From Halobacteriales archaeon YIM A00010 (GTDB lineage Archaea > Halobacteriota > Halobacteria > Halobacteriales > Haloarculaceae): DNA of 63,437 bases. A program made the translations under genes and the position numbers. Below are positions 1 to 63,437 of this stretch, piece after piece. How positions within the stretch are numbered: the stretch's first letter is position 1; each line of letters opens with the position of its first letter. Where the stretch lies: the NCBI GenBank assembly GCA_025041175.1, contig JAKCFJ010000005.1, forward strand, positions 1-63,437. The letters are read 5' to 3'. Under the pieces are notes generated by a model that was not told the DNA's origin, did not search any database, and saw only the letters and a program-made list of their open reading frames with translations.

Positions 1-1059
1 CTTCCCGATGCGTTTTATTCCCATCGCAAGAATGACGCTGGCGACCGGGAAGTGCGGGCCGACGACACGAGCTTTATGAACGTCGGGGAGAGCGAAAACG
101 ACGGCGCAGACGAACACTGGGAGCAGATGGCTGATGCGTACGTCCCGATGACGCAACTCGGGTTTGTCTACGACATCCCTGCCCAGACTGGCGACGCGAT
201 GCCCGACGCGATCGCACGCCTGGACGATGCGCTCGACCTCGACGGAGTGACTGATCCCGAAGCGATCACCGAGAAGGTCACCGAGTACCGCGAGGAACAC
301 TCCCTGCTCGATCGACTGGCTGGCGCGAAGGACCTGTACATCGAGAGCGAGCATTCAACGGGTGACACGCAGCCGTCCCAGACGGTGAAAAACCTCATCC
401 AGGCGCATAACGAGGGCCACCCCTGTCTGTTCATTGGACGGGAGGAAGTCGCAGAGCGTGTGTACAACACGATCGAGAGAGAGCCAGCCGGATGTCGGAG
501 TTCCCACTCCGTCGATGGTGAGCGACGATTCTACACGGGGACGAACACCCTCTCGATCGACGGCGAGACCATGACCAGGCCCGGTGCGAGCAATAACGTC
601 TGGGTGCAGGATCTCCGCACGGGTGAGTACATCCTTAGAGATACCGATGGGACGGTCCACGCCCGGTTTGACACCGCAGCGGAGATCTTCAACGACGCCA
701 GCGCGTACCCATCAGAGGGCGACCGGAACATCAAACCCCCGGTGATTCCGGAGTACGAACTAGACGGTGAGTGGGCTGATGTCGAGTACAATATTAAAGT
801 CGTGCCCGAGTCACCACGTGACGAGGACGGCAACAAAGAGCTTCTGACGCCGATGGACCTCAAACTCTACCGTCACGAGCAGCCAAACGTGCCGCTCATC
901 GAGCTTCGAGAGATCGAGGAAGAACCGGCGGAAGACGAGAGCGATCCGCGTGCAGAGCAAGAGAGCGGCACACAGGACCCGGACAACGATCAGCAAACGA
1001 ATGATCCGGAAGCCACTGACGAGAAGGAGATTGGTGATAATATGGTTGGTGTGCTTTAA
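1..1059 (+). CDS. C-terminal part of a probable conjugative coupling ATPase (cut at window start)
   Basis: The frame is open from base 1, so its 5' end lies outside the window; it stops at 1057-1059. The visible 352 residues carry no ATPase motif. They look like a C-terminal accessory domain followed by a D/E/Q-rich low-complexity tail over the last 50 or so residues. A GTG at 52 exists but has no supporting signal, so I treat the gene as 5'-partial. The window's right end carries a VirD4-like ATPase whose open frame ends exactly on a codon boundary. If the molecule is circular the two fuse without a shift into one protein of about 943 residues. Assignment to that ATPase is inference; on its own this segment is not recognisable. 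Confidence 0.6.
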   Translation, partial: LPDAFYSHRKNDAGDREVRADDTSFMNVGESENDGADEHWEQMADAYVPMTQLGFVYDIPAQTGDAMPDAIARLDDALDLDGVTDPEAITEKVTEYREEHSLLDRLAGAKDLYIESEHSTGDTQPSQTVKNLIQAHNEGHPCLFIGREEVAERVYNTIEREPAGCRSSHSVDGERRFYTGTNTLSIDGETMTRPGASNNVWVQDLRTGEYILRDTDGTVHARFDTAAEIFNDASAYPSEGDRNIKPPVIPEYELDGEWADVEYNIKVVPESPRDEDGNKELLTPMDLKLYRHEQPNVPLIELREIEEEPAEDESDPRAEQESGTQDPDNDQQTNDPEATDEKEIGDNMVGVL

Positions 1060-1562
1060 CTCTCGAACACCTCTTGAAACCATTCCTCGCCCATCTCTTT
1101 CCGTGCGCGCTTTTTGGTAAGCATGTCCGTGTGGACGCCGAGCTGCATCATGATCCCCTTCACGTCCTTGAAGTCGTCCTCAAGGCGGTCCATGCGCTGC
1201 TCAAGAGTTGCCACGTCTTCCGGTGAGACGAACGCATCTGGGGGGGCATCCATATACTCCTTGCAGAATTCCCTGCCGCGATCCGTGAGCTGCCAGGTCC
1301 GTGCCTCACGTCCGCCACGGCCGTGGTACTGACGCTCTGGCAGTTCATCGATCAACCCCCAGGACATCAGCCGCTCCAGATGATGGAGCACACTTCCTCG
1401 TGAGACGGACGTGTGTTCCCGTAGGTCTGCCGTGTTCACTGCTGATATATCTGCTCTCAGAAATGATTGCAGCAGTTCCCGTCGTGGTTCACCAAGGCGC
1501 TGTGCAATCTGCTGAAAGTCCTCTGCTTCTCCGGAGTTCTCAGATCCGGTACTATCCACCAT
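1056..1562 (-). CDS. Winged-helix transcriptional regulator with C-terminal coiled coil
   Basis: 168 residues. Residues about 25-95 form a winged helix: the recognition region around TSVSRGSVLHHLERLMSWGL is typical of ArsR/MarR-like archaeal regulators, followed by a basic wing rich in R and G (HGRGGREARTWQLT). Residues about 113-140 are heptad-like (ATLEQRMDRLEDDFKDV), suggesting dimerisation. The start chosen is the ATG at 1562. An in-frame ATG about 40 bases upstream is possible, but the longer upstream extension is low-complexity and unconvincing. The gene converges on the coupling-protein frame, overlapping its stop by four bases. Target unknown; it may control the transfer genes or the repeat-rich region on its other side. 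Confidence 0.75.
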   Translation of the reverse strand: MVDSTGSENSGEAEDFQQIAQRLGEPRRELLQSFLRADISAVNTADLREHTSVSRGSVLHHLERLMSWGLIDELPERQYHGRGGREARTWQLTDRGREFCKEYMDAPPDAFVSPEDVATLEQRMDRLEDDFKDVKGIMMQLGVHTDMLTKKRARKEMGEEWFQEVFES

Positions 1563-1716
1563 AGAACGATATCGTTTCCGAGGACCTATAATATTATTCA
1601 TCGATATTACGATACTCACATCTCCCGACGGTAATAGACTACCTAGCCAGACAACGACGACTAAGAGAGATTTACCGGGGGAAGTTGAGAACACCCAAGG
1701 AGCTGACAGTGGAGAA

Positions 1717-1830
1717 ATGGCCTCCGAGGGAGGCCATGAGATGAGGGCATCCCGAGAGCGTGTAGCGCGTGGGCACCCTGGATGCATCACGAATGTGATG
1801 CAATGATGAGAGTGGACTGTGGGACAGTCC
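1717..1830. repeat. Hairpin cluster 1 (three perfect stem-loops)
   Basis: Stem-loop 1717-1737: ATGGCCTCC, loop GAG, GGAGGCCAT. Stem-loop 1783-1802: TGCATCAC, loop GAAT, GTGATGCA. Stem-loop 1814-1830: GGACTGT, loop GGG, ACAGTCC. All stems are perfect and loops are 3-4 bases. No poly-T follows, so these do not look like terminators. Confidence 0.8.
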
Positions 1831-2338
1831 GAGAGAGCGACGACAGCCGACAGTCCAGCGCGAGAAACCGCGTGTGACCAGCGAAATGGCGATGCCGTGG
1901 GTGACAGCCTGCACAGTTCCGATACAGCTAGCAGACAGCAACGACGTGGGACAGTCAACCACGCTGCAACGAGTGGGATCCGCACCATGACGACAGCATG
2001 GGACAGTCCGAAAGCAGGAGCAAACCGATGACCCACCGAAAGCGACAGAGGGAAGCCTGATATCCATATTTATACAGCTATATAACAACAGCAGAAAGAT
2101 CTTAGTGGGAGAGCCGAAGAGCGTCCACAACACAGCAAAATGCCGGACAAGCCCGGTGATACACCAGGGTCAAAGGCCGACAGCACAGCAGAGGACAGCG
2201 CGGGACCGCAACGCACCGACACAGCACAGTACCGCACAGCAGGCCGAACCGCGAGCAGCGACGACGTGGGACAGCACAGCGAGCGACATGCACCTGAGGG
2301 TGCCGCCACGTGCAACACCGTGAATCCGCACCACGACG

Positions 2339-2491
2339 ACTGGCTGGGGTGCCAGCCAGTGTACTGCATCCCGGCGAAGCCGGGATAACGACGGACAGCA
2401 GGGGTGCCCGCACTGCGATCCCGTGGGGTGCCCCCACGGTTGTAACCGACCGAACAGCAACGATGACGCAGGCCCGGTGGGTGCCCCACCG
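2339..2491. repeat. Hairpin cluster 2 (four perfect stem-loops)
   Basis: 2339-2360: ACTGGCTGG, loop GGTG, CCAGCCAGT. 2368-2386: ATCCCGGC, loop GAA, GCCGGGAT. 2421-2439: CCGTGGGG, loop TGC, CCCCACGG. 2475-2491: CGGTGGG, loop TGC, CCCACCG. Four perfect stems of 7-9 bp with 3-4 base loops within 153 bases. Three of the four loop regions share the string GGTG or GGTGCC. Confidence 0.85.
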
Positions 2492-3234
2492 AGCGACGAC
2501 CAGTAACGACACCAACACAACGCAACACGACACCAACCACGAAGCAACGCACCGGACTGCTGATCACGGCCACTGCCCCGACTGTCCACTACCGTCCATC
2601 ACCCAGTCATCTCCCCACCGACGACCGCCCGACTGCCCCCCGCCACCGCACCGATCCCAACCCAGCACAGCACCGACACCCACCCCGACTGTCACCCCAG
2701 TACCAACCACCCGGACTGTCCACCAAGCGACCACACCGAATCCACACCAACGACGACCGAGGGCACCCCCGATAGCAACCGTCCACCGGCTGTCCACCTG
2801 ACGACGTAGCCCCGACATCCCCAATCGCCACACGCCATCCATCAACCAATCGGTGCCGACCGCTCATTCCCTCGATCGGCACGGCGGCGCTGTCGCTGGC
2901 ACTCTCGCTGAGACCGGAGCGCGCCATGCTATCGGCAGGCAAATCACGACACTCAGATGCTCTACCGGGGATGTGTCCTGAATAGTCGAGAGGTAACCAG
3001 TGGGAGAGGTGGAGTGCTAGAGGGTTGCGAGCAGCATGGAGGGCATGAGGAAAGGAGAACGCCTGAGAGTAGAGAATATCCACGCTATGAGGCACAGAGT
3101 GGACTACTGACGACCTCTTCATAGCGTTATTGGATGGAACACGATGAAACACCTTCTAATACGCTTTCAATGATTAACGCAGGAATTCTATTCTAATAAC
3201 AAAGTCCTAGTGTGAGGGGATACCATAGTATATT

Positions 3235-4041
3235 ATGGCTAAACCGTATCCAAGCGGCGGTATTCCACTGATTGAAGCCCAGTGGAGCCACCGAGAATTC
3301 GTTACTGCCGTCACACCCGACTACGTTCTGGCGAAAATTACATCGGCTCGTCAGCTCCTGAAACGTGGAGAAACAGCCGAATCGTACTTTCCAGCGGAGA
3401 CTGCCGTGATCACCACCACGACCATCCCTGATGAGAAACTCAATCTGCTGTCGTGGGAGCGCGAGCTAGAGATCGTCGAGGAATTCGGACCCGACTACCA
3501 CGTACCAACCGACTACTCGACCTACGAAGAACAGCCAGCTGACGATCGGCTAGCGAACGTTGAGCGATGCATGGAGGGAACCGTGTGGATGGCACATCAG
3601 ATACGAGAGCGAGAGATCGATACCATGCTAATCCCATTGATCAACGGCTGTTCTCCTGAAGAATGGGCGATTTGCTATGAAGTGCTTGACCGGTGTGCGT
3701 TCGAGTTCCCGATGGTATCGTACTTTTCGACCCAGTACTTCACCGGTGGCGCAGGGATTCGGGTCAATGAACTCGTTGCAGACGTACGCGAGATCGCCAC
3801 GAGACAACCCCGTTCTATCGTGCTGATTGGCTTGCTGTCACCGACCTATCTCCGACGAATGCCCCGAACCGTACGCGCTGGCACCGGCTTGAATCAGTGG
3901 CGACAGCCTATCAGCCCCCGCAAGCAGACAGGCCAAGAGATGCGATCGATCTGGAAGCAGGTGAGTGACAAGGTGAGTGATGCGCTCGAGCAGCCACGGG
4001 CCACAGACTATACCCCCAGCACATCGGAGGAGGTGGCCTGA
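3235..4041 (+). CDS. Conserved-looking haloarchaeal plasmid protein, function unknown
   Basis: 268 residues, soluble, with no signal peptide. I do not recognise the family with certainty. Alternating hydrophobic strands and helices (DTMLIPLINGCSPEEWAICY, FPMVSYFSTQYF, RSIVLIGLLSP) suggest an alpha/beta barrel-like fold, with resemblance in style to the protein at 8778-9677. The C-terminus turns basic, then acidic. A short leaderless-type start is likely: the AT-rich string TACCATAGTATATT directly precedes the ATG. The stop overlaps the start of the next gene by one base (TGATG), so the two are probably one operon. Confidence 0.7.
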   Translation: MAKPYPSGGIPLIEAQWSHREFVTAVTPDYVLAKITSARQLLKRGETAESYFPAETAVITTTTIPDEKLNLLSWERELEIVEEFGPDYHVPTDYSTYEEQPADDRLANVERCMEGTVWMAHQIREREIDTMLIPLINGCSPEEWAICYEVLDRCAFEFPMVSYFSTQYFTGGAGIRVNELVADVREIATRQPRSIVLIGLLSPTYLRRMPRTVRAGTGLNQWRQPISPRKQTGQEMRSIWKQVSDKVSDALEQPRATDYTPSTSEEVA

Positions 4042-4427
4042 TGGGGGGCCGCTACGGAGCAGCCGATGATGGGAGCAGTGACTATCAAGACCGCCGCCCC
4101 GACTGGGGTGCGCGAGAACGCGAACAGCAGACGGTGGCCGAGGCTGTGCGGTCGGTCATGCAACGACAGGAAACCAACGATCGCAGCCGAACACAGGATA
4201 CTGACGACTCCACAGATCAAAGCGGGACCGGTGATACTGTCCGGTCTGCTGCCGACCGCACTTACAGCTATTCTTCTTCTATCGGACAGGCGGTCGACCA
4301 GCTCATCACGGGAGTAATGGAGACCGACGAGATCGTGACGGATCTGGTTGTCGAGCAGTTAGTCGAACAGATCCGTCGAGCGAACGAGGAGGAACTCCTC
4401 GATGACGAGGTGATGAGAGAACGATGA
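4041..4427 (+). CDS. Small hydrophilic protein, function unknown
   Basis: 128 residues; starts at the ATG overlapping the stop of the preceding gene. The N-terminal two thirds are D/S/T/Q-rich and look disordered. Residues about 85-128 could form an amphipathic helix (IVTDLVVEQLVEQIRRANEE) suited to protein-protein contact. Probably co-translated with 3235-4041. It ends four bases from the convergent gene at 4431. No family recognised. Confidence 0.65.
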   Translation: MGGRYGAADDGSSDYQDRRPDWGAREREQQTVAEAVRSVMQRQETNDRSRTQDTDDSTDQSGTGDTVRSAADRTYSYSSSIGQAVDQLITGVMETDEIVTDLVVEQLVEQIRRANEEELLDDEVMRER

Positions 4428-4430
4428 GCT

Positions 4431-4811
4431 TTACCAATCAGCCTCTTTGACCGAAAGGACGTTGTAGCGGAATTTCCACTTTTTCTCGGCTATCAACTCT
4501 GGTCGCGCGCGAATCCGGTGGGTCGCCTCGACAGCAACACCTTCACCGTTACCGATAGCAGGATCGTGTGCGTCGCACATCGTCTTGTGCATCCACTGAG
4601 TCAGTGTATCTCCCTCAACATCCACGAAAATCGTGAGAGTATTCGGCCAAATCTCGCCGTCTTCGGGACGGTCTTGGCTGTCGAGCGAATAACATGCATC
4701 GCACGTCGGCGGTCCCATTGATATTATTTGTTCGATACGATTTGTTATTGATTCAATAGCGCGTCGTTCATCGTCCGATTCTTTTTCTACTGTCGTATCT
4801 GATTCCGACAT
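4431..4811 (-). CDS. Small accessory protein with a CxxC pair, transcribed from promoter module A
   Basis: 126 residues. It begins MSESDTT, the same first seven residues as the product of 5576-5932, because the upstream DNA and first codons are a perfect duplication. A CDAC motif lies near residue 40 and further Cys/His residues (MCDAHD) follow around residue 85, so a metal site is possible. The rest reads as beta-rich. The start at 4811 is fixed by the conserved leader and the shared N-terminus. Leftward transcription from module A under a structured leader. Function not recognised. Confidence 0.7.
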   Translation of the reverse strand: MSESDTTVEKESDDERRAIESITNRIEQIISMGPPTCDACYSLDSQDRPEDGEIWPNTLTIFVDVEGDTLTQWMHKTMCDAHDPAIGNGEGVAVEATHRIRARPELIAEKKWKFRYNVLSVKEADW

Positions 4812-4926
4812 GGGTATTCTCCAAAGAAGCCCGGTCGGACGTGCTGGAACACGTTCCGGCCTATCTTTCTGACCGGCGTCCCGCGCTTCCTATTTACACC
4901 AATGAGTGCCACCTACTTATTCCTTT
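4791..4926. repeat. 136-bp perfect direct repeat, copy 1
   Basis: Identical base for base to 5912-6047. It covers the first seven codons of the leftward gene, its whole leader and the left promoter flank, and stops at the edge of the palindrome. The identity indicates a recent duplication or gene conversion of the promoter/leader unit. Confidence 0.9.
4812..4905 (-). promoter_or_regulatory. Structured 5' leader A- (upstream of 4431-4811)
   Basis: Between the promoter and the ATG lie about 90 bases with nested complementarity, given in + strand coordinates. Outer stem: GAAGC 4826-4830 with GCTTC 4885-4889, continued by CCGGTC 4831-4836 with GACCGG 4871-4876. Inner stem: GGAAC 4846-4850 with GTTCC 4853-4857. 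It is identical to leader B-. Most haloarchaeal transcripts are leaderless, so a folded leader is unusual. Confidence 0.7.
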
Positions 4927-4966
4927 CGGTATTCCCCTAAGGGAATTCCATTAGGGAAATACCGAA
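4925..4966. promoter_or_regulatory. Palindromic operator A in a divergent promoter
   Basis: A 42-bp near-perfect palindrome (19 of 21 positions match), centred on GGAATTCC with outer arms TTCGGTAT/ATACCGAA and inner CCCTAA/TTAGGG. It sits between divergent genes 4431-4811 and 5030-5149. A TATA-like TATAAGTGG follows on the right and AATAAGTAGG on the left. The core recurs in modules B, C, E and F. Confidence 0.85.
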
Positions 4967-5029
4967 GGGTATAAGTGGATATAGTCCGTTGGTATAGATG
5001 TGGCCGGGAGGCCATGGAGGTGACAAACA

Positions 5030-5149
5030 ATGCCCAAATGCGATCATTGCAATCTCGACCGGTCGAAGTATGAGGAAAGGTTCAGAACTGGAGACTTCGG
5101 GAAATGGAAAACTCTCTGTGAAGACTGCTACAGAGAGTTAATCAAGTAG
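5030..5149 (+). CDS. 39-residue double-CxxC zinc-finger protein
   Basis: A short gene: ATG at 5030, TAG at 5147-5149. It begins MPKCDHC and ends with LCEDCYRELIK, giving two CxxC knuckles about 28 residues apart, the layout of a single treble-clef or zinc-ribbon domain. A strong Shine-Dalgarno sequence, GGAGGTGA, lies eight bases or so upstream, which is rare for haloarchaea and supports the start. It is the rightward gene of divergent module A. Such tiny zinc proteins are common in haloarchaea; the role here is unknown. Confidence 0.75.
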   Translation: MPKCDHCNLDRSKYEERFRTGDFGKWKTLCEDCYRELIK

Positions 5150-5161
5150 TAGGTGGGGTTC

Positions 5162-5181
5162 CCTCAGGCCCAATCCTGAGG
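5162..5181 (+). terminator. Hairpin downstream of the 39-residue gene
   Basis: CCTCAGG (5162-5168) and CCTGAGG (5175-5181) form a perfect 7-bp stem with a six-base loop, thirteen bases after the stop at 5149. No T-run follows immediately, so terminator function is tentative. Confidence 0.45.
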
Positions 5182-5224
5182 CCCGCTAATCCAGAGTAGA
5201 ACAGCATAGATATTCATTTTTTCG

Positions 5225-5485
5225 TTACGAACTCGGTGTTTCTATCATCTCTTCCTCGACGTATTGGCGTTCTATCACAACTTGATCGACTACAAATTCT
5301 CCTGTTTCGAGGAGGAACAGCCGTTTTTGCACGAGATACCCCTCTTCATTCCTTCCAAAGGATCGAACAGCATGACATTGAGCATCTCCATCAGCGAAAT
5401 ATCGCGCTTCAATAGTCCATTGATCTCCCCATCGCTCGGTCGCTTCATCTTTTAACTGGTTGATCTGGGTGTCGAGATTGCTCAT
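5225..5485 (-). CDS. Small acidic protein, function unknown
   Basis: 86 residues from the ATG at 5485 (MSNLDTQINQLKDEATERWG). A short helical N-terminus is followed by a beta-rich domain with one Cys. An upstream in-frame ATG about 45 bases earlier is possible, but the added residues look unnatural. It lies 90 bases downstream of 5576-5932 on the same strand and is probably the second gene of that operon. No family recognised. Confidence 0.65.
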   Translation of the reverse strand: MSNLDTQINQLKDEATERWGDQWTIEARYFADGDAQCHAVRSFGRNEEGYLVQKRLFLLETGEFVVDQVVIERQYVEEEMIETPSS

Positions 5486-5575
5486 ATCGATTATTATGTG
5501 GAGAAGGGCCTGTGTGTTTCGGCTGCCCATCTCGCATACCGCCAAGCTACCTTGAACGGTCAGCTATCCCCTCCC

Positions 5576-5932
5576 TCAGAACGGCTGGTTTTCGAAGATT
5601 TGTACGGGAGAAATAGCAAGGACTTTGTTATCTTCTCGCTCGAGTTCAACATATCGCTGTGCGTATTTCTCGGCTGTTCTACGCTGGCAAACACCAACTG
5701 CCTTTTCCTCGAAGAGAATCCCAGCAGCCTCGAACACAACGTCACCATCTGATTCTTCGCCGTCTTGTGCCGTAACTGTATGTTCGGTGAATTCGTTGGT
5801 GATCGCCACCGCGACACAAACCGGCACGTCCTCGGCAGCCTCCCATGCTCCGGCAATCGCTGGAGCATTAAAGTTGACATCGGTTTCTGGCGATTCCTCG
5901 TCTTTAACTTCTGTCGTATCTGATTCCGACAT
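5576..5932 (-). CDS. Small accessory protein of promoter module B
   Basis: 118 residues beginning MSESDTT, shared with 4431-4811 through the upstream duplication. After about 20 acidic residues comes a compact alpha/beta sequence (APAIAGAWEAAEDVPVCVAV) with two Cys residues that do not form a CxxC. The last 40 residues include a helix rich in R, Y and E. The start is set by the leader, identical to leader A-. Function unknown. Confidence 0.7.
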   Translation of the reverse strand: MSESDTTEVKDEESPETDVNFNAPAIAGAWEAAEDVPVCVAVAITNEFTEHTVTAQDGEESDGDVVFEAAGILFEEKAVGVCQRRTAEKYAQRYVELEREDNKVLAISPVQIFENQPF

Positions 5933-6047
5933 GGGTATTCTCCAAAGAAGCCCGGTCGGACGTGCTGGAACACGTTCCGGCCTATCTTTCTGACCGGCGT
6001 CCCGCGCTTCCTATTTACACCAATGAGTGCCACCTACTTATTCCTTT
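5912..6047. repeat. 136-bp perfect direct repeat, copy 2
   Basis: Identical to 4791-4926 at an offset of 1,121 bases. It contains the first codons of 5576-5932 and structured leader B-. Confidence 0.9.
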
Positions 6048-6186
6048 CCCTATTTCCCTAATGGAGTTCAATTAGGGAAATACCAAAGGGGTTAAGTGGA
6101 TGGGGACTGTAGAAGTAACTGAGAAGCGCGGGACACGATGGGTATAGGAGCACCCTGCCGGGCTTCTCGAAAGGAGCAAGAAAACC
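5933..6186. promoter_or_regulatory. Divergent module B: leader B-, palindrome 6051-6082, leader B+
   Basis: Leader B- (5933-6026) copies leader A-. The palindrome at 6051-6082 has arms TATTTCCCTAAT and ATTAGGGAAATA. To its right the TATA-like GTTAAGTGG is followed about 25 bases later by leader B+ (about 6119-6186). Outer stem: GAGAAGC 6121-6127 with GCTTCTC 6162-6168. Inner hairpin: GGGT 6140-6143 and ACCC 6152-6155, enclosing a TAGGAG loop. AAGGAG (6171-6176) directly after the outer stem could serve as ribosome binding site for the ATG at 6187. Confidence 0.75.
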
Positions 6187-6603
6187 ATGTCGAGCACAAC
6201 GCCAGACGGTAAGAAAGCCAGTGAATCGAACAACGAGAAATCTCTCCTCGTAGCGCTCGATCAAGGAAACAAAACGGAGGCCAAAGAGCACGCTCGGGAG
6301 CTGTGGTACGAGCGCGACACACACTCTGTTGAGTGTGATGGTAGTACGATCGTAGTGGATAAAGAGGGCTTTCGCGCGTATTTTTCGGTCATAGTCGATA
6401 AGGATGGTGCTTTTCCATCCAGTGTTGGAGAGGCAACGTTTGAAATTCATGACCAGCGGGGTTACTACCTTCTTGAAGAGATCGAAGTAGAGCCGGGATC
6501 GAGGAATCTAGTGGACCAAATGAACGAGGCAGTACAAGGGGTTATAGACGCACGGAAGGAACGTCGTGATCGAAGGCGGGAATTCCGTCGTTCTGTCCTT
6601 TAG
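6187..6603 (+). CDS. Small charged protein, function unknown
   Basis: 138 residues. A polar N-terminus, then a mixed alpha/beta centre (GFRAYFSVIVDKDGAFPSSV) and a strongly basic C-terminal helix (DARKERRDRRREFRRSVL) that could bind nucleic acid. The start is placed by the leader B+ ribosome binding site. It is the only rightward gene of module B; the next gene points leftward. No family recognised. Confidence 0.7.
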   Translation: MSSTTPDGKKASESNNEKSLLVALDQGNKTEAKEHARELWYERDTHSVECDGSTIVVDKEGFRAYFSVIVDKDGAFPSSVGEATFEIHDQRGYYLLEEIEVEPGSRNLVDQMNEAVQGVIDARKERRDRRREFRRSVL

Positions 6604-6712
6604 ACGGAGTAGCCTGACCTGCATTTCGACAGCTTGTTTTTGTTTTCTATCGGTGGAGAAAACGGTGTAGTGGTGAAAAATAGGCGACGGTTGATACCGT
6701 TCAATCGGAGGA

Positions 6713-7150
6713 TTACCGATGTTCTCCGGTTCTCTTTGCTGTTCGCTGCCACAAGGTCCATTCGTCGAGTGTCGTTGCCTCTACGCAGGTGGGACAGGGG
6801 AACTTTGGTCCGATCGGACCATCGCAGATTCGAGCGTTCCCTGTCGGACAGGGATTTTCGTGTGCATAGTTGACCACTTTGGCAACGATCTCACTTTCCA
6901 CACCTTCCGTATGGAACGCGACGATCGCGGCTTTGATGAGGTGTTTACAAATTATTTCTCTGTATTGGTAGTCTGGGCATCCACATACAGCCTGCCGAAG
7001 ATCCACCGTATACGTGGAGCCATCGTGATGGACTTCCCACATGTTCGGAGCTATTTTTTCAACGTATATCTGTTCTGTACATGCTCGCTCAAATCGGTCG
7101 TGGTCGATGTGATCACAACCGTTTTCACTTCGGTCTAGCGTAGTACTCAT
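6713..7150 (-). CDS. SWIM zinc-finger protein
   Basis: 145 residues from the ATG at 7150. Residues about 50-77 hold a SWIM-type pattern CGCPDYQYREIICKHLIKAA, that is CxC followed after about 11 residues by CxH. SWIM domains bind zinc and mediate DNA or protein contacts; in haloarchaea small SWIM proteins are common on mobile elements. Two further Cys pairs lie near the C-terminus (PCPTCVEATT). An open extension to 7261 would run through the structured leader, so the internal ATG is preferred. Leftward gene of module C. Confidence 0.8.
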   Translation of the reverse strand: MSTTLDRSENGCDHIDHDRFERACTEQIYVEKIAPNMWEVHHDGSTYTVDLRQAVCGCPDYQYREIICKHLIKAAIVAFHTEGVESEIVAKVVNYAHENPCPTGNARICDGPIGPKFPCPTCVEATTLDEWTLWQRTAKRTGEHR

Positions 7151-7394
7151 TGGCTTTCTTGCACCTTTCGAGAAGCCCGGTGGGGTGCTCCTACACCCTG
7201 CCACATTTCTGTGACCACCGACCTTCTCAATCACACCTACGAGCGCGATCCCCTTAAGCATTTCCCTAATGGAGTTCCATTAGGGAAATAACGAAAGGAC
7301 TAAGTGGGTGGGAGTTGTAGAAGTAATCGAGAAGCGCGGGACACGATGGGTGTAGGAGCACCCTGCCGGGCTTCTCGAAAGGTGCAAGAAAACC
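7151..7394. promoter_or_regulatory. Divergent module C: leader C-, palindrome 7260-7289, leader C+
   Basis: The palindrome 7260-7289 matches at 14 of 15 positions (arms ATTTCCCTAATGGA). Leader C- in + coordinates: outer stem 7170-7183 with 7215-7228 (14 positions with one mismatch and one wobble), hairpin CACA-TTTC-TGTG at 7202-7213, hairpin GGGTG 7183-7187 with CACCC 7194-7198. Leader C+: outer stem GAGAAGC 7329-7335 with GCTTCTC 7370-7376, inner hairpin GGGTG 7348-7352, loop TAGGAG, CACCC 7359-7363. CGAAAGGAC then TAAG to the right of the palindrome fits an archaeal BRE/TATA pair. Confidence 0.8.
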
Positions 7395-7697
7395 ATGTCG
7401 AAAGCAAACACGACGAGCGAAAAAAATAAAGAATCGCCGGAAACCGACCACTGGGGACAGCTAGTTATCTTCCACGACGATCCTGCGACGGGAGCAGGAG
7501 AACGATGCGAATGCCAGCAATGCGGAGAACGGCTCAATGTCGCGCTTGTCGGGGGAACCGATCCCAATACAGAGAGCGACAAGTATGAGGAGTTTTACGT
7601 GTGCCAGATCTGCGGCGCGAAGGGGACCCACCGCGTTAACGGCAGCAAGCGGAACTGGACCGGCATGATGGCCTATCCGGAGGTGAACGACCGATGA
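7395..7697 (+). CDS. Small four-cysteine protein, paralogue of 8137-8451
   Basis: 100 residues. Two zinc-knuckle pairs: CECQQCGE near residue 40 and CQICGAKG near residue 75, the pattern of a zinc ribbon. Residues about 20-42 and the C-terminal WTGMMAYPEV are nearly identical to those of 8137-8451, including long runs of identical DNA, so these are recent duplicates. It overlaps the next gene by ATGA. The structured leader C+ precedes it. Function unknown. Confidence 0.75.
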   Translation: MSKANTTSEKNKESPETDHWGQLVIFHDDPATGAGERCECQQCGERLNVALVGGTDPNTESDKYEEFYVCQICGAKGTHRVNGSKRNWTGMMAYPEVNDR

Positions 7698-7825
7698 GAC
7701 GAATTGAGCAGGTTTGTGTGATTGGGTTGATCAGTCTGTTTGCACTTGTTACAATCGGTGAAATTGATGTTTTCACTGGAACGATGCTGGCAGCTATGCT
7801 GATCACGGCGGACCTGATCGGCTAG
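7694..7825 (+). CDS. 43-residue single-pass membrane protein
   Basis: Starts at the ATG overlapping the previous stop (ATGA) and ends TAG at 7823-7825. Residues about 7-22 (VCVIGLISLFALVTIG) and 29-42 are hydrophobic, giving one or two short membrane segments. Translational coupling with the zinc-ribbon gene upstream is likely. Role unknown. Confidence 0.55.
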   Translation: MRRIEQVCVIGLISLFALVTIGEIDVFTGTMLAAMLITADLIG

Positions 7826-7840
7826 CTACCAGTCGTTACG

Positions 7841-7930
7841 ATGGGTACGGGCGAATACCCAGAACCGACAGTTTGGGACGGGTGGCCGTCCGTATGTGTT
7901 TGGAGGGACGCTATCTCTTGGATGGACTAA
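7841..7930 (+). CDS. Possible 29-residue peptide
   Basis: ATG at 7841, TAA at 7928-7930, fifteen bases after the preceding gene. It is Trp-rich (four Trp in 29 residues). No ribosome binding site is evident. It may be a real small operon member or chance; low confidence. Confidence 0.25.
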   Translation: MGTGEYPEPTVWDGWPSVCVWRDAISWMD

Positions 7931-8002
7931 TGGCCCTCAACTGTGATTGTGATGGTTCTGGATGTTCAACTAATTTATAACTTTCTCAATCGCCCCTACC
8001 CA

Positions 8003-8136
8003 CTTCCCTAAAGGAAATGCTTAAGGGGATCGCGCTATTAGGTGTAATTGAGAAGGCCGGGACGCTCTGGGAGTAATTCTCAGAGAAACTCGGGGTGATG
8101 AGAACACCCCGAAATCGGCTTTCTCGGTGACTTGCA
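8003..8136 (+). promoter_or_regulatory. Module D: decayed palindrome and leader D+
   Basis: The palindrome (8003-8028) is degenerate here, and no leftward gene is present, so this is a one-sided module. Leader D+ folds fully. Outer stem GAGAAGGCCG 8050-8059 with CGGCTTTCTC 8116-8125 (one G-U). Hairpin CTCTG 8065-8069 with CAGAG 8081-8085. Hairpin TCGGGGTG 8090-8097 with CACCCCGA 8105-8112. GGTGA (8126-8130) six bases before the ATG matches the archaeal Shine-Dalgarno core. Confidence 0.8.
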
Positions 8137-8451
8137 ATGCAATCGAGGAAAGCCAACTCGAATTCGGCGGAGCATCGACAAGAAAGTATCGAACGCCCTG
8201 ATCGAGATCGCTGGGGCCAGCCAGTGATCTGGCACGACGATCCCGCGACGGGAGCAGGAGAGCGATGCGAATGCCAGCAATGCGGAGAACAGCGGAACAT
8301 CGTACTCGTCGGGGGAACTGATCCCAAATCCTCCGGAGAGAAGTGGGAGGAGTTTTATCGGTGTCGATGCGGCGCAGAAGGGTCACTTCGCGTTAACGGC
8401 AGCCGGAGCTGGACCGGCATGATGGCCTATCCGGAGGTGAGCGACCGATGA
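8137..8451 (+). CDS. Small four-cysteine protein, paralogue of 7395-7697
   Basis: 104 residues. It shares with 7395-7697 the central HDDPATGAGERCECQQCGE block, the GGTDP motif and the C-terminal WTGMMAYPEV. The second knuckle is CRCG rather than CQICG, so the metal site may differ. It overlaps the next gene by ATGA, heading a four-gene operon (8137-9677). The leader D+ ribosome binding site supports the start. Confidence 0.75.
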   Translation: MQSRKANSNSAEHRQESIERPDRDRWGQPVIWHDDPATGAGERCECQQCGEQRNIVLVGGTDPKSSGEKWEEFYRCRCGAEGSLRVNGSRSWTGMMAYPEVSDR

Positions 8452-8588
8452 GCGACGAGGTGAAAGAGACCCTGACCGACGACGGTCGGATCGTGGTCTA
8501 TTCGTTGGATGAAGACGGCGAGGAGCCAGCCGACACGGACCAGTGGATGGCGTCAAACCTGACGGTCTCAGGGAGTGGTAAGGAATGA
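8448..8588 (+). CDS. 46-residue acidic protein
   Basis: ATG overlaps the preceding stop; TGA at 8586-8588 overlaps the next ATG. Sequence is acidic with a short beta-like stretch (GRIVVYSLDEDG). It is coupled on both sides, which supports translation. No family recognised. Confidence 0.55.
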   Translation: MSDEVKETLTDDGRIVVYSLDEDGEEPADTDQWMASNLTVSGSGKE

Positions 8589-8746
8589 GCCGAGATCGAG
8601 GATGGCATGGGGAGGAAAATCCACTAGTATGTCCTCATCCATCAGAACAGATAAAAAAATGCACAGAAGATCTGCCGGACGGACGGACGAAAGTGGAACG
8701 GCTCTGTACAAGGTGTCACGCACACCTCGGAACGACGTATGAGTAG
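8585..8746 (+). CDS. 53-residue protein with zinc-binding pattern
   Basis: ATG at 8585 overlaps the previous stop; TAG at 8744-8746. It contains CPHP and a later C followed by LCTRCHAHLG, giving a CxxCxxH-type group. It is probably a single small zinc domain. Third member of the 8137 operon. Confidence 0.55.
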   Translation: MSRDRGWHGEENPLVCPHPSEQIKKCTEDLPDGRTKVERLCTRCHAHLGTTYE

Positions 8747-8777
8747 CTGACTACTTTTCTTCATTTTTCACCGATTC

Positions 8778-9677
8778 ATGCATTCAGGACATCCACCCAC
8801 CGAGCGCGCCAGCTCGCTACAGAACGCCTCGTCCGACGAACAGGAGAGTATCGAAGTACCCGCCCGCTATGCCCGAGAGATCCGAGCACGGGAACAATTG
8901 CACGACCGCTGTCCCGTCGACGTGTATGTTGCTGGCATCAACAACCGATATAGCTGGCCGTACCGTCTTATTGCAGCGAATAGAGCACGACCGAGTATCA
9001 GCGACACGAGTGCGACGGTGATCGTTGATTCGGTCGTCAATGATCCATATTACTCGGTCGAGGACATCCTCGATGCTGCGCACCGACTCGATGCAGACTA
9101 CGTTGTTGGCAAAGACTGGCCGAAAGAGGCGCATCCAGCGGACGATGGCATTCATCCAGCCGATGCATACGACCACTTCATCAGCAAGTACAAGCGGCAT
9201 CCATGCGATGTCGAGGTGATCGTTCCGCTCATTCCCCCGTTCGACGCGCAGATGATTGACCATTTTTCAGATGTCGATTACTTTGCTCTCGGCGGGATGC
9301 GTGATTTCAGCCCTGAGCGGCAGGTGACACTCATCAGGCAGTTTCGAGAGAACGCTGGATACGACGTTGACGTACATGGGCTTGGTGTCGGAACCTCGGT
9401 CGAGCTGATCGCCGCGATTCGAGAGTCAATCAGTGAGGACCCACAACGACCGCTTCTCGACAGTTTCGACATTTCAACGCCTGAAACGGCGGTGTGTAAC
9501 AACAAGATCCCAACGAAACGCTGGCAACAACAGCGCGTCCTCCTGCCAACGGGCGACGACTCAACGACTGTTCGAGCAGGCTTCTCCGAGGCGATCGCGC
9601 GGATGCTAGAGTACGAGCTGACGCCGGAGTGTGATGACGAGATGTTCGAAACAGCTGGATTCGCCACTCTCTTCTAA
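8778..9677 (+). CDS. Probable TIM-barrel protein, function unknown
   Basis: 299 residues. After a polar 40-residue N-terminus the sequence alternates strands and helices: VDVYVAGINNRYSWPYRLIA, ADYVVGKDWP, DVEVIVPLIPPF, DYFALGGMRDFSPERQV, DVHGLGVGTSVELIAAI. The order, and the pattern of a repeated plasmid-search for a strand ending in a G-rich turn, resembles the barrel of tRNA-guanine transglycosylase-like and DpdA-like proteins seen on haloarchaeal elements. I cannot identify catalytic residues with certainty. It lies 31 bases after the small zinc gene and is likely the last gene of the operon from module D. Confidence 0.6.
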   Translation: MHSGHPPTERASSLQNASSDEQESIEVPARYAREIRAREQLHDRCPVDVYVAGINNRYSWPYRLIAANRARPSISDTSATVIVDSVVNDPYYSVEDILDAAHRLDADYVVGKDWPKEAHPADDGIHPADAYDHFISKYKRHPCDVEVIVPLIPPFDAQMIDHFSDVDYFALGGMRDFSPERQVTLIRQFRENAGYDVDVHGLGVGTSVELIAAIRESISEDPQRPLLDSFDISTPETAVCNNKIPTKRWQQQRVLLPTGDDSTTVRAGFSEAIARMLEYELTPECDDEMFETAGFATLF

Positions 9678-9856
9678 CGGCAGCAACCAGAACCACCGAT
9701 ATTCACCAGACAACTCTCTCCGCGTGGTGCTAGTCTTCTGTTCAGAAGGTCGGTTTCTGGTGAGTCACCGACCAAGGATAGGACATCCCGCAGGCACGCA
9801 AGAATGTCCGATCGAACGTAGCACTCGGTCGATGATAAATCCACAGAAAGAGGAAC

Positions 9857-10237
9857 CTACTGCAAGACCACCCAAAAACCAGGATATTCGGTCTTCAACC
9901 ACGATGTACCACGGCTGCTGTATGCATCGAAAACATCTTGAAGGTCTTCCATCGGATCGGTTGCTGTATCATCAATAACCGACTCGTACTCATCGCCCTC
10001 CGAATAGAATGCCTCTCGCCTGATGTGTCCTGTAGGCGTTTCCCGGAACTGCCACTTCGCACCGTTTTTGAAGACGATCGTGGCCTGTTCATCCCTGAAT
10101 ATGTCCGGAGGAACGATGAACTCCACACCCGGATATCCATCTGTTTCGACATCCTGAGTTGTCTCCTCCGGAGCGTGAGGCACGAGCTGCTCAATACGAC
10201 CGATACTTTTCTCTACGTCTGGCTTGTTGGATATCAT
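9857..10237 (-). CDS. Small protein related to 17556-18065
   Basis: 126 residues from the ATG at 10237; the longer frame to 10297 would read through leader G. The central part (ATIVFKNGAKWQFRE then REAFYSEGDEYESV) aligns with the centre of the product of 17556-18065 (ARLFFEGGAWLQYRE, YEEMFNSNGEQIESF), so both belong to one small beta-rich family. Zinc cysteines present in the relative are absent here. Function unknown. Confidence 0.65.
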   Translation of the reverse strand: MISNKPDVEKSIGRIEQLVPHAPEETTQDVETDGYPGVEFIVPPDIFRDEQATIVFKNGAKWQFRETPTGHIRREAFYSEGDEYESVIDDTATDPMEDLQDVFDAYSSRGTSWLKTEYPGFWVVLQ

Positions 10238-10335
10238 GGTGTTCAACGCTTGCGGAGCTGCGAGTTGAGAACACCACCGTTCGGGTGTTCTGAGCACCCG
10301 GACACCTTCACGCGTCAGGCGGTGTTCGGTGCTTA
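10238..10335 (-). promoter_or_regulatory. Structured leader G- (upstream of 9857-10237)
   Basis: In + coordinates GAACACCACC 10269-10278 pairs with GGCGGTGTTC 10318-10327 (one G-U in the RNA), enclosing hairpin GGGTG 10283-10287 with CACCC 10295-10299. The stem sequence differs entirely from the other leaders, but the layout is the same. The tail near the ATG (CTCGCAGC, GTTGAACACC) matches that of leader H at 52.5 kb. No palindrome of the TTTCCCTAATGGA type accompanies it. Confidence 0.75.
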
Positions 10336-10478
10336 TATCTAGTTACTTGATAATAAAACCATCGGTAGAAGGTAGGGAAATGTGCTGGGTAGCGTTCTCT
10401 ACTGCGTATGTCTAATACATCTTATCGTATATATAGAAGTAGCAACAGTGAGGTAAAATGGGGAAAGGACCTAGACGA

Positions 10479-10643
10479 TCACTCTAGACAGCCAGTGAAA
10501 TGCTTGTTACCAAACTCGGTGATCGTCATCGTTCCAGTACTGTCACAGTCAGGACACGCGTACCGCTCGAACATCGAGTTTTGCCCATAGCTACCGTCTT
10601 GGACAACGACCGCCCCACCACAGTTGTTGCATTGAAGACTCAT
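10479..10643 (-). CDS. 54-residue zinc-ribbon protein
   Basis: ATG at 10643 overlaps the stop of the upstream gene (ATGA). It begins MSLQCNNCGGAVVV and continues to YACPDCDSTGTM, a two-knuckle zinc ribbon with 20-odd residues between the CxxC pairs. A third Cys is near the C-terminus. Second gene of the leftward operon from module E. Zinc ribbons of this size are common, and their role is generally unknown. Confidence 0.7.
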   Translation of the reverse strand: MSLQCNNCGGAVVVQDGSYGQNSMFERYACPDCDSTGTMTITEFGNKHFTGCLE

Positions 10644-11032
10644 CGGTCGCTTACCTCTGCTGGCGGCGAGCTGTCGAGGATCGTGTTGGACCCGACCTCG
10701 ACGTGTGGAGGGACACGATTGGCCGTGAGAAATGCGAGTGCATGGACTTCTCCGGGTTCCGTGGCCTCACCGTCTCCGAGTGGGCCACAGTCGTGGCAAC
10801 TGATCCATCGCAGTGACCACCCGTCACGGCAGTTGCCCGTTACATAGAGATACGCGATCGCCGTTTCACCGTCGGTGAGCTGCTGGATAGACGTGATTCC
10901 CTTGTTGCAGGAATCACAGATCACATCCCCCTCCGGCGTTCCGGTCGGAGTCCCCTGGAGATCCGTCCACGACAGGGAGTCGATACTTTCTTTGCTATTC
11001 TTCTCGTTTTCCGACGTGGTTTTCTCGTTCAT
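10640..11032 (-). CDS. Small protein with two CxxC pairs
   Basis: 130 residues from the ATG at 11032. The longer open frame would run through the conserved leader. CDSCNKG (near residue 40) and SCHDCGPL (near residue 78) flank a beta-rich segment (TAIAYLYVTGNC), suggesting one zinc domain. The C-terminal 40 residues have a low-complexity acidic end. Leftward gene of module E, coupled to the zinc ribbon at 10479. Function unknown. Confidence 0.7.
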   Translation of the reverse strand: MNEKTTSENEKNSKESIDSLSWTDLQGTPTGTPEGDVICDSCNKGITSIQQLTDGETAIAYLYVTGNCRDGWSLRWISCHDCGPLGDGEATEPGEVHALAFLTANRVPPHVEVGSNTILDSSPPAEVSDR

Positions 11033-11223
11033 TGGCGAAGCCCGAGAAAGCCGCGTTCGGGGTGTCTCTAGCACCCCGATTCTCTGAGACGTTCCCCCAG
11101 AGCACCGGCCTTCTCAATTACACCTAATAGCGCAACCAACTTATAATCTTCGGCATTTCCCTAATGGAATATCCTTAGGGAAGTAACGAAAGGTTTAAGA
11201 AGATGGCTGTTGAATAGTGTAAT
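11033..11223. promoter_or_regulatory. Divergent module E: leader E- and palindrome 11157-11186
   Basis: Leader E- in + coordinates: outer stem GAGAAAGCCG 11044-11053 with CGGCCTTCTC 11106-11115; hairpin TCGGGGTG 11057-11064 with CACCCCGA 11072-11079; hairpin CTCTG 11082-11086 with CAGAG 11098-11102. The palindrome 11157-11186 has arms ATTTCCCTAATGGA and TCCTTAGGGAAGT. On the right, CGAAAGG followed by TTTAAG is a textbook BRE/TATA, and the ATG at 11224 lies where transcription should begin. The rightward message is therefore leaderless while the leftward one has a long leader. Confidence 0.85.
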
Positions 11224-11466
11224 ATGGCAGAAGACGATAGCCATCCAACGCGGTTTACAGAACAGTACAGTACCGACGATGTACGTGCGGTTTTCGATGA
11301 GATTCCCGGTCCGGCACTCATCGCAGCGGATGTACGTGACGAGCTGGGCTGTTCTCGGGATACTGCGCGGAACAAGCTAGGCGAACTGCACGCCGAGGGG
11401 GTTGTCGAGACTCGCGAGAAAGGCCGTGTGACCCTGTGGTGGCTGGCTGAGGAGGCAAACCAATGA
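11224..11466 (+). CDS. Small winged-helix regulator
   Basis: 80 residues. A winged helix fills the whole protein: ALIAADVRDELGCSRDTARN is the helix-turn-helix, followed by KLGELHAEGVVETREKGRVT as the wing. The message appears leaderless (see module E). It overlaps the next gene by ATGA. Its position directly next to the palindrome makes it a candidate binder of that operator and of its relatives in other modules; this is inference. Confidence 0.8.
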   Translation: MAEDDSHPTRFTEQYSTDDVRAVFDEIPGPALIAADVRDELGCSRDTARNKLGELHAEGVVETREKGRVTLWWLAEEANQ

Positions 11467-11879
11467 GTAGAAACGCTGTAAAGCTAGTTGAGAGTTGGGA
11501 TTCCTATTACGATACGGGGTTACTATCCCCACTCGCATCGAGCGACGTAGCGGCGGTGTTGTGCGAGGGGAACAAGTACACCGTCTTGCTCCCGGACGGA
11601 ACAGAGGAAATCGTTGACGGTGATTCCTGTACGTGCGGGCATGAGCGCGAGGATGAGAAGACTGGGATGGGCACCGAAGCTCGTCAGGGCTGGCAAAACC
11701 GGCTGGCTGCATCCTGTGACCACCAGAAGGCAGCGCTCCAAGCTGTCGATGTCGGTGGAGGCTGTTCTGAATGTGGAACGCTAGCGGTTGAGAAAAAAGA
11801 CCACACAGACAAGTACGAAAACGTGCTCATGCAGTCGTTTTCGTGTGCAGGCTGTGGTGCTGAGAGAACAGGGCAATGA
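11463..11879 (+). CDS. Cysteine-rich accessory protein
   Basis: 138 residues. CTCGHER near residue 57 and CDHQ near 82 resemble a SWIM-like or zinc-binding arrangement, and CSECGT with CAGCGAE form a further zinc ribbon at residues about 99-134. It is probably two metal-binding modules. Coupled by ATGA on both sides, within the four-gene rightward operon of module E. Function unknown. Confidence 0.65.
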   Translation: MSRNAVKLVESWDSYYDTGLLSPLASSDVAAVLCEGNKYTVLLPDGTEEIVDGDSCTCGHEREDEKTGMGTEARQGWQNRLAASCDHQKAALQAVDVGGGCSECGTLAVEKKDHTDKYENVLMQSFSCAGCGAERTGQ

Positions 11880-11953
11880 CTGAAACAGTCACGATCGACC
11901 TCCCGATCGAGGAGGAGATAGAGATCTCGATCGAGGTGGTTGGAGATGGGTGA
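11876..11953 (+). CDS. 25-residue acidic peptide
   Basis: ATG overlaps the preceding stop; TGA at 11951-11953 lies inside the start of the next gene. Sequence alternates acidic and branched residues (TVTIDLPIEEEIEISIEVVG), a beta-strand-like pattern. The coupling on both sides argues for translation, but the length makes it uncertain. Confidence 0.4.
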   Translation: MTETVTIDLPIEEEIEISIEVVGDG

Positions 11954-12158
11954 CGCTGACCGAATGCAGCAACTGCTCGACGGCGTTCGAGACGGGCAGC
12001 CACCCCGGTATCAGCTTGATCCCGACGAACGTGATCCGGTCTGCAACGAGACGGCTGATGAAGCGTGGATGACGTTCAAGCGACGCGGTCTCGTCAACCC
12101 ATTCCACGCCAAGGAGCTTCAGCGACGGCAAGACGAAGAACGCGCAAAGATCGAATAG
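11946..12158 (+). CDS. 70-residue charged protein
   Basis: Starts at the ATG 11946, overlapping the peptide gene by eight bases. Mostly helical and charged, ending in a K/R/E-rich helix (HAKELQRRQDEERAKIE). Last gene of the module E operon. No family recognised. Confidence 0.55.
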   Translation: MGDADRMQQLLDGVRDGQPPRYQLDPDERDPVCNETADEAWMTFKRRGLVNPFHAKELQRRQDEERAKIE

Positions 12159-12241
12159 GAGTGGTAGGGATGAATTCTCAAATGGGTGCAAAAAGCGATA
12201 TCACTTCGAAATAACAGCTTCTGTATCGGAAGCCGCGCAGC

Positions 12242-12625
12242 TTACTGCTCTGTCTCTTTTACATCGCTGCTAGACACGACAGCGGGACCCGGATTTACGA
12301 AGAATCCAGCCTTTGCTCTGTCGATGCTATTGAGCGTCCCTGCGTCGGTAACGATGCTTTGTTCTTTAGACGACATCACAACAACACCTGACCGATGCAT
12401 CCAGATCGAGACCCCGACTCCCGAGTGATGCCAGTGTTCATCATTCAGGCTCCCCGGAGTGCTAATTGCGTGGTCTCCCTGCTCAATAGCCGCTCGAACA
12501 CCATTTTTGAGTTCGATAAGCTGACGTGCCGTAAGTGCATCCGCTGGTGCCTCATCAGGATACACCCAGTTCAATAAGGCTGTCTTCTTTTCTTCTGTCC
12601 GCTCGACGTCGACATTTCCTTTCAT
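12242..12625 (-). CDS. Small accessory protein of module F
   Basis: 127 residues from the ATG at 12625; the longer frame to 12715 would translate the leader. An N-terminal helical part (ALTARQLIELKNGVRAAIEQ) is followed by a beta-rich half (GVGVSIWMHRSGVVVMSSKE). No cysteine pairs and no membrane segment. Leftward gene of module F. Family not recognised. Confidence 0.65.
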   Translation of the reverse strand: MKGNVDVERTEEKKTALLNWVYPDEAPADALTARQLIELKNGVRAAIEQGDHAISTPGSLNDEHWHHSGVGVSIWMHRSGVVVMSSKEQSIVTDAGTLNSIDRAKAGFFVNPGPAVVSSSDVKETEQ

Positions 12626-12872
12626 GACTTGCTCGAACCTCCGAGAAGCCCGGTGGGGTGCTCCTACACCCATCGTGTCCCGCGCTTCTCGATTACTTCT
12701 ACAATCCCCATCCACTTAGTCCTTTCTCCATTTCCCTACAGGATATCCCTAAGGGAAATACTTAAGGATGTCGCGCTATTAGGTGTAATTGAGAAGGCCG
12801 GTGCTCTGGGGGAACGTCTCAGAGAATCGGGGTGCTAGAGACACCCCGAACGTGGCTTTCTCTGGTCTCGCT
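12626..12872. promoter_or_regulatory. Divergent module F: leader F-, palindrome 12730-12759, leader F+
   Basis: Leader F- in + coordinates: GAGAAGC 12643-12649 with GCTTCTC 12684-12690, inner GGGTG 12656-12660, CACCC 12667-12671. Palindrome 12730-12759 has arms ATTTCCCTA/TAAGGGAAAT. Leader F+: GAGAAGGCC 12791-12799 with GGCTTTCTC 12854-12862; CTCTG 12804-12808 with CAGAG 12820-12824; TCGGGGTG 12827-12834 with CACCCCGA 12842-12849. The short-plan leader faces left and the three-stem plan faces right, the reverse of module C. Confidence 0.85.
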
Positions 12873-13262
12873 ATGAGAGAAGCCAAATCGACATCAACGA
12901 CGACGGAAGAAAAAGCTGAGGAATCGAACGGTGCGAGCGAGTGCGAAGTGGACGCCACCGAGGAGATGCGGGATCCTGAGTTTTGGCAACGGATCGCGCT
13001 TGAGGCAATCGTTAATGACGATCCAGCGAAGGCGCTTTCGCTCCGGGTTGAAGCGTACTTTGCCGATGCGAAGTGCCTCCCCCGCCAACGCGACACACTC
13101 CGGATCCGGAATATCGGCCATGAGGAACTATTCGAGTGGCTGATCACTCCGGGCTCTGAATTCGAATTTGAAACCATCGAAGAAGATACGCGGGGAGTGA
13201 TCGTGCGTGGTATCGAATACTCTCAATTCGAGGGTGAGTTCTCACCGGAGGGCGACCGATGA
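12873..13262 (+). CDS. Small accessory protein of module F
   Basis: 129 residues from the ATG at 12873 (MREAKSTSTTTEEK). The open frame extends upstream to 12789, but that part is the structured leader. Acidic N-terminus, then a helical and beta mixed domain (IALEAIVNDDPAKALSLRVE, RIRNIGHEELFEWLITPG). Overlaps the next gene by ATGA. Not recognised. Confidence 0.65.
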   Translation: MREAKSTSTTTEEKAEESNGASECEVDATEEMRDPEFWQRIALEAIVNDDPAKALSLRVEAYFADAKCLPRQRDTLRIRNIGHEELFEWLITPGSEFEFETIEEDTRGVIVRGIEYSQFEGEFSPEGDR

Positions 13263-13534
13263 GTGAGATCGCACCCGATCGGCTGTTTTCGGGTTCGGAC
13301 GATCAGTCGAGGACCTGGAAGATTGACGATCTCGATGTCGAGAAGCAGATGTTCGGACGGACTGTGGTATGTGTGGAGGTTTCTGATATCGACACGGCAA
13401 TGCGGGCGTGGATTCCGCAGGCGACGTTCTACGACGTGATCCACGATTCTAGTGAGGACTACGGTCTCCTCGAGGACGCTGAACGTCGACCACAGGAAAA
13501 CAGTCGGAAGACGGTGCAACAGCGCGATCTATAA
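13259..13534 (+). CDS. 91-residue protein, function unknown
   Basis: Starts with the ATG overlapping the previous stop. Compact alpha/beta pattern (RTVVCVEVSDIDTAMRAWIP) and a basic, Q-rich tail. Second and last gene of the rightward module F operon. Confidence 0.6.
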   Translation: MSEIAPDRLFSGSDDQSRTWKIDDLDVEKQMFGRTVVCVEVSDIDTAMRAWIPQATFYDVIHDSSEDYGLLEDAERRPQENSRKTVQQRDL

Positions 13535-13657
13535 CGGATTCGAGCCACAGCAAGCTTTTTTCGCTGATAGTCAAGCAGTACGTGGTAAATGTTGATAATG
13601 CGGATGGTTAAGTAGTAACCGTCAATATTAACCATCAGTAGTGTGTAATAGACTACC

Positions 13658-15121
13658 ATGAACCAAACCCGTAGGCAGATGATAAAGACGCTATCGAGTG
13701 TCTTGGCCGGGGTTGGGATGAGCGGTGAGGCGTGGGCATCACAACCTCCCGATACTATTAATATGAATAAGGAACAACGTGGTAATCGCTATCAAAATAT
13801 GACAAGAGATGCATACCTTGCTCTCCCAGGTGTTTGTTTCACAACGTTATACTCCCATTTACCACAACTTCTGACTCACAGCAGAACCCAGCCTGTCGTT
13901 CTCATAGATATATACGATTTCAATCGGTTGCAGGGGCGTGTCGTAAGGGAACGAGAAAACCAGAACGTCCAGACCCGGGGAGCGATCACCACTGCCTTGC
14001 GTCGACGAGGGATTCTTCGTCCGATCGACTATGCGCGCTACTATCCAGCCGAGAGCCAGCACCGACACCTCCACCGCTACCGGGCAGCACTTGAATCTCT
14101 CCCAGATCATGTGAATCAGCAGGCAGCCAGTCAAACGCTTGATTCGTATGCCGATTTTGGCCGGGGAGACTATCAAAAGCCGTTCCGCGCTGCTCTTGGT
14201 AACTGGGATGTCAACATCGAAAAACTACAACAGCTCGCTACCCACCATCGCAGGATTGAACGAGGACGTGGCGATCCAGCTCGCTTTAACGAAGATATCT
14301 TCGCCCAGTACATTGCCGCACTCGAAATTCGATCACGAGTTAACCGCCACTTGGATCTCAATGTCGTTGGCGTGCTTGGACAGGGCGAACAGGAGGGAAT
14401 CAGCACGATCCTGCGCTCGGCCGAGCTCGAGTTCGATGATGACGTACTTGCCCTGAGCTCCGGCAAGCAGTCGATCAAACAGATCGGGCGACCAGCTCCG
14501 AGCCAAACCGCCGCCTATCACGATTTGTTCGAGAACGTTGCCAGAACAGCCCGTGAGGTAACCGGCACGCAACACGATGACTGGTACATCCTCGGGAGTC
14601 GACTGGCGGCACCCCTTCTCCCCGATTTATTCACCCAGTTGAACGGCCTGAATGGCATCCATCAGGATACAGATCTGATCGTAGCGGAGGTCGAACAGAT
14701 CCTTGACCATCTTGATACGGAGGCTACGGAACACAAACCATCTCACCTCACGTACGAGGCCGAACGAATCGCAGAGGAACAGAACACCTCCCACCAGACA
14801 GACGAGATCGCCGAGCAGCTCGGCACCGCTGCTGATCTCGCACACTATTCCGATGATCTGCGCGAAATCGCTGATTTAGGAATCTTCTCACCGGCATCGG
14901 TGTTCGTGGCTGCGAGCATCAAAATGGACCCCAACCATCGATATAACAAGGATGAACTCTACCGACGAGCTATAACGCTGCAAAGCCGTCTTGCACAAGG
15001 GGCAGTCTCAGACGCTGAAGCCGAGTTCTTCGACAACCGAGGCGGATTCAAACGTGGTGGAAAGGGCCAAGACTGGTACCACACTAATAATCGACAACGC
15101 AGACCAACCATTGCTCACTAG
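13658..15121 (+). CDS. Tat-exported protein, function unknown
   Basis: 487 residues. A twin-arginine signal (RRQMIK, Arg 5-6) followed by a hydrophobic stretch and an AWA-type cleavage site predicts export in folded form. The mature protein is mixed helical (FLYSH, RAALESLPDHVNQQAASQTL, GIFSPASVFVAASIKMDPNH) with no domain I recognise. The C-terminal 70 residues are repeated in a separate fragment at 15220-15471. The promoter region upstream holds GGTTAA...TTAACC half-sites around 13607-13634. Confidence 0.7.
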   Translation: MNQTRRQMIKTLSSVLAGVGMSGEAWASQPPDTINMNKEQRGNRYQNMTRDAYLALPGVCFTTLYSHLPQLLTHSRTQPVVLIDIYDFNRLQGRVVRERENQNVQTRGAITTALRRRGILRPIDYARYYPAESQHRHLHRYRAALESLPDHVNQQAASQTLDSYADFGRGDYQKPFRAALGNWDVNIEKLQQLATHHRRIERGRGDPARFNEDIFAQYIAALEIRSRVNRHLDLNVVGVLGQGEQEGISTILRSAELEFDDDVLALSSGKQSIKQIGRPAPSQTAAYHDLFENVARTAREVTGTQHDDWYILGSRLAAPLLPDLFTQLNGLNGIHQDTDLIVAEVEQILDHLDTEATEHKPSHLTYEAERIAEEQNTSHQTDEIAEQLGTAADLAHYSDDLREIADLGIFSPASVFVAASIKMDPNHRYNKDELYRRAITLQSRLAQGAVSDAEAEFFDNRGGFKRGGKGQDWYHTNNRQRRPTIAH

Positions 15122-15219
15122 CTGGCTGAATACGTCTCTGGCGACTACAATGTCTCGGTCACTGGCATCGAGTCCTATTCCTCCCCTCTCCACTATCTCA
15201 CCTCCTGTACCGATGATCA

Positions 15220-15471
15220 TTTGATTTCACACACTATTCCGGCGCATTGCACGATCTTGCCGACTCAGAGCGGTTCTCTCCAGGAGCACTTTTCGCTGCT
15301 GCAAGCATCAAAATAGACCCGACATACCGATATCATCGGGGCGACCAGTATCGGCAAGCGATTAAGCAGCATATACGGCTCGCACCAGTGACTGTCTCAG
15401 ACGCTGAAGCCGAGTTTTTCACTGATCGAGAACGAGGACCGGCTACACGGTATCATAGTTGGGCATATTGA
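15220..15471 (+). pseudogene. Duplicated 3' fragment of the Tat-exported gene
   Basis: The reading frame from HYSGALHDLADSERFSPGAL through SIKIDPTYRYHRGDQYRQAI to VSDAEAEFF aligns with the C-terminal 80 residues of the gene ending at 15121. DNA identity is patchy, so this is an old partial duplication rather than assembly error. It has no signal peptide or own promoter that I can see. It overlaps the convergent regulator by 29 bases. Confidence 0.7.
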
Positions 15472-16450
15472 GATCCTCCGTTTGTGTCCAGAGCGTCCAG
15501 TTTAGCTCGAGTTCTTTATCGTTGTCGTACTGCCGTCCGAGACGGGTTGCTGCTTCGATTAGCTCTCCAACCGTTATTGTGTCTGTAAGCGGCAAGACCG
15601 GTGCAGCATCCGATCCGGAACAGTAGGCAGGCATGATCGTCGGATCATTCGAATCTGCATCGAAACTAACGACCGTTCCCTCATCAAAATCTGTCAGTGG
15701 TGGGCTGATATGAGTATGCTGAGGTGTAATATGATCCGACGTGGCGCTTTTAAAATCCTCTGTGGATGCCTCGTCGTCATACATTTTTTCGAGACGTTGA
15801 ATGATTCGCTCAAGGAGTCTAGCCTGTGCGTGGCCTTTGTCAGTGATTTCGACCGCTTTGGAATCGACGGTGATGCTACCAGCTTCCTTTAATTTCGTGA
15901 GTCGCCATCGTACCTTGTCCCGTGTCACGCCCTCTCCCCTTTCTTGCTGTCGGTCTTTGACATCAGTCACAATAGGAGACACTCGAATCGGTTCTTGTGT
16001 GTTGAGGAGATCGATCTTTTCTCCAACGGAACTCCGGATCCCAATCGAGTGGAGAACGAGAAACAGTAGTGGTCCACGGGTTGAGTGAAATGGGTCGAGA
16101 CAAGATTTAACCTCGGCCATTTCGTCTTTATTCCGCCAGACGACATTATCAAGCTCTGTTCCGAGCACTTCTAGCGTTTCACTCACTATTCCGAGGATCT
16201 TGTTTCCTTCAGTGGTGATTGTGGGGCTCCCTTCCCGGCTAACGATTGAGATTGGAGTGTTCGATAGGGCCGTCAGATGTTGCGAAATAGCCGATGGCGT
16301 GCAGTTCAATTCCTCGGAAATTTCGAGCTGTGTTTCGATTGCATTATCTTCAATAAGAGACAGCGTCGCCAGTCTCATTGGCGTCAGTGACTGGATGATC
16401 TCTCCCGCCTCGACGATAAGGATCGTTTGTCGCCCCCTGGTCTCAGACAT
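15443..16450 (-). CDS. Two-domain winged-helix regulator
   Basis: 335 residues. The N-terminal part (about 22-75) has an ArsR/MarR-like helix-turn-helix (ELNCTPSAISQHLTALSNTP). A second winged helix lies at about 175-220 (TRDKVRWRLTKLKEAGSITV). The C-terminal third is acidic with no recognised fold. It is transcribed away from the TFB gene; the 156-base gap between them is AT-rich and likely holds both promoters. Target unknown. Confidence 0.7.
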   Translation of the reverse strand: MSETRGRQTILIVEAGEIIQSLTPMRLATLSLIEDNAIETQLEISEELNCTPSAISQHLTALSNTPISIVSREGSPTITTEGNKILGIVSETLEVLGTELDNVVWRNKDEMAEVKSCLDPFHSTRGPLLFLVLHSIGIRSSVGEKIDLLNTQEPIRVSPIVTDVKDRQQERGEGVTRDKVRWRLTKLKEAGSITVDSKAVEITDKGHAQARLLERIIQRLEKMYDDEASTEDFKSATSDHITPQHTHISPPLTDFDEGTVVSFDADSNDPTIMPAYCSGSDAAPVLPLTDTITVGELIEAATRLGRQYDNDKELELNWTLWTQTEDLNMPNYDTV

Positions 16451-16606
16451 ATTATGTTAGTACGAACACGCTGATGAAGAATTTTGTGGGTCCACTACAC
16501 ATTTAGCAGTATACACCACTTTTAAATCAAAATAGGCACTTATACACTATCTGGATCTGTCCTAGGAAATATTTTAGTAGTAAAAGACCAAACATAGGAC
16601 AGACGG

Positions 16607-17563
16607 ATGAGCGTGACTAACACGACTCGATCAGTCCGCCCGAATTGTGACCGAGAGGTCGACCAAGACTCAAAACATCCCGAGACTGTGTGCCCGGAGT
16701 GTGATGGGCGGTTGGCAAGCGACAGCGAGCACGGCGAGACGGTTTGTGAGGGCTGCGGGCTCGTGGTCGCGGAGGATTCGATCGATCGCGGTCCCGAGTG
16801 GCGGGCATTCGATGCGAGCGAACACGAGGAGAAGGCCCGCGTCGGTGCGCCGACGACCCAGACGAGACACGATAAGGGACTGTCGACGCAGATCGGCTGG
16901 CAGAACAGAGACGCTAGCGGGCGATCTCTCTCCGCAAAAAAGCGCAAGCAGATGGGTCGACTCCGGACGTGGCACGAGCGGTGTCGAACCCGATCTGCGA
17001 AGGACCGCAACCTCAAACAGGCGTTTGCGGAGATCAACCGGATGGCAAGCGCGCTCGGTCTCCCTCAATCCGTCCGCGAAACCGCGAGCGTGATCTATCG
17101 TCGAGCCGTCGATGCGGGCCTGTTGATCGGCCGATCGATCGAAGGCGTCGCCACCGCCGCGATGTATGCCGCCGCTCGCCAGGAGAACATCCCGCGTACG
17201 CTCGATGAGGTGACGACGGTCGCTCGCGTCGACCGCAACCGGATCGCACGGGCGTATCGGACCGTTGCCGCCGAGTTGGGGCTAGCGATCGAACCGGCCG
17301 ATCCGACGGCGTTCCTCCCCCGTTTTGCGTCCGAGCTGGACTGTACGGAAGCGGTCCATCGACAGGCCCACGATCTCCTCGACTCGGTCGCTGGCACTAC
17401 GTACACGAGCGGCAAGCACCCGGCGGGACTGGCCGCCGCCGCACTGTACGCCAGTGCCTGTCTGACCGGCGAGCGGATCACCCAACAGGCGATCAGCGAC
17501 GTCTCTGACATCACGTGTATGACCATCCGCACCCACTATCGCGACTTTCTCGACAATGAGTAA
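16607..17563 (+). CDS. tfb: Transcription initiation factor TFB (plasmid-borne)
   Basis: 318 residues. N-terminal zinc ribbon (CPECDG then CEGCGLVV) followed by the B-finger region and two cyclin-like repeats (about 115-205 and 215-310), the standard archaeal TFB architecture. Haloarchaea carry several TFBs with different promoter preference, including plasmid-encoded ones. This copy may favour the BRE of the repeated promoter modules on the same element; that is inference. It overlaps the next gene by eight bases. Confidence 0.92.
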   Translation: MSVTNTTRSVRPNCDREVDQDSKHPETVCPECDGRLASDSEHGETVCEGCGLVVAEDSIDRGPEWRAFDASEHEEKARVGAPTTQTRHDKGLSTQIGWQNRDASGRSLSAKKRKQMGRLRTWHERCRTRSAKDRNLKQAFAEINRMASALGLPQSVRETASVIYRRAVDAGLLIGRSIEGVATAAMYAAARQENIPRTLDEVTTVARVDRNRIARAYRTVAAELGLAIEPADPTAFLPRFASELDCTEAVHRQAHDLLDSVAGTTYTSGKHPAGLAAAALYASACLTGERITQQAISDVSDITCMTIRTHYRDFLDNE

Positions 17564-18065
17564 CAAACGAATCCCAGCATCGACGCCGACCGAGAACAGC
17601 CCGATCGAGTGGCCATACGTCTGTCCGAACTGTAACCATGGGTTCGACGCGACGATGGCCCACCAGATCGACGTGGTAAACGAGACCGAGGCCGAGTTGA
17701 TGTGTTCGTGGTGTAAACAGACGGATATCTACGACGCCCCTGATGCCGAGGAAATCGAACGGCCACCGGGAATCGTCGATCACGTGATCGTGACGACCGA
17801 CGACGACCTGACTACCGCTCGATTGTTCTTCGAGGGCGGGGCGTGGCTCCAATACCGCGAAGACTCAGACAGCTGGGTGTATGAAGAGATGTTCAACAGC
17901 AATGGCGAGCAGATCGAATCGTTCAAACCGGAGTTCGACCGCGATGACTGCGCCCCTGCCACCGCCTACCTCCAACGGATCAAAACCCGCTACGAGACAT
18001 TGACCGTGCGAGGACTGCGACGGCAGTTCCCCCACATCGCTGCCGTCCTCCTCGACGGACACTGA
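17556..18065 (+). CDS. Small zinc protein translationally coupled to TFB
   Basis: 169 residues. CPNC (near 26) and CSWC (near 52) form a zinc ribbon; the second half is beta-rich and related to the product of 9857-10237. The ATG overlaps the TFB stop by eight bases, so both are made from one message and probably in fixed ratio. It may modulate that TFB, or be a passenger; unproven. Confidence 0.7.
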   Translation: MSNKRIPASTPTENSPIEWPYVCPNCNHGFDATMAHQIDVVNETEAELMCSWCKQTDIYDAPDAEEIERPPGIVDHVIVTTDDDLTTARLFFEGGAWLQYREDSDSWVYEEMFNSNGEQIESFKPEFDRDDCAPATAYLQRIKTRYETLTVRGLRRQFPHIAAVLLDGH

Positions 18066-18413
18066 CAGACAATCCACACGAAGCCAGCTGTGTCTACATA
18101 TAGATTCTTCTCTAATAATATAATTAAGAAAGTAATTTCGTAAAGATTTTATTATTGGGTCGGTATGTCTGGCATGGATACGGCAACACTGCACACCCTC
18201 TGTAGCGCCGTATCCTAGGAACAGTCTCCCCACGGGAGCTAGCTCGTCAGAGGCACGACAACGAGATCACGAATCATGGCGGCACGTTGAAATGTCAAGA
18301 CTCATCCCCCGTGGGTGCAGCTCGTTCGAAGTCCACTACAGGATAGCTGTCGGGGTGGGAACGCTCTACTTGAGGGTATTTCTCATTCCACAATCGCATG
18401 ATAAAATAATAGT
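18066..18413. other. Intergenic region with a long-range hairpin
   Basis: 348 bases without a gene. An AT-rich block (18100-18160) is followed by GGATACGGC (18176-18184) and GCCGTATCC (18207-18215), a perfect 9-bp stem with a 22-base loop. Further on are short repeats of CCCCACGGG/CCCCCGTGGG type. It may be a small RNA or the terminator of the TFB operon. The minus-strand open frames here look like chance. Confidence 0.4.
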
Positions 18414-19499
18414 ATGAATCAGACCACCATTGGAATTATCGGGTTGGGATCGATCGGACAGTATCACGCGGATCAGCTTACGTCGCTCACGGCCCAGCGC
18501 GATGTAGCCCTTGCTGGGGGAATGGACGTCGCTGAATCGGCCAGACAACGGTTCGAGACGGCGTTTGACGTGCCGACGTTCGACGCTCATGAGGCGCTGT
18601 ACGACCACGTCGACGCGGTGATCATCACGACGCCGAACCGGTATCACGAGGCGTATGCGGTCGACGCGCTCGAGAGCGGACTCGACGTGCTCATCGAAAA
18701 GCCGCTCGCTCACACCATCGAGAGCGCACAGCACATCGTGGACGCGAGTCAGAACGCTGCGTCTGTTTGTCGAGTCGGCTTTCACAACCGTGTCGCTCAT
18801 CCTGTCGAGGTGTTGATGAGCTATCTTCACGAGGGGCGGTTCGGTGACGTGTACCACATCGAGGCGAACTACCTCCGTCGACGTGGGATTCCCGGCCGTG
18901 GATCGTGGTTCACCGAAGAGGCGTCTGCTGGCGGTGGCGCGCTCGTCGACATCGGAGCGCACGCGATCGATCTCGCGCTGTACGTCCTCGGGTTTCCGAC
19001 CGTGGCGGACGTATCGGGGGTGACGCGATCGGTGTTCGGGGATCGGTCGGAGTACACCTATCTCGACATGCACGGCACGGATGGGGATGGACCATTCGAC
19101 GTTGATGACTCCGCGAGCGCGTTCATCCGGTGTGAGAACGACACGACCATCTCGCTCGACGTCGCGTGGGCAGCCAACCGCCCTCCGAACACCACGTTCG
19201 TGCTCCACGGCGAGGATGCTGGGGCACGTCTCGATCTCCAAACAGGGGAGTTGTCGATCTTCGAGACGGCCGCCAGTGGCGCACCGCATTTCTCCGACAG
19301 CACGATCACGACCCGCGACGACGACGCACACCGGATCGAACAGCATCGATTCCTCGACGCGATCGCTGGCACCGAATCACCGCTTGCCACGCCTGAGCAG
19401 GCGCTCACGACGCAGCAGGTGCTCGCTGCTATCTACCGATCGAGCGATGGCGGGGCTGGCATGGAGCTCGAAACGAAACCAATGCTATCAGTCAACTAA
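18414..19499 (+). CDS. Gfo/Idh/MocA-family oxidoreductase
   Basis: 361 residues. Rossmann NAD(P)-binding motif GLGSIG at residues 10-15, then the family EKPLAHT motif near residue 95, and a C-terminal alpha/beta domain with the HAIDLALYVLG helix. Such enzymes oxidise or reduce sugars, inositols or related alcohols with NAD(P). The substrate cannot be told. It precedes the PadR regulator and lanthipeptide genes by a short gap; membership in the lanthipeptide locus is possible but not shown. Confidence 0.88.
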   Translation: MNQTTIGIIGLGSIGQYHADQLTSLTAQRDVALAGGMDVAESARQRFETAFDVPTFDAHEALYDHVDAVIITTPNRYHEAYAVDALESGLDVLIEKPLAHTIESAQHIVDASQNAASVCRVGFHNRVAHPVEVLMSYLHEGRFGDVYHIEANYLRRRGIPGRGSWFTEEASAGGGALVDIGAHAIDLALYVLGFPTVADVSGVTRSVFGDRSEYTYLDMHGTDGDGPFDVDDSASAFIRCENDTTISLDVAWAANRPPNTTFVLHGEDAGARLDLQTGELSIFETAASGAPHFSDSTITTRDDDAHRIEQHRFLDAIAGTESPLATPEQALTTQQVLAAIYRSSDGGAGMELETKPMLSVN

Positions 19500-19561
19500 C
19501 CGATTGGGAACGAACCGTATGAAGCGGAAGGTATACAAAATCACTCGATGAGACATCTAGC

Positions 19562-19837
19562 ATGTACGACCTGACTGGCTTTCAACGGGACTTGCTGTAC
19601 GTGATCGCGGGCAGCGACGAACCGCACGGCCTAGCGATCAAGGAGGAACTGGAAGACTATTATGAGAAAGAGATCCACCACGGCCGGTTGTATCCGAACC
19701 TCGATACGCTCGTTGAGAAGGGGCTCGTTGAGAAGGGCCAACGTGATCGGCGGACCAACTACTACACGCTTACGCGGCGTGGGCAACGGGAAATCGATGC
19801 CCGCAACGAGTGGGAAGCACAGTACGTTACCGAGTAG
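19562..19837 (+). CDS. PadR-family transcriptional regulator
   Basis: 91 residues. Matches the PadR winged helix: DLTGFQRDLLYVIAG, GLAIKEELEDYY, HHGRLYPNLDTLVEKGLVEK, and DRRTNYYTLTRRGQ as the wing. PadR proteins are usually repressors responding to small molecules. It lies 123 bases upstream of the lanthipeptide precursor gene and is the obvious candidate regulator of that locus (inference). Confidence 0.9.
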   Translation: MYDLTGFQRDLLYVIAGSDEPHGLAIKEELEDYYEKEIHHGRLYPNLDTLVEKGLVEKGQRDRRTNYYTLTRRGQREIDARNEWEAQYVTE

Positions 19838-19960
19838 CGTCTTCTCTCGACCGACGTGATCACTGTACAGAGGACAGAAATCAATAAGATAACATTCTAT
19901 AGATTAATTGAACTTACCCGCAATGTATTTGTATTACGTTATCTGTGTTTGGTATAGGCT

Positions 19961-20098
19961 ATGAGAGATAACATAGCAAAGATACTCACAGCCGTTGAAC
20001 AGAAACACAATCGAGATTACCTGGGCGCAGTGAGCTCTGAGCCGACGTTGGATACGTATTCAACCTGCCTTTCAACCAATATCAGTTGCGATGACTAG
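19961..20098 (+). CDS. lanA: Probable class II lanthipeptide precursor
   Basis: 45 residues, ATG at 19961, TAG at 20096-20098. The N-terminal half (RDNIAKILTAVEQKHNRDYL) is charged and helical as in leader peptides. A GA pair at residues 22-23 could be the double-glycine-type cleavage site. The rest is rich in Ser/Thr with two Cys: TYSTCLSTNISCDD at residues 32-45. Cys 36 and Cys 43 could each accept a dehydrated Ser/Thr to form up to two (methyl)lanthionine rings. It sits 41 bases before the LanM gene. No Shine-Dalgarno is visible; the message is probably leaderless. Confidence 0.75.
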   Translation: MRDNIAKILTAVEQKHNRDYLGAVSSEPTLDTYSTCLSTNISCDD

Positions 20099-20115
20099 GT
20101 GCCTGTAAGGCCACC
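20098..20115 (+). terminator. Small hairpin between precursor and LanM genes
   Basis: GGTGCCTGTAAGGCCACC can fold as a stem with one bulged C and a 4-base loop, beginning at the stop codon of the precursor gene. In lanthipeptide operons a hairpin here often raises precursor over enzyme; that role is inferred. Confidence 0.4.
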
Positions 20116-20139
20116 CAGACAACCGATCATCAATCATCG

Positions 20140-22077
20140 ATGGTTTTTGAAATAGACACACAGCGTGAAATAGCCGCGAGTGCGGAGCTGTTTCGAGAAC
20201 GGGTTCAACAAGGACATACGGCTACTCATCCGACTCCGATAGAGATAGAGACCACTGACGTACCGAGTGAGGTGCTCAATGAGTGGCAAACGGCGCTTCC
20301 ATCAGGTGACGATCTAGCGGACTACTTCGAGCTGAGTGTATGGCCACCAGATGAGCCGCTTCCGAACTGGATTCCCGTGGTTGATTCGCTCATTCGGTAC
20401 GTGCTCCACGAATACGAGCCTTCAGAAGAATGCCCCAACCAGGAGGAGATTCCGTTCGTTCACATCTGGTGGTCGATCGCTGAATTTGCACGCCACCAGC
20501 TGCTTGATGTTGATGTTCCGGAATTCGTCCGCTCATCGTCCATGACAGACCTCCAGCTGTGGCTCGTCTCCCGACTCCAGACGCTTGGAGCGCAGGCACT
20601 ACACGTCGATTTCATGCACTACATTGCGGAGCACAATGCAACAGTCCTCACCGACGATCGTCGGGTTGCATCGTCCACGGACTGGTACGACACGTATGTT
20701 GACGCCGTTCTCAGCGGGCGGCTCACGAGTATTATTGAGGAATTCGCTGTACTTGCTCGGCGGCTCGTTTGTCTCTGTGAGCAGTGGGCGGCCGCCGTCG
20801 CTGAATTCATTGAACGGCTTGACGCGGATTGGCACGCGATCCGCGAAACGTTCGCTCTCGATGCAACCGCTGTCACAGGGCTAGCAACCGGGCTCGGGGA
20901 CCATCACGACGGGGGTCGAAGTATTATCACCGTCCAGTTCGATACCGGGACAGAAATCGTCTACAAGCCGCGATCAGTTCGGACGCAGGCAAAACTCCAG
21001 TCATTCACCGCGTGGTGTACGCAGACGTTGGCAGATTTCCCCGAGCTCGCACGCTGTGACCTTCTCGATCGGGGTGAGTATGGGTGGGTTGAGAAAGTAG
21101 AGTCGCGATGTCTAACAGCGGATGAGATCGAGGAATACTACTACCGATCCGGGGCGCTGCTCATGGTTCTGTATCTTCTCCACGGAACCGATTATCACTT
21201 TGAGAATATCATCGCTACCACCCGATCACCGCTCGTGATTGACAACGAAACCATCCTCCATCGAGAGCTTCCACTACAGGCGTTGCCCCGAGAGCGGCTT
21301 GGGGGCCGGGTGCTCGAATCGTCGATTCGAGATTCCGTTTTGAAGACGCTGCTATTGCCATTCTGGCGGATGCATATCGAGACGACGCGAACCGTGGAAG
21401 CTGGATTAGGATTCATTGCCCCGGAGGAGACGAACGAGCAGCTCGTGTGGACAGCCATCAACACCGACGCGATGGATATTACGTACGAGCGAGGCGAAGC
21501 AATCCCAGAGGACAACGCCCCTCGTACCAAGGACGGGGTTTGCCCGCCGAGCGAGTTCGTCTCAGAGATCGTGGCTGGCTTCGAGACGGCGTATCGAGCG
21601 TGTCTCGCCCACCGCGACGAGCTGGGCTCGACGATAACTGAGCTGTTTACCGGTTGTGAAACCCGGAATTTGATCCAGTCGACGAGCACGTATCAGGCTG
21701 CCCTCGATACGCTCACGACGCCGGCAAACCTACAAGATGGGATCGCACACGATGCGACGATGACCCGATACGAGCAGAAAGCCGTTGAACAGACCTCGGT
21801 CGGAGCCGTGAGTGTGGCGAACCCCTCGAAATGGTTGATGAGAGATGCCGAATACCGTGCGCTCCTCGCGGGTGATATCCCTCGATTCACCACGAAAACA
21901 GACGAGTTGCACCTCTACTTCGGAGGAGAGCCAGTCCTCACTGACGCGTTCGAACAGACCGGAATCGAGGCAGTACGAGCCCGTCTCCGACAGCTGTCAG
22001 TGGCTGATCTCCAGCGACAACAATCCCTGATCCGTGCCAGTCTGTACGACCGCTCTGTGGGAGACATCCCGGTGTAA
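20140..22077 (+). CDS. lanM: LanM-type lanthipeptide dehydratase (DUF4135), separated from its cyclase
   Basis: 645 residues. The LanM dehydratase signature is clear: VYKPRS (Lys 276, Arg 278), the GTDYHFENII motif (residues 349-358) and PLVIDNETILH (Asp 368, Glu 370). LanM dehydratases phosphorylate and eliminate Ser/Thr of the precursor. Normal LanM proteins are about 900-1100 residues with a fused C-terminal LanC domain. Here the frame stops at a TAA (22075-22077) before that domain, which resumes in the same frame at 22084. A one-codon interruption or a true two-protein enzyme are both possible. Confidence 0.93.
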   Translation: MVFEIDTQREIAASAELFRERVQQGHTATHPTPIEIETTDVPSEVLNEWQTALPSGDDLADYFELSVWPPDEPLPNWIPVVDSLIRYVLHEYEPSEECPNQEEIPFVHIWWSIAEFARHQLLDVDVPEFVRSSSMTDLQLWLVSRLQTLGAQALHVDFMHYIAEHNATVLTDDRRVASSTDWYDTYVDAVLSGRLTSIIEEFAVLARRLVCLCEQWAAAVAEFIERLDADWHAIRETFALDATAVTGLATGLGDHHDGGRSIITVQFDTGTEIVYKPRSVRTQAKLQSFTAWCTQTLADFPELARCDLLDRGEYGWVEKVESRCLTADEIEEYYYRSGALLMVLYLLHGTDYHFENIIATTRSPLVIDNETILHRELPLQALPRERLGGRVLESSIRDSVLKTLLLPFWRMHIETTRTVEAGLGFIAPEETNEQLVWTAINTDAMDITYERGEAIPEDNAPRTKDGVCPPSEFVSEIVAGFETAYRACLAHRDELGSTITELFTGCETRNLIQSTSTYQAALDTLTTPANLQDGIAHDATMTRYEQKAVEQTSVGAVSVANPSKWLMRDAEYRALLAGDIPRFTTKTDELHLYFGGEPVLTDAFEQTGIEAVRARLRQLSVADLQRQQSLIRASLYDRSVGDIPV

Positions 22078-22083
22078 TCATTC

Positions 22084-23268
22084 ATGCAGACCTCCGAGAA
22101 CGACGATCTCCAACGCTTCGCTGAAGAACTGTTCGAGCGACTCTGGGTCGAGCGGATCGACCTACCGAGAGGTGAGTATGGATGGCTCTCGGTCGAGCGT
22201 GATGATCGAACGGGCGAACTCATCCTCGTTGCCCACGATGGGATCTATAGCGGACAGCTCGGGATCGCTGTGTATGCGGCTGCCATGCATCGGGTCATCG
22301 GGAACCAGCGCTATCGAGAGGTGGCGACGGATATTGCTGACGTGTATGTCCCCCTCGAACGGAATGACCGCCGCCCCATCGGGTGTAGCAACGGGCTTGC
22401 GTCACTCGCGTATGGTTTCGCCACACTCGGGAAGCTACTCGATACCGACCGGTATCTCGATCAGGCACGTGAGCTGACGGGATGGCTCGTTGAACGCATT
22501 GCTCATGAGGACTCACCAACCGATCTGTTGCACGGCAAGGCTGGCGCATTGCTCGTGCTACTCTCGATATACGAACAGACAGAATCAGAACTCATCTTAG
22601 AGCGCGCACACCGGGCTGGCAACGCACTCCTAGAGGATGCTGAAGGGTCAGCTCCGAAGAACGGGTGGGATCTCGACTCTGAGACCGGGATGGCCCACGG
22701 CCATGCGGGGATCGCCTACGCCTTGTATCGACTCGCGGCACATAGTGATCAAAGCAAGCCGTTTCGGCAGGCGGCGGATCAGGCCATCGCATACGAGAAC
22801 CAGCATTATTCACCAGCGGAGAACCGATGGATCGCCACACCATCCGACCGCTCGCCGCGATATACGTGGTGTAACGGTGATGTGGGGATCGGTGCAGCAC
22901 GAGCAGCAAGTCTTCAGTATGTCGAGTCTGCCACCCTCCGGAGAGATGTGCAACGGGTGCAGTCCGGGTTCTCGTGGCTCTCATCCGATCTCCCGCCGAA
23001 TGACTCGTTGTGTCACGGGTCGTTCTCAGCGGCGGTGTTTGGCCATACCTGTACTGTGTCGGGGATCGACGACCTGGAACACCACGTCACCGATATCACC
23101 CGTCGTGTGATCGCGCGGGACCGACAACACGGTCATCTGCAACTTCCCTTCCGTGATCGGACTGATCTGCTCCCAACAGGCCTGTTCAATGGGAGTGCTG
23201 GCATCGGCTATATGGTGCTCCGAGCGGTGGCCCCTAACACGATCCCATCTGTTGCACTTTTTGAATGA
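22084..23268 (+). CDS. LanC-like lanthionine cyclase (C-terminal half of a LanM)
   Basis: 394 residues. It contains LanC repeats (HGKAGALLVLLSIY, AHGHAGIAYALYRLA) and the zinc ligands Cys 263 (WCNGDVGIG), Cys 310 and His 311 (LCHGSFSA). The cyclase adds Cys thiols to dehydrated residues. It starts seven bases after the dehydratase stop and in the same frame, so a single TAA separates the two. The last residues (LFNGSAGIGYMVLRA) complete the double alpha barrel. The combined length with the dehydratase is about 1,040, typical of an intact LanM. Confidence 0.92.
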   Translation: MQTSENDDLQRFAEELFERLWVERIDLPRGEYGWLSVERDDRTGELILVAHDGIYSGQLGIAVYAAAMHRVIGNQRYREVATDIADVYVPLERNDRRPIGCSNGLASLAYGFATLGKLLDTDRYLDQARELTGWLVERIAHEDSPTDLLHGKAGALLVLLSIYEQTESELILERAHRAGNALLEDAEGSAPKNGWDLDSETGMAHGHAGIAYALYRLAAHSDQSKPFRQAADQAIAYENQHYSPAENRWIATPSDRSPRYTWCNGDVGIGAARAASLQYVESATLRRDVQRVQSGFSWLSSDLPPNDSLCHGSFSAAVFGHTCTVSGIDDLEHHVTDITRRVIARDRQHGHLQLPFRDRTDLLPTGLFNGSAGIGYMVLRAVAPNTIPSVALFE

Positions 23269-23327
23269 ACGCGATGGTATCTGAGACGATAGCAGGATTT
23301 TTTACTCTCCATACCTTATAATTATGT

Positions 23328-24374
23328 ATGGCCACCCGTGGCGAACGGCTCGATACGCTTACCACTGCCTGTGACACCATCAGCTCACGCGCCCAACTTA
23401 CACCAGCCTCACAGTCCTCATCCGGGTTCGCCTTCTTCGTTAGGACAGGTGACAGCGACGCCACACCAACGTCTGTGTTAAAGCTCGCAAAGATCGACGA
23501 GGACGAGCCTGCCGCCAGTGAGATCTACCGAACGGCCCTTCCATCCGAAGCGACGGCTCTTCGGAATCTCGCGGTCGAAGCGACGATGCTCAGGCGGCTT
23601 GCGGAGACGGCCGTGCCCGTGCCGCCCGTGATCAGTCGCGTCACTGAGTCTGGTAGTGATCTTCCGCCCCACATACTGATGGAACACATTGACGGTACCG
23701 TGTTGTCGGAGACCGATGACTCGCTGTCGACGGCACAACGAAAACGAGTGATCGAGCAGCTCGGTCGCTATCTCGCATTCGTTCATGAGACGTTCTCGTT
23801 CGATCGGTTCGGTGAGTTGGAAGTGATCGATGACGAACTGCGAGTCACAGACGGTACCCATCGTTGGCAGGAACAGTTCGATGTCGAGATCGACCGAGCG
23901 ATCGCACGCCTCGAGGAGACACCACTCGCTGACCTTGCACCCCCAGCCCAGGAGTGGTACCACGATCGACGGAGCGATCTAAACCACCAATTCGAATCGA
24001 CAGTGATTCATACCGACCTCAATCCACTGAATGTCCTCGTCTCCGAAGCTGATGAGCCGGAGATCACAGCTCTTGTCGACTGGGAGGACATCATGGCTGG
24101 GCCGCCTGATCTGCAAGTCACGATCGCCGTCACGCTGCTTGATCGGCAGCTCACAGACCTCGATCCATCCACGATCCGAGCTCCATTTGTGAGCGGCTAT
24201 CGATCGATCCGGAATCTCCCAACGGGCTATGAGCAGCGCAGCGAACTGTATGAGTTGAGACAGTGGCTCCAGGCCTTCAGCAACCTCCAACCAGATCTCG
24301 ACACCACAGACGGGCGTGGAGCAGCCGTTGACCGATACGCCCGAGCCGCGTTTGAAGAGATCGTTGGAACGTGA
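23328..24374 (+). CDS. APH-fold kinase (aminoglycoside phosphotransferase-like)
   Basis: 348 residues. Kinase core motifs: HTDLNPLN (His 228, Asp 230, Asn 235) as the catalytic loop and VDWED (Asp 251) as the metal-binding motif, preceded by a glycine-poor ATP loop and EAT(ML)RRL helix. The family phosphorylates small molecules such as aminoglycosides, choline or homoserine. It begins 59 bases after the cyclase in the same direction; a role in resistance to or modification of the product is a guess. Confidence 0.85.
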   Translation: MATRGERLDTLTTACDTISSRAQLTPASQSSSGFAFFVRTGDSDATPTSVLKLAKIDEDEPAASEIYRTALPSEATALRNLAVEATMLRRLAETAVPVPPVISRVTESGSDLPPHILMEHIDGTVLSETDDSLSTAQRKRVIEQLGRYLAFVHETFSFDRFGELEVIDDELRVTDGTHRWQEQFDVEIDRAIARLEETPLADLAPPAQEWYHDRRSDLNHQFESTVIHTDLNPLNVLVSEADEPEITALVDWEDIMAGPPDLQVTIAVTLLDRQLTDLDPSTIRAPFVSGYRSIRNLPTGYEQRSELYELRQWLQAFSNLQPDLDTTDGRGAAVDRYARAAFEEIVGT

Positions 24375-24469
24375 GTGTGCTCGATACCGAAGCTAGCGCC
24401 GAATATCGAGCACCGCACTCTCGATAAGGATTAGTGTTCTCTCACATAGTGTGTGAGGCTATCAAACCA

Positions 24470-25495
24470 TCACTTACGCTTCACGGGGTCGACCTCGCCA
24501 GAGGCGAGTGCGATCCCACTTCCAGAGTTGAAATAGGTGAATTGGCTACGTCCATCAACAAATTGATCGACATTGAGGCCAAGTGAACCACCTCGCGGGC
24601 GGAGAGGTATGCGGTCAATGCTGAGAAGTACTGAACGCAGTTCATCAGGTGCTATCGTGTCCGTAATCTGCTGGTTCAATTCACTGCGCTTAGCTCCCTC
24701 CGCATTATAATATGGATTATGACATGAGATATATTCGATCCCGGCATCCCCATTCGCTGAACTCGACGGTTCGAGTTCCTGTTGATACCCCACTAGCCGG
24801 TGCGCCTTCACCCCCGTGAGCGGGTCCTTGAGGGAGAGAGACAGCTGGGAATGATGTTGCCGACTGACAGCCGACGGCGAGCCGACAGACGGGTGCTCAA
24901 GGCGATCTCGTAGCCACTGTGCGATGAGAGGCCCCTGCCGTGTGTGCGTCGTCAGGAACAACGTCGTCGCTGAATGATGGCGCTGTTCGGTCTCTCGCTC
25001 CGCTAGAAAGTGGGTGACGAATTGGAGCCAGATCCCACTCACTTCCGTGACTCCAACAGCAGTCACTTCGAGGGGAATCTGCTGCCGGTTTTGCATCACC
25101 CGATCTGTGGGATCTGGAAGCTGCTCGTCAAGGTCAGCATAGGTGACACGGAAATTCTCCATAGCGTCGAAGAAATCATCAAGAGTGTTGCCACAAATCT
25201 GAGCACGATCGCTACAGACCGCATAATAGAACTGTCGTTCCGTCGGGGCCTCAAACCGATCGATAATCTCTCGAATGGCTGTCTCCGTCTCATCGAGGGT
25301 CGTCACCTCCATCTCGTAGTGCTGATGCCGAATAGCCTCACCCTCGACGTCATAGAGCGGATCGTCATCGACGAACACGACTGGTGTTTGTGACTCGTTT
25401 CGGAGGGCAATTCGATCCGTTCGATGGATGAGTGGGGCGTGATCATCCCCCAGATCCTGAACATCGTCGTCAGTCATAGCCATTCTACTAAACAA
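24470..25495 (-). CDS. Protein of unknown function next to the lanthipeptide locus
   Basis: 341 residues from an ATG at 25495 (an ATG at 25483 is an alternative). Acidic N-terminus, then alternating strands and helices (TPVVFVDDDPLYDVEG, HHSATTLFLTTHTRQGPLIA, DELRSVLLSIDRIPLRPRGG). I do not recognise the family. It converges on the kinase gene and diverges from the regulator at 25692, so it is probably not in the lanthipeptide operon. Confidence 0.65.
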   Translation of the reverse strand: MFSRMAMTDDDVQDLGDDHAPLIHRTDRIALRNESQTPVVFVDDDPLYDVEGEAIRHQHYEMEVTTLDETETAIREIIDRFEAPTERQFYYAVCSDRAQICGNTLDDFFDAMENFRVTYADLDEQLPDPTDRVMQNRQQIPLEVTAVGVTEVSGIWLQFVTHFLAERETEQRHHSATTLFLTTHTRQGPLIAQWLRDRLEHPSVGSPSAVSRQHHSQLSLSLKDPLTGVKAHRLVGYQQELEPSSSANGDAGIEYISCHNPYYNAEGAKRSELNQQITDTIAPDELRSVLLSIDRIPLRPRGGSLGLNVDQFVDGRSQFTYFNSGSGIALASGEVDPVKRK

Positions 25496-25579
25496 ACTAC
25501 ACTGATATTAAACATATGAGTGCCGCCGTCGAGCAACGCAACTCCGCGACTGACTCCGAACACCTCGAACCCACCCGTG

Positions 25580-25600
25580 CTCCGGGCCGATCAGGGCGCA
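25580..25600. repeat. Copy of a dispersed CTCCG-GCCGATC element
   Basis: CTCCGGGCCGATC followed by AGGGCGCA, related to 37177-37198 (CTCCGTGCCGATCGG, GGCGCA) and 45736-45750 (identical first 15 bases to the 37.2-kb copy). These may be ends of mobile elements or pieces of a shared promoter. Confidence 0.45.
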
Positions 25601-25630
25601 TCTCTAAGGATGCCTCAGAAATATTTCTGT

Positions 25631-25653
25631 GTGGAAACCATATTAGTTTCCAC
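25631..25653. promoter_or_regulatory. Inverted repeat upstream of the regulator gene
   Basis: GTGGAAAC (25631-25638) and GTTTCCAC (25646-25653), a perfect 8-bp inverted repeat with a 7-base spacer, 39 bases before the regulator ATG at 25692. GCTAAGTTATTAG between them and the gene fits a TATA box. A likely autoregulatory operator. Confidence 0.6.
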
Positions 25654-25691
25654 GTAGAAAGAGCTAAGTTATTAGCAACTATCGTATTCGT

Positions 25692-26300
25692 ATGGCTATT
25701 CGTGATCATCCACAAGAAACGATCTTCGAGATTCTCCGTGAGAGTGAAAAGCCCGTAATGTCCGCACAAGATGTCGCTGACGAACTGGACGAGTATTCTC
25801 GACAGGCCATTGGAAAGCACCTACGGAAGATAGTGAAGCAAACAGAATCAGTTGAGCGTGTCGAGATCGGACCGTCTGTAGGGTATTATTGGAATCATGC
25901 AGGGACGTGCCATCTAGATAAGGTGTTCGACGGGTTACCGTTGACCCGGCCAGTAGGAGGCGGATCAATACCTGTCGTCACAAAGAACAACGAGATATTA
26001 GAAGCAGGTGATTCTCTAATTGTGATTCTTGAACGAGTAGGATCACAACCAAAGATGGGACCTCGATATGGCTGGGAGGTGGTAGAATATATCGATATGG
26101 ATATATTACACGATACTCCCGAACGTGAGCTGATTCAAACGGTTCTAGCGAGTTATCTCACGGAGGGGCTAAGTGAAATGGCGTATATTGCCGTCCAGGG
26201 CACTATCGATGAAGTGCAGTATCAAGAAGATGGTCGTAAGCTATCGAATGAGGTACTCACAAATCCATCTGTATTGCAGTACATCAATCCAGTAGAGTAG
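25692..26300 (+). CDS. Winged-helix regulator with C-terminal sensor-like domain
   Basis: 202 residues. HTH at residues about 20-60 (SAQDVADELDEYSRQAIGKH). The rest (GDSLIVILERVG, YIDMDILHDTPERELIQTVL) is alpha/beta and may sense a ligand. The upstream inverted repeat suggests self-control. Family not identified beyond winged helix. Confidence 0.7.
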   Translation: MAIRDHPQETIFEILRESEKPVMSAQDVADELDEYSRQAIGKHLRKIVKQTESVERVEIGPSVGYYWNHAGTCHLDKVFDGLPLTRPVGGGSIPVVTKNNEILEAGDSLIVILERVGSQPKMGPRYGWEVVEYIDMDILHDTPERELIQTVLASYLTEGLSEMAYIAVQGTIDEVQYQEDGRKLSNEVLTNPSVLQYINPVE

Positions 26301-26828
26301 CTCGTTTCTGACGATCGGCTAGGGCTGGAGACAACTAGGTCGAAAACAATCGCTTGGATCAGTAGGATCAATTAAAAATGACATGAATTTATAATTTCAC
26401 TTTATCGGCTATTTTATAACAGCTCAACACGGCGTGGCTGACGTGGTTCGATGGAATGACTTACAGCGTGTTACTTCCCGTCTCGGTGCTGGAGATCCTG
26501 GTATTCGTCAGGGGTATTTGCGGCCGCAGGCCCCCTTTGGAGCTCCGAGCGGGAACGAGCGGTCTGCTGACGTTCAGATTGATGTGGCTTTGGACGGTTC
26601 GGGGAGTCGTACTTGTGGCCGTCAGTGCAACACGCATCCTCGGAATAATGGGACTCGTCAAAAATGGAAATTCCTTCCACCAATATAGCAATGAGATACC
26701 TCGAAGAGTTCTAGGCCGATATCGAAAGAGGAATTCATTACAATTCGCAATATGCTACGATCCGCAACGAAAAAAGTATAGCCTCAGCAGTGGGTTATTT
26801 GGCCAGCAGGATTTCCACAGGTGATTCG
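26301..26828. other. Intergenic stretch with possible gene remnant
   Basis: About 530 bases. AT-rich at first (26340-26430), then GC-rich from 26434 to 26690 with open frames in two phases on the + strand, neither convincing. One phase reads as hydrophobic (GLLTFRLMWLWTVRGVVLVA), the other as polar with Cys. I read it as a decayed gene or mobile-element piece. The promoter of 26829 lies at its right end. Confidence 0.4.
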
Positions 26829-27575
26829 ATGACAGAAGAACTTCTGCGGCTCTCGGTGGAACTCTGGCACCCAAACTGCTGGACATCCGAACTCGCAGTG
26901 GAGACAGGCGCGGGAGTGCTCGGTCACGGTGGTGTCACAGACGGCATGACCGCGCATGAACGCTGTACAGTCCATGGTGACGACACGAAACAGGTTGTCG
27001 CCGCTGTCGAAACCGCACAGGCGTCGGATCGAATCGGCTCCGTCCGTGAGGTGACGGCCCCGACTCGACAGGCTCTGTTCGGCGCGCCCGCAATCGGTAC
27101 CTACTCGCAAGATATATTCATCAAGTATGATGTTCCCAGGTGTATCGAACCAGCGTTCCGCTCACGGGGATTTGTTCTTGATGACTATGCCCGTATGGAA
27201 GACCGGAAGGAGTTCTGGCAATTCCTCGTCCGAACCGACCGGGAGACACTTAACCGAATGCTTGACAACATTCGTATCGAGCACGATGCAGAGATTACCG
27301 TTCAGAAAATCACACCGATTGCCCCAGACGATCACGATCAGGTGATCACAGAACGAGAAGCGATGCTCACTCCGCGCCAACATGAAGCACTCACGCTCGC
27401 CAGAAAGCGAGGCTACTACACGTGGCCGCGAGAGATAACAGTGCGCGAACTCGCCGCTGAATTAGATATCGGAAAAACCACGTTTCTCCATCATCTCCGA
27501 ACCGCCGAGGCGAGACTGTTAGCCCCAGATTCTGGGTCCGAGTCAGACGTGAACGATCGAACGATGCCTCGGTAA
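26829..27575 (+). CDS. HTH_10 (Bat-type) transcriptional regulator 1
   Basis: 248 residues from the ATG at 26829. N-terminal domain typical of haloarchaeal bacterio-opsin-activator-like proteins (LSVELWHPNCWTSELAVETG). C-terminal HTH_10: LTPRQHEALTLARKRGYYTW, then VRELAAELDIGKTTFLHHLR. It is a paralogue of 32798-33508. It stands upstream of the azlCD pair in the same direction, 119 bases away, and may control it. Confidence 0.85.
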   Translation: MTEELLRLSVELWHPNCWTSELAVETGAGVLGHGGVTDGMTAHERCTVHGDDTKQVVAAVETAQASDRIGSVREVTAPTRQALFGAPAIGTYSQDIFIKYDVPRCIEPAFRSRGFVLDDYARMEDRKEFWQFLVRTDRETLNRMLDNIRIEHDAEITVQKITPIAPDDHDQVITEREAMLTPRQHEALTLARKRGYYTWPREITVRELAAELDIGKTTFLHHLRTAEARLLAPDSGSESDVNDRTMPR

Positions 27576-27694
27576 CTGTAACCGCGGAAGGCAGTGGCAT
27601 TCCCGACGCGTTCGACCATGGTCGAACAACGACTATCGTCGTTCTCGACCGAACACACCACTATGTGCCCGAACAATCAACGTGGTGATATCCT

Positions 27695-28390
27695 GTGTCG
27701 GACCGAGTGACGTTCGATCGAACCGGAGCGCTCACCGGGTTTCACGCGTGCCTTCCAATCGCGATGGGTGTCGCCACCTACGGGCTCGTGTTCGGGGTGC
27801 TCGCTCGCCAGGCCGGACTCAGTGTGCTTCAAATCGGACTGATGAGTGCCCTCGTCTTTGCCGGGTCCGCGCAATTCGTGGCGATCGAGCTGTGGCAGAC
27901 GCCGCTTCCAAGTCTTACGATCATACTTACGACGCTTGTCGTCAACCTGCGCCACATTCTCATGGGGGCCGCACTGCGTCCGTGGTTCTCGGAACTCAAG
28001 CCAGCCGAAGCCTACGGGAGTGCGTTCTTCATGTCCGATGAGAACTGGGCGCTCACGATGGGCGAACTGGCTGATGGATCAACGAACGCTGCATTTCTCC
28101 TCGGGAGTGGGATCGCTGTGTTCCTCGCATGGATTGGCTCGACGGTGACCGGCGCAGCCGTCGGCGGCCTCTTTACTGATGTCGCTCGATATGGATTGGA
28201 TTTCGCGTTCACTGCCGTCTTCATCACGCTCCTCGTCAGTCTCTGGGATGGACGCTCTGACCTCGTCCCGTGGATGAGTGCCGCCCTCGTCTCGGTAGTA
28301 GCGTCGCAGGTACTCTCTGGTTCGTGGTATATCCTACTGGGCGGATTTGCGGGAAGCGTTGTCGCTATGGTGAGTAGTAATGGCGACTGA
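27695..28390 (+). CDS. azlC: AzlC-family branched-chain amino acid exporter, large subunit
   Basis: 231 residues, GTG start at 27695. About seven membrane segments. The family motifs HACLPIAMGVATYGLVFGVL, AGSAQFVAIELW, NLRHILMGAAL and DENWAL are present. AzlC with AzlD exports branched-chain amino acids or analogues in bacteria. It overlaps azlD by 11 bases. Confidence 0.92.
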   Translation: MSDRVTFDRTGALTGFHACLPIAMGVATYGLVFGVLARQAGLSVLQIGLMSALVFAGSAQFVAIELWQTPLPSLTIILTTLVVNLRHILMGAALRPWFSELKPAEAYGSAFFMSDENWALTMGELADGSTNAAFLLGSGIAVFLAWIGSTVTGAAVGGLFTDVARYGLDFAFTAVFITLLVSLWDGRSDLVPWMSAALVSVVASQVLSGSWYILLGGFAGSVVAMVSSNGD

Positions 28391-28694
28391 TGTGCTCGTC
28401 GTCATGACGATCCTTGGGATGGGAATCGTCACGTATGCAACGCGAGTCGGTGGTATCTGGGTGATCGAGCGAATCGAAGTGTCCGACCGCATCGAAACCG
28501 CTCTCGAAGCGATACCGGGGGCTGTCCTCATCTCACTCATCGCTCCTACAATCGTACACGGTGGGTTCCCTGAGTGGGGCGCAGCATTCGCCGTGCTTTT
28601 CGTGGCCGTACGAACGGGGAGCATTGTGCTGGCGATGATCATCGGAATCAGCGTCGTCTGGCTATTACGAAACGTTTCAGGGATACTCGTTTGA
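28380..28694 (+). CDS. azlD: AzlD-family exporter small subunit
   Basis: 104 residues with four membrane segments. ATYATRVGGIWVIER and IPGAVLISLIAPTIV match the AzlD pattern. Translation overlaps azlC, as is usual for the pair. Confidence 0.9.
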   Translation: MATDVLVVMTILGMGIVTYATRVGGIWVIERIEVSDRIETALEAIPGAVLISLIAPTIVHGGFPEWGAAFAVLFVAVRTGSIVLAMIIGISVVWLLRNVSGILV

Positions 28695-28726
28695 TTAAGT
28701 ACTGTGAATGCCGCGGGGACCGATAG

Positions 28727-30691
28727 ATGTCGTCGAACGATCCATCAACAATGGAATCACCGCCACCAGCCGGAGATTCAGAACCGGCATTCAATCTGCG
28801 ATGGGGGTCGTTGTATGACCTTGGCAGCCATTCAGCTGACGCCAGCCATGACGGCTGCTTCCGATTCTCGCTTCGCTATGTCGGGTCGGCAAATGACGAT
28901 CCAACTATCGAGACGCTGATCGCCGACCTCTCTATCGATCCAGAACTTCCTGATTCACGAGCAACATGGCATCGGAATTTCACACCGCTCGCTCCGTGGA
29001 TCAGAGCCCACGTCCTCAAACAGGCAATGGGCTGGAACGGCGAGAAACAGCTTGCCGAACACTTCGAAACAAACCCAGAGCTAACGGTCGAATACGGATT
29101 TGTCGACAGTAATTCGATAGGGGAGTCGGAGCGGATGCAGCCGCAACCACCAACCCAGCCCCGACTCTGGGAGATGTGGCACGAGGAGTTCAGCGACGAC
29201 CTTCGGGAAATCTGCCGTGACGTAGCGACCGAACTCGTCGAGTTGGCACGTGAAGAGGGTATCCCCACCCCGGCTGATGTCTTTCAGTTTGAGGATGAAC
29301 AGAACGTCTCGGAGCGGTCGGAAACCCGACTCATTGCTGACAAAACAAAGGAGGTCTGGCAGCACGCCAAGCCGTTCGTCACCGAGGAGTTCTTCCTCAA
29401 ACGCGGCGACAACGCCCAAATCCACGAGAACGCGTTCTGGGAGCAACACGCGTTCATGGGCGTCCGCAAGCACATGTTCGCCGAAAGCGGCGCGGACAGT
29501 TTCTATGTCGACTCGACTCGTGAGAAGACACCCTCCGGATCGTGTCATAGGTGGCAGATCCGTAAGTTGAGCATCGATGAAATGCGTAGACAGCACCGGC
29601 GGACCACGAAGCGTCTCATCGAACGTGCTCGGCGCGACGGCGAACTTGTCGGGGAGCTGTGGGCGGCCATCGACGTGTCTAAGGGTGCGCCGTTCACCGG
29701 CGTGATGGATACTGACGACGGGGGAAACGTCGTCGAGCCGTACATCCTCGGCCATCGAGACGGCAACTACTATCACCAGTGGGCGAGCATCCAGATTGTC
29801 GGCCACGACATCCCGCTCGTGCTTGACGCGCTACCGAAAAAGCGCGGCATGTCGAAGGACGAGATCGTGGATGAATTGCTCGAACACGCGACCGAAATGG
29901 TTGATGACTTCGATCTCGTGATGATGGACCGGGAGTTCGATAGCGATCCGGTCAAGCAGACCTGCGAAGAGCATGGCGTGTACTTCCTCAATCCGAAACG
30001 GAAGTTCACCGACCAGAACGACACCATCGAGGAGATGAAGCAAAACGACGAAACCGTCAGGGTCGTCGAAGAGTCGTCTGAGGACCAACCGACTCGGAAG
30101 AACCTGTTCCTGCCTTCAACGAGGGAGACGCCAGAAGACGAGGAGAGGGATAACGAGGAGAGAGACGACGACCACGATGAGAGGCCGAATCATCGGCAGG
30201 AGATGCGTGATGACCTTGGGCTGACCGAAGACGACATCGACGGGGACGCATCCCCGCTGGGACGCCTTCTCGGGGAAATTCGTGGCGAGGAGCCACTGGA
30301 GACGGAGGATGCCGATGGTGACGGCACGGGATTCGTGGTGTTCCAGACCAACCACCCGTTTGTCTCGGCTCGTGATGAGGACGGCGCACCCTATACGGAA
30401 CGCGAGCAGATCCACATGATAGCGCGTCTGATTCGGAGGTACCGCCATCGGTGGGGCATTGAGAATGGGTATAAGAAAATCAAGACGTTCATGGTGCGGA
30501 CGACCTCGACGTGCCCCCGCTATCGCTTTTTCAATTTCATGTTCGCGTGCGTCCTGTACAACGTCTGGCGGCTGGTCGATCTGCTCGTCAAGCTCTCGCT
30601 GGAGGCGAATCCCGATTACTCACCGCGAGTTGACGCCAACCAGTTCGTGACGATAGCGAAGCAGTACTACGGTCTCGATCCACCCGACTGA
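28727..30691 (+). CDS. Transposase, DDE type (ISH-like)
   Basis: 654 residues. DDE candidates: Asp in LWAAIDVSKGAPF, Asp in DLVMMDREFDSDPV, and Glu in RHRWGIENGYKKIKT (R-W-E-Y-K signature). The C-terminus (FNFMFACVLYNVWRLVDLLV) is shared with the fragment at 43182-43385. About 90 acidic residues (430-520) are inserted before the Glu, making it longer than the usual 400-500. It is intact. Terminal inverted repeats are not clear to me. No target site duplication was found by eye. Confidence 0.85.
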   Translation: MSSNDPSTMESPPPAGDSEPAFNLRWGSLYDLGSHSADASHDGCFRFSLRYVGSANDDPTIETLIADLSIDPELPDSRATWHRNFTPLAPWIRAHVLKQAMGWNGEKQLAEHFETNPELTVEYGFVDSNSIGESERMQPQPPTQPRLWEMWHEEFSDDLREICRDVATELVELAREEGIPTPADVFQFEDEQNVSERSETRLIADKTKEVWQHAKPFVTEEFFLKRGDNAQIHENAFWEQHAFMGVRKHMFAESGADSFYVDSTREKTPSGSCHRWQIRKLSIDEMRRQHRRTTKRLIERARRDGELVGELWAAIDVSKGAPFTGVMDTDDGGNVVEPYILGHRDGNYYHQWASIQIVGHDIPLVLDALPKKRGMSKDEIVDELLEHATEMVDDFDLVMMDREFDSDPVKQTCEEHGVYFLNPKRKFTDQNDTIEEMKQNDETVRVVEESSEDQPTRKNLFLPSTRETPEDEERDNEERDDDHDERPNHRQEMRDDLGLTEDDIDGDASPLGRLLGEIRGEEPLETEDADGDGTGFVVFQTNHPFVSARDEDGAPYTEREQIHMIARLIRRYRHRWGIENGYKKIKTFMVRTTSTCPRYRFFNFMFACVLYNVWRLVDLLVKLSLEANPDYSPRVDANQFVTIAKQYYGLDPPD

Positions 30692-30924
30692 CGCTGGGTT
30701 CTCTCCGGGGCCGCGCCTGCTGAGCAATAGCTCTCTCACTCATTGATTGTTCCAACCAAATAACCGCAGTTTAGAACATTTTATAGAAAGTAGTGATTTT
30801 GAATTCGTCCTGACGGACGTAAAACCGGGGCGGAAACAGTCGAGTTCGAGCGATTATCTGGCTACCTAATTGCCATCAGGCTAGGGGGGTTACTCATGCA
30901 CAGAGAGGGGGTGAAGCGTTCTTG

Positions 30925-31085
30925 ATGTACCACTCTCAGTTCTTTGCGATCTTTTGGATCGTTTCCCAAGGAACGCCAGTCGACCGCGCGAGGCCCCGTT
31001 TGCTCGCGCCTTTTTCGAGTTCGTCGAGGACCGAGCACTGTCTCGTAGCTTTTGTTCGGTGTGAGATCCCTCCGAGGACGGTGCG
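30925..31085 (-). pseudogene. Decayed C-terminus of a serine recombinase
   Basis: On the minus strand this matches the 3' part of the recombinase gene at 37232-37891 (shared DNA includes CTCGCGCCTTT and TCGAGTTC), with frame-breaking differences. The corresponding HTH (ELDKGASKREL type) is degraded. It follows a transposase gene, just as the intact recombinase follows the transposase at 35085. Confidence 0.75.
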
Positions 31086-31384
31086 AGCCCGCGATCATCG
31101 TCAACGTCGAAAATCCATATATCATATCCCGCTATATGCTTTGCAGACCGATCTGCTGGGTTAGAGGTTCGGAGTATGGATTTCTACAAACCATCATTTC
31201 ACTGATTCTAGTGTCGGCTGGATTGATTTGTCATGTTCAGAGCTCTGCGAAATTTAATCCAGTATGGTTGGTTTCATCGTTTGTCGTGCATGAGGAGTTC
31301 ATCTGCCTGCCCTCAGAGTCTACGGAGTAATCCGGTGCAGGTAGATGAGCGTACTTAACATGGTGGTCGATAGTAAAGGTAAGG

Positions 31385-32665
31385 ATGAGTATGAAATCTT
31401 TCGACTGCGGTACGCTCATCGATGGGATAGCTAATGAACCGATACGAGACGCAGTTGTTCTCGTCAAGGACGGAATCATTGAAGAGATTGGCCCTCAAGA
31501 GTCGGTCTCCGTACCGGATAACGCAGAGCAAATCGACCACTCCAATGAAATCGTTATCCCCGGCTTGATCGACGCGCATGTGCATCTCACCGGCAAGCAG
31601 TCGATGAATCCGTTTCAGGCACTGACAACTGGAAGGGTTGAAAGCGCTGCTCGTGCAACTGCCGACTGCCGAAAACTCCTCGACGCAGGCTTCACCACTG
31701 TCCGTGATGTTGGCAGTGGAACGGCTCTTGGACTCAAAGCAGCAATCAATACAGGTGATATCCCCGGTCCACGCGTCTTCTCAAGCGGGCCGCCTATCAA
31801 CCAGACCGGTGGTCACATAGACGCCCATTTCCTTCCTATCGAATGGCTTGATATCGACCAGAGTCCGCATACCCGTTCGAACTGGTTCAGCGATCGAATT
31901 CTTGCGGATGGTCCCGCCGAATGTCGGAAGGCGGCACGTCGAAACATCAGAGAAGGCGTCGACCTCTTGAAGATCGCGACGACCGGTGGAGTAATATCGG
32001 AAAAGGATCATCCTCAACAACAGCAGTATACGGACGATGAGATCGCAGCAATCACCGAAGAGGCTCATCGTGTCGGTATTGATGTCGCCTCCCATGCCCA
32101 AGGGAGTGAAGGAGTTAAATCCGCCCTGCGCAACGGGGTCGACACAATCGAACACGGGTTCTATTTGGATGACAAGGCAATTGAGATGATGTTGGAGACC
32201 GACGCTACGTTCGTGCCGACACTCTCGGTGATGCACCAGATTGTTACTGAGGGATCAGACCATGGCATGCCGGAGTACGGGCTCCGAAAGGCTCGCGAAG
32301 CCTGGGAAGCGCACATTGAGTCCACTCAATCGGCGTATGAGGCCGGCGTGCCAATCGCCCTTGCGACGGACTTCCTCGGTAACGAATTCACGCCTTACGG
32401 GAAGGAAAATTTGCTTGAGGCTGAATTATTCGTTGAGGAAATCGGTATGACCGAAATGGACGTTGTCAAGGCCGCAACAAGCGTCGCAGCCCGTACGATT
32501 CCTGATGACCGTGTAGGGGGGATCAAACCCGGTAATCACGCTGATTTCGTAGCAATCGACATCGATCCTCTGTCGGACATCAGTGCACTTCGCGAAACGA
32601 ACACTGTCTACAAGGGGGGACACCCAGGGGAGGCATCCGCACCGTCGTATCGAGAGGAGCAATAA
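31385..32665 (+). CDS. Metal-dependent amidohydrolase (imidazolonepropionase/prolidase-like)
   Basis: 426 residues. DAHVHL (His 65, His 67) near the start, a Lys in LLKIATTGGV, His in SHAQGSEG and EHGFYLDD, and an Asp in ALATDFLGNE give the complete metal-binding set. These enzymes hydrolyse cyclic amides or dipeptide-like substrates. Neighbouring exporters of amino acids and the HTH_10 regulators suggest a role with small nitrogen compounds. Substrate unknown. Confidence 0.9.
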   Translation: MSMKSFDCGTLIDGIANEPIRDAVVLVKDGIIEEIGPQESVSVPDNAEQIDHSNEIVIPGLIDAHVHLTGKQSMNPFQALTTGRVESAARATADCRKLLDAGFTTVRDVGSGTALGLKAAINTGDIPGPRVFSSGPPINQTGGHIDAHFLPIEWLDIDQSPHTRSNWFSDRILADGPAECRKAARRNIREGVDLLKIATTGGVISEKDHPQQQQYTDDEIAAITEEAHRVGIDVASHAQGSEGVKSALRNGVDTIEHGFYLDDKAIEMMLETDATFVPTLSVMHQIVTEGSDHGMPEYGLRKAREAWEAHIESTQSAYEAGVPIALATDFLGNEFTPYGKENLLEAELFVEEIGMTEMDVVKAATSVAARTIPDDRVGGIKPGNHADFVAIDIDPLSDISALRETNTVYKGGHPGEASAPSYREEQ

Positions 32666-32797
32666 CACAATCTGGTTCCTCTCTTCCTTATCAACAGAAG
32701 TCGGGTAGGTGGGTTCGTCATGCATATCCACCTACGAAATTTAGACACTCGATATAGATTTCGAGACTAGTCGTATGAGAGATCAACCTGCCTGACT

Positions 32798-33508
32798 TCA
32801 GTATGAGAGGTCAAGGAGCTTCTCCTCAGCGTTGTGTAAATGTTCGTGAAACGTCGAGGTCGTGATTTCCAGTTCGGTGGCGAGCTCGCCCGCGGATGTC
32901 TCCTTCGGCTGGCGGTAATATCCTCGCTTGCGCGCCAACTGGAAGACCTCCCGCTGTCGGTGGGTCAGCTGATCGATCGGGAGAGAATCGCCCGGTACCG
33001 ACCGGTCCGCACGAGAAATCGACTGGATAGCTATCTCTGCCCCTTCTTGGTCTCGAATGTCGTCAAGCTGTGCTCGAATCATCGATCGATCGTCGGTTGA
33101 GAACACCGTCCACCGTTCACTCTCACCGTGTATGTCGCCGGGTTCGGCGTAAACGAATCCTCGAGAGGTGAACGCCTCGCTGATTTGGGTCGTCCCATCG
33201 TGTTCTACGAGCAACTCGCGCCTTGCGTTCCCTGGGGCAGGGAAATCTTGCTGTCGATACTGTTGCGTCATCTCTGAAACCGAATGTACCGACGAGTGTG
33301 CTCGAACCAGATCGAGTGCTTCCTCGATCGTCGCCTGCGTATCAGCATACGTGGTAAAGTGCGTTGTCGCCTGGCCATCATCGCGCGTGTAGACGCCATA
33401 GCCGAGGAATCCGACATCGATTTGTTCGGTCACCTCCAGCACCCAGCAGCCTGGATGCCACACGTCGAACGTGAGACGAAGGGCATCGTCCGAACTGATT
33501 GCGTCCAT
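32798..33508 (-). CDS. HTH_10 (Bat-type) transcriptional regulator 2
   Basis: 236 residues. N-terminal half parallels 26829-27575 (LTFDVWHPGCWVLEVTEQID). HTH_10 at the C-terminus: LTHRQREVFQLARKRGYYRQ, then AGELATELEITTSTFHEHLH. It lies between the amidohydrolase and the EamA exporter and points left, toward the amidohydrolase. Confidence 0.88.
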   Translation of the reverse strand: MDAISSDDALRLTFDVWHPGCWVLEVTEQIDVGFLGYGVYTRDDGQATTHFTTYADTQATIEEALDLVRAHSSVHSVSEMTQQYRQQDFPAPGNARRELLVEHDGTTQISEAFTSRGFVYAEPGDIHGESERWTVFSTDDRSMIRAQLDDIRDQEGAEIAIQSISRADRSVPGDSLPIDQLTHRQREVFQLARKRGYYRQPKETSAGELATELEITTSTFHEHLHNAEEKLLDLSY

Positions 33509-33673
33509 ACGTTCCCTCAGTAGCGAACAGGTAAAAGTGGAACTGCGTTGCTATATTTTAGCATGACTCCGCTGGCCCCTCACATTGTGCCTTCCTATTG
33601 ATGTTCATCGAAGGAGGTGATTCCTGCTATAGCAGGTCATGTTTCTACCCCCCTCCCGATCCCCCGATAGCGT

Positions 33674-34606
33674 ATGGTACGATACCGAAACCTGACTCTC
33701 TTCGTTTTGTTAGGAGTTATTTGGGGCGGGACATATCCAGCTATCAGGATCGGACTTAATGAACTGCCACCGGTTCTGTTCGCCGCGTTTCGGTACGAGA
33801 TCGGGGCACTCGTCATGCTCGCGTACGTGGTGCACCGTAAGGACTACTGGCGACCGCGAACCCGTGCTGACTGGCTTACTGTCGGTATCGGAGCGGTCTT
33901 CATCATCGCTATTTACAATGCACTATTATTCATAGGAGAGACAACGGTTCCAAGTGCGATAGCTGGGATCGTCGTCGCTACAATGCCAATTCTCACAGCG
34001 GTATTCTCACGTACACTCCTCCCGAGCGGACGCATCACGCTGGTCGATAGCGGTGGCATTGTACTCGGGTTCGCGGGGATTTTGCTCATCTCACGCCCGG
34101 ATCCGTCGAACCTCCTTACCAGCGACCTTCTCGGGCAGTTCCTGCTCCTGGTTGCCGCGGCAAGCTTCGCCTTCGGAAGCGTCCTCACGGAGAGATTCAC
34201 CGCCGAACAACCGGTCGAGACGATGGAAGCGTGGGCAATGATCGTCGGCGCGATTCTGCTGCATGGTACTGCAATGGTTCGGTCCCCGACGAGCTTCATT
34301 GCCGTTGAGTGGACGCTCTCGTCGGTCGTGCTAATTGGGTATTTGGGAGTGGTGGCGAGTGCGGTAGCCTATTTCATTTATTTTGATCTTCTCGACCGAG
34401 TCGGCGCATTCGAGATGAGCTTCATAACGTACGTATCAGCTGCGTTTGGGGCGTTTTTCGGCTGGTTGCTCCTCGACGAGCGGATTAGTCTCTTTACCGT
34501 CGGAGGATATCTGGCGATCGTGGGCGGATTCTTACTCCTCAAAAAAGAGGAGATTCATCAGGAATTCCGACATCAATTCGCCCCCAAATCAGTCGATGGA
34601 GACTAA
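33674..34606 (+). CDS. EamA-family (DMT) transporter
   Basis: 310 residues with about ten membrane segments and two EamA repeats (LLGVIWGGTYPAIRIGLNEL, and LIGYLGVVASAVAYFIYFDL). DMT exporters move amino acids and other small metabolites out of the cell. The C-terminal tail is charged and cytoplasmic. It may act with the amidohydrolase and AzlCD. Confidence 0.9.
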   Translation: MVRYRNLTLFVLLGVIWGGTYPAIRIGLNELPPVLFAAFRYEIGALVMLAYVVHRKDYWRPRTRADWLTVGIGAVFIIAIYNALLFIGETTVPSAIAGIVVATMPILTAVFSRTLLPSGRITLVDSGGIVLGFAGILLISRPDPSNLLTSDLLGQFLLLVAAASFAFGSVLTERFTAEQPVETMEAWAMIVGAILLHGTAMVRSPTSFIAVEWTLSSVVLIGYLGVVASAVAYFIYFDLLDRVGAFEMSFITYVSAAFGAFFGWLLLDERISLFTVGGYLAIVGGFLLLKKEEIHQEFRHQFAPKSVDGD

Positions 34607-34614
34607 AATAATAC

Positions 34615-34995
34615 ATGAATAATACGAATGACACGAAAGTAACCACTAAGAACGGGTCTCTAGTGAAGACAATCGGCGGATACGAGATAAGCGTCCTCAG
34701 TCTCGCTTGGAGCGGGTTCTGGATTGGAATACTCATTGCATTTATCCTTATACGTCATCCTCGGCATATTCCGACGATCCTAGTTGTGCTCGGTGCGACT
34801 GGCCTTCTCATAATCGAGCCGATCAATGCCGTGTGGAGATATCCTTACTATCGGATTGCATTCGGCGTATTCCTGGTGTTTCCGGGCCTCTACGCGATCG
34901 CGACTGCTGGACTTCGCGTCTCTGTTGCATTGATCATCCTTGGCGGTGCGTTCATCCTTGGTACTGAAATGACCGCACTACTACGAGATGACTGA
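34615..34995 (+). CDS. Small membrane protein
   Basis: 126 residues with about four membrane segments (GFWIGILIAFILI, IPTILVVLGATGLLIIEPI, GVFLVFPGLYAIATAGLRV, ALIILGGAFILGTEMTALL). It follows the DMT gene by eight bases in the same direction, so probably co-transcribed. Function unknown. Confidence 0.7.
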   Translation: MNNTNDTKVTTKNGSLVKTIGGYEISVLSLAWSGFWIGILIAFILIRHPRHIPTILVVLGATGLLIIEPINAVWRYPYYRIAFGVFLVFPGLYAIATAGLRVSVALIILGGAFILGTEMTALLRDD

Positions 34996-35084
34996 CTTCA
35001 CACGTCGCACATGATAACAGAAATCGGCGCCCTGGATATGAGTTCTTATTGCCAAACCCATTAATAAAATATCATTATTCAACT

Positions 35085-36824
35085 ATGTCGGCAATAAACC
35101 ACACGACAGCGGTAGATGCTCTCGTTGAACAAGCTGATAATCTGTGCGATCTCCACGATCACATTACACGAGTGATCGCTCGATTGGAAATTTCGCGAGA
35201 GATGTTCTCCGACCAGTATCCTCATTCCAACAAAGCGACGTTTGAGTTCGACTCGGTCGTTGTGATGTTCCTCTACCAGTATGCGCGCGGAGTCACCCAG
35301 ACAGAATTGTACCGTCGAATGAAGGGGGCTGCGTACGTCTGGCTCCGCTTCGAGTTACCCCGACCACCCACCCAGCAAGCCATCAGTTACATCTGGCGCA
35401 ATAGATTGTCACTCGCTGATCGCCGGACAATCAAAGCGACCGCCAACGCGATTCGAGATGTCGCCAGCGACCACGACATCATCGCCGACGGCGAGCCGCG
35501 CCTCGATCCTGAAACGGTGGACGCCACCGAGATCACCGACGATCACGTTATGGACGCCGTCGAGACAGCACGCGAGCATGGGCTGAACGAGTTCGACACG
35601 AAGCGGGCGAGCAACGTCACGTTCGAGGATCTCGTCTTTTTTGAGCGACAAGCCTACCTAAACATGGCGGACAGAGGAACGACGACACGATCTGTCGGGG
35701 CAACGCAGCGATTTGCACGACTCAGCGACCGAGCGGAAACGCCCCATCCAGACACCCATCTCCGCACGATGAAACAGACCGCGACCCCACCGAAACAGAC
35801 CAGGCTCACCGAGTACGCGAACGGGCGGCGACCGACAGACTGGCAGCGTATCCGTGATGAGGTACTCACTCCCTTTCACCGAGGTGTCGAAACGATCCTC
35901 GACGAGGTTAGGGAGAACGGCGGGCTCCATGAGCCAGCCATTGCCGCCATTGATATCACGCCGTGGCCGGTGTACGCTTCTCCCTACAGAGACGATGACA
36001 ACGTGGCATGGGACGACGAGTCCGTAATCGTGAACGGTGAAAAGCGGTACCCGCGAGTTGACTACCCAGAGATGGTACATGGGCTGAAAGGAAAACACGA
36101 ACGCGGATACGCGATGGCGACGATCACCATCGTTGGAGAGGACACACCAATCGTTCTCGGCATTGAACCGGTGCGTCGGGACTCCGCGTGGGAGTCAGGA
36201 GATGCTGGAGACACGTCACAGGAACGTATCGTCGAACAGTTACTGAAACAAGCCGAGCAACACGTAGACATCCACAAGGTGTTCTGTGACCGCGCATTCG
36301 ATGCGAACGGCGTCCGGGATGCAATCGATCGTCATGATATGACCTACCTCATCCCAAAACGAACATACGAAGCCGAGATCGAGGATATCGAGGAGCTAGA
36401 ACGGGAGTCCGTGACCGGCGTAGGCATTGTGCGGAACGTACCTCACGGATATGAAGATCGGGTTCACACCGGGAGCATCATGTACGTCCCCTCGACGAAG
36501 GACGACGGACATCATGCCGTGTTCACGACGAATCGTGATGTACCGCTGGAACAGGTACAGGGATTCACCGGCCAGTACACGCATCGCTGGGCAATCGAGA
36601 ACGAATACAAGACCATCAAGCAACACTTTCTGCCGACGGTCGCGTCCATGGATTACCGGGTGCGGTTTCTGTATTTCGTGATCGGCGTCGTCATGTATAA
36701 CGTGTGGCGGGTGACGAACCTATTGTTCCGGGATACTGTGGAGGTGCATCTTGGAGAGCACCCACCGATTCCAGCGGGCGAGTTCATTGAGCTTCTTGCG
36801 TTCTGCCTCGTGCCGGGCGACTGA
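35085..36824 (+). CDS. Transposase, DDE type
   Basis: 579 residues from the ATG at 35085. DDE candidates: Asp in IAAIDITPWPVY, Asp in KVFCDRAFDANGV, and Glu in HRWAIENEYKTIKQ. The C-terminal FLYFVIGVVMYNVWRVTNLL resembles the transposase at 28727, though the remainder differs, so it is a distinct family. The open frame continues upstream to 35049 but the first ATG with a normal N-terminus is at 35085. Ends of the element were not found. Confidence 0.85.
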   Translation: MSAINHTTAVDALVEQADNLCDLHDHITRVIARLEISREMFSDQYPHSNKATFEFDSVVVMFLYQYARGVTQTELYRRMKGAAYVWLRFELPRPPTQQAISYIWRNRLSLADRRTIKATANAIRDVASDHDIIADGEPRLDPETVDATEITDDHVMDAVETAREHGLNEFDTKRASNVTFEDLVFFERQAYLNMADRGTTTRSVGATQRFARLSDRAETPHPDTHLRTMKQTATPPKQTRLTEYANGRRPTDWQRIRDEVLTPFHRGVETILDEVRENGGLHEPAIAAIDITPWPVYASPYRDDDNVAWDDESVIVNGEKRYPRVDYPEMVHGLKGKHERGYAMATITIVGEDTPIVLGIEPVRRDSAWESGDAGDTSQERIVEQLLKQAEQHVDIHKVFCDRAFDANGVRDAIDRHDMTYLIPKRTYEAEIEDIEELERESVTGVGIVRNVPHGYEDRVHTGSIMYVPSTKDDGHHAVFTTNRDVPLEQVQGFTGQYTHRWAIENEYKTIKQHFLPTVASMDYRVRFLYFVIGVVMYNVWRVTNLLFRDTVEVHLGEHPPIPAGEFIELLAFCLVPGD

Positions 36825-37231
36825 CAGGATCTGTGTTCGTTCTCGTGTTCACCACGTTCTCGATAGCCGCTGTACCCAGTCGCGCTCCTTGTTCCTGTCA
36901 GTTATCCTCATTCAGATATCAAGTTCGCATCGAGTGGTGCGTCACATTCAGCGAAATCGTTCCATTATCCGCGAGACGAGTCCCCGATCGCTAGATTCGT
37001 TTGTCAAATCAGTCATCCTCCGAAAGTCTGGCTGGGTGAGATGTTCGCCGTCGACAGGACGGAAGCAGAGGTGTCAGCCTTTGTCAACAATCGGTGGACG
37101 ATCGAGGACATCTTGTTGACTAAGGCTCTGTCCTCGATTCTGCCGATTTATTGTAGAAGTCAGAAATCCACCTGTGCTCCGTGCCGATCGGGGCGCACCC
37201 CTAGTGTCTCAGAAACCCACCTGAGCCGGAG
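36825..37231. other. Intergenic region with decayed coding remnants
   Basis: 407 bases. A stretch from 37000 to 37130 reads as a plausible fragment (MFAVDRTEAEVSAFVNNRWT) with no start or promoter. A copy of the CTCCGTGCCGATCGG element lies at 37177-37191, just before the recombinase gene end. It looks like sequence left by earlier insertions. Confidence 0.4.
37177..37191. repeat. Dispersed element CTCCGTGCCGATCGG, copy 2
   Basis: Exact 15-base match to 45736-45750 and related to 25580-25600. Confidence 0.5.
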
Positions 37232-37891
37232 CTACTCGGCTGTATATCGCTCGCGGTTGTCCACGATCTTTCGTACTGTCGAGCGAGAAATCCCGAGTGA
37301 GCGCGCTAACTCGCGCTTGCTCGCGCCTTTGTCGAGTTCATCAAGTACAACGATCGCTTTCTCGTAGTCATCGTTCGGGGTTAGATAGCCCTCCGAACCG
37401 ACATCGAACCCGAACGGTGGACGGCCGTGCCATTTGCCCTGTTCCTGCGCCGCTGCGATCCCTTCGCGGACGTTCTCGCGTTTGATCTCTGCCTCCAGCT
37501 CAGCAAACGTCGCGGCCACAGTCAAGAACGCGCGTGTGTAAGGATCAGAATCGTTGGGATCGAGCGCAATACCCATGTCGAGGATGTGCAGCCCGACGCT
37601 ATGCTCGTCAACGATGCGCTCGACAGTCGCAGAGAAGTCGCGTACCGATCGGGAGATGCGTGACACCTCCGACGCGATCACCTGCTCGATCTCTCCGTCC
37701 TCGATCGCGGCCATCAGCTCGCGGTAGCCCTCTCGGTCGGTATTGGTACCGGTCTGCTTGTCGAGATACAGTTCGATATCAGCGGGTTCCACTCCGAGGC
37801 GATCGGTCGCGTACTCGCTGGTGATCTGACGCTGGCGGGAGAGATCCTGATCGGCTGTCGAAACGCGACAGTAAAGCGCCGTCTTAGTCAC
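37232..37891 (-). CDS. Serine site-specific recombinase (resolvase/invertase)
   Basis: 219 residues. Resolvase catalytic core: YCRVST with Ser 11 as nucleophile, later R-rich motifs (ASEVSRISRSVRDFS), and a C-terminal helix-turn-helix (GASKRELARSLGISRSTVRK). It overlaps the upstream gene by eight bases. It may resolve plasmid multimers or act in transposition. A decayed relative lies at 30925-31085. Confidence 0.92.
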   Translation of the reverse strand: MTKTALYCRVSTADQDLSRQRQITSEYATDRLGVEPADIELYLDKQTGTNTDREGYRELMAAIEDGEIEQVIASEVSRISRSVRDFSATVERIVDEHSVGLHILDMGIALDPNDSDPYTRAFLTVAATFAELEAEIKRENVREGIAAAQEQGKWHGRPPFGFDVGSEGYLTPNDDYEKAIVVLDELDKGASKRELARSLGISRSTVRKIVDNRERYTAE

Positions 37892-38495
37892 CGTCGATCA
37901 ACACCTCCGTCGACGTGCGTTCGAACGTCTGTTCTTCGGCGTAGAGATCTCCATCATCACATTCGATGTAGTAGACGGTCTCCTCCCCGTCTGCGAAGTC
38001 TGTCAGGTCCGGAAAGCGCACTTTCTGCGATGAGTGGTAGAAAGCAAACGGCTCCGTGTGCCTACTGATTTCAGCGAAAAAATACCGCCACTCGCCGTCA
38101 ATGCCACCGTATGAAATGCCCATGCGCTCGATATTGTACCAGTATCCCAGTGGGGCGCGTTCTCTGTCTTCTTGGCTCTTGATCCGTTGAACGATATCTT
38201 CTGTATCGATATCCAGATCAAGAAGGAACGTACCCGCAGGCGTGTGGGTTTTGAATCCTTTTAGTGTCTCCCACGTCCGTTCCGGGTATTCAGTCTGGTC
38301 GGTCTCCTCTCCAAGAACACTAATTTTCTCGAACGTGGATTCAGACATCTCGACATGTGACGGAACATCATTGAATCCATCACGATCGAGAATACGCGGT
38401 GGGCGGTCAGCTGGTTCATCGTTAACCAAGGCTCTGAGTTCGCTATATGCAGATGTGAAGCTCATTTTCGCTCCACTTTGTACCACCCCCGCCAT
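37884..38495 (-). CDS. Protein of unknown function upstream of the recombinase
   Basis: 203 residues from the ATG at 38495; an ATG at 38465 is an alternative and the longer frame to 38606 would include the operator. Acidic and mixed alpha/beta, no known motif. It overlaps the recombinase gene by eight bases and so is probably its operon partner. Confidence 0.65.
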   Translation of the reverse strand: MAGVVQSGAKMSFTSAYSELRALVNDEPADRPPRILDRDGFNDVPSHVEMSESTFEKISVLGEETDQTEYPERTWETLKGFKTHTPAGTFLLDLDIDTEDIVQRIKSQEDRERAPLGYWYNIERMGISYGGIDGEWRYFFAEISRHTEPFAFYHSSQKVRFPDLTDFADGEETVYYIECDDGDLYAEEQTFERTSTEVLIDGD

Positions 38496-38514
38496 TGTCT
38501 TAAAGCCACCCCAC

Positions 38515-38535
38515 TTTACGCCAGTCTGGCGTAAA
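38515..38535. promoter_or_regulatory. Perfect palindrome in the recombinase operon promoter
   Basis: 10-bp arms TTTACGCCAG and CTGGCGTAAA around a single T. It lies between the TATA-like ACTATAG (inside AAAACTATAGTTTT, 38533-38546) and the start codon of 37884-38495 on the minus strand, a typical repressor site. Confidence 0.75.
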
Positions 38536-38623
38536 ACTATAGTTTTAGACCATGTGTTAGAATAACACAGAAGCTCCAGAAATGACTGAGAATGTTTGGT
38601 ACACACAGATCACCCGATACTCT

Positions 38624-38667
38624 TGAAACATCCGAAACACACGTGAGATCTGAAACATCCAAAACAC
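38624..38667. repeat. Two direct repeats TGAAACATCCRAAACAC
   Basis: 17-base copies at 38624-38640 and 38651-38667, differing at one position, start-to-start spacing 27. They lie upstream of the two-gene nuclease module in an AT-rich gap (38607-39080) that otherwise holds no gene I can support. Possible regulator sites. Confidence 0.55.
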
Positions 38668-39080
38668 TCAAAAACAGCATATTTAGCCCCTCTACTCTCA
38701 ATATCAGAATTTATACCGATGTATTTTTAACCTATTAGAAATGATGTCGCATTGTTGTCTGAGTATACTCTGGTGCCCCGGAGTTAGGCTCAGATGACAC
38801 TCAAAACGTGAAACCATGCAGATCGTCTATACAATCGAGCTAGCTAGTATCGTGTTAATACTGTTGCGACTATTGACGATGATAAGAGAGTACTGATAAC
38901 GATAGTGCCAGAAGTTGGCTAAGTGGATCTCTAATGCACGATCGATCAACGGATGGGTGGATCGAGGGGAAGATCGTTCGGTGCAGCCCCAAGACATATC
39001 TAGCCACGAGTTTTGGATCATAAGAAACATCTATGTCAATACAGTCTGAAGTTCACACCGAAGATGATCGTGATTAACCC

Positions 39081-40172
39081 ATGTCGGCAGTAATACAAAG
39101 TAGACGAGAGTTATTTGACCTTTTCCAGCGACGAATACAGGGAACTCACGAACAGCTCTCGGAAGAACAGGAGTTGGAACATCGGCAGAATATGCTGAAG
39201 AGCTTTGTTATCGAATCTAATATTTCTGCAGAGGAACTTCCACAACAGACGGAAGCTACTGAATCCAGAAAGGTTGATCACGCACTGCGTGAGATCAAAT
39301 TTCATAACGATGATGACGATCTAATATTTTACCTTGATTACGACGATCAACGTTTCTGGACTCTCTATACTCTTGAGAAATCTAAACCCGCAAAAAAAGT
39401 AGTTGACGGGTTCATGACTGGAGTCAATAATGGACTGGATTATGTATGGTTCCCAGAAGAACTCCAAACGGAGATTGCAGGAATGGGTGAGTTTCGGGGT
39501 GTCGGTGTCAGGTACAAAGCTGACAAAGTATTTCCAAAAGAGTATATCGAAGATAACTTCGATTTTGGCGACCTTTCGCTTCAGACTCGCGGTAAGGGAA
39601 CCAAGCAATTATACGATAAACTGAGCTCAGACGAGGAACTCCAAAGCTTCCTCTCGATTGCCAGTGTTGGCATCCGTCGACGAATTAATGGCTCGTTTGT
39701 CATTGAACGAATTCAGAACAATGGTCAGTTTACAACACGAGGGGGTGACTCACTTCAACTTCATCTAGATCTACTAGAGACAATTCGGGACCGGTACGCG
39801 GAACTACTGCAGCGAATTGAGGAGAACCACCGGATCTCTTATTCATCTCGTGAGGGTGGGACTGCAATCGATGGCTCGCCATTAATTATCGAGATGAATA
39901 ACGAAATAGAAGATATTGAACAATTCCTTGATGGGTTAATATCCGCAAAAAATCCACTTCGGCTCTGGGGTGCGAAAACGCAGCTTGATGTGGATTACTA
40001 CAAGGTAAAAGGGGTCGATTTACACAATAGTGATAAGTACACATTGGAGATAACACCATCTTGGCTTCGGCTGTATCTACCGACAGATGCTTGCGGAAAT
40101 ACGGCACTCCGGATTTACTCCAATATTCAGCGATATTACGATTCAGAAGCAAAGATGGTGGGAATTGAATGA
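39081..40172 (+). CDS. Partner protein of a nuclease, function unknown
   Basis: 363 residues, AT-richer codons than the surrounding cargo. Mostly alpha/beta with no recognised domain; helical central part (LDLLETIRDRYAELLQRIEE). It overlaps the nuclease gene at 40169 (ATGA). A two-gene cassette of unknown protein plus nuclease is a common layout for defence systems. No toxin or sensor motif seen. Confidence 0.7.
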   Translation: MSAVIQSRRELFDLFQRRIQGTHEQLSEEQELEHRQNMLKSFVIESNISAEELPQQTEATESRKVDHALREIKFHNDDDDLIFYLDYDDQRFWTLYTLEKSKPAKKVVDGFMTGVNNGLDYVWFPEELQTEIAGMGEFRGVGVRYKADKVFPKEYIEDNFDFGDLSLQTRGKGTKQLYDKLSSDEELQSFLSIASVGIRRRINGSFVIERIQNNGQFTTRGGDSLQLHLDLLETIRDRYAELLQRIEENHRISYSSREGGTAIDGSPLIIEMNNEIEDIEQFLDGLISAKNPLRLWGAKTQLDVDYYKVKGVDLHNSDKYTLEITPSWLRLYLPTDACGNTALRIYSNIQRYYDSEAKMVGIE

Positions 40173-41092
40173 TAGAAGCGATCTCAGAACACACTCTTCA
40201 AATCAATGCATGGATCGGCCTATGTCAAATCGATATGCGGATGCCCGATGCTCTTCGTCGTAGAGGCTACCGTATCGATATAATCGACCCTGATTTCGTA
40301 CAAGACGGAGAGAAAGTCAATCCAGATCTGATACTCACCTCTCCAAATCACCACCATGTTATCGTTGTTGAGTGTAAGAACTGGCATATCAATGGGGATC
40401 AAAAAGAAAAATATCAAACTTTGAAAGATTCGCCTCGTATACTTGCCACTAGAGGTCTTGTTCGTGGTGTGGACCCGGACGATTTTGAAATGGACATGTC
40501 GTATTCTACCGTTCACGACTGGACAGACCATGATTATTTAGAGAATGATGAGACATTCGCAGTAGTTCAGTTTGATTTCGATTCACCCGACTCGAATGTT
40601 GATCTTCTTTCTGGCTATCAATTTGATTTCGATTCGCTGAACGACGAATTCCCCATTATAGTTGGAACAGACGCGATCCCAACGGACTACTTTCCATTTG
40701 ACACACAGGAAGGTGACAAGGAGCAAATGATTATTTCCATTTTCCAGTCGATGGTTCATCTGTCTCTGACGGAGGGGGGTTTCAGTGTTGAGGAGCTATT
40801 ACAGGATGCCCATCCTCTTTGGGTTGACGTTGGGGAAGAAAAGAAGCAAGAGTTTCGGACTCGTGTCGAGAAAATCGTTGACGAACACGCTCAGAAAGGA
40901 CTCAATGATCACTTAGAGAAAGTTCAGTCGAATAAACGAGCAGAGTGGAAAGTTGTTTCAAAAAGTGTTCAAGCTCTTCAACGAAAGGCTGATGAGTTCA
41001 TCGATGCGGCGAAGGCAAGACTGGAACAAAGTGAACTGGACGATGATTGGGAGCAAGACGAAGACGATGATAACGAATCTGCGGATGGATAA
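40169..41092 (+). CDS. PD-(D/E)xK-type nuclease of a two-gene module
   Basis: 307 residues. The nuclease core is at residues 52-70: NPDLILTSP then VIVVECKNW, with Asp 53, Glu 68 and Lys 70 in the D-(x)n-ExK arrangement of restriction-like enzymes. The C-terminus is a long coiled-coil helix (KVQSNKRAEWKVVSKSVQAL) and an acidic tail. It may cut DNA in response to invaders, or be a repair enzyme. The start overlaps the previous stop. Confidence 0.82.
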   Translation: MIEAISEHTLQINAWIGLCQIDMRMPDALRRRGYRIDIIDPDFVQDGEKVNPDLILTSPNHHHVIVVECKNWHINGDQKEKYQTLKDSPRILATRGLVRGVDPDDFEMDMSYSTVHDWTDHDYLENDETFAVVQFDFDSPDSNVDLLSGYQFDFDSLNDEFPIIVGTDAIPTDYFPFDTQEGDKEQMIISIFQSMVHLSLTEGGFSVEELLQDAHPLWVDVGEEKKQEFRTRVEKIVDEHAQKGLNDHLEKVQSNKRAEWKVVSKSVQALQRKADEFIDAAKARLEQSELDDDWEQDEDDDNESADG

Positions 41093-41171
41093 GTGAAGAG
41101 AACTTCTATAGAAGTCGCAATGATGTGCTGTGGTGCCAAGCATGATACTTCTGCGCCACAACACAGTAGGC

Positions 41172-41453
41172 ATGACCGATGACTCTGAGGTCCCGCTCGA
41201 CCTTCAGCACGCGATCGCTGACGCTGAGCGTGCTGACCGAGGGACAACGGCTCTAGAGCTGCATCCTCCCGAGGACTGGCATGACTGCCCGAGCTGTGGA
41301 CGACGGCTTCACGGACAGTCGGTCATCCATGATGGGGACGGCGATCTCATAGCCGTCGAGTACTCCTGTAAATGTCTCTCCCTCTGGATGTGGGAACAGG
41401 ACACCGACGAGTTGCATTATCGTGGCGAAAGCGAACTTGTCGATGACCGCTAA
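41172..41453 (+). CDS. Small zinc-knuckle protein
   Basis: 93 residues from the ATG at 41172. CPSCGRR near residue 37 and CKC near residue 67 suggest a single metal site. The inverted repeat ACTTCT-AT-AGAAGT lies in its promoter region at 41102-41118. Transcribed separately from the nuclease module. Function unknown. Confidence 0.65.
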   Translation: MTDDSEVPLDLQHAIADAERADRGTTALELHPPEDWHDCPSCGRRLHGQSVIHDGDGDLIAVEYSCKCLSLWMWEQDTDELHYRGESELVDDR

Positions 41454-41606
41454 CCGGATACCTAGCATCCTATTTACCTCTCGCTGATAGCCACGAGTAT
41501 GGACGCAGCGCCGATTCTGGGGTTTGCCATCGGAATGGTAGTCATGCATCGGTTAGAGCCAGTTTGATAGACAGACCGTTATCGAAGTGTACTGTTGCTG
41601 GCGGGA

Positions 41607-41756
41607 ATGGAGACGTGTGTGGAGCCGATCGGCTCCAACCCCACAGACTCTCGCTACCTAGCCGACGCGCTTGATGCGATGGATATCGATTCCATCGATC
41701 TCCCGGGGGGCTTCGAGGAGAGCATTCGTACTGTTGTCCGTGAAGAAGTCGAGTAG
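41607..41756 (+). CDS. 49-residue small protein
   Basis: ATG at 41607, TAG at 41754-41756. Acidic with a short helix (TDSRYLADALDAMDIDSIDL). No clear ribosome binding site. The surrounding stretch 41454-41836 also holds a possible 22-residue hydrophobic frame (41499-41567). Likely real but unproven. Confidence 0.45.
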   Translation: METCVEPIGSNPTDSRYLADALDAMDIDSIDLPGGFEESIRTVVREEVE

Positions 41757-41836
41757 AAGACCGACAGTCGATAACACGCCAGGATCCCACTAAGTGTCCA
41801 TGAAAATTATTAACAACCACAGACATAGAGAATAAC

Positions 41837-42994
41837 ATGATACCAGTTTCATTAGAGGACGTAGACGAGAATCACCTTCAGCAACTCGTTGATGATGCCG
41901 TTCTTGAAGCGAAAACGATCGAATATAAAGAGGAATGGAATCCGAATAGCGATGCGCATAAAGGAAAATTCTTGGCCGAAATCACCTCGTTTGCTAATGC
42001 TCGTGGTGGCGATCTTATTCTTGGAATAGGTGAGAATGATAACGGTGAACCTGACGCTGTTACTGGCATGGAGATTCCTAATGTCGATAAAGCTATCGAT
42101 CAGTGGGGAAATATCGCTAGAAGAAACGTCAACCCACGTCTTCCTTCCATGGAAATCAAGCCAATCACTGTAAATAACGAACGCACTGTACTCGTTATTC
42201 GGACAAGACAAAGCTGGCGGAGTCCTCACCGTGTGAGATCAAACGATAAATTTTATGGGCGAAGCTCGAACGGTCGATATCCTTTGGATATTCACGAAAT
42301 CCGTGATGAAATACTACTATCAGAGACAAACGCTGAAGAGATTCGTGAGTTCCGGGCCGATCGAATCGCTAAAATTCGCGCTGATAATACGCCAGTTCCA
42401 CTCAGAGAGTGTGCCAAACTCGTTCTTCACCTGATCCCCATCAATACATTCACGCTAGACAATCCAATTGATATAACGACTCTTTCTTCGTCAGATGCAC
42501 CAGGAACGTTCCGACGACAGCCCCTGACACTGAATGTACGCTACAATATTGACGGAATTGTCAGATATTGGAATCCAAATGATGAAGAGAGGACATATGG
42601 ATACACACAGACGTTCCGAAGTGGATGTATTGAAGCAGTAGACACCATGCTATTACGTGAAAAGGATAGAGAAAATGTGGATGATGGACGCTATATCCCC
42701 AGTACTGCTCTTCGAGAGTACTTCGAGCATTCACTTGACCAATATCTAACATTCTTACAATCGGAAGAGATCTCACCGCCAATATTCGTATTTGTATCAA
42801 TTCTTGACGCAAAAGGATACTATATGTGGAATAACCAACGTTCGTATCAAAATAGAATTGATAGAGATGTTGTGTTAGTCCCGGAACAGAGTATTGAGAG
42901 ATACTCACAGTCTCTCGACGATTGTATTGATAATTGTATCAATGCGATATGGAATGCTGCCGGATACCCCAAGGAACAGAGTGGACAGTGGTAA
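41837..42994 (+). CDS. AlbA_2/Schlafen-like DNA-binding domain protein
   Basis: 385 residues. Residues about 20-150 match the AlbA_2 fold: EAKTIEYKEEW, KFLAEITSFANARGGDLILG, GENDNG. This domain is found in Schlafen proteins and in many defence and regulatory proteins. The rest (YPLDIHEIRDEILL; LVLHLIPINTFTL) is the usual C-terminal extension of unknown function. It sits two genes after the nuclease module, fitting a defence-type region. Confidence 0.85.
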   Translation: MIPVSLEDVDENHLQQLVDDAVLEAKTIEYKEEWNPNSDAHKGKFLAEITSFANARGGDLILGIGENDNGEPDAVTGMEIPNVDKAIDQWGNIARRNVNPRLPSMEIKPITVNNERTVLVIRTRQSWRSPHRVRSNDKFYGRSSNGRYPLDIHEIRDEILLSETNAEEIREFRADRIAKIRADNTPVPLRECAKLVLHLIPINTFTLDNPIDITTLSSSDAPGTFRRQPLTLNVRYNIDGIVRYWNPNDEERTYGYTQTFRSGCIEAVDTMLLREKDRENVDDGRYIPSTALREYFEHSLDQYLTFLQSEEISPPIFVFVSILDAKGYYMWNNQRSYQNRIDRDVVLVPEQSIERYSQSLDDCIDNCINAIWNAAGYPKEQSGQW

Positions 42995-43181
42995 TTGATG
43001 CCAAGCAGGTAGTTCAACAATGCACGATCCAGGAATTATTTTCACCCCTTGTTTGAGCGTCGAAATCTGATATCGACCTACCTCAGCACGCTATTTCGGA
43101 TTTTATCAGACATGGTGTGAAACAAAGTGGCCTGATACAGTTCTGTCGCTCACGAATCGGGCGAACATGGCGATTCTGGTG

Positions 43182-43385
43182 TTAGTCAGGCAAATCGAAA
43201 CTGTAGCACTGTCTGGCGACGATCCGGAACTGGTTCGCGTCCACACGCGGCTTGTAGGTCCTGTACTCGCCGTTGATAGCGAGTTTCACTAGCAGATCTA
43301 CCAGCCACCACACGTTGTACAGGACGCACGCAAACGCGAAGTTGAGATACGGGAAGCCTCGGAGCTTGGCCCCAAGGCAACTCAC
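43182..43385 (-). pseudogene. Fragment of an ISH-like transposase
   Basis: On the minus strand LNFAFACVLYNVWWLVDLLV and RVDANQFRIVARQCYSFDLPD match the C-terminus of the transposase at 28727-30691. The N-terminal part and the DDE residues are missing. It is a relic of an insertion, in an otherwise gene-free gap (42995-43561). Confidence 0.85.
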
Positions 43386-43561
43386 TCCTGTTATGCCTCG
43401 ATAATATAAACATGTGATATTTATGTATGATTGCTAACTCATCTGTAGTATTTCACGTATAGCTGTCCTTACCGGATCTTAGTGGAGTATGCTTGAACTA
43501 AGTTGAACTAAACAAAAATTAATATAATCGCTTTGTCTCTATTAGAGATAGAGGTTAAACG

Positions 43562-44146
43562 ATGTCGGAAATGAGTTCCTCCGAATCCGAGCGGATGACG
43601 GTCGAATTCCCTGAAAACAGTACTGATATCGATGTTTGGGTCGAAGAGACGTTCGTCAACCGCTACGATAACGATCGGGCCGTTCTCGCAGGCGATACCT
43701 ACGGCCTCATGGTTGGCGAGAGCGGTAATGGGATCAAGCAACATCTCAACTGGGACACTACCCATCATACATTTGATGAACAACGGAGTGAGTGGATTGT
43801 CGATGTCGACGGCCTCGGACATCTCGCAGAGGTGGCCGACGAGTATGATATGACCGTCGCAACGGAAACTGACGACAGCACCCTGTTCGAGGCGGTCGAG
43901 CATGTCGAAGAAGGCGCGAAAATCGAAGTCGAATACCTCCAGAAGAATGGCAATGGGACGAACACGAAGACCGGAGAAGCCCGTAGCGCGAGGGTCATCC
44001 ACGCTGATGTCCCGATCATCAGGTTCATCCGAGAGGACGGCCAGACCATGCGGGTCAAGCCCGACGAGCATGGTGCCATCAGCGTGTTCACAGGTGGACA
44101 TCATCCCTTCGTGGGAACCGTCACGTCACTTGCTATCGAGGATTGA
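43562..44146 (+). CDS. Protein of unknown function
   Basis: 194 residues, acidic and largely beta-rich (VWVEETFVNRYDNDRAVLAG, IEVEYLQKNGNGTNTKTGEA). It may be a small beta-barrel protein. It stands alone, next to a transposase relic. Not recognised. Confidence 0.65.
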   Translation: MSEMSSSESERMTVEFPENSTDIDVWVEETFVNRYDNDRAVLAGDTYGLMVGESGNGIKQHLNWDTTHHTFDEQRSEWIVDVDGLGHLAEVADEYDMTVATETDDSTLFEAVEHVEEGAKIEVEYLQKNGNGTNTKTGEARSARVIHADVPIIRFIREDGQTMRVKPDEHGAISVFTGGHHPFVGTVTSLAIED

Positions 44147-44418
44147 GTGTTAGTATCCGGAATTCGAAGAGCATCGAAAACGAATCCTGAGTTGATCTCC
44201 TAGCGAACACACACCGGATTTCGAGTGAAAAACCAGCAGGCAGCGCGGTGATGCTACACCACCGTTTCCAGTGTTTCCCAAGAGAGCGACCGGATCATCG
44301 GAGCAAAGACACCCCACCTGCAAAAAGAAAATCGCCCGAGGACACAACGATCACACCCCTCACTTCCGTTGTTGAATCGTCACAACGACTATAGTCAACT
44401 AGGCCTTCAAAAAGGCGC

Positions 44419-44967
44419 ATGAGCCGCTTCAATCGGCATCCGAGTCCTGCGTACCGAGCATTCGTTTCCACCGTGCAGGAGTACGCTGACGACAGTCAGG
44501 AACCGGGTGAAGATGTCCGGCGAGCGATCGCTGATGCACTCGAAGACGAGTTGAGAGAGCGATTCAAGGACTACTGGAAAGTTGACGAGACAGCCGACAC
44601 CGCGTGCCTCCGGCGGGTGATCACGGGAGAAGACGAGTGCTCGTGTGACCGGTCGTGGGTTGATCGTGAGCTAGAAACCGTCGGAGAGGGCGATGAACCG
44701 CCACACAAGCCCCCTCACTCCGACCACGCTTCTCTCTGGCTCGATGAAGACGACGAACCTGCTGTCTACTCGATGCATGTGTCCCATCCCGAACAACAGA
44801 TAGTCTCAAAGACAGCAGAACCAGATCCAGATCAACGCCAGCGAAACGGGTGGTTTGACATCGTGCGATGTGCCGAGCATTGGGGTTTGGAGATTACTGT
44901 GATACCAACCTCATGGTACAATGCCTTCTCAACAATCAATATCGTCTTCTATCCGCCTGAGAGATGA
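44419..44967 (+). CDS. Protein of unknown function with Cys pair
   Basis: 182 residues. Polar with CSCDRSW near residue 75 (CxC). The last 40 residues (AEHWGLEITVIPTSWYNAF) are hydrophobic and well folded. Isolated gene; the 271 bases before it show nothing else. Function unknown. Confidence 0.6.
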   Translation: MSRFNRHPSPAYRAFVSTVQEYADDSQEPGEDVRRAIADALEDELRERFKDYWKVDETADTACLRRVITGEDECSCDRSWVDRELETVGEGDEPPHKPPHSDHASLWLDEDDEPAVYSMHVSHPEQQIVSKTAEPDPDQRQRNGWFDIVRCAEHWGLEITVIPTSWYNAFSTINIVFYPPER

Positions 44968-45024
44968 TATCATTGCGAACCCGATACGATACCACTATGG
45001 CATCATCTTGAATCCAGTATGAAT

Positions 45025-45312
45025 TCAATAGCCGTACCGTTTGTGCGCGTCATCGATTGGAAGGATCTCCGTCACACGCACCTCGTTCCTATCCTCGTAA
45101 ATATCGTAGAACACGGTGTACTCATGGCTGATGTGCTGTCGGTACCGATCATCGCCGTCAATCACCAGTCCCTCTTTGTCGCCCTGTCCTCGACCCGGGT
45201 AGGGATTCTCTTCGAGGTACGTGAGGTTATCACGGCAGATCCGCTCGCTCTTCTCGTCTAACGAGCGTAGAAATTCATCAACGTCGGGATGCAGCAGGAC
45301 CTCGTAGCTCAT
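45025..45312 (-). CDS. RelE/ParE-type toxin
   Basis: 95 residues. Toxin fold pattern: YEVLLHPDVDEFLRSLDEKS, then GLVIDGDDRYRQHISHEYTV with RYR, HEYTVFYDIYE and a C-terminal VRVTEILPIDDAH. RelE-type toxins cut mRNA at the ribosome. It overlaps the upstream antitoxin gene by four bases. Confidence 0.88.
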   Translation of the reverse strand: MSYEVLLHPDVDEFLRSLDEKSERICRDNLTYLEENPYPGRGQGDKEGLVIDGDDRYRQHISHEYTVFYDIYEDRNEVRVTEILPIDDAHKRYGY

Positions 45313-45509
45313 TCCTTGTCAGCATTGAGCGGCACAAACTCGTCCGAATCCATCTCATCAACCTCTCGCATCTTCTCGGCTAGTCGCATCCGATTGTGCT
45401 CCTGAATGAGCTGTGCAAGCACGTCGTCGTAGGACTCACCAACACCCTTCAGCTCATGCAGTTGTTCGCGCCGTTCTTCCGAGACTCGAATGCGTTTGTC
45501 TGCGCTCAT
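45309..45509 (-). CDS. Antitoxin of the RelE-type pair
   Basis: 66 residues, short helical protein (EERREQLHELKGVGESYDDV), acidic C-terminus for toxin contact. Immediately upstream of and overlapping the toxin gene, so it is made first. The ribbon-helix-helix or VapB-like class is uncertain. Confidence 0.82.
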   Translation of the reverse strand: MSADKRIRVSEERREQLHELKGVGESYDDVLAQLIQEHNRMRLAEKMREVDEMDSDEFVPLNADKE

Positions 45510-46110
45510 GATGAATAACGTTGCTCATGTATCACATGTACAACGCCGTGTGAAACATTATCGAAGGTAGCCAATAAGCATGTCGCTCGTGTCCTACCAG
45601 CTCCTACCACATGAGATATCTGTGGCGCCTCATATTTTTCACTATTCTTAGAGAGAAATTAATAGAACGAGGCCAGATCGGGATCGAGATAATATCATTT
45701 TGGACTCAGACTGGTAGCATTACTACCGATCGGTACTCCGTGCCGATCGGCTAAACCCAAACTATTATGATGCTCTCTGCTAATCACTCGCAAGCGGGGA
45801 TCGACGGAAGGCCAATAGCTCTCCGGAAGATTTCTGATACCAGATTGGACTCGTTATGACACCACTTTAGAATCAGACTGATGGTGTTTCTGGTCTCCGT
45901 AGCCTTGTGTAACAGTTGCTGCCAATCCCTCCATCGGTCGTTACATAAGACACAGGTCGAGTACGAACGCCACCGTTCCAGATCGTTCTAGTGATTCTAT
46001 CACCAGAAGAACACTAGACCGAACGTAACGAAACCAAACCGAATACTTTATGATGCCAGTGTACAACCACTCTGATATCACATTGAATCCAATGTGGTGG
46101 TGACCCGAAC
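45510..46110. other. Intergenic region upstream of the AAA ATPase
   Basis: 600 bases with no gene. Contains ATCAGACTGAT (45872-45882), found again at 47325-47335, copy 3 of the CTCCGTGCCGATCGG element (45736-45750), CACTCTGATAT (46070-46080), whose reverse complement is at 47013-47023, and a CACATTG/CAATGTG inverted repeat (46079-46096) just before the ATG. Probable promoter and partition/operator region. Confidence 0.6.
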
Positions 46111-47001
46111 ATGGGACAAATACAGCAAATTGCCGAGGCGACGAAGGCTGAACAGGAAAACTACCTTGACGCGCTCGGATGGGACGAGAACCCATTCGTC
46201 GGAGAAGCAGGGGTTGACGAGTACGTCTTGCCGGATCAGGCGGACATCGCTGATGTCACCGCCGCGATCCAGAACTACACCGGGCCGCTTCTCATCCACT
46301 CTCCCTATTCCGGCGCAGGGAAAACGACGCTAGCCCAGGTGCTGCTCGATGAGTTCGATCATAGCCACTACACCGCATACGTGGGTGAACATAATGTCAC
46401 GCCATACGAGCTAGTGGGTATTGTTGCCGACTCAATTGGAGTCGGCAAATCATCGTCGACGAAGCTCACCGAGCAGAAGATCAACGACGCCCTAGACGAC
46501 TGGGATGACGATCCTGTCCTCCTCGGTATTGACGAATTTGGGCTTAACGACCCCGACACGCTCCATACCATCCAATTCCTCAACGACATCGGAATCAAAA
46601 TCGTAATGACCGGGATGACCGGTCAGTGGGATGCGATCAAAAAGCTCGGATCGGACGGTCGAGCGTTTCAGAGACGGGTTTCGTATCAATTGGAGCTTGA
46701 GACACTCTCCCGAGAGCAAACGACCGAACTCGTGAAGCGACGGATCATGCTCGCTGAAGGCCGCGATCCGACGGACGATCCAGACGGGGTGTCGATCGAA
46801 CCCTTCACCGACGCTGCGCTCGATCTCGCTCACGAGCGATCTAAGGGCATCCCTGGGGTGATCGTTGCAGGCCTGTCCGAACTCATCGCACTCGGTGCCT
46901 ATCGCTACGCGCAAACTGACGACCCGGAGATCACCGAGAACATTGCCGACGCGATCGAGTATGCGAACGGTGAGGTCGAATCCGAATCTGATAGCGAATA
47001 G
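46111..47001 (+). CDS. AAA-type ATPase, probable plasmid maintenance protein
   Basis: 296 residues. Walker A SPYSGAGKTTLAQ at about residues 68-80, Walker B VLLGIDEFGLN near 140, and a C-terminal winged-helix-like end. It is built like small plasmid AAA proteins of the Orc1/TniB/ExeA type, but I cannot assign the subfamily. A ribbon-helix-helix gene follows by 41 bases. The pair resembles a partition or copy control unit. Confidence 0.75.
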   Translation: MGQIQQIAEATKAEQENYLDALGWDENPFVGEAGVDEYVLPDQADIADVTAAIQNYTGPLLIHSPYSGAGKTTLAQVLLDEFDHSHYTAYVGEHNVTPYELVGIVADSIGVGKSSSTKLTEQKINDALDDWDDDPVLLGIDEFGLNDPDTLHTIQFLNDIGIKIVMTGMTGQWDAIKKLGSDGRAFQRRVSYQLELETLSREQTTELVKRRIMLAEGRDPTDDPDGVSIEPFTDAALDLAHERSKGIPGVIVAGLSELIALGAYRYAQTDDPEITENIADAIEYANGEVESESDSE

Positions 47002-47042
47002 ACGCCAGATCTATATCAGAGTGAAACCAATACGAAACCACT

Positions 47043-47291
47043 ATGGGAGGACGACGCAGTATCCTTGACGAAAGCTCACAGAGCGACTCATCAAATGAGG
47101 ACGAGACGCCCGCCAACGAGACAACAGACAAGAATGAAGATACCCCTGAATCAGAGGAATCCGAGCGGCTTCAGACCACGCTTCGGCTCCGCAGCGATCT
47201 CGCGGACGATCTCGATGAGTGGGCTGATATGCGGGGCATGTCGAGAAATGCAGCGATAACCTGCATTCTCGCAGAAAGGCTCTCAGACTGA
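47043..47291 (+). CDS. Ribbon-helix-helix DNA-binding protein
   Basis: 82 residues. Disordered acidic N-terminus (about 40 residues), then a ribbon-helix-helix: QTTLRLRSDLADDLDEWADM, RGMSRNAAITCILAERLSD. Such proteins bind short repeats and often regulate or segregate plasmids. The repeats ATCAGACTGAT on both sides are candidate sites. Confidence 0.8.
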   Translation: MGGRRSILDESSQSDSSNEDETPANETTDKNEDTPESEESERLQTTLRLRSDLADDLDEWADMRGMSRNAAITCILAERLSD

Positions 47292-47362
47292 AACCATATC
47301 GGCTTCTTTTCGGTATCAGTACAGCATCAGACTGATATCAAAATGAATTATTTCCAAACACA

Positions 47363-47668
47363 CTAATCTTCGAGTTTGGCAAGCTTCTCTCGCTCATCCT
47401 CTGACAACTCGCCGTTGAGATAGCGTTTCCCGAGATCACTGAGCATGTACTTTCCACGCTTTCCTCTGTACTTCGTTAGAACCCCAACCTCATCTGCTAG
47501 AAATTGGACCCGACGTGAGACATGGCGATACGATGGGATTTCTGCCTCTGGAAGCTCGCGCTCAAGGTTCTCGTAGATGACTCGTGGAGTAATAACAATA
47601 TCATATTCTCCCAGCCACTCAAGGATAGATCGATCAACTCCCGTCATCCACGGCAAACGCATCACCAT
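47363..47668 (-). CDS. Winged-helix repressor-like protein
   Basis: 101 residues from the ATG at 47668 (MVMRLPWMTGVDRSILEWLG); ATG at 47662 or 47647 are alternatives. HTH (SYRHVSRRVQFLADEVGVLT) and basic wing (KYRGKRGKYMLSDLGKRYLN) match small haloarchaeal phage-repressor-like regulators. It is convergent to the ribbon-helix-helix gene. Confidence 0.75.
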   Translation of the reverse strand: MVMRLPWMTGVDRSILEWLGEYDIVITPRVIYENLERELPEAEIPSYRHVSRRVQFLADEVGVLTKYRGKRGKYMLSDLGKRYLNGELSEDEREKLAKLED

Positions 47669-47899
47669 CTTACCACAGCGGAGGGGATAACAAGGCATAG
47701 ATCTCACGATGACCTCACACACCTGTAATTAACCCCGAGTCAGAGACTAATTAGGACGTAGTTTTATTACGGGTGACGTAGAAAGGTCTATAACGCGATA
47801 ATCGTCTTTTCTTCGTAAAAGGCGATACCCGGATTCCAGGTTTGACAGGACCTTTCCGGGCAACCAGTGACGGGCGCTGTTCCACCAGCGCACGTCTAG

Positions 47900-48043
47900 A
47901 TGGACGGGACCACACCCCAAAGTTCTTTGGTTTGGGTTGTGATCGTTTCCGTCTCGTTCTCGGTGGTTGTCGCCTCCTGTCGTCGCAACCATGTCAGCCG
48001 GATCAAAGACGACACAGACGACAACTGGAGTATCGGGCGGTGA
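47900..48043 (+). CDS. Possible 47-residue membrane protein
   Basis: ATG at 47900, TGA at 48041-48043. One hydrophobic segment (LVWVVIVSVSFSVVVAS). It lies between the regulator and repH. No clear ribosome binding site. Could be real or chance in a GC-balanced stretch. Confidence 0.35.
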   Translation: MDGTTPQSSLVWVVIVSVSFSVVVASCRRNHVSRIKDDTDDNWSIGR

Positions 48044-48139
48044 ACACCAAAGAACCATCGCTTGCGTTGGCGGGGAGGGTAGCACTCTCTGTCACGGGGG
48101 TTCATCCACAATTCTGTCCATCGGGATGGGGGTGCGCTG

Positions 48140-48253
48140 ATGCGCGGGTTGACAGGGAACCACCCATCCTACCCCGAGATCGAGGATGAGATTGCTCACT
48201 GGTGCTCGCACTGCGGTGAGTTCAGAGACCCGATCGGAGGGGGAAGCGCATGA
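48140..48253 (+). CDS. 37-residue peptide coupled to repH
   Basis: ATG at 48140, stop TGA 48251-48253 overlapping the repH ATG at 48250. It holds a CxxC-like WCSHCGEF. A possible leader or regulatory peptide; its overlap with repH suggests translational coupling. The gap 47723-48139 before it is the likely replication origin and holds no other supported gene except 47900-48043. Confidence 0.5.
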   Translation: MRGLTGNHPSYPEIEDEIAHWCSHCGEFRDPIGGGSA

Positions 48254-51200
48254 GCGATTTTCCCCGCTTTGCGGTCGTCGGGTGTCCGGACTGCCAGGGC
48301 TTGTGGATCCTCGAGGATCGGCACGAGCACGAGACGACAGACTGCCCCCAGTGTGGCTCGACGCAGAAGACCAAACAGCTCCGCGCGCTCGCGCAGGCCG
48401 ATGACCGGGACACCATCTGCGAACTCCGGGCACGCGTAGCTGCTCAACGAGCGGGACATCACGAGGAGTACGATCGTGAAGACGACTACGCGGTGCTTGA
48501 GGAGCAAGCCACCGACTATCTCTCGCGCCATGACGAGGTGTTAGAGGCCGACGTCGAGCAAGCGATCGAACGGAGTAATCGAATCCAACGGGAGACGTAT
48601 GCGCCCGCTGCCGCGAAGGTTCTCGACCGAGACGAGAAGTTCGAGAATGCCGCCGAGATCTATCTTGACCGGCGAGAGAGAGAGCTAGAACAGCTCGTTG
48701 CCATCGGTGGGCCGTCGACCGAGGAGCGGTCGGATGCCGCTCCAACGCCGTTCAGCGAACGATCAGAGCCCGCGAATCTTTCACTGACCACCCCCGAAAC
48801 GCTGCTCGAGCACGTCGACGTGCGGATGCGCGATCCCCCGATCGCACCGACAGATGTGTGGCAGCAGTTGTGGCAGGATTCGGCCATGCACACCCGGTTT
48901 CGTGATGCGCTAGACACCCTGAGTGGTGCTGACTACCGCTCAGCGTGGGCGACACTCACGGACAACTGGGGCGTAATGGCGCTAGGCGGGGAAACCGCTG
49001 GGTACGCTAGCTATGTGATCGACACGCTTCAGCAGCCGTCGATGGATCGCTGGTACGATGTCATTCAGTTGACCCGCCAACTGGGAGGGAGCACGGTGCT
49101 TGGGCAGTCGGATCGGTCGGACATCATCAACGGGCCGATCGCGTTGCTCGCCGGGAGCGAGGTGACACCATCGATCGCCATCCACCTTACCCACGACTTC
49201 TTTGATGAGTACAAGCGCATTCAGCGCGTGCGGCTGCTCGATTTCCTCCAGGAGGTGAGCAAAGGGACCGACGTTCAGATCGTATGTCATGGGTCGATCG
49301 CTCCGAAGAAGTTGCTCCAGTTCCACGAGGCTGATCTCCCGAGCAGCGCTGTAACTGAGGCCCCACAAGCATACCATTTCACGGCAGATCAGCCCTCACA
49401 TTCGATCCAGTCAGTTGCTGCTGACGCGCTCGAAGACCTCGGGCTGGATCACCCCACGCTGTCGGTGCTGGAACGACTCGCAGAAGAAGGCAACGAACGG
49501 CTGGAATACAGCGCACTTAGGGCTGATGACGCGTTTGAGGTGACCGAAGCAGCGGTGGGGAAACGCGTTCGAACCCTCATCGAGCACCGGTTGATTTCAA
49601 AAGATAAATTCAATACAACAAATCACATCCAGTTACTCCCAGCTGGCACGGCGTTCCTTAAGTTCCACGACCGCGAGAAAGAGGCACAACACGTGCAGTC
49701 GGTGCTCGATGGGTTTGCAGACGGTGATACGGCGGATTCGGACGCTGAGGATGCCGGTTCGGACGATCTAACTAACCCCCCAAATTCCTCCCATAGAACC
49801 GTGTATGCCAGCGCAAGCACGGGAGGGGGGGATGAGGAAGAGACCACACCAGCCGCCGGATCGACGGTCGACGTTGCTCCCGTCGAGGACGACATCGTTG
49901 CCTCCGGCGAGTGGTTATCGACCGCTCAGCAAACCGCCGTGTCGAGTGCTGTATCCGGCGATATCGACGTTGCACTCGCTGATGAACCCGCACCGCACCG
50001 CGATCACTGTGGCAACTACCATGTTGGCTTCAATGAGGAGGAAAAAGAGATCGTGGTGTCTCTCCAACCATCGCCGTGTGCTGCTCGTACAGTGACCCGG
50101 TTGTGCGCTGCCTTACTTGATCCTCGGCTTCAGAACACGTTGTTAACGGCTGAGCGACTGAATGGTGCTGATGGTGAGGATCTTGGAACGCTCTTGGAGG
50201 ACGCCGTGAATCCGACCGTTCTGCGTGGTGCTCGCCAACTTGGGTGGCTCCCCGATCGGGCCGCATCCGGCGAGGACTATCCGGACCAACTCGTCTCGGC
50301 GTTGGCGGATCTGTTGGAAGATGTCGAGAAGATCGGGAGTGACGACGACTTCGACGCCGATCTTGCTCGATCGGTGTGCCGTCGAGGACACGGGCTTGCC
50401 GGGACGATCACCCACATCTACGAATTGCTTGGATGGGACGTCACTCGTGAGCTGACATTCCCCGAGTACTCACGTCACTTCCACGAGGATCACCCGATCC
50501 ATCTCAAAACCCTCGCTACGCAGATCGCTATCACGTCCCAGTACGGCCATTACCCGATGTATCGAACCCTCTACGAGGACCGCGAGGACAAACGAAACGG
50601 GTCGCTCGGTGCGCCGAATGTCGACGACATCGATCCGAGTGGTGACATTATTGGGTCGTGGGTTCTCCGTGGTCCCGGAATCGATCGCTTAGCGGCTGAT
50701 CTTGCACATCTCGAACGATTCGCTGACTTGGAGATACAGGAGGATGGTGGGAACTTCGCGGCGTTCTATTCGGAGCTGACGGTCAGCCAAGCGACCCGCC
50801 AGGAGAGCATCGAGGAAGCGGTCGAGCGGCTGTGTTGGATGAAGCTCCTCAAACCGACGCGATCAGCGACAGCGTTGCTGTCTGCCCTCACAGGCAGTGT
50901 CTACAGCACTGCTGAGGCATTATCTGGGCTAGCGGCCGCTCGTGAGTTTGAGCGAGATATCACACTTGATGAGGTCCGCTATGCGCTCTCAACGCTCGAT
51001 CCAGACCAGATCCTGCCCACACTCAACCGTGATGAGGACGGCACCTACCGGAATTCAGCTCGGTCGAAGTTCGTCCATACACTCTTGACCGCGACCGAAC
51101 CGTTGTCAACCAGCGAGATAGCTGATCGAGCAGGGATTACGACTCAATCGATTCGGAATCATCGTGACGATCTCGCAGCGCTGGGCTTGTTGGAGATCAC

Positions 51201-51627
51201 CGAGCAAGGAGCAGGAAAAGCTACACTTTACCGGCTACGGCTGCCCTTCCCCGAGGACCGCTACGAGCAAGATGCGCCTCGACCGCTGTATCTTCCTGAC
51301 GGTGAGGGTGAGGACGGACACTCGATGGTTCGGTACGTGGTTTACCATCTCCTCGAGGCTCGGGGGCTGGGCGATGCGGCCGATGCAGCCCCGGCGATAG
51401 ATGAGGGACTCATGGGGTGGCCACCGGATCTCCGGCCAGCTGTGGAGCGGTGGCCGTGGCTCCGGCCGTGGATCAACACGATCGACTGGCTCTTTGGCCA
51501 GGAGGGGGGCGGCAGTCTGTGCGGCCCAGGCAAGTGGATCGATGGACCGTACGAACTCACCTGTCGCTTCGGCACGGAACCAGCAACGACGCAGGGCCAA
51601 CTGCCAACCCAAGAAGCGAGTGGTTGA
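48250..51627 (+). CDS. repH: RepH-type plasmid replication protein
   Basis: 1,125 residues. The N-terminal zinc module is GCPDCQGLWILE followed by DCPQCGSTQKTKQLRALAQA, as in haloarchaeal RepH proteins (DUF5817 type). Most of the rest is acidic and without named domains; a winged helix lies at about residues 955-1000 (STSEIADRAGITTQSIRNHR). RepH proteins of other haloarchaeal plasmids are about 1,000 residues and start replication at an adjacent AT-rich origin. A hairpin follows the stop. Confidence 0.85.
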   Translation: MSDFPRFAVVGCPDCQGLWILEDRHEHETTDCPQCGSTQKTKQLRALAQADDRDTICELRARVAAQRAGHHEEYDREDDYAVLEEQATDYLSRHDEVLEADVEQAIERSNRIQRETYAPAAAKVLDRDEKFENAAEIYLDRRERELEQLVAIGGPSTEERSDAAPTPFSERSEPANLSLTTPETLLEHVDVRMRDPPIAPTDVWQQLWQDSAMHTRFRDALDTLSGADYRSAWATLTDNWGVMALGGETAGYASYVIDTLQQPSMDRWYDVIQLTRQLGGSTVLGQSDRSDIINGPIALLAGSEVTPSIAIHLTHDFFDEYKRIQRVRLLDFLQEVSKGTDVQIVCHGSIAPKKLLQFHEADLPSSAVTEAPQAYHFTADQPSHSIQSVAADALEDLGLDHPTLSVLERLAEEGNERLEYSALRADDAFEVTEAAVGKRVRTLIEHRLISKDKFNTTNHIQLLPAGTAFLKFHDREKEAQHVQSVLDGFADGDTADSDAEDAGSDDLTNPPNSSHRTVYASASTGGGDEEETTPAAGSTVDVAPVEDDIVASGEWLSTAQQTAVSSAVSGDIDVALADEPAPHRDHCGNYHVGFNEEEKEIVVSLQPSPCAARTVTRLCAALLDPRLQNTLLTAERLNGADGEDLGTLLEDAVNPTVLRGARQLGWLPDRAASGEDYPDQLVSALADLLEDVEKIGSDDDFDADLARSVCRRGHGLAGTITHIYELLGWDVTRELTFPEYSRHFHEDHPIHLKTLATQIAITSQYGHYPMYRTLYEDREDKRNGSLGAPNVDDIDPSGDIIGSWVLRGPGIDRLAADLAHLERFADLEIQEDGGNFAAFYSELTVSQATRQESIEEAVERLCWMKLLKPTRSATALLSALTGSVYSTAEALSGLAAAREFERDITLDEVRYALSTLDPDQILPTLNRDEDGTYRNSARSKFVHTLLTATEPLSTSEIADRAGITTQSIRNHRDDLAALGLLEITEQGAGKATLYRLRLPFPEDRYEQDAPRPLYLPDGEGEDGHSMVRYVVYHLLEARGLGDAADAAPAIDEGLMGWPPDLRPAVERWPWLRPWINTIDWLFGQEGGGSLCGPGKWIDGPYELTCRFGTEPATTQGQLPTQEASG

Positions 51628-51647
51628 TGATGCTTAACAGGTGAAAA

Positions 51648-51689
51648 TGGCGGGACGGCCCTCCAATCTTGTCCTGTTCGCTCCCGCCA
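51648..51689 (+). terminator. Hairpin after repH
   Basis: TGGCGGGA (51648-51655) pairs with TCCCGCCA (51682-51689), an 8-bp stem with a 26-base loop. It starts 21 bases after the repH stop. Confidence 0.5.
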
Positions 51690-51850
51690 CATGATTCATT
51701 TGTCTCCGAGAGCATATCTTTTGTGCTAGTGATCTTCTGTCGAAGAATATTCTATGTTTATAGAGTGTTTTGGTCGGAGTAATCACCGTTGATATATAGA
51801 ATATTTGGGAAAACAGATATTTCATCCGAGTGTTATTGCTCTATAAGACC

Positions 51851-52384
51851 ATGAGTAATCCCGTCTTAGAGGGAATTCAGCGCGATCTCCACGCGACAGC
51901 GCTCGGCAAAGCGGAGTTGCTTTGTGACTATCACACTACTCCGACATCGGTCGAGATCGATAGTCCGGTACTGTTCGAGGCAATCACGATTTTCGATCCG
52001 ACTCTCGTTGGCTACCAGCCAGATGAGCGCTGGCAGTTGGATACCGTGCGGTGTTCCGACTGCGACGTTCGAACGATCGAGCCTGAAACGTTTGGGTACA
52101 TGGAGGTTCTCGTTCGGCTCTCGGTGACGATCACGAACAACGTCGTGAGTGTCGAAGCGCCAGATGTGGACGATGTGGAGGTCCTTTTCTTTTCCTCGCC
52201 AGCAGAGGGTTCTCGTCCGATGGAAGTCAATCAGCAGCTGAGAGAGGCAGCGCCGAACGACTACGGCCTTTCACGATGGGCGCGTGTGCGTGACCTTCTT
52301 GAGAGTGAGCCACCCGCAGAACTACGTGAGTCCATTGAGGAACTGATCGACCAGTCGCCGGATTCACCGATAACACTCGAATAA
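51851..52384 (+). CDS. Protein of unknown function
   Basis: 177 residues from the ATG at 51851; the frame extends upstream to 51830 without support. CSDCDVRT near residue 65 is a CxxC. The C-terminal part is acidic. It lies downstream of repH, separately promoted (AT-rich 51760-51840). No family recognised. Confidence 0.65.
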   Translation: MSNPVLEGIQRDLHATALGKAELLCDYHTTPTSVEIDSPVLFEAITIFDPTLVGYQPDERWQLDTVRCSDCDVRTIEPETFGYMEVLVRLSVTITNNVVSVEAPDVDDVEVLFFSSPAEGSRPMEVNQQLREAAPNDYGLSRWARVRDLLESEPPAELRESIEELIDQSPDSPITLE

Positions 52385-52463
52385 CCCTGGTATCGCGAGA
52401 GATCCAATACGATGCTTGCTCTCCGTCGATGGTTTTATTGTCAGTGTACCCGATAAGACATAA

Positions 52464-52565
52464 GAGAGCGCCACTATGGGCACGTAAGGTGTCCGAGGTG
52501 TTGAGGCACCCCGAACGGGTGGCGTTCTCGACTTGCAGCTCGCAGCCACTGAGTGTTGAACGCCA
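52464..52565 (+). promoter_or_regulatory. Structured leader H+ (distant member of the leader family)
   Basis: GAGAGCGCCAC 52464-52474 with GTGGCGTTCTC 52519-52529 (11 bp, one G-U), enclosing hairpin GGTG 52497-52500 with CACC 52507-52510. The tail CTCGCAGCC...GTTGAACGCC matches leader G-. It is 40 kb from the other members and no TTTCCCTAATGGA palindrome is present, so the leader can move without the operator. Confidence 0.75.
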
Positions 52566-52688
52566 ATGAATTCTAGCAAACTACAGACGCAGAAACGTAT
52601 CGGTCGGAGAATCATCATTGATGAAGTTCCAGAAGAAGATCGAGACGGTTCGACGTGCCGGGTTCTGAATGCAATCTTCGGGCCGTAG
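52566..52688 (+). CDS. 40-residue small protein under leader H
   Basis: ATG 52566, TAG 52686-52688. Starts NSSKLQTQKRIGRRIIIDEV, basic then acidic. No known domain. Its conserved leader is the main reason to accept it as a gene. Confidence 0.6.
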   Translation: MNSSKLQTQKRIGRRIIIDEVPEEDRDGSTCRVLNAIFGP

Positions 52689-52776
52689 TAACAACAATTA
52701 TGATTGAGCATTCGTTCCGTCTATGAATGGGGTCGTAAAAACTAGATGTACGTAACTCCTGATGAGAATATCTCCC

Positions 52777-53967
52777 ATGACCACTGAGTCACAGTCGTCA
52801 TCGCCCTCCCGCCGGACGTTCCTCCGAGGTGTCGCAGCCGGAGCGGTCGCCACCAGTATGGGGATGAGCGGGTGCATCGGATTCTTGGGCGGTGGCCATC
52901 AGCAACAGGTCCATGACGGACTCAAGCAGGCGCGAATGCCGTTTGCGTCCCAACAACAACGAATTACGAAAGACCAAGCAACGCATGTCGTCAGCGATCG
53001 AAGCCAGCTCGTGGAGGCCGTGATGACGCCGGAAGCGACGGTATGGCTGCCGGGCAATGTTGAGATCGATCTGACCGGTAGTCCCAGTATCCCCGTCGCG
53101 CCGAACGTGACGATCGCCAGCAATCGCGGGCTCGATGATGGGGCTGGGGGTGTCATCAAAACCGATGAGTATGATCACGGCCTTCTCATTGCCGACGATG
53201 GCAGCTGTCGGGTAACCGGGATTCAGTTACAAGGCCCTCGAAACGACTATTTCGATGTGCCACTGGCCGATCTCGATTCATATTCATCAGTCGGGATCAA
53301 ACTGCGCGGGCAACGGGCAATCGTCGATCACTGTGAGGTCTATGGATGGACCTTCGCAGGAGTGTTGTTAGGCTCTAATTCGACGGCAACCCAGGGCTGG
53401 GTTCACCACAACTCGATGCACCATAACCAGATGAACCATCTCGGGTACCCAGTAGAGCTGTACAACGGGGTGCATCTGATCGAGTGGAATACGTTCGATC
53501 ATAATCGTCATTCGATCGCTGGCTTCGGCTATTGGACGAACGGATACGAGGCCCGGTACAACCTTGTTGGTCCCAATGCAATCCTCCACGCGTTCGACAT
53601 GCACCATCTTGGAGAGAATCTAGATCATGTATCGGAAAGCAAGGGTATGCGAGGGGGGAAATTTGTGAATATTCACCACAACGTGTTCACGCTCACTGAC
53701 CACGCTGCATTCTCGATCCAGGGATATCCGAAGCAGTTCGCACGTTTCGCTAACAACTGGTGTGCCACATCGGATAGAGCCGTGTTCGCTTTGCCTGATG
53801 CTGATTTTCAGATGCAAGATAATTCCTACGGAGAGCAGGCTGTTGAGCAGGGCCAGCAGTGGCTTCAAGAACAAGCTCAGTCAGCCACACAGGACTCCCA
53901 AAACGCATCAAACGTGTCTGCACAGCCCCAGAACCAGACACAAACGGGACTAGGAGGTTCCCAATGA
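52777..53967 (+). CDS. Tat-exported lipoprotein with right-handed beta-helix (pectate-lyase-like)
   Basis: 396 residues from the ATG at 52777. Twin-arginine motif RRTFLRG (Arg 12-13), hydrophobic stretch, and lipobox MSGC (Cys 33) predict a Tat lipoprotein anchored at the cell surface. The remainder is a parallel beta-helix: repeated short strands with N and H (VHHNSMHHNQMNHLGYPVEL, WNTFDHNRHSIAGFGYW) as in pectate lyases. Catalytic residues not identified. It overlaps the next gene by three bases and begins the conjugation-like block. Confidence 0.85.
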   Translation: MTTESQSSSPSRRTFLRGVAAGAVATSMGMSGCIGFLGGGHQQQVHDGLKQARMPFASQQQRITKDQATHVVSDRSQLVEAVMTPEATVWLPGNVEIDLTGSPSIPVAPNVTIASNRGLDDGAGGVIKTDEYDHGLLIADDGSCRVTGIQLQGPRNDYFDVPLADLDSYSSVGIKLRGQRAIVDHCEVYGWTFAGVLLGSNSTATQGWVHHNSMHHNQMNHLGYPVELYNGVHLIEWNTFDHNRHSIAGFGYWTNGYEARYNLVGPNAILHAFDMHHLGENLDHVSESKGMRGGKFVNIHHNVFTLTDHAAFSIQGYPKQFARFANNWCATSDRAVFALPDADFQMQDNSYGEQAVEQGQQWLQEQAQSATQDSQNASNVSAQPQNQTQTGLGGSQ

Positions 53968-54659
53968 CGACAGCACGAACGCTTGCAATGCTCACCCTCG
54001 TTCTCCTTGTGCTTTCGGTATGCGGGCCTGTTGCTGCTCAAACGGATAATACCTCATCTTCGAATGAGACAGAAACTCCCCCAGGTGATCGGATCTATCT
54101 AACAGGTACCCAGACCCCGACCCAAACTCCAACCCAGATCTCAACCAATAACACGCAGAACAAGACTCTCGTCATCATGTCGACGGGCGAACCAGCGAGT
54201 TATACTATTTCCGTCTCGGGGACTCTAACCGCTAATACTACCGAACCAGTCGATTCTGCACAGGATCAGAGCATGACCGGTTTAGTTGGAGGTATTGCGT
54301 GGGATAACACGACTGATTCCAAAGATACAATCCAGTACACCGGAGAAATCACTGATTTCCAAGGTGACGAGTCGAATCTCCGAATCATGCAGAATGGAAC
54401 TGAGGTTTCCCCAGCCGATCTCAGTCAGTCTCCGTCACTCACTCAAACACAGTCGTCGGACGAGTCTCCGACGGAGACACAGCGATCGACACCCACACCG
54501 CCCCCAACATCCTCTGCTACACCTCCGTCACCAGTTCCGGTTACTGATACTGAGTCGCCCTCTGATAGTGATGCGATCAATATGGCGATTCTCGGTTTCG
54601 TTGGTAGTGTTGCAGTAACGGGACTGGCTGTCGCCCTGCTATTCCGTCATATTCAGTAA
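53964..54659 (+). CDS. Secreted or surface-anchored stalk protein
   Basis: 231 residues from the ATG at 53964, preceded by GGAGG (53953-53957). Sec-type signal peptide (about 1-24, ending VAAQ), Thr/Pro/Ser-rich stretch (GTQTPTQTPTQISTN and a second at about 155-200) and a C-terminal membrane helix (ILGFVGSVAVTGLAVALLF). The design is that of a haloarchaeal cell-surface protein. Probably acts with the lipoprotein upstream. Confidence 0.75.
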   Translation: MTTARTLAMLTLVLLVLSVCGPVAAQTDNTSSSNETETPPGDRIYLTGTQTPTQTPTQISTNNTQNKTLVIMSTGEPASYTISVSGTLTANTTEPVDSAQDQSMTGLVGGIAWDNTTDSKDTIQYTGEITDFQGDESNLRIMQNGTEVSPADLSQSPSLTQTQSSDESPTETQRSTPTPPPTSSATPPSPVPVTDTESPSDSDAINMAILGFVGSVAVTGLAVALLFRHIQ

Positions 54660-54661
54660 TC

Positions 54662-55033
54662 TCACGGTCGGATCCATCGGACGAAACGAACAGTGGCTTG
54701 CCAAACGGCGAGCGTATATTCAACGATAGTGCGTAGCGTTCTCCCGATAAGCGACCCGGCCATGTAAAGAGCGTAGCCAGCGACCGTAATCCCAACCGTG
54801 ATGAAGAAGAGCGAGAAGCTGATCTTTGCGAGGCCCATATCCTGAAGGAGCCACGAAACTACGAAGAGACCGATGGTACCGATCGTTCCAATCCCGCAGA
54901 ACGCAAGCAATCCCTTCTGAGCGAGTGACTGTCGTTCTAGCTTGTGTCCGCAGTGTGGACATCGTTGTGCATCTTGGGCAACCTCGCCTTTGCACTCGCT
55001 GCATACGTACCGCTGCTTTTGCCCCCTAGTCAT
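54662..55033 (-). CDS. Zinc-ribbon membrane protein
   Basis: 123 residues from the ATG at 55033. CSECKGE and CPHCGHK form a zinc ribbon at residues 12-32, then two membrane helices (GLLAFCGIGTIGTIGLFVVS; ISFSLFFITVGITVAGYALY). It overlaps the upstream gene's stop. Runs against the conjugation genes. Confidence 0.7.
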   Translation of the reverse strand: MTRGQKQRYVCSECKGEVAQDAQRCPHCGHKLERQSLAQKGLLAFCGIGTIGTIGLFVVSWLLQDMGLAKISFSLFFITVGITVAGYALYMAGSLIGRTLRTIVEYTLAVWQATVRFVRWIRP

Positions 55034-55238
55034 CGTTCTCACGAGGTTCCTCCACTAGCTCGTATAGCGCCGATGGTGAGTGGATGTTAGTGATATAGCC
55101 CGCCACCCCCAATATTTGCAACCGTTTATGGATATGCTGTCGTGACCATTTCGATTCATCAACGAGGTACGCCTGGGTGCAACGCCCTTTTCCCAGTTCA
55201 TCAAGAATGAACTCGTCGGCTGGCTTTAGATCTACCAT
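55026..55238 (-). CDS. Small winged-helix protein
   Basis: 70 residues. HTH pattern LKPADEFILDELGKGRCTQA, then SKWSRQHIHKRLQILGVAGY. Overlaps the zinc-ribbon membrane gene by eight bases. Likely a regulator of the pair or of the adjacent conjugation genes. Confidence 0.75.
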   Translation of the reverse strand: MVDLKPADEFILDELGKGRCTQAYLVDESKWSRQHIHKRLQILGVAGYITNIHSPSALYELVEEPRENDD

Positions 55239-55425
55239 ACTATGTTGTTGGGTCTGTTTTTAATAAGCATGTGTATGTCTGAGTAAGTATATGGTCATGG
55301 TTTCGTTTAAGGTTCTTAATTGAGGCCTCTATAAACCCCTCTACACAATATGCTATAAAACTGCCTTCGCGATCTTATACAGGGTCGTAAACTATATTGC
55401 CCATCCACTACGATTTGGTTGTATA

Positions 55426-55809
55426 ATGATGGGAGATAAGCTAAGTCTGGCGAAAAGACTGGCCATGCTTGTTATCGGGTTGGTAGCACTTGCAGTTCCT
55501 GTTGCTGCCCAAGGGGAAGACGATGGCGGGATCGGCTACACTGTCGTGTGTGGCTCCGAGTTGGGTACCCTGCTATCTGGGCTTTTCACTCTGATCACGA
55601 TTGCGCTTCTCCTCACATTCGTCTGGCGTGTGGCGAATGGAATACGAAAAATGAGCGATCCACGGCCACAAAAGAAACAAAATGGTCGGGAAGAAGCGAA
55701 AGGAGGACTGATGGCCCTAGCAGGCGCGCTTGTCCTTAGTGTGGCTCCGCAGATATTCAGCGCGTTGGGATTGTCCCTGTTCGACTGCATCAGTCTTGGC
55801 GGTGTATGA
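55426..55809 (+). CDS. VirB2/TrbC-like pilin-type membrane protein
   Basis: 127 residues. Signal-like N-terminus (LAMLVIGLVALAVPVAAQ), two membrane helices (LLSGLFTLITIALLLTFVW; GGLMALAGALVLSVAPQIF) and a short loop with basic residues. Size and topology fit VirB2-like major subunits of conjugation machines. The AT-rich block before it holds the promoter. Confidence 0.65.
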   Translation: MMGDKLSLAKRLAMLVIGLVALAVPVAAQGEDDGGIGYTVVCGSELGTLLSGLFTLITIALLLTFVWRVANGIRKMSDPRPQKKQNGREEAKGGLMALAGALVLSVAPQIFSALGLSLFDCISLGGV

Positions 55810-55819
55810 TGGAAGGGAT

Positions 55820-57112
55820 ATGATGTCTGTACGCTCAGTGAACGTTGTTCTTGTGGTTGTCTTGCTGTTAATGGTCGCAGGTGGTGGTGCAGCTCAGACG
55901 GTCCCGCAAGAGCCTGATTCGACAGCGACGGAGAGCGGCGATGACGCTGGTAACGATGGTGGTGGTGGGCTGATTGACGTGCCATCCTTCGATCCGGTGG
56001 AAAACCTAAAAGAGCTGCTTGAGGCGCTCCAAGAGGCTCCGGGATGGATCGTTGACACGATGAATGAGATGGTCTATGGCATTCCTGCACCTGGAGACCC
56101 AGAGGAGCCGAAGACATGGATGTCGCCCGAGAATGGTCTCTGGCCCGGAATGATGGACTATACCGCGTGGACGACGGCGATTGCGACAGCTATTCTCCTG
56201 GTGAGTGGTGCGCTATCATTTTTCCACGAGCGTACTTATATGAGAAAAGAAGCGTGGAAGCGGTGGCTGATCGCCCTTATCATGATTCTCGGCACCTGGA
56301 CGCTTTTGCCATTTGCGCTGCATTTAGCTGATGCGATCGTCGGTGTCTTGGTTCCTGACTCATCAGAGGTGTTCGCGGAGTGGGCGAATTTTGCTAAGGT
56401 TGGTTCTGGATTAGTAGTACTATTAATTGTTGGTATCCTGAAGGCTAGCGTCCTTGGTATTGGACTGTTTGTGCTGATACTTGAGCGATTTCTAATTTAT
56501 CTAGGATTCGGATTATGGCCAATCGCTTGGGCATTGCGATCGACTCGGTTCGGTCTGGCCCGTTCACTCGGTGAGACGCTTGTGTTTCTCTTCGGTGTGG
56601 TGATCGCAACGAAGATCGGCCAGGCACTCATTGCGCGTTTGCTCTTCACCCTCGATTGGCAAGGGATCTCACCGAGTTCGGTGGTTTATGTCCTGTCGCT
56701 CGGTGCAGGCGTCTTCGTCATGTTGATTTATTTCCCGTGGAAAATGCTTGAACACGCTAATGATGCAGCATCCGTGTCGCTCGGGATGTCTGCTGGAGCG
56801 CGGGCAGCTGGTCGGGCTGGCGAGTCGGCAAAAGCCCGAGCGAATGAGCGGGTTGGCCAAGTAGGCGACCGATACCGTAACTGGCGGACCACGTCGACGT
56901 CGACCGAGACATCAACGGCTGGGAATAGTGGTGGAAGTGGCAGTTCTAGTCAATCGAGAGATAGATCGACTGACGGTTACGAGAACCGATCGTCTCCGGG
57001 CGGCTCCAATCGGACGACTATCTTCGGGTCGGGTTCCCATCAGCGCCGCCGAGAGGCGAGAGAGCGCAGACGGCGGTACAAAGAGCATGTGCGAAATAAC
57101 GATGGTGAGTAA
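55820..57112 (+). CDS. VirB6/TrbL-like polytopic membrane protein
   Basis: 430 residues from the ATG at 55820. Signal peptide, acidic/Gly segment (GDDAGNDGGGGLIDV), then about six membrane helices (TAIATAILLVSGALSFF, LVVLLIVGILKASVLGIGLF, SSVVYVLSLGAGVFVMLIYF) and a basic, Ser/Thr/Gly-rich cytoplasmic tail. The layout is that of the VirB6-type inner membrane component of type IV secretion. Confidence 0.75.
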   Translation: MMSVRSVNVVLVVVLLLMVAGGGAAQTVPQEPDSTATESGDDAGNDGGGGLIDVPSFDPVENLKELLEALQEAPGWIVDTMNEMVYGIPAPGDPEEPKTWMSPENGLWPGMMDYTAWTTAIATAILLVSGALSFFHERTYMRKEAWKRWLIALIMILGTWTLLPFALHLADAIVGVLVPDSSEVFAEWANFAKVGSGLVVLLIVGILKASVLGIGLFVLILERFLIYLGFGLWPIAWALRSTRFGLARSLGETLVFLFGVVIATKIGQALIARLLFTLDWQGISPSSVVYVLSLGAGVFVMLIYFPWKMLEHANDAASVSLGMSAGARAAGRAGESAKARANERVGQVGDRYRNWRTTSTSTETSTAGNSGGSGSSSQSRDRSTDGYENRSSPGGSNRTTIFGSGSHQRRREARERRRRYKEHVRNNDGE

Positions 57113-57117
57113 TCAGT

Positions 57118-60100
57118 ATGACAACAAACACCGACGACGGCTCAGTTGACAAGGATCCATCCCAGCTTATTCCCCCGAAAGTAAACGCTGGGTTGCGCAT
57201 TAACGGCTATAGCGGTGAAGATCTCTTGCACGCTGGTCCCGGCGTGTGCCTGCTCCTCACTGCTGGTGGCGTGCTTTCGCTCAGTGGGTCGTTCGTGCTG
57301 GCTAGTGTGCTAGCCGGTGTCGGGAGCGTTCTCGCCGTGGCTGGCTATTGGGTATCGGCCACAGCCCATGATCACACAACGGGAGCCGATCGAGTTCGTG
57401 GAGCTATTAACCATCTCATCAAGCAACGATCCCACCCGAAGTCACACGAAGAAGCGACAGCGGTGCATGGAGTGAAACGGATTCACTCTGATGGGAGTGC
57501 CGAGACGGAGGACGGACGTGTTGTAGTGCTTGCCCGACTCCACGGCCGGAACACGGACCTCCAGGACAACAACGAGAGCCGCATCATGATCGGTGAGCTT
57601 CGATCAGCTCTCAATGACGATGCGCCCCACGCCGATTTTAGCATCTTCTCGACGGCTGTTCCGTTCAATGCGAGCGAGATTACTGACGACTATCGTGAGC
57701 AGTGGCTTTCGGATCGGTTCACCGGGAGTGAGTGGACGAGCGTGCGAACGTTGCTCTCTGATATCGTCGACTGGGAGGAACAACAGGAAGAGATATGGGA
57801 GTCTCGAGAGTGGCAGCATTATCTTGTCGTGTCCGTGTCCGCAGCTGATGTTGATCTACCGGATCTGGCCGTGTCGAGTGATCGATCGCGGATAGAGGAG
57901 ATCCGCGTTGCGCTCGGGGGAGACTACGACACCGTCGACAACAAACATTGGCAAGCCCGTCGTCGACGGATGCGGTCAGAGGCTAAACAACGTTTAGATG
58001 GGCTGAAAGGAGCGTTTCAGACGATTGAGGGGGTTAACGCCGAGACGATTGGACCAGCCGAACATGCGCTGTTGCTCGCTCGGTATTGGGCTGGAACGGA
58101 CCATTCGTTCGACGCTAACCAGGTCACAGAGGAGGTCAATGTGTCCGTCTGGCCGTACCCGACCTCCGAAGATGTCCCGCGACCAGAGGCCGTTGAGGCG
58201 GATAAGTCAGTCGATCAGACGGCCGTCGCTGATGTAACTCGTGTGTCAGCGGCCGCAGATGGCGGCACAGAGTCTATCTCCCAGACTGTCGCAGGGACGA
58301 CGGAGGCGCATGACGACCCGGAGGACACGTTGGCTGATGAGGAGGCAGCGGGTGCCTCATTCCTTGCCCGGATTCGAGAGGGGTTGTTTGCTCCAGGGAC
58401 CGACGACACTACATCGATCTCAGAGGATACTGTTGAGCACTCTGATCCAATCCAGGATGCCCTTGCTCCCTCGATGTATGATGACCAAGACGGAACTGAT
58501 GGTGGCTATGTGGTCACGGGCGACCAATACTGCCGGACCTACTGGATCGCTGATTGGCCGAGCGAGCCGCGAGAGCAATTCCTTGAGGGACTGTACACCC
58601 TTCGAGGCGTGGATGTTGATGTGCATCTTCGAGTACGCGCGAAAGACAAAGAGCAAACCCTGGCTGAAGTAAAAAATACCGTCGGTGAGATCGACGCCGA
58701 TGTTCTTGATCGTCGTGAGGAGGCTGATGATGTCGAGTCGATCCTGATTGAGGATGACCTAGACGCCCACGTGAAGCTGTTGAAATTGTTGCACCAGACG
58801 GATGTCAAGCCGTGGGGGTTGTCGGGATACGTTACGGTCCGAGTTGGAACACGACGTGCGCTTGACGATGTGCAGGCGCTGATCGATGAAGGACTCGTTG
58901 AGGACTCCCAGCTCTCACTTGATGTCGCCAAACAGCATGCTCTGACGGATGCGTGTAAGACAGTGACAGATGTCCTCGAACGCTCTCCTGCCAGGTTAAC
59001 ACCGATCGCAGATGCTCAACGCCAGGGTGAACTATTCGAAGCGTGTTCCCCGAATGGCCAGGATGCCTACGCGGCATCGTCATTTCGATCACGCTATCGC
59101 ACCACAGCGAGTGGGACGATTGCAGCTGTCTTCCCGGCTGCGACCACATATATTCGACAAGATTCGGGGATCGAACACGGACGAAGCGTTACAAACGGTA
59201 GCGTCATCCGGAACGATCCATTTGATCCGGGGCCGGGTCATGTCCTTACGACGGGAACCTCTGGAAGCGGAAAGACGAGTGACGCCCTCTCAACTTCAAT
59301 ACGATGGTATCTCCGCGCTCCCGACGAGCGCACGCTGATCTATACCGATACGCAGACAGATTTTGTTGCCCCTACAGAAATCTTGAATGGGACGCAAATC
59401 ACGCTTGACGGTGACACCACGATCAATCCCTGCCGGATGATCCCCACCTCCCAAGAAGCCCTGAAGACGACCGGATTGGATCCGTTCGAAATGAAATACA
59501 CCCAGGTTCTTGGCTTGCTCTTGCCGATCGTTGCGGTCACGCCGAAACGACGTGATCAGTTCCGTCCGTTGCTCAAAGACGGCATTCGCGGAGCGATGGC
59601 CGACGCTGGCATTGATCCTAACGACCCGTTGACACACACACCCGAGAATTCACCTACAGTGGCTGATATCCGCCGTAAAGTCCGCGAGATCGGTGAGAAT
59701 CCAACCGACTTTGCGCGATCGGAACTAGCGGCGCGTGAGATCGAGAACAATGCTGGTGCGCTCTTGCGGCGGATGAGCGGCTTCTCCGAGGACGGCGAGT
59801 ACGGATTCTTGACAGGGCAAAGCGAGGTGACGATCGATCCAGGCGGTGTCACCTATCTCGATCTCCAACAGTTGGAGGGACAGGGATCAGCAGCTGACGC
59901 CTCAACGATGTTGAACATGGCGCTTGGGCAGGTCTACGAGACCGTGAAACGGGCGGAACAGACTATGTTCGTCATCGATGAGGCGCACTATCTCCTCGAA
60001 TCGAAAGACATGCTACAGTGGCTCAGCCAGGCATCGCGGCACTGGCGACACAACAACGCTGGCTTGTGGTTTTTGACGCAGGAACTCGAAGATTTCGTCA

Positions 60101-60423
60101 AAGATGATGATGATGAGAAAGAGAGCTACAAAGACGTAATCCGTCAACAAACAAATACTGTGAAGTTATTTTCCTCGAAGGAGATACCGTCAGCAGCCAT
60201 TGACAAATTCGACCTGAATGATCGTCAGATCGAATATATCACGAAAAAAGCAACGAGAGGCAACAAGGGACAAGGCTATGCAAATTGTCTGATCGACTTC
60301 AATGAAGTCGAGGGCTGGGTGCGCTCGCACGTTAAGCTCTCTCCCGTCGAAGAACTCATCACTACCTATGAACCCGATGAACACGGTCACTTCGAAGAGT
60401 ACCTTGAGCGGAATAGGCGGTAA
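57118..60423 (+). CDS. VirB4-like conjugation ATPase with membrane N-terminus
   Basis: 1,101 residues. Two membrane helices at about 38-80 (PrgI-like), a large middle domain, Walker A GTSGSGKT at about residue 713-720, Walker B MFVIDEAHYLL at about 950-960. An acidic, low-complexity stretch divides the first and second halves (about 370-460). VirB4 ATPases drive assembly and substrate transfer. It is separated from the VirB6-like gene by five bases. Confidence 0.88.
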   Translation: MTTNTDDGSVDKDPSQLIPPKVNAGLRINGYSGEDLLHAGPGVCLLLTAGGVLSLSGSFVLASVLAGVGSVLAVAGYWVSATAHDHTTGADRVRGAINHLIKQRSHPKSHEEATAVHGVKRIHSDGSAETEDGRVVVLARLHGRNTDLQDNNESRIMIGELRSALNDDAPHADFSIFSTAVPFNASEITDDYREQWLSDRFTGSEWTSVRTLLSDIVDWEEQQEEIWESREWQHYLVVSVSAADVDLPDLAVSSDRSRIEEIRVALGGDYDTVDNKHWQARRRRMRSEAKQRLDGLKGAFQTIEGVNAETIGPAEHALLLARYWAGTDHSFDANQVTEEVNVSVWPYPTSEDVPRPEAVEADKSVDQTAVADVTRVSAAADGGTESISQTVAGTTEAHDDPEDTLADEEAAGASFLARIREGLFAPGTDDTTSISEDTVEHSDPIQDALAPSMYDDQDGTDGGYVVTGDQYCRTYWIADWPSEPREQFLEGLYTLRGVDVDVHLRVRAKDKEQTLAEVKNTVGEIDADVLDRREEADDVESILIEDDLDAHVKLLKLLHQTDVKPWGLSGYVTVRVGTRRALDDVQALIDEGLVEDSQLSLDVAKQHALTDACKTVTDVLERSPARLTPIADAQRQGELFEACSPNGQDAYAASSFRSRYRTTASGTIAAVFPAATTYIRQDSGIEHGRSVTNGSVIRNDPFDPGPGHVLTTGTSGSGKTSDALSTSIRWYLRAPDERTLIYTDTQTDFVAPTEILNGTQITLDGDTTINPCRMIPTSQEALKTTGLDPFEMKYTQVLGLLLPIVAVTPKRRDQFRPLLKDGIRGAMADAGIDPNDPLTHTPENSPTVADIRRKVREIGENPTDFARSELAAREIENNAGALLRRMSGFSEDGEYGFLTGQSEVTIDPGGVTYLDLQQLEGQGSAADASTMLNMALGQVYETVKRAEQTMFVIDEAHYLLESKDMLQWLSQASRHWRHNNAGLWFLTQELEDFVKDDDDEKESYKDVIRQQTNTVKLFSSKEIPSAAIDKFDLNDRQIEYITKKATRGNKGQGYANCLIDFNEVEGWVRSHVKLSPVEELITTYEPDEHGHFEEYLERNRR

Positions 60424-60456
60424 AAGATAATATAACGATCGCTAATAAACACAGAT

Positions 60457-60585
60457 ATGAACAATATCCCGCGTTCGAAGGGGACTGACGCTCACCCAAC
60501 AATGACCGACGATATCACGATCGACGAACAGCCCACTGTTGTACTGCTATCCCGAGAGACCGCCACTGACGGGGGTGATTGGTGA
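60457..60585 (+). CDS. 42-residue small protein
   Basis: ATG 60457, TGA 60583-60585 overlapping the next ATG by one base. Polar (MTDDITIDEQPTVVLLSRE). Position and coupling suggest a real gene in the conjugation operon. Confidence 0.5.
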   Translation: MNNIPRSKGTDAHPTMTDDITIDEQPTVVLLSRETATDGGDW

Positions 60586-61640
60586 TGGGGCTGTTTCGGA
60601 ATCGAAGTCGCAGTTACGAGGCGACACAGCTCCGCGAGTCCATCACTCAATCCGTCGATGAGGTGCCAGGTACACTATTACGGATCATCCCGTACAAAGA
60701 GAACGAAGGGATTACCGGAGCTGCCCGACTGTTACGGGCGATCCATGATGTACAGACGGAGGGATGGCTCCGTCGACGGAATATCAGTGACCACCACTCC
60801 TTCGAACTGTGGTTCGACGAGGGGAAGGTCAAATTTCTTCTCCATGCTGCTACCCCTGAAGCGGCAGAAAAGTACACCACACGTGTCGAGAGTACCTATA
60901 GCAATTCAGATATTGTTATCGTCGGAGACGGTCACGGATTTCCATCGGTGACACCCGATGATCATGTCGCTACGGCCGATTTGAGACTCGAAAAACACCA
61001 CTTCTATCCGATTCGTCACTTCCGGGCGGAGGGTTTCGAGCACGATCCCTACTCCGAGATCACGAGTGAGATGCTTTCGACCGAGGACAGTCGCGTAGTG
61101 GTCCAAGTCGTCTTCCGACCTGAGCCGACCGACTGGGCGAACAACGACGGGGGCGGTCTCCTGCGCCGTGGTGTCAGCGTTGATGATGTAGCCGAATCAT
61201 TGAAACAAGGCCAAGTGGTCGGGTGGAACGACTCTCGGGTTCGAGACGCAAGTGCCAAAGATAAGGAAGCCGCAAAAATCATTGAGCAACAGAGAGGTAA
61301 ATATGCCTTCAATACCAATATCAGAGTCATCGCAATCTCCCCCGATCCTGACGAGGCTGAGGCACGGTGTGAGGGCGTTTCTGGAATGTTTACGAGGTAT
61401 TATAATTCTCGAACTGAGCAGGGATTCGAGGCATTACCCACTCCGCCTTCCCGTGTGCAGGATGTGCTGATCGACTGCCAGCAGCGGAAGTGGGAGGATG
61501 AGGAAATAATCCTGACGATTGACGAGCTTGCGGGTGCTGCCCATATCCCGAACGAGGAGATCGAGACACCAAACATCGATTGGAAGAATACCCAACGAGG
61601 TACTCGGGTGCCAACAGGAGCTGAGCAACCGGATCAATAA
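60585..61640 (+). CDS. Conjugation-associated protein paired with the VirD4-like ATPase
   Basis: 351 residues from the ATG at 60585 (a GTG six bases upstream is also open). No Walker motif. The C-terminus (ELAGAAHIPNEEIETPNIDW) ends in a pattern seen in the N-terminal portion of archaeal and Gram-positive conjugation ATPases, so it may be a detached domain of the following gene. 24 bases separate them. Confidence 0.7.
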   Translation: MGLFRNRSRSYEATQLRESITQSVDEVPGTLLRIIPYKENEGITGAARLLRAIHDVQTEGWLRRRNISDHHSFELWFDEGKVKFLLHAATPEAAEKYTTRVESTYSNSDIVIVGDGHGFPSVTPDDHVATADLRLEKHHFYPIRHFRAEGFEHDPYSEITSEMLSTEDSRVVVQVVFRPEPTDWANNDGGGLLRRGVSVDDVAESLKQGQVVGWNDSRVRDASAKDKEAAKIIEQQRGKYAFNTNIRVIAISPDPDEAEARCEGVSGMFTRYYNSRTEQGFEALPTPPSRVQDVLIDCQQRKWEDEEIILTIDELAGAAHIPNEEIETPNIDWKNTQRGTRVPTGAEQPDQ

Positions 61641-61664
61641 CCCCCTACACGGGATCATTTTACC

Positions 61665-63437
61665 ATGGTATTCGACCGTTTTCGTAACAGAGGCGATACA
61701 CAGTCTACAGACGCCGAGTCAAATTCCGATCTGAGTGAGATCCCCGACGATCAGTCGCTGGCAGGAGATCCCTATCAGATCGAGCCTGTCGATGTCGTTC
61801 GGGAGCACGGTATTGAAATCGGCGTGAAGGTACCTAGTGACGACCCCGAACGAGAGTTCGACACGTTCGCTGGCCCCCGGATTCGTCGCTACCTAGAGGA
61901 CGGATACGAGGACCCCACCTCATCGATCTGGACCGGCTATGACATCGGTGCTCGTCAAGGGTTGACGACGACTGGTATTCCCTTCGAGGATCTCTTTCAA
62001 CACCAGCTGATCGTTGGCGCGTCTGGGACCGGGAAGACCAACGAAATGATCACCGAGATGGTCCAGTTCGCCAACGCTGGCTGGGGATTCATCTACTTCG
62101 ATCCCAAGGCTGAGGATTCACGCGAGCTGCTCAAACGGCTCCCTGAGCATCGTCTCGATGATGTGGTCTGGATCGAACCGGGTGACACGGAGTTCGACCG
62201 CAATGTGTCTATTAATTTTCTCGACGTACCGGACTGTGACTCCGAGGACGAACTGGATCGGGTGATTGAGGACCGCCTGCAAGTCGTGAAGGCGATCTTC
62301 GACAACGATGACTACTGGGGGCCGCGCATGAACGCGATCGTTGAGTCGATGTCTCGGGCGATGATGAAACACAACCACGCTGTCGATGATCCCCAACAGA
62401 AGCACTCTATCATCGATTTCTATTTCATCCTGCTGTTACAGGAACGCCGCGAGCAGTTTGCTGCGGAGGTAGATGATCCATTCCTCAAAGAGTTCCTCCA
62501 CCAGATCGCGGAGATGAACGATGACGAGATCCGTCCGGTGTTGACCCGTGTGAAGTCCTGGGTCGAAAACGGGGTTATGCGGCGGATTATTGCGGCGCGG
62601 GAATCATCGATCGAGTTCGATGACGTTCCAGCGGAGAACAAGATCGTGATCGTGCGTACGCCCCTAGCGAGCGATGACGCCAAACAGATGATCGCTCTCG
62701 GCTCGCTTCGCCCGGTCTGGACGGCGATCCAGACGAGTTCGTTCGACGACGAGCGAGAGCCGTTTTTCGGGTTCATTGACGAAGCTGACACGGTGTTGAA
62801 CGACAACCTCCAGCTCGGTGATATGCTGGCCCGAGCACGCTCTATGAAATTTGGTTTAACGCTCGCCTGTCAGTTCCCGTCTCAACTGAAGAAAGCCGGG
62901 GTGCTGAAAGATGTATTGAACAATTGCAGCAACCTGTTGGCCTTCCGAGTCATGGAAGACGACGACGCGCGCCCGTTGATGAAGCGATTCCGTGGGTATG
63001 AGGTTGAGGATCTGATCAATACGGAGAACTATTACATTTGGACGAAGGTGCCGACCGACGGCGGGTATTCCGATCCGCTGAAGCTCAAGACGTTCCCTCC
63101 ATACCCGCCGCTCCGTGACGACGAAGCGGTTGATGAGGTGATCCAGCAGAGTTTGGAACGGTATGGGACCGAGCCACTGACCGACGTGGAGATCCAGCAG
63201 AACCTCCACTTCGGAAATCTCACCGAGGCGCTCAATGAGCCAGTGGATGAACTCGACATGAGCTCTGAGTACTGTCGGAATCAGGCGCTTAAGGCCGTCT
63301 ACGATGAATCCATTCGAGCAGGTGATCCCGGTGGCTTCGTGACCGTCGCGACGGTTCTCGACCGACTCCAGCGTTATCTTCCCGGTGGCGAAGAGATCTC
63401 CAATTCAGGGCAAGCGTGGCGGTCGGTCTTCCAGAAG
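61665..63437 (+). CDS. VirD4/HerA-like coupling ATPase (cut at window end)
   Basis: 591 codons from the ATG at 61665 to the last base, with no stop. Walker A GASGTGKT at about residues 118-125, Walker B FGFIDEADTVLN near 365, then an arginine-rich C-terminal core (LACQFPSQLKKAG; RPLMKRFRGYEV). It is the protein that recruits DNA to a secretion channel. The last codon is complete, and base 1 of the window starts a codon in an open frame, so the gene may continue at position 1. Confidence 0.85.
   Translation, partial: MVFDRFRNRGDTQSTDAESNSDLSEIPDDQSLAGDPYQIEPVDVVREHGIEIGVKVPSDDPEREFDTFAGPRIRRYLEDGYEDPTSSIWTGYDIGARQGLTTTGIPFEDLFQHQLIVGASGTGKTNEMITEMVQFANAGWGFIYFDPKAEDSRELLKRLPEHRLDDVVWIEPGDTEFDRNVSINFLDVPDCDSEDELDRVIEDRLQVVKAIFDNDDYWGPRMNAIVESMSRAMMKHNHAVDDPQQKHSIIDFYFILLLQERREQFAAEVDDPFLKEFLHQIAEMNDDEIRPVLTRVKSWVENGVMRRIIAARESSIEFDDVPAENKIVIVRTPLASDDAKQMIALGSLRPVWTAIQTSSFDDEREPFFGFIDEADTVLNDNLQLGDMLARARSMKFGLTLACQFPSQLKKAGVLKDVLNNCSNLLAFRVMEDDDARPLMKRFRGYEVEDLINTENYYIWTKVPTDGGYSDPLKLKTFPPYPPLRDDEAVDEVIQQSLERYGTEPLTDVEIQQNLHFGNLTEALNEPVDELDMSSEYCRNQALKAVYDESIRAGDPGGFVTVATVLDRLQRYLPGGEEISNSGQAWRSVFQK

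Follow-up and report, generated by a model that had tools for sequence, protein, structure and literature searches.

The window, a stretch of 63,437 nucleotides from Halobacteriales archaeon YIM A00010, contains folded sequences in front of a series of small genes, which raises the question of whether these are leaders of one RNA family and whether their folding could control translation. All eleven leaders that an earlier note had placed here, ten at 4.8–12.9 kb and one at 52.5 kb, were found at those positions, and the outer stems it had quoted pair as it said. Its common stem plan is also present, more precisely as a three-way junction, in which P1 is the outer stem, P2 a hairpin that varies and P3 the hairpin GGGTG-loop-CACCC; P2 is absent in three short leaders. 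The hairpin GGGTG-TAGGAG-CACCC, which had been given as an example, occurs in the leaders of genes 7150, 7395 and 12625, while that of gene 6187 has a near copy (GGGTA) and other P3 loops are found elsewhere.

Leaders in the window ("tail" denotes sequence before the ATG, treated below)
4825–4890, minus strand: leader (P1/P2/P3) of gene 4811 (4431–4811, minus); P1 GAAGCgCGG/CCGgGCTTC, tail AGAATACCC at 4812–4820
5946–6011, minus strand: leader of gene 5932 (5576–5932, minus); duplicate of the 4811 leader before another gene
6121–6168, plus strand: leader of gene 6187 (6187–6603, plus); short form without P2
7170–7228, minus strand: leader of SWIM zinc-finger gene 7150 (6713–7150, minus; ATG at 7150); tail AAGAAAGCCA at 7151–7160, complementary to the P1 3' strand GGCTT
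7329–7376, plus strand: leader of gene 7395 (7395–7697, plus); short form without P2
8050–8125, plus strand: leader of gene 8137 (8137–8451, plus); complete three-way junction; sequence complementary to the P1 3' strand, GAGGAAAGCC, within the ORF at 8145–8154
10269–10327, minus strand: leader of gene 10237 (9857–10237, minus); P1 GAACACCGCC/GGTGGTGTTC, tail GAACACC at 10238–10244, ending at the ATG
11044–11115, minus strand: leader of gene 11032 (10640–11032, minus); covariance model seed
12643–12690, minus strand: leader of gene 12625 (12242–12625, minus; ATG at 12625); short form without P2
12791–12862, plus strand: leader of gene 12873 (12873–13262, plus); alternative hairpin GGCTTTCTCT...ATG.AGAGAAGCC (12876–12884) with the AUG in the loop
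52464–52529, plus strand: leader of a 40-aa ORF (52566–52688, plus); P1 GAGAGCGCCAC/GTGGCGTTCTC, tail GAACGCCA at 52558–52565

Each of the eleven leaders folds better than its dinucleotide shuffles (z-scores −3.1 to −5.9), with only 0–2 of 200 shuffles being equally good. At 4811 and 5932, the same leader and first codons precede different genes, so that these two leaders cannot be treated as independent. The number of distinct leaders comes down to about seven. The divergent genes 5030 and 11224 share a promoter region with a leader-bearing gene but have no such leader themselves.

Promoters and predicted transcript start

Throughout the family, a TATA box lies about 28 nt upstream of the first base of P1, with an AT fraction of 0.94–0.98 at positions −29 to −27. 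In the window, it is represented by the following sequences.

10351–10358, minus strand: TATA-like TTTTATTA, −31 to −24 from P1 base 1
11140–11146, minus strand: TATA-like TTATAAG, −31 to −25 from P1 base 1
52433–52439, plus strand: TATA-like TTTTATT, −31 to −25 from P1 base 1

Because this distance is fixed, the leader is very probably transcribed, which speaks against the outcome that would have refuted the earlier note, namely a leader that is not part of the transcript. From the same spacing, P1 is expected to seal the 5' end of the RNA, and the transcript should begin at, or adjoining, the first P1 base; this end is inferred, as no transcript-end data are available. Five divergent gene pairs are separated by a shared palindromic, operator-like sequence that probably exerts an additional, transcriptional control on this plasmid.

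4931–4960, no strand assigned: operator-like palindrome between genes 4811 and 5030
6052–6081, no strand assigned: operator-like palindrome between genes 5932 and 6187
7260–7289, no strand assigned: operator-like palindrome between genes 7150 and 7395
11155–11184, no strand assigned: operator-like palindrome between genes 11032 and 11224
12730–12759, no strand assigned: operator-like palindrome between genes 12625 and 12873

Distribution of the family

A covariance-model search, as proposed in the earlier note, returned many relatives. The first model (R1), built from three window leaders, picked up further leaders in the window as well as copies in the rest of the genome, most of them chromosomal; the family extends beyond the small plasmid genes of the earlier note. 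R1 sometimes matched the wrong strand because the fold is almost symmetric. The true strand was set by the promoter and the ATG, and the second model (R2) picks the correct one. As MAFFT misaligned P1 and P2 on unpadded leaders, the alignment rows for R2 were padded with N, so that its E-values are only rough. Matches L056, L139, L157 and L163 were excluded from the member set as false or doubtful, and L110 is mis-framed.

With R2, about 35 members were identified in this genome and 14–23 per genome in four sister species. Matches occur in 66 of 392 genomes, representing 32 of the 95 sampled genera of Halobacteriales, and the model search gave none outside this order. On all of the 86 matches analysed (86/86), a promoter is located upstream and an ATG downstream on the same strand. 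A rigid P1 sequence pattern detected only the window copies and one unrelated match, and a P3-only pattern, scanned against all prokaryote genomes, gave largely chance matches outside the haloarchaea. No virus members were found; we do not claim a link to viruses, since the full-length matches on viral contigs correspond to a bacterial (Caballeronia) sequence. Rfam 15 contains no family that exceeds its gathering threshold in the window, a permissive search of 4.7–13 kb yielded only unrelated families below threshold, and no published description of this leader RNA was found in the literature searched, all of which agrees with the earlier suggestion that the RNA is undescribed.

At least 22 copies of the leader are scattered over the chromosome as a repeat. 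Together with the reuse of leaders before different genes (4811/5932 and 6187/7395/12625), this might indicate an element acting at the DNA level, in which the inverted repeats serve recombination, form the ends of transposons or bind proteins as DNA palindromes, the RNA fold being incidental. We consider this very unlikely, as all genuine members that were examined have a TATA box on one side and an ATG on the other, on a single strand, the tail match described below keeps a fixed register to the AUG, and sequence conservation around the chromosomal copies declines gradually upstream of the promoter without any sharp end. Integron attC sites are found at the 3' end of gene cassettes; an attC-like site was rejected because the elements described here are situated 5' of genes, between TATA box and ATG. 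Among 22 chromosomal copies that were examined, no two have the same P3 loop. A role of these loops as antisense addresses was considered, and free drift is not excluded.

Covariation of P1 and P3

The covariation that had been claimed for the outer stems proved to be strong. All 11 of 11 pairs of P1 have changed on both sides, with 250 compensatory cells compared to 90.5±7.9 after shuffling, and the covariation score is 0.435 vs 0.141±0.008; the effect was already visible with 16 members. The sequence of the P3 stem hardly changes, with three of its six pairs constant throughout, and compensatory changes occur there too (GCGTG/CACGC, GAGTG/CACTC). RNAalifold recovers only P3 from the alignment of 86 members because P1 is gapped across subfamilies; the evidence for P1 is a count over the named structure, with slide and shuffle controls.

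GC-rich hairpins are frequent in such genomes, and intrinsic terminators or chance hairpins have to be considered. This explanation has practically no support, being contradicted by the shuffle z-scores, by P1 covariation at a fixed position and by the lack of matches outside Halobacteriales. An intrinsic terminator was also rejected since the linkers after P1 in the listed leaders lack a T run.

A tail complementary to P1

Besides its partner in P1, the 3' strand of this stem has a second complement, which lies immediately before the AUG or, in a few members, just after it. This match covaries with P1: the mean run is 5.28, compared to 3.20±0.23 with swapped partners (0 of 10,000 swaps), and a wider test that includes the ORF start gave 6.00 vs 4.56±0.19 (0 of 3,000). 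A downstream-only test, restricted to members with the complement solely inside the ORF, was weak (178 of 3,000), and we do not use it as support. The matches comprise about a dozen different sequences, among them GGTGTTC/GAACACC, TGTCTTTC/GAAAGACA, TGGCCTT/AAGGCCA, GGGTTGT/ACAACCC and TGTCGTG/CACGACA. The match is weak or absent in several members (6187, 7395, 12625 and the L014/L028 type). The version found in Natrialbaceae, which has its own hairpins P4 and P5, mostly retains 3–6 bp (49 of 10,000 in the swap test).

Judged from the sequences, P1 and the hairpin formed by its 3' strand with the tail (anti-P1) are mutually exclusive. The minimum-energy fold contains P1 in 123 of 136 members, with a median advantage of 8.4 kcal/mol, and when the 5' strand is blocked, anti-P1 is predicted to form in 102 of 136; the energies assume 1 M NaCl at 37 C rather than molar KCl. 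Among the 45 members whose tail is clear, there are 30 P1 mismatches at pair 7 or 8, where the tail pairs the 3' G. A motif resembling a ribosome-binding site, previously noted in several leaders, is present as a Shine-Dalgarno-like GGAG or GGTG in the linker of 7 of the 11, and in the family, leaving aside both Natrialbaceae and the chromosomal repeat, it occurs in 21 of 50 linkers vs 9.8±2.5 when shuffled.

The idea that folding could control translation gains support from this complementarity between the strand adjoining the AUG and the 3' side of P1, actual regulation being an inference. With moderate confidence, we interpret the leaders as one haloarchaeal family of structured 5' untranslated RNAs that would act as a two-state translational switch; the switching itself is inferred, and nothing has been tested in cells. 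Formation of P1 would leave the AUG, the tail and any Shine-Dalgarno-like bases free (ON). If P1 opened or never formed, its 3' strand would pair with the tail, giving a hairpin that abuts or encloses the AUG (OFF). We deduce this polarity from geometry. Which state prevails would depend on whatever stabilises or opens the domain made up of P1, P2 and P3. Because P1 is predicted to be far more stable than anti-P1, a change of state would have to rely on kinetics, on a helicase or on some factor.

The same stability, together with the mixed function of the downstream genes and the closure of the 5' end by P1 exactly at the predicted start, would also suit a constitutive leader, whose folded 5' end protects the mRNA (e.g. 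against 5'-3' decay) or fixes the level of translation, the tail being a copying by-product or a ribosome-standby feature without any signal-dependent switch. We regard this as unlikely, since protection requires neither a tail that tracks the changes in the P1 3' strand nor P1 mismatches whose 3' G is paired by the tail.

Downstream genes and the possible signal

Putative zinc ribbons and SWIM zinc fingers make up many of the products, and a second cistron is often present. A putative zinc-ligand motif occurs in cistron 1 or 2 at 66 of 102 loci, the rest being mixed or unresolved. The product families are unrelated (SWIM, HNH/PadR and many without a Pfam match), and no transporter or pathway theme emerged among the genes downstream at the 102 loci. 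As unrelated families carry the leader, autoregulation by a single product was rejected and, for the proposed switch, a common trans factor (metabolite, metal ion or host protein) seems more probable than separate autoregulation by every product. Given the many putative zinc ribbons and SWIM zinc fingers, the cue could plausibly be metal or stress status, although this is untested.

As a special case of the two-state switch, an RNA-binding protein of host or plasmid might bind P3 (GGGTG/CACCC) or P2 and so steer P1 against anti-P1, with some of the encoded zinc ribbons being possible binders. The near-invariant P3 stem, contrasting with a loop that varies in 22 of 22 chromosomal copies, and the frequent zinc-ligand motifs among the products are in line with such control; no binding data exist, and since the products belong to unrelated families, one-gene autoregulation cannot cover all cases, so that we view it as possible but doubtful. 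A further, tentative possibility is a new haloarchaeal riboswitch class, in which a 5'-terminal three-way-junction aptamer for an ion or metabolite (zinc or another metal, or a salt or redox cue) would exert P1/anti-P1 translational control of small zinc-ribbon proteins, with about 25–30 copies in hypha-forming haloarchaea.

Relation to known systems

Phage promoter early stem-loops are reused modules of promoter and stem-loop before small accessory genes. The reuse of promoter and structure before such genes is similar here, but the haloarchaeal leader forms a junction whose P1 covaries and whose tail can pair with the 3' strand of P1, and no virus member was found. Ribosomal protein leaders of bacteria and archaea, for which 20 candidates have been reported (PMC7247131), are likewise structured 5' leaders with covarying stems, plausibly bound by protein. 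The present leader differs in preceding many unrelated gene families; as no ribosomal protein genes were found downstream among those examined, a ribosomal protein leader was rejected.

According to a 2021 paper, only one natural riboswitch had been determined by experiment among all archaea (PMC8241225); the fluoride (crcB) riboswitch of Thermococcus kodakarensis is cited there as an experimentally shown archaeal example. Like translational riboswitches, the leader is located in the 5' UTR and has a conserved junction domain, after which comes a helix in competition for the switching strand beside the start codon. It differs in having no Rfam match, in an outer stem that begins at the predicted first RNA base, and in its genes, which are of zinc-ribbon, SWIM and mobile-element-like types rather than for transporters or biosynthesis. 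A conserved, structured 5' UTR domain with compensatory changes is a riboswitch criterion that the family meets; a second, an expression platform with a mutually exclusive helix at the start region, is met on sequence evidence only, switching not having been shown. Many of the leader-borne products resemble the haloarchaeal C(P)XCG zinc-finger micro-proteins (PMC10716476); these are a protein class, for which the accessible part of that source describes no shared leader RNA.

The leader is probably an undescribed and widespread haloarchaeal cis-regulatory RNA, likely a translational switch, with switching, ligand and transcript ends being inferred. RNA switches have previously been thought unusual in haloarchaea. 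If the interpretation is true, the picture of archaeal riboswitches would change, as a widespread, covarying leader with an apparent built-in switch would be known from dozens of genera, with amplification in one of them. It provides a defined RNA, in culturable hosts, with which the response of archaeal ribosomes to RNA structure can be tested, and it may reveal what many of the small haloarchaeal zinc-finger proteins respond to.

Structured leaders and other features of the plasmid

Eleven leaders lie immediately 5' of small ORFs: ten, some on each strand, between 4.8 and 12.9 kb, and the eleventh at 52.5 kb. In every one an outer stem (P1) encloses a hairpin (P3), usually GGGTG or GGGGTG, a 6-7 nt loop and CACCC, and eight of the 11 have another hairpin (P2) as well. 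Compared with dinucleotide shuffles, the folds have z-scores of -3.1 to -5.9. The claim of the earlier note that the outer stems vary in sequence yet keep pairing is borne out across these leaders. Named by gene start, 4811 and 5932 are one duplicated leader, the short leaders 6187, 7395 and 12625 are near copies of each other, in both cases with different genes behind, and 11032 and 12873 are also near copies; leaders thus serve repeatedly as modules, leaving about seven that are distinct. The 4811/5932 duplication (about 4790-4900 and 5911-6030), which takes in the leader and the first ~7 codons while the genes differ, itself suggests such reuse.

Between divergent promoters there is a 29-bp palindrome, TTTCCCTAATGGA-N-TCCATTAGGGAAAT.

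Palindrome copies and other features of the window
4931-4960, palindrome
6052-6081, palindrome
7260-7289, palindrome
11155-11184, palindrome
12730-12759, palindrome
8004-8029, palindrome, weaker copy
11224-11466 (+), 80-aa winged-helix-like protein, weak DUF7342/HTH_20 match, no leader
20140-22077 (+) and 23328-24374 (+), strong DUF4135 match (E 5e-97) near an APH-type kinase

The palindrome was not found in the rest of the 5.97-Mb genome (7 contigs) with up to 3 mismatches allowed (reversed-pattern control, 0), and because of this it is likely, judged from sequence, to be a plasmid-specific operator. The winged-helix-like protein adjoins one copy and is a candidate regulator of the operator. 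DUF4135 is a domain of lanthipeptide synthetases, and a peptide natural-product cluster is possible.

Distribution and covariation of the family

A covariance model built from only three window leaders (R1) recovered leaders 7150, 52.5 kb, 12625 and 10237 at E 0.015-0.21, and also found places in other contigs and genomes with the same order of TATA box, P1/P2/P3 and ATG. A second model (R2), from 16 members of this type, located about 35 places in the YIM A00010 genome with E<=0.4: the chromosome has 27, the plasmid five (of its 11 leaders), and contigs C4 and C7 together three. Four sister species yielded 14-23 each. Within the order Halobacteriales R2 has hits in 66 of 392 genomes, and 32 of 95 genera are represented, probably a lower bound as only 12 candidates were scored per genome. 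A covariance-model search, the kind of check proposed in the earlier note, does yield relatives, and covariation is strong. A phylum-wide sample gave no match outside the order at E<=0.02, no Rfam family matches the leaders, and a limited literature search found no earlier description. Structured leaders are not typical of haloarchaea (PMC4983044), and as of 2021 one natural archaeal riboswitch had been experimentally determined (PMC8241225).

In the alignment of 86 members, each of the 11 P1 pairs has changed at both of its bases and 93.8% of cells pair; compensatory cells numbered 250, versus 90.5±7.9 when shuffled and 26-38 when slid. As this alignment was fitted to the tested structure, we also give the count for the first 16 members, 39 versus 17.0±2.8.

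Genes behind the leaders

The products are small, and most have no Pfam match; several match SWIM and one HNH/PadR. By a crude regular expression, the first or second cistron of 66 of 102 loci encodes a putative zinc-ligand motif. According to PMC10716476, two C(P)XCG motifs occur in 43 of 282 H. volcanii micro-proteins, and 8% of archaeal small proteins are zinc fingers, a rough contrast only, as size classes and criteria differ. The chromosomal family of YIM A00010 is a two-gene unit for a CPxCG protein of 48 aa and a second protein of ~185 aa, and the P3 loop differs in all 22 copies examined. At least 22 copies are dispersed on the chromosome, with promoter and P1 conserved.

Chromosomal copies of the two-gene unit (examples)
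L061, L064-L068, L070, L072-L080, L083-L088, contig C1

Start of the transcript and pairing before the AUG

In 141 oriented members (related paralogues included), AT content reaches its maximum (a fraction of 0.94-0.98) at positions -29 to -27 relative to P1 base 1, which is G or C in 93%. In archaeal promoters an AT peak at such a distance places the start at or beside this base; we infer, without mapping, that the transcript starts there, and the RNA 5' end would therefore be locked in P1.

The last bases ahead of the AUG (the tail) complement the 3' strand of P1, with matches ending 0-1 nt from the start codon.

Matches of P1 3' strand and tail (examples; others exist)
GGTGTTC/GAACACC
TGGCGTTC/GAACGCCA
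TGTCTTTC/GAAAGACA
TGGCCTT/AAGGCCA
GGGTTGT/ACAACCC
TGTCGTG/CACGACA
GGTTGTC/GACAACC

When tails were exchanged among members with different P1 3' strands, the mean run fell from 5.28 to 3.20±0.23 (0/10,000); an earlier energy-based swap with 18 members gave 13/20,000. A few members (8137, 12873 and loci L012/L082) have the complement just inside the ORF, so that the AUG would occupy a hairpin loop; the test restricted to these was weak. The sequences themselves establish that the leaders form a family with covariation, that its members hold a fixed position between a TATA box and an ATG, and that the tail complementarity covaries.

The minimum-energy fold contains P1 in 123 of 136 members (median advantage 8.4 kcal/mol); if the 5' strand is kept from pairing, the tail pairs with the P1 3' strand in 102 of 136, and P2 and P3 are mostly kept in the folds printed. 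Among the 45 members whose tail is clear, pair 7 or 8 of P1 is the site of 30 mismatches in which the 3' G is paired by the tail, as if P1 were held imperfect in favour of the alternative helix.

The variant of the Natrialbaceae (named records include Natrinema, Natrialba, Halovivax, Halopiger and Natronorubrum) has the same core. Its tail match is mostly 3-6 bp (swap test, 49/10,000), and the linker is filled by a hairpin, P4 (4.7 bp versus 3.6±0.13 in shuffles). Another hairpin, P5 (GAGAC-AAAAAG-GTCTC, GGGA-CATAAACA-TCCC), lies within a short first ORF. At many loci a small CxxC-containing protein is encoded close behind this ORF, in some cases overlapping it.

Conserved hairpin within the first ORF
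P5, about ATG+19 to +38, Natrialbaceae loci e.g. L113, L116, L135, stem covaries (GAGAC/GTCTC, GGGA/TCCC)

Third codon positions in P5-bearing ORFs are no more variable than the others, an unusual conservation that suggests a constraint at the RNA level.

Two main rivals have to be weighed: a constitutive protective leader, and a leader controlled by a protein, which overlaps with the reading we favour, so that confidence in one does not exclude the other. Our best reading remains that the leader is a two-state translational switch with a common, unknown trigger, the switching, its polarity and the trigger being inferred.
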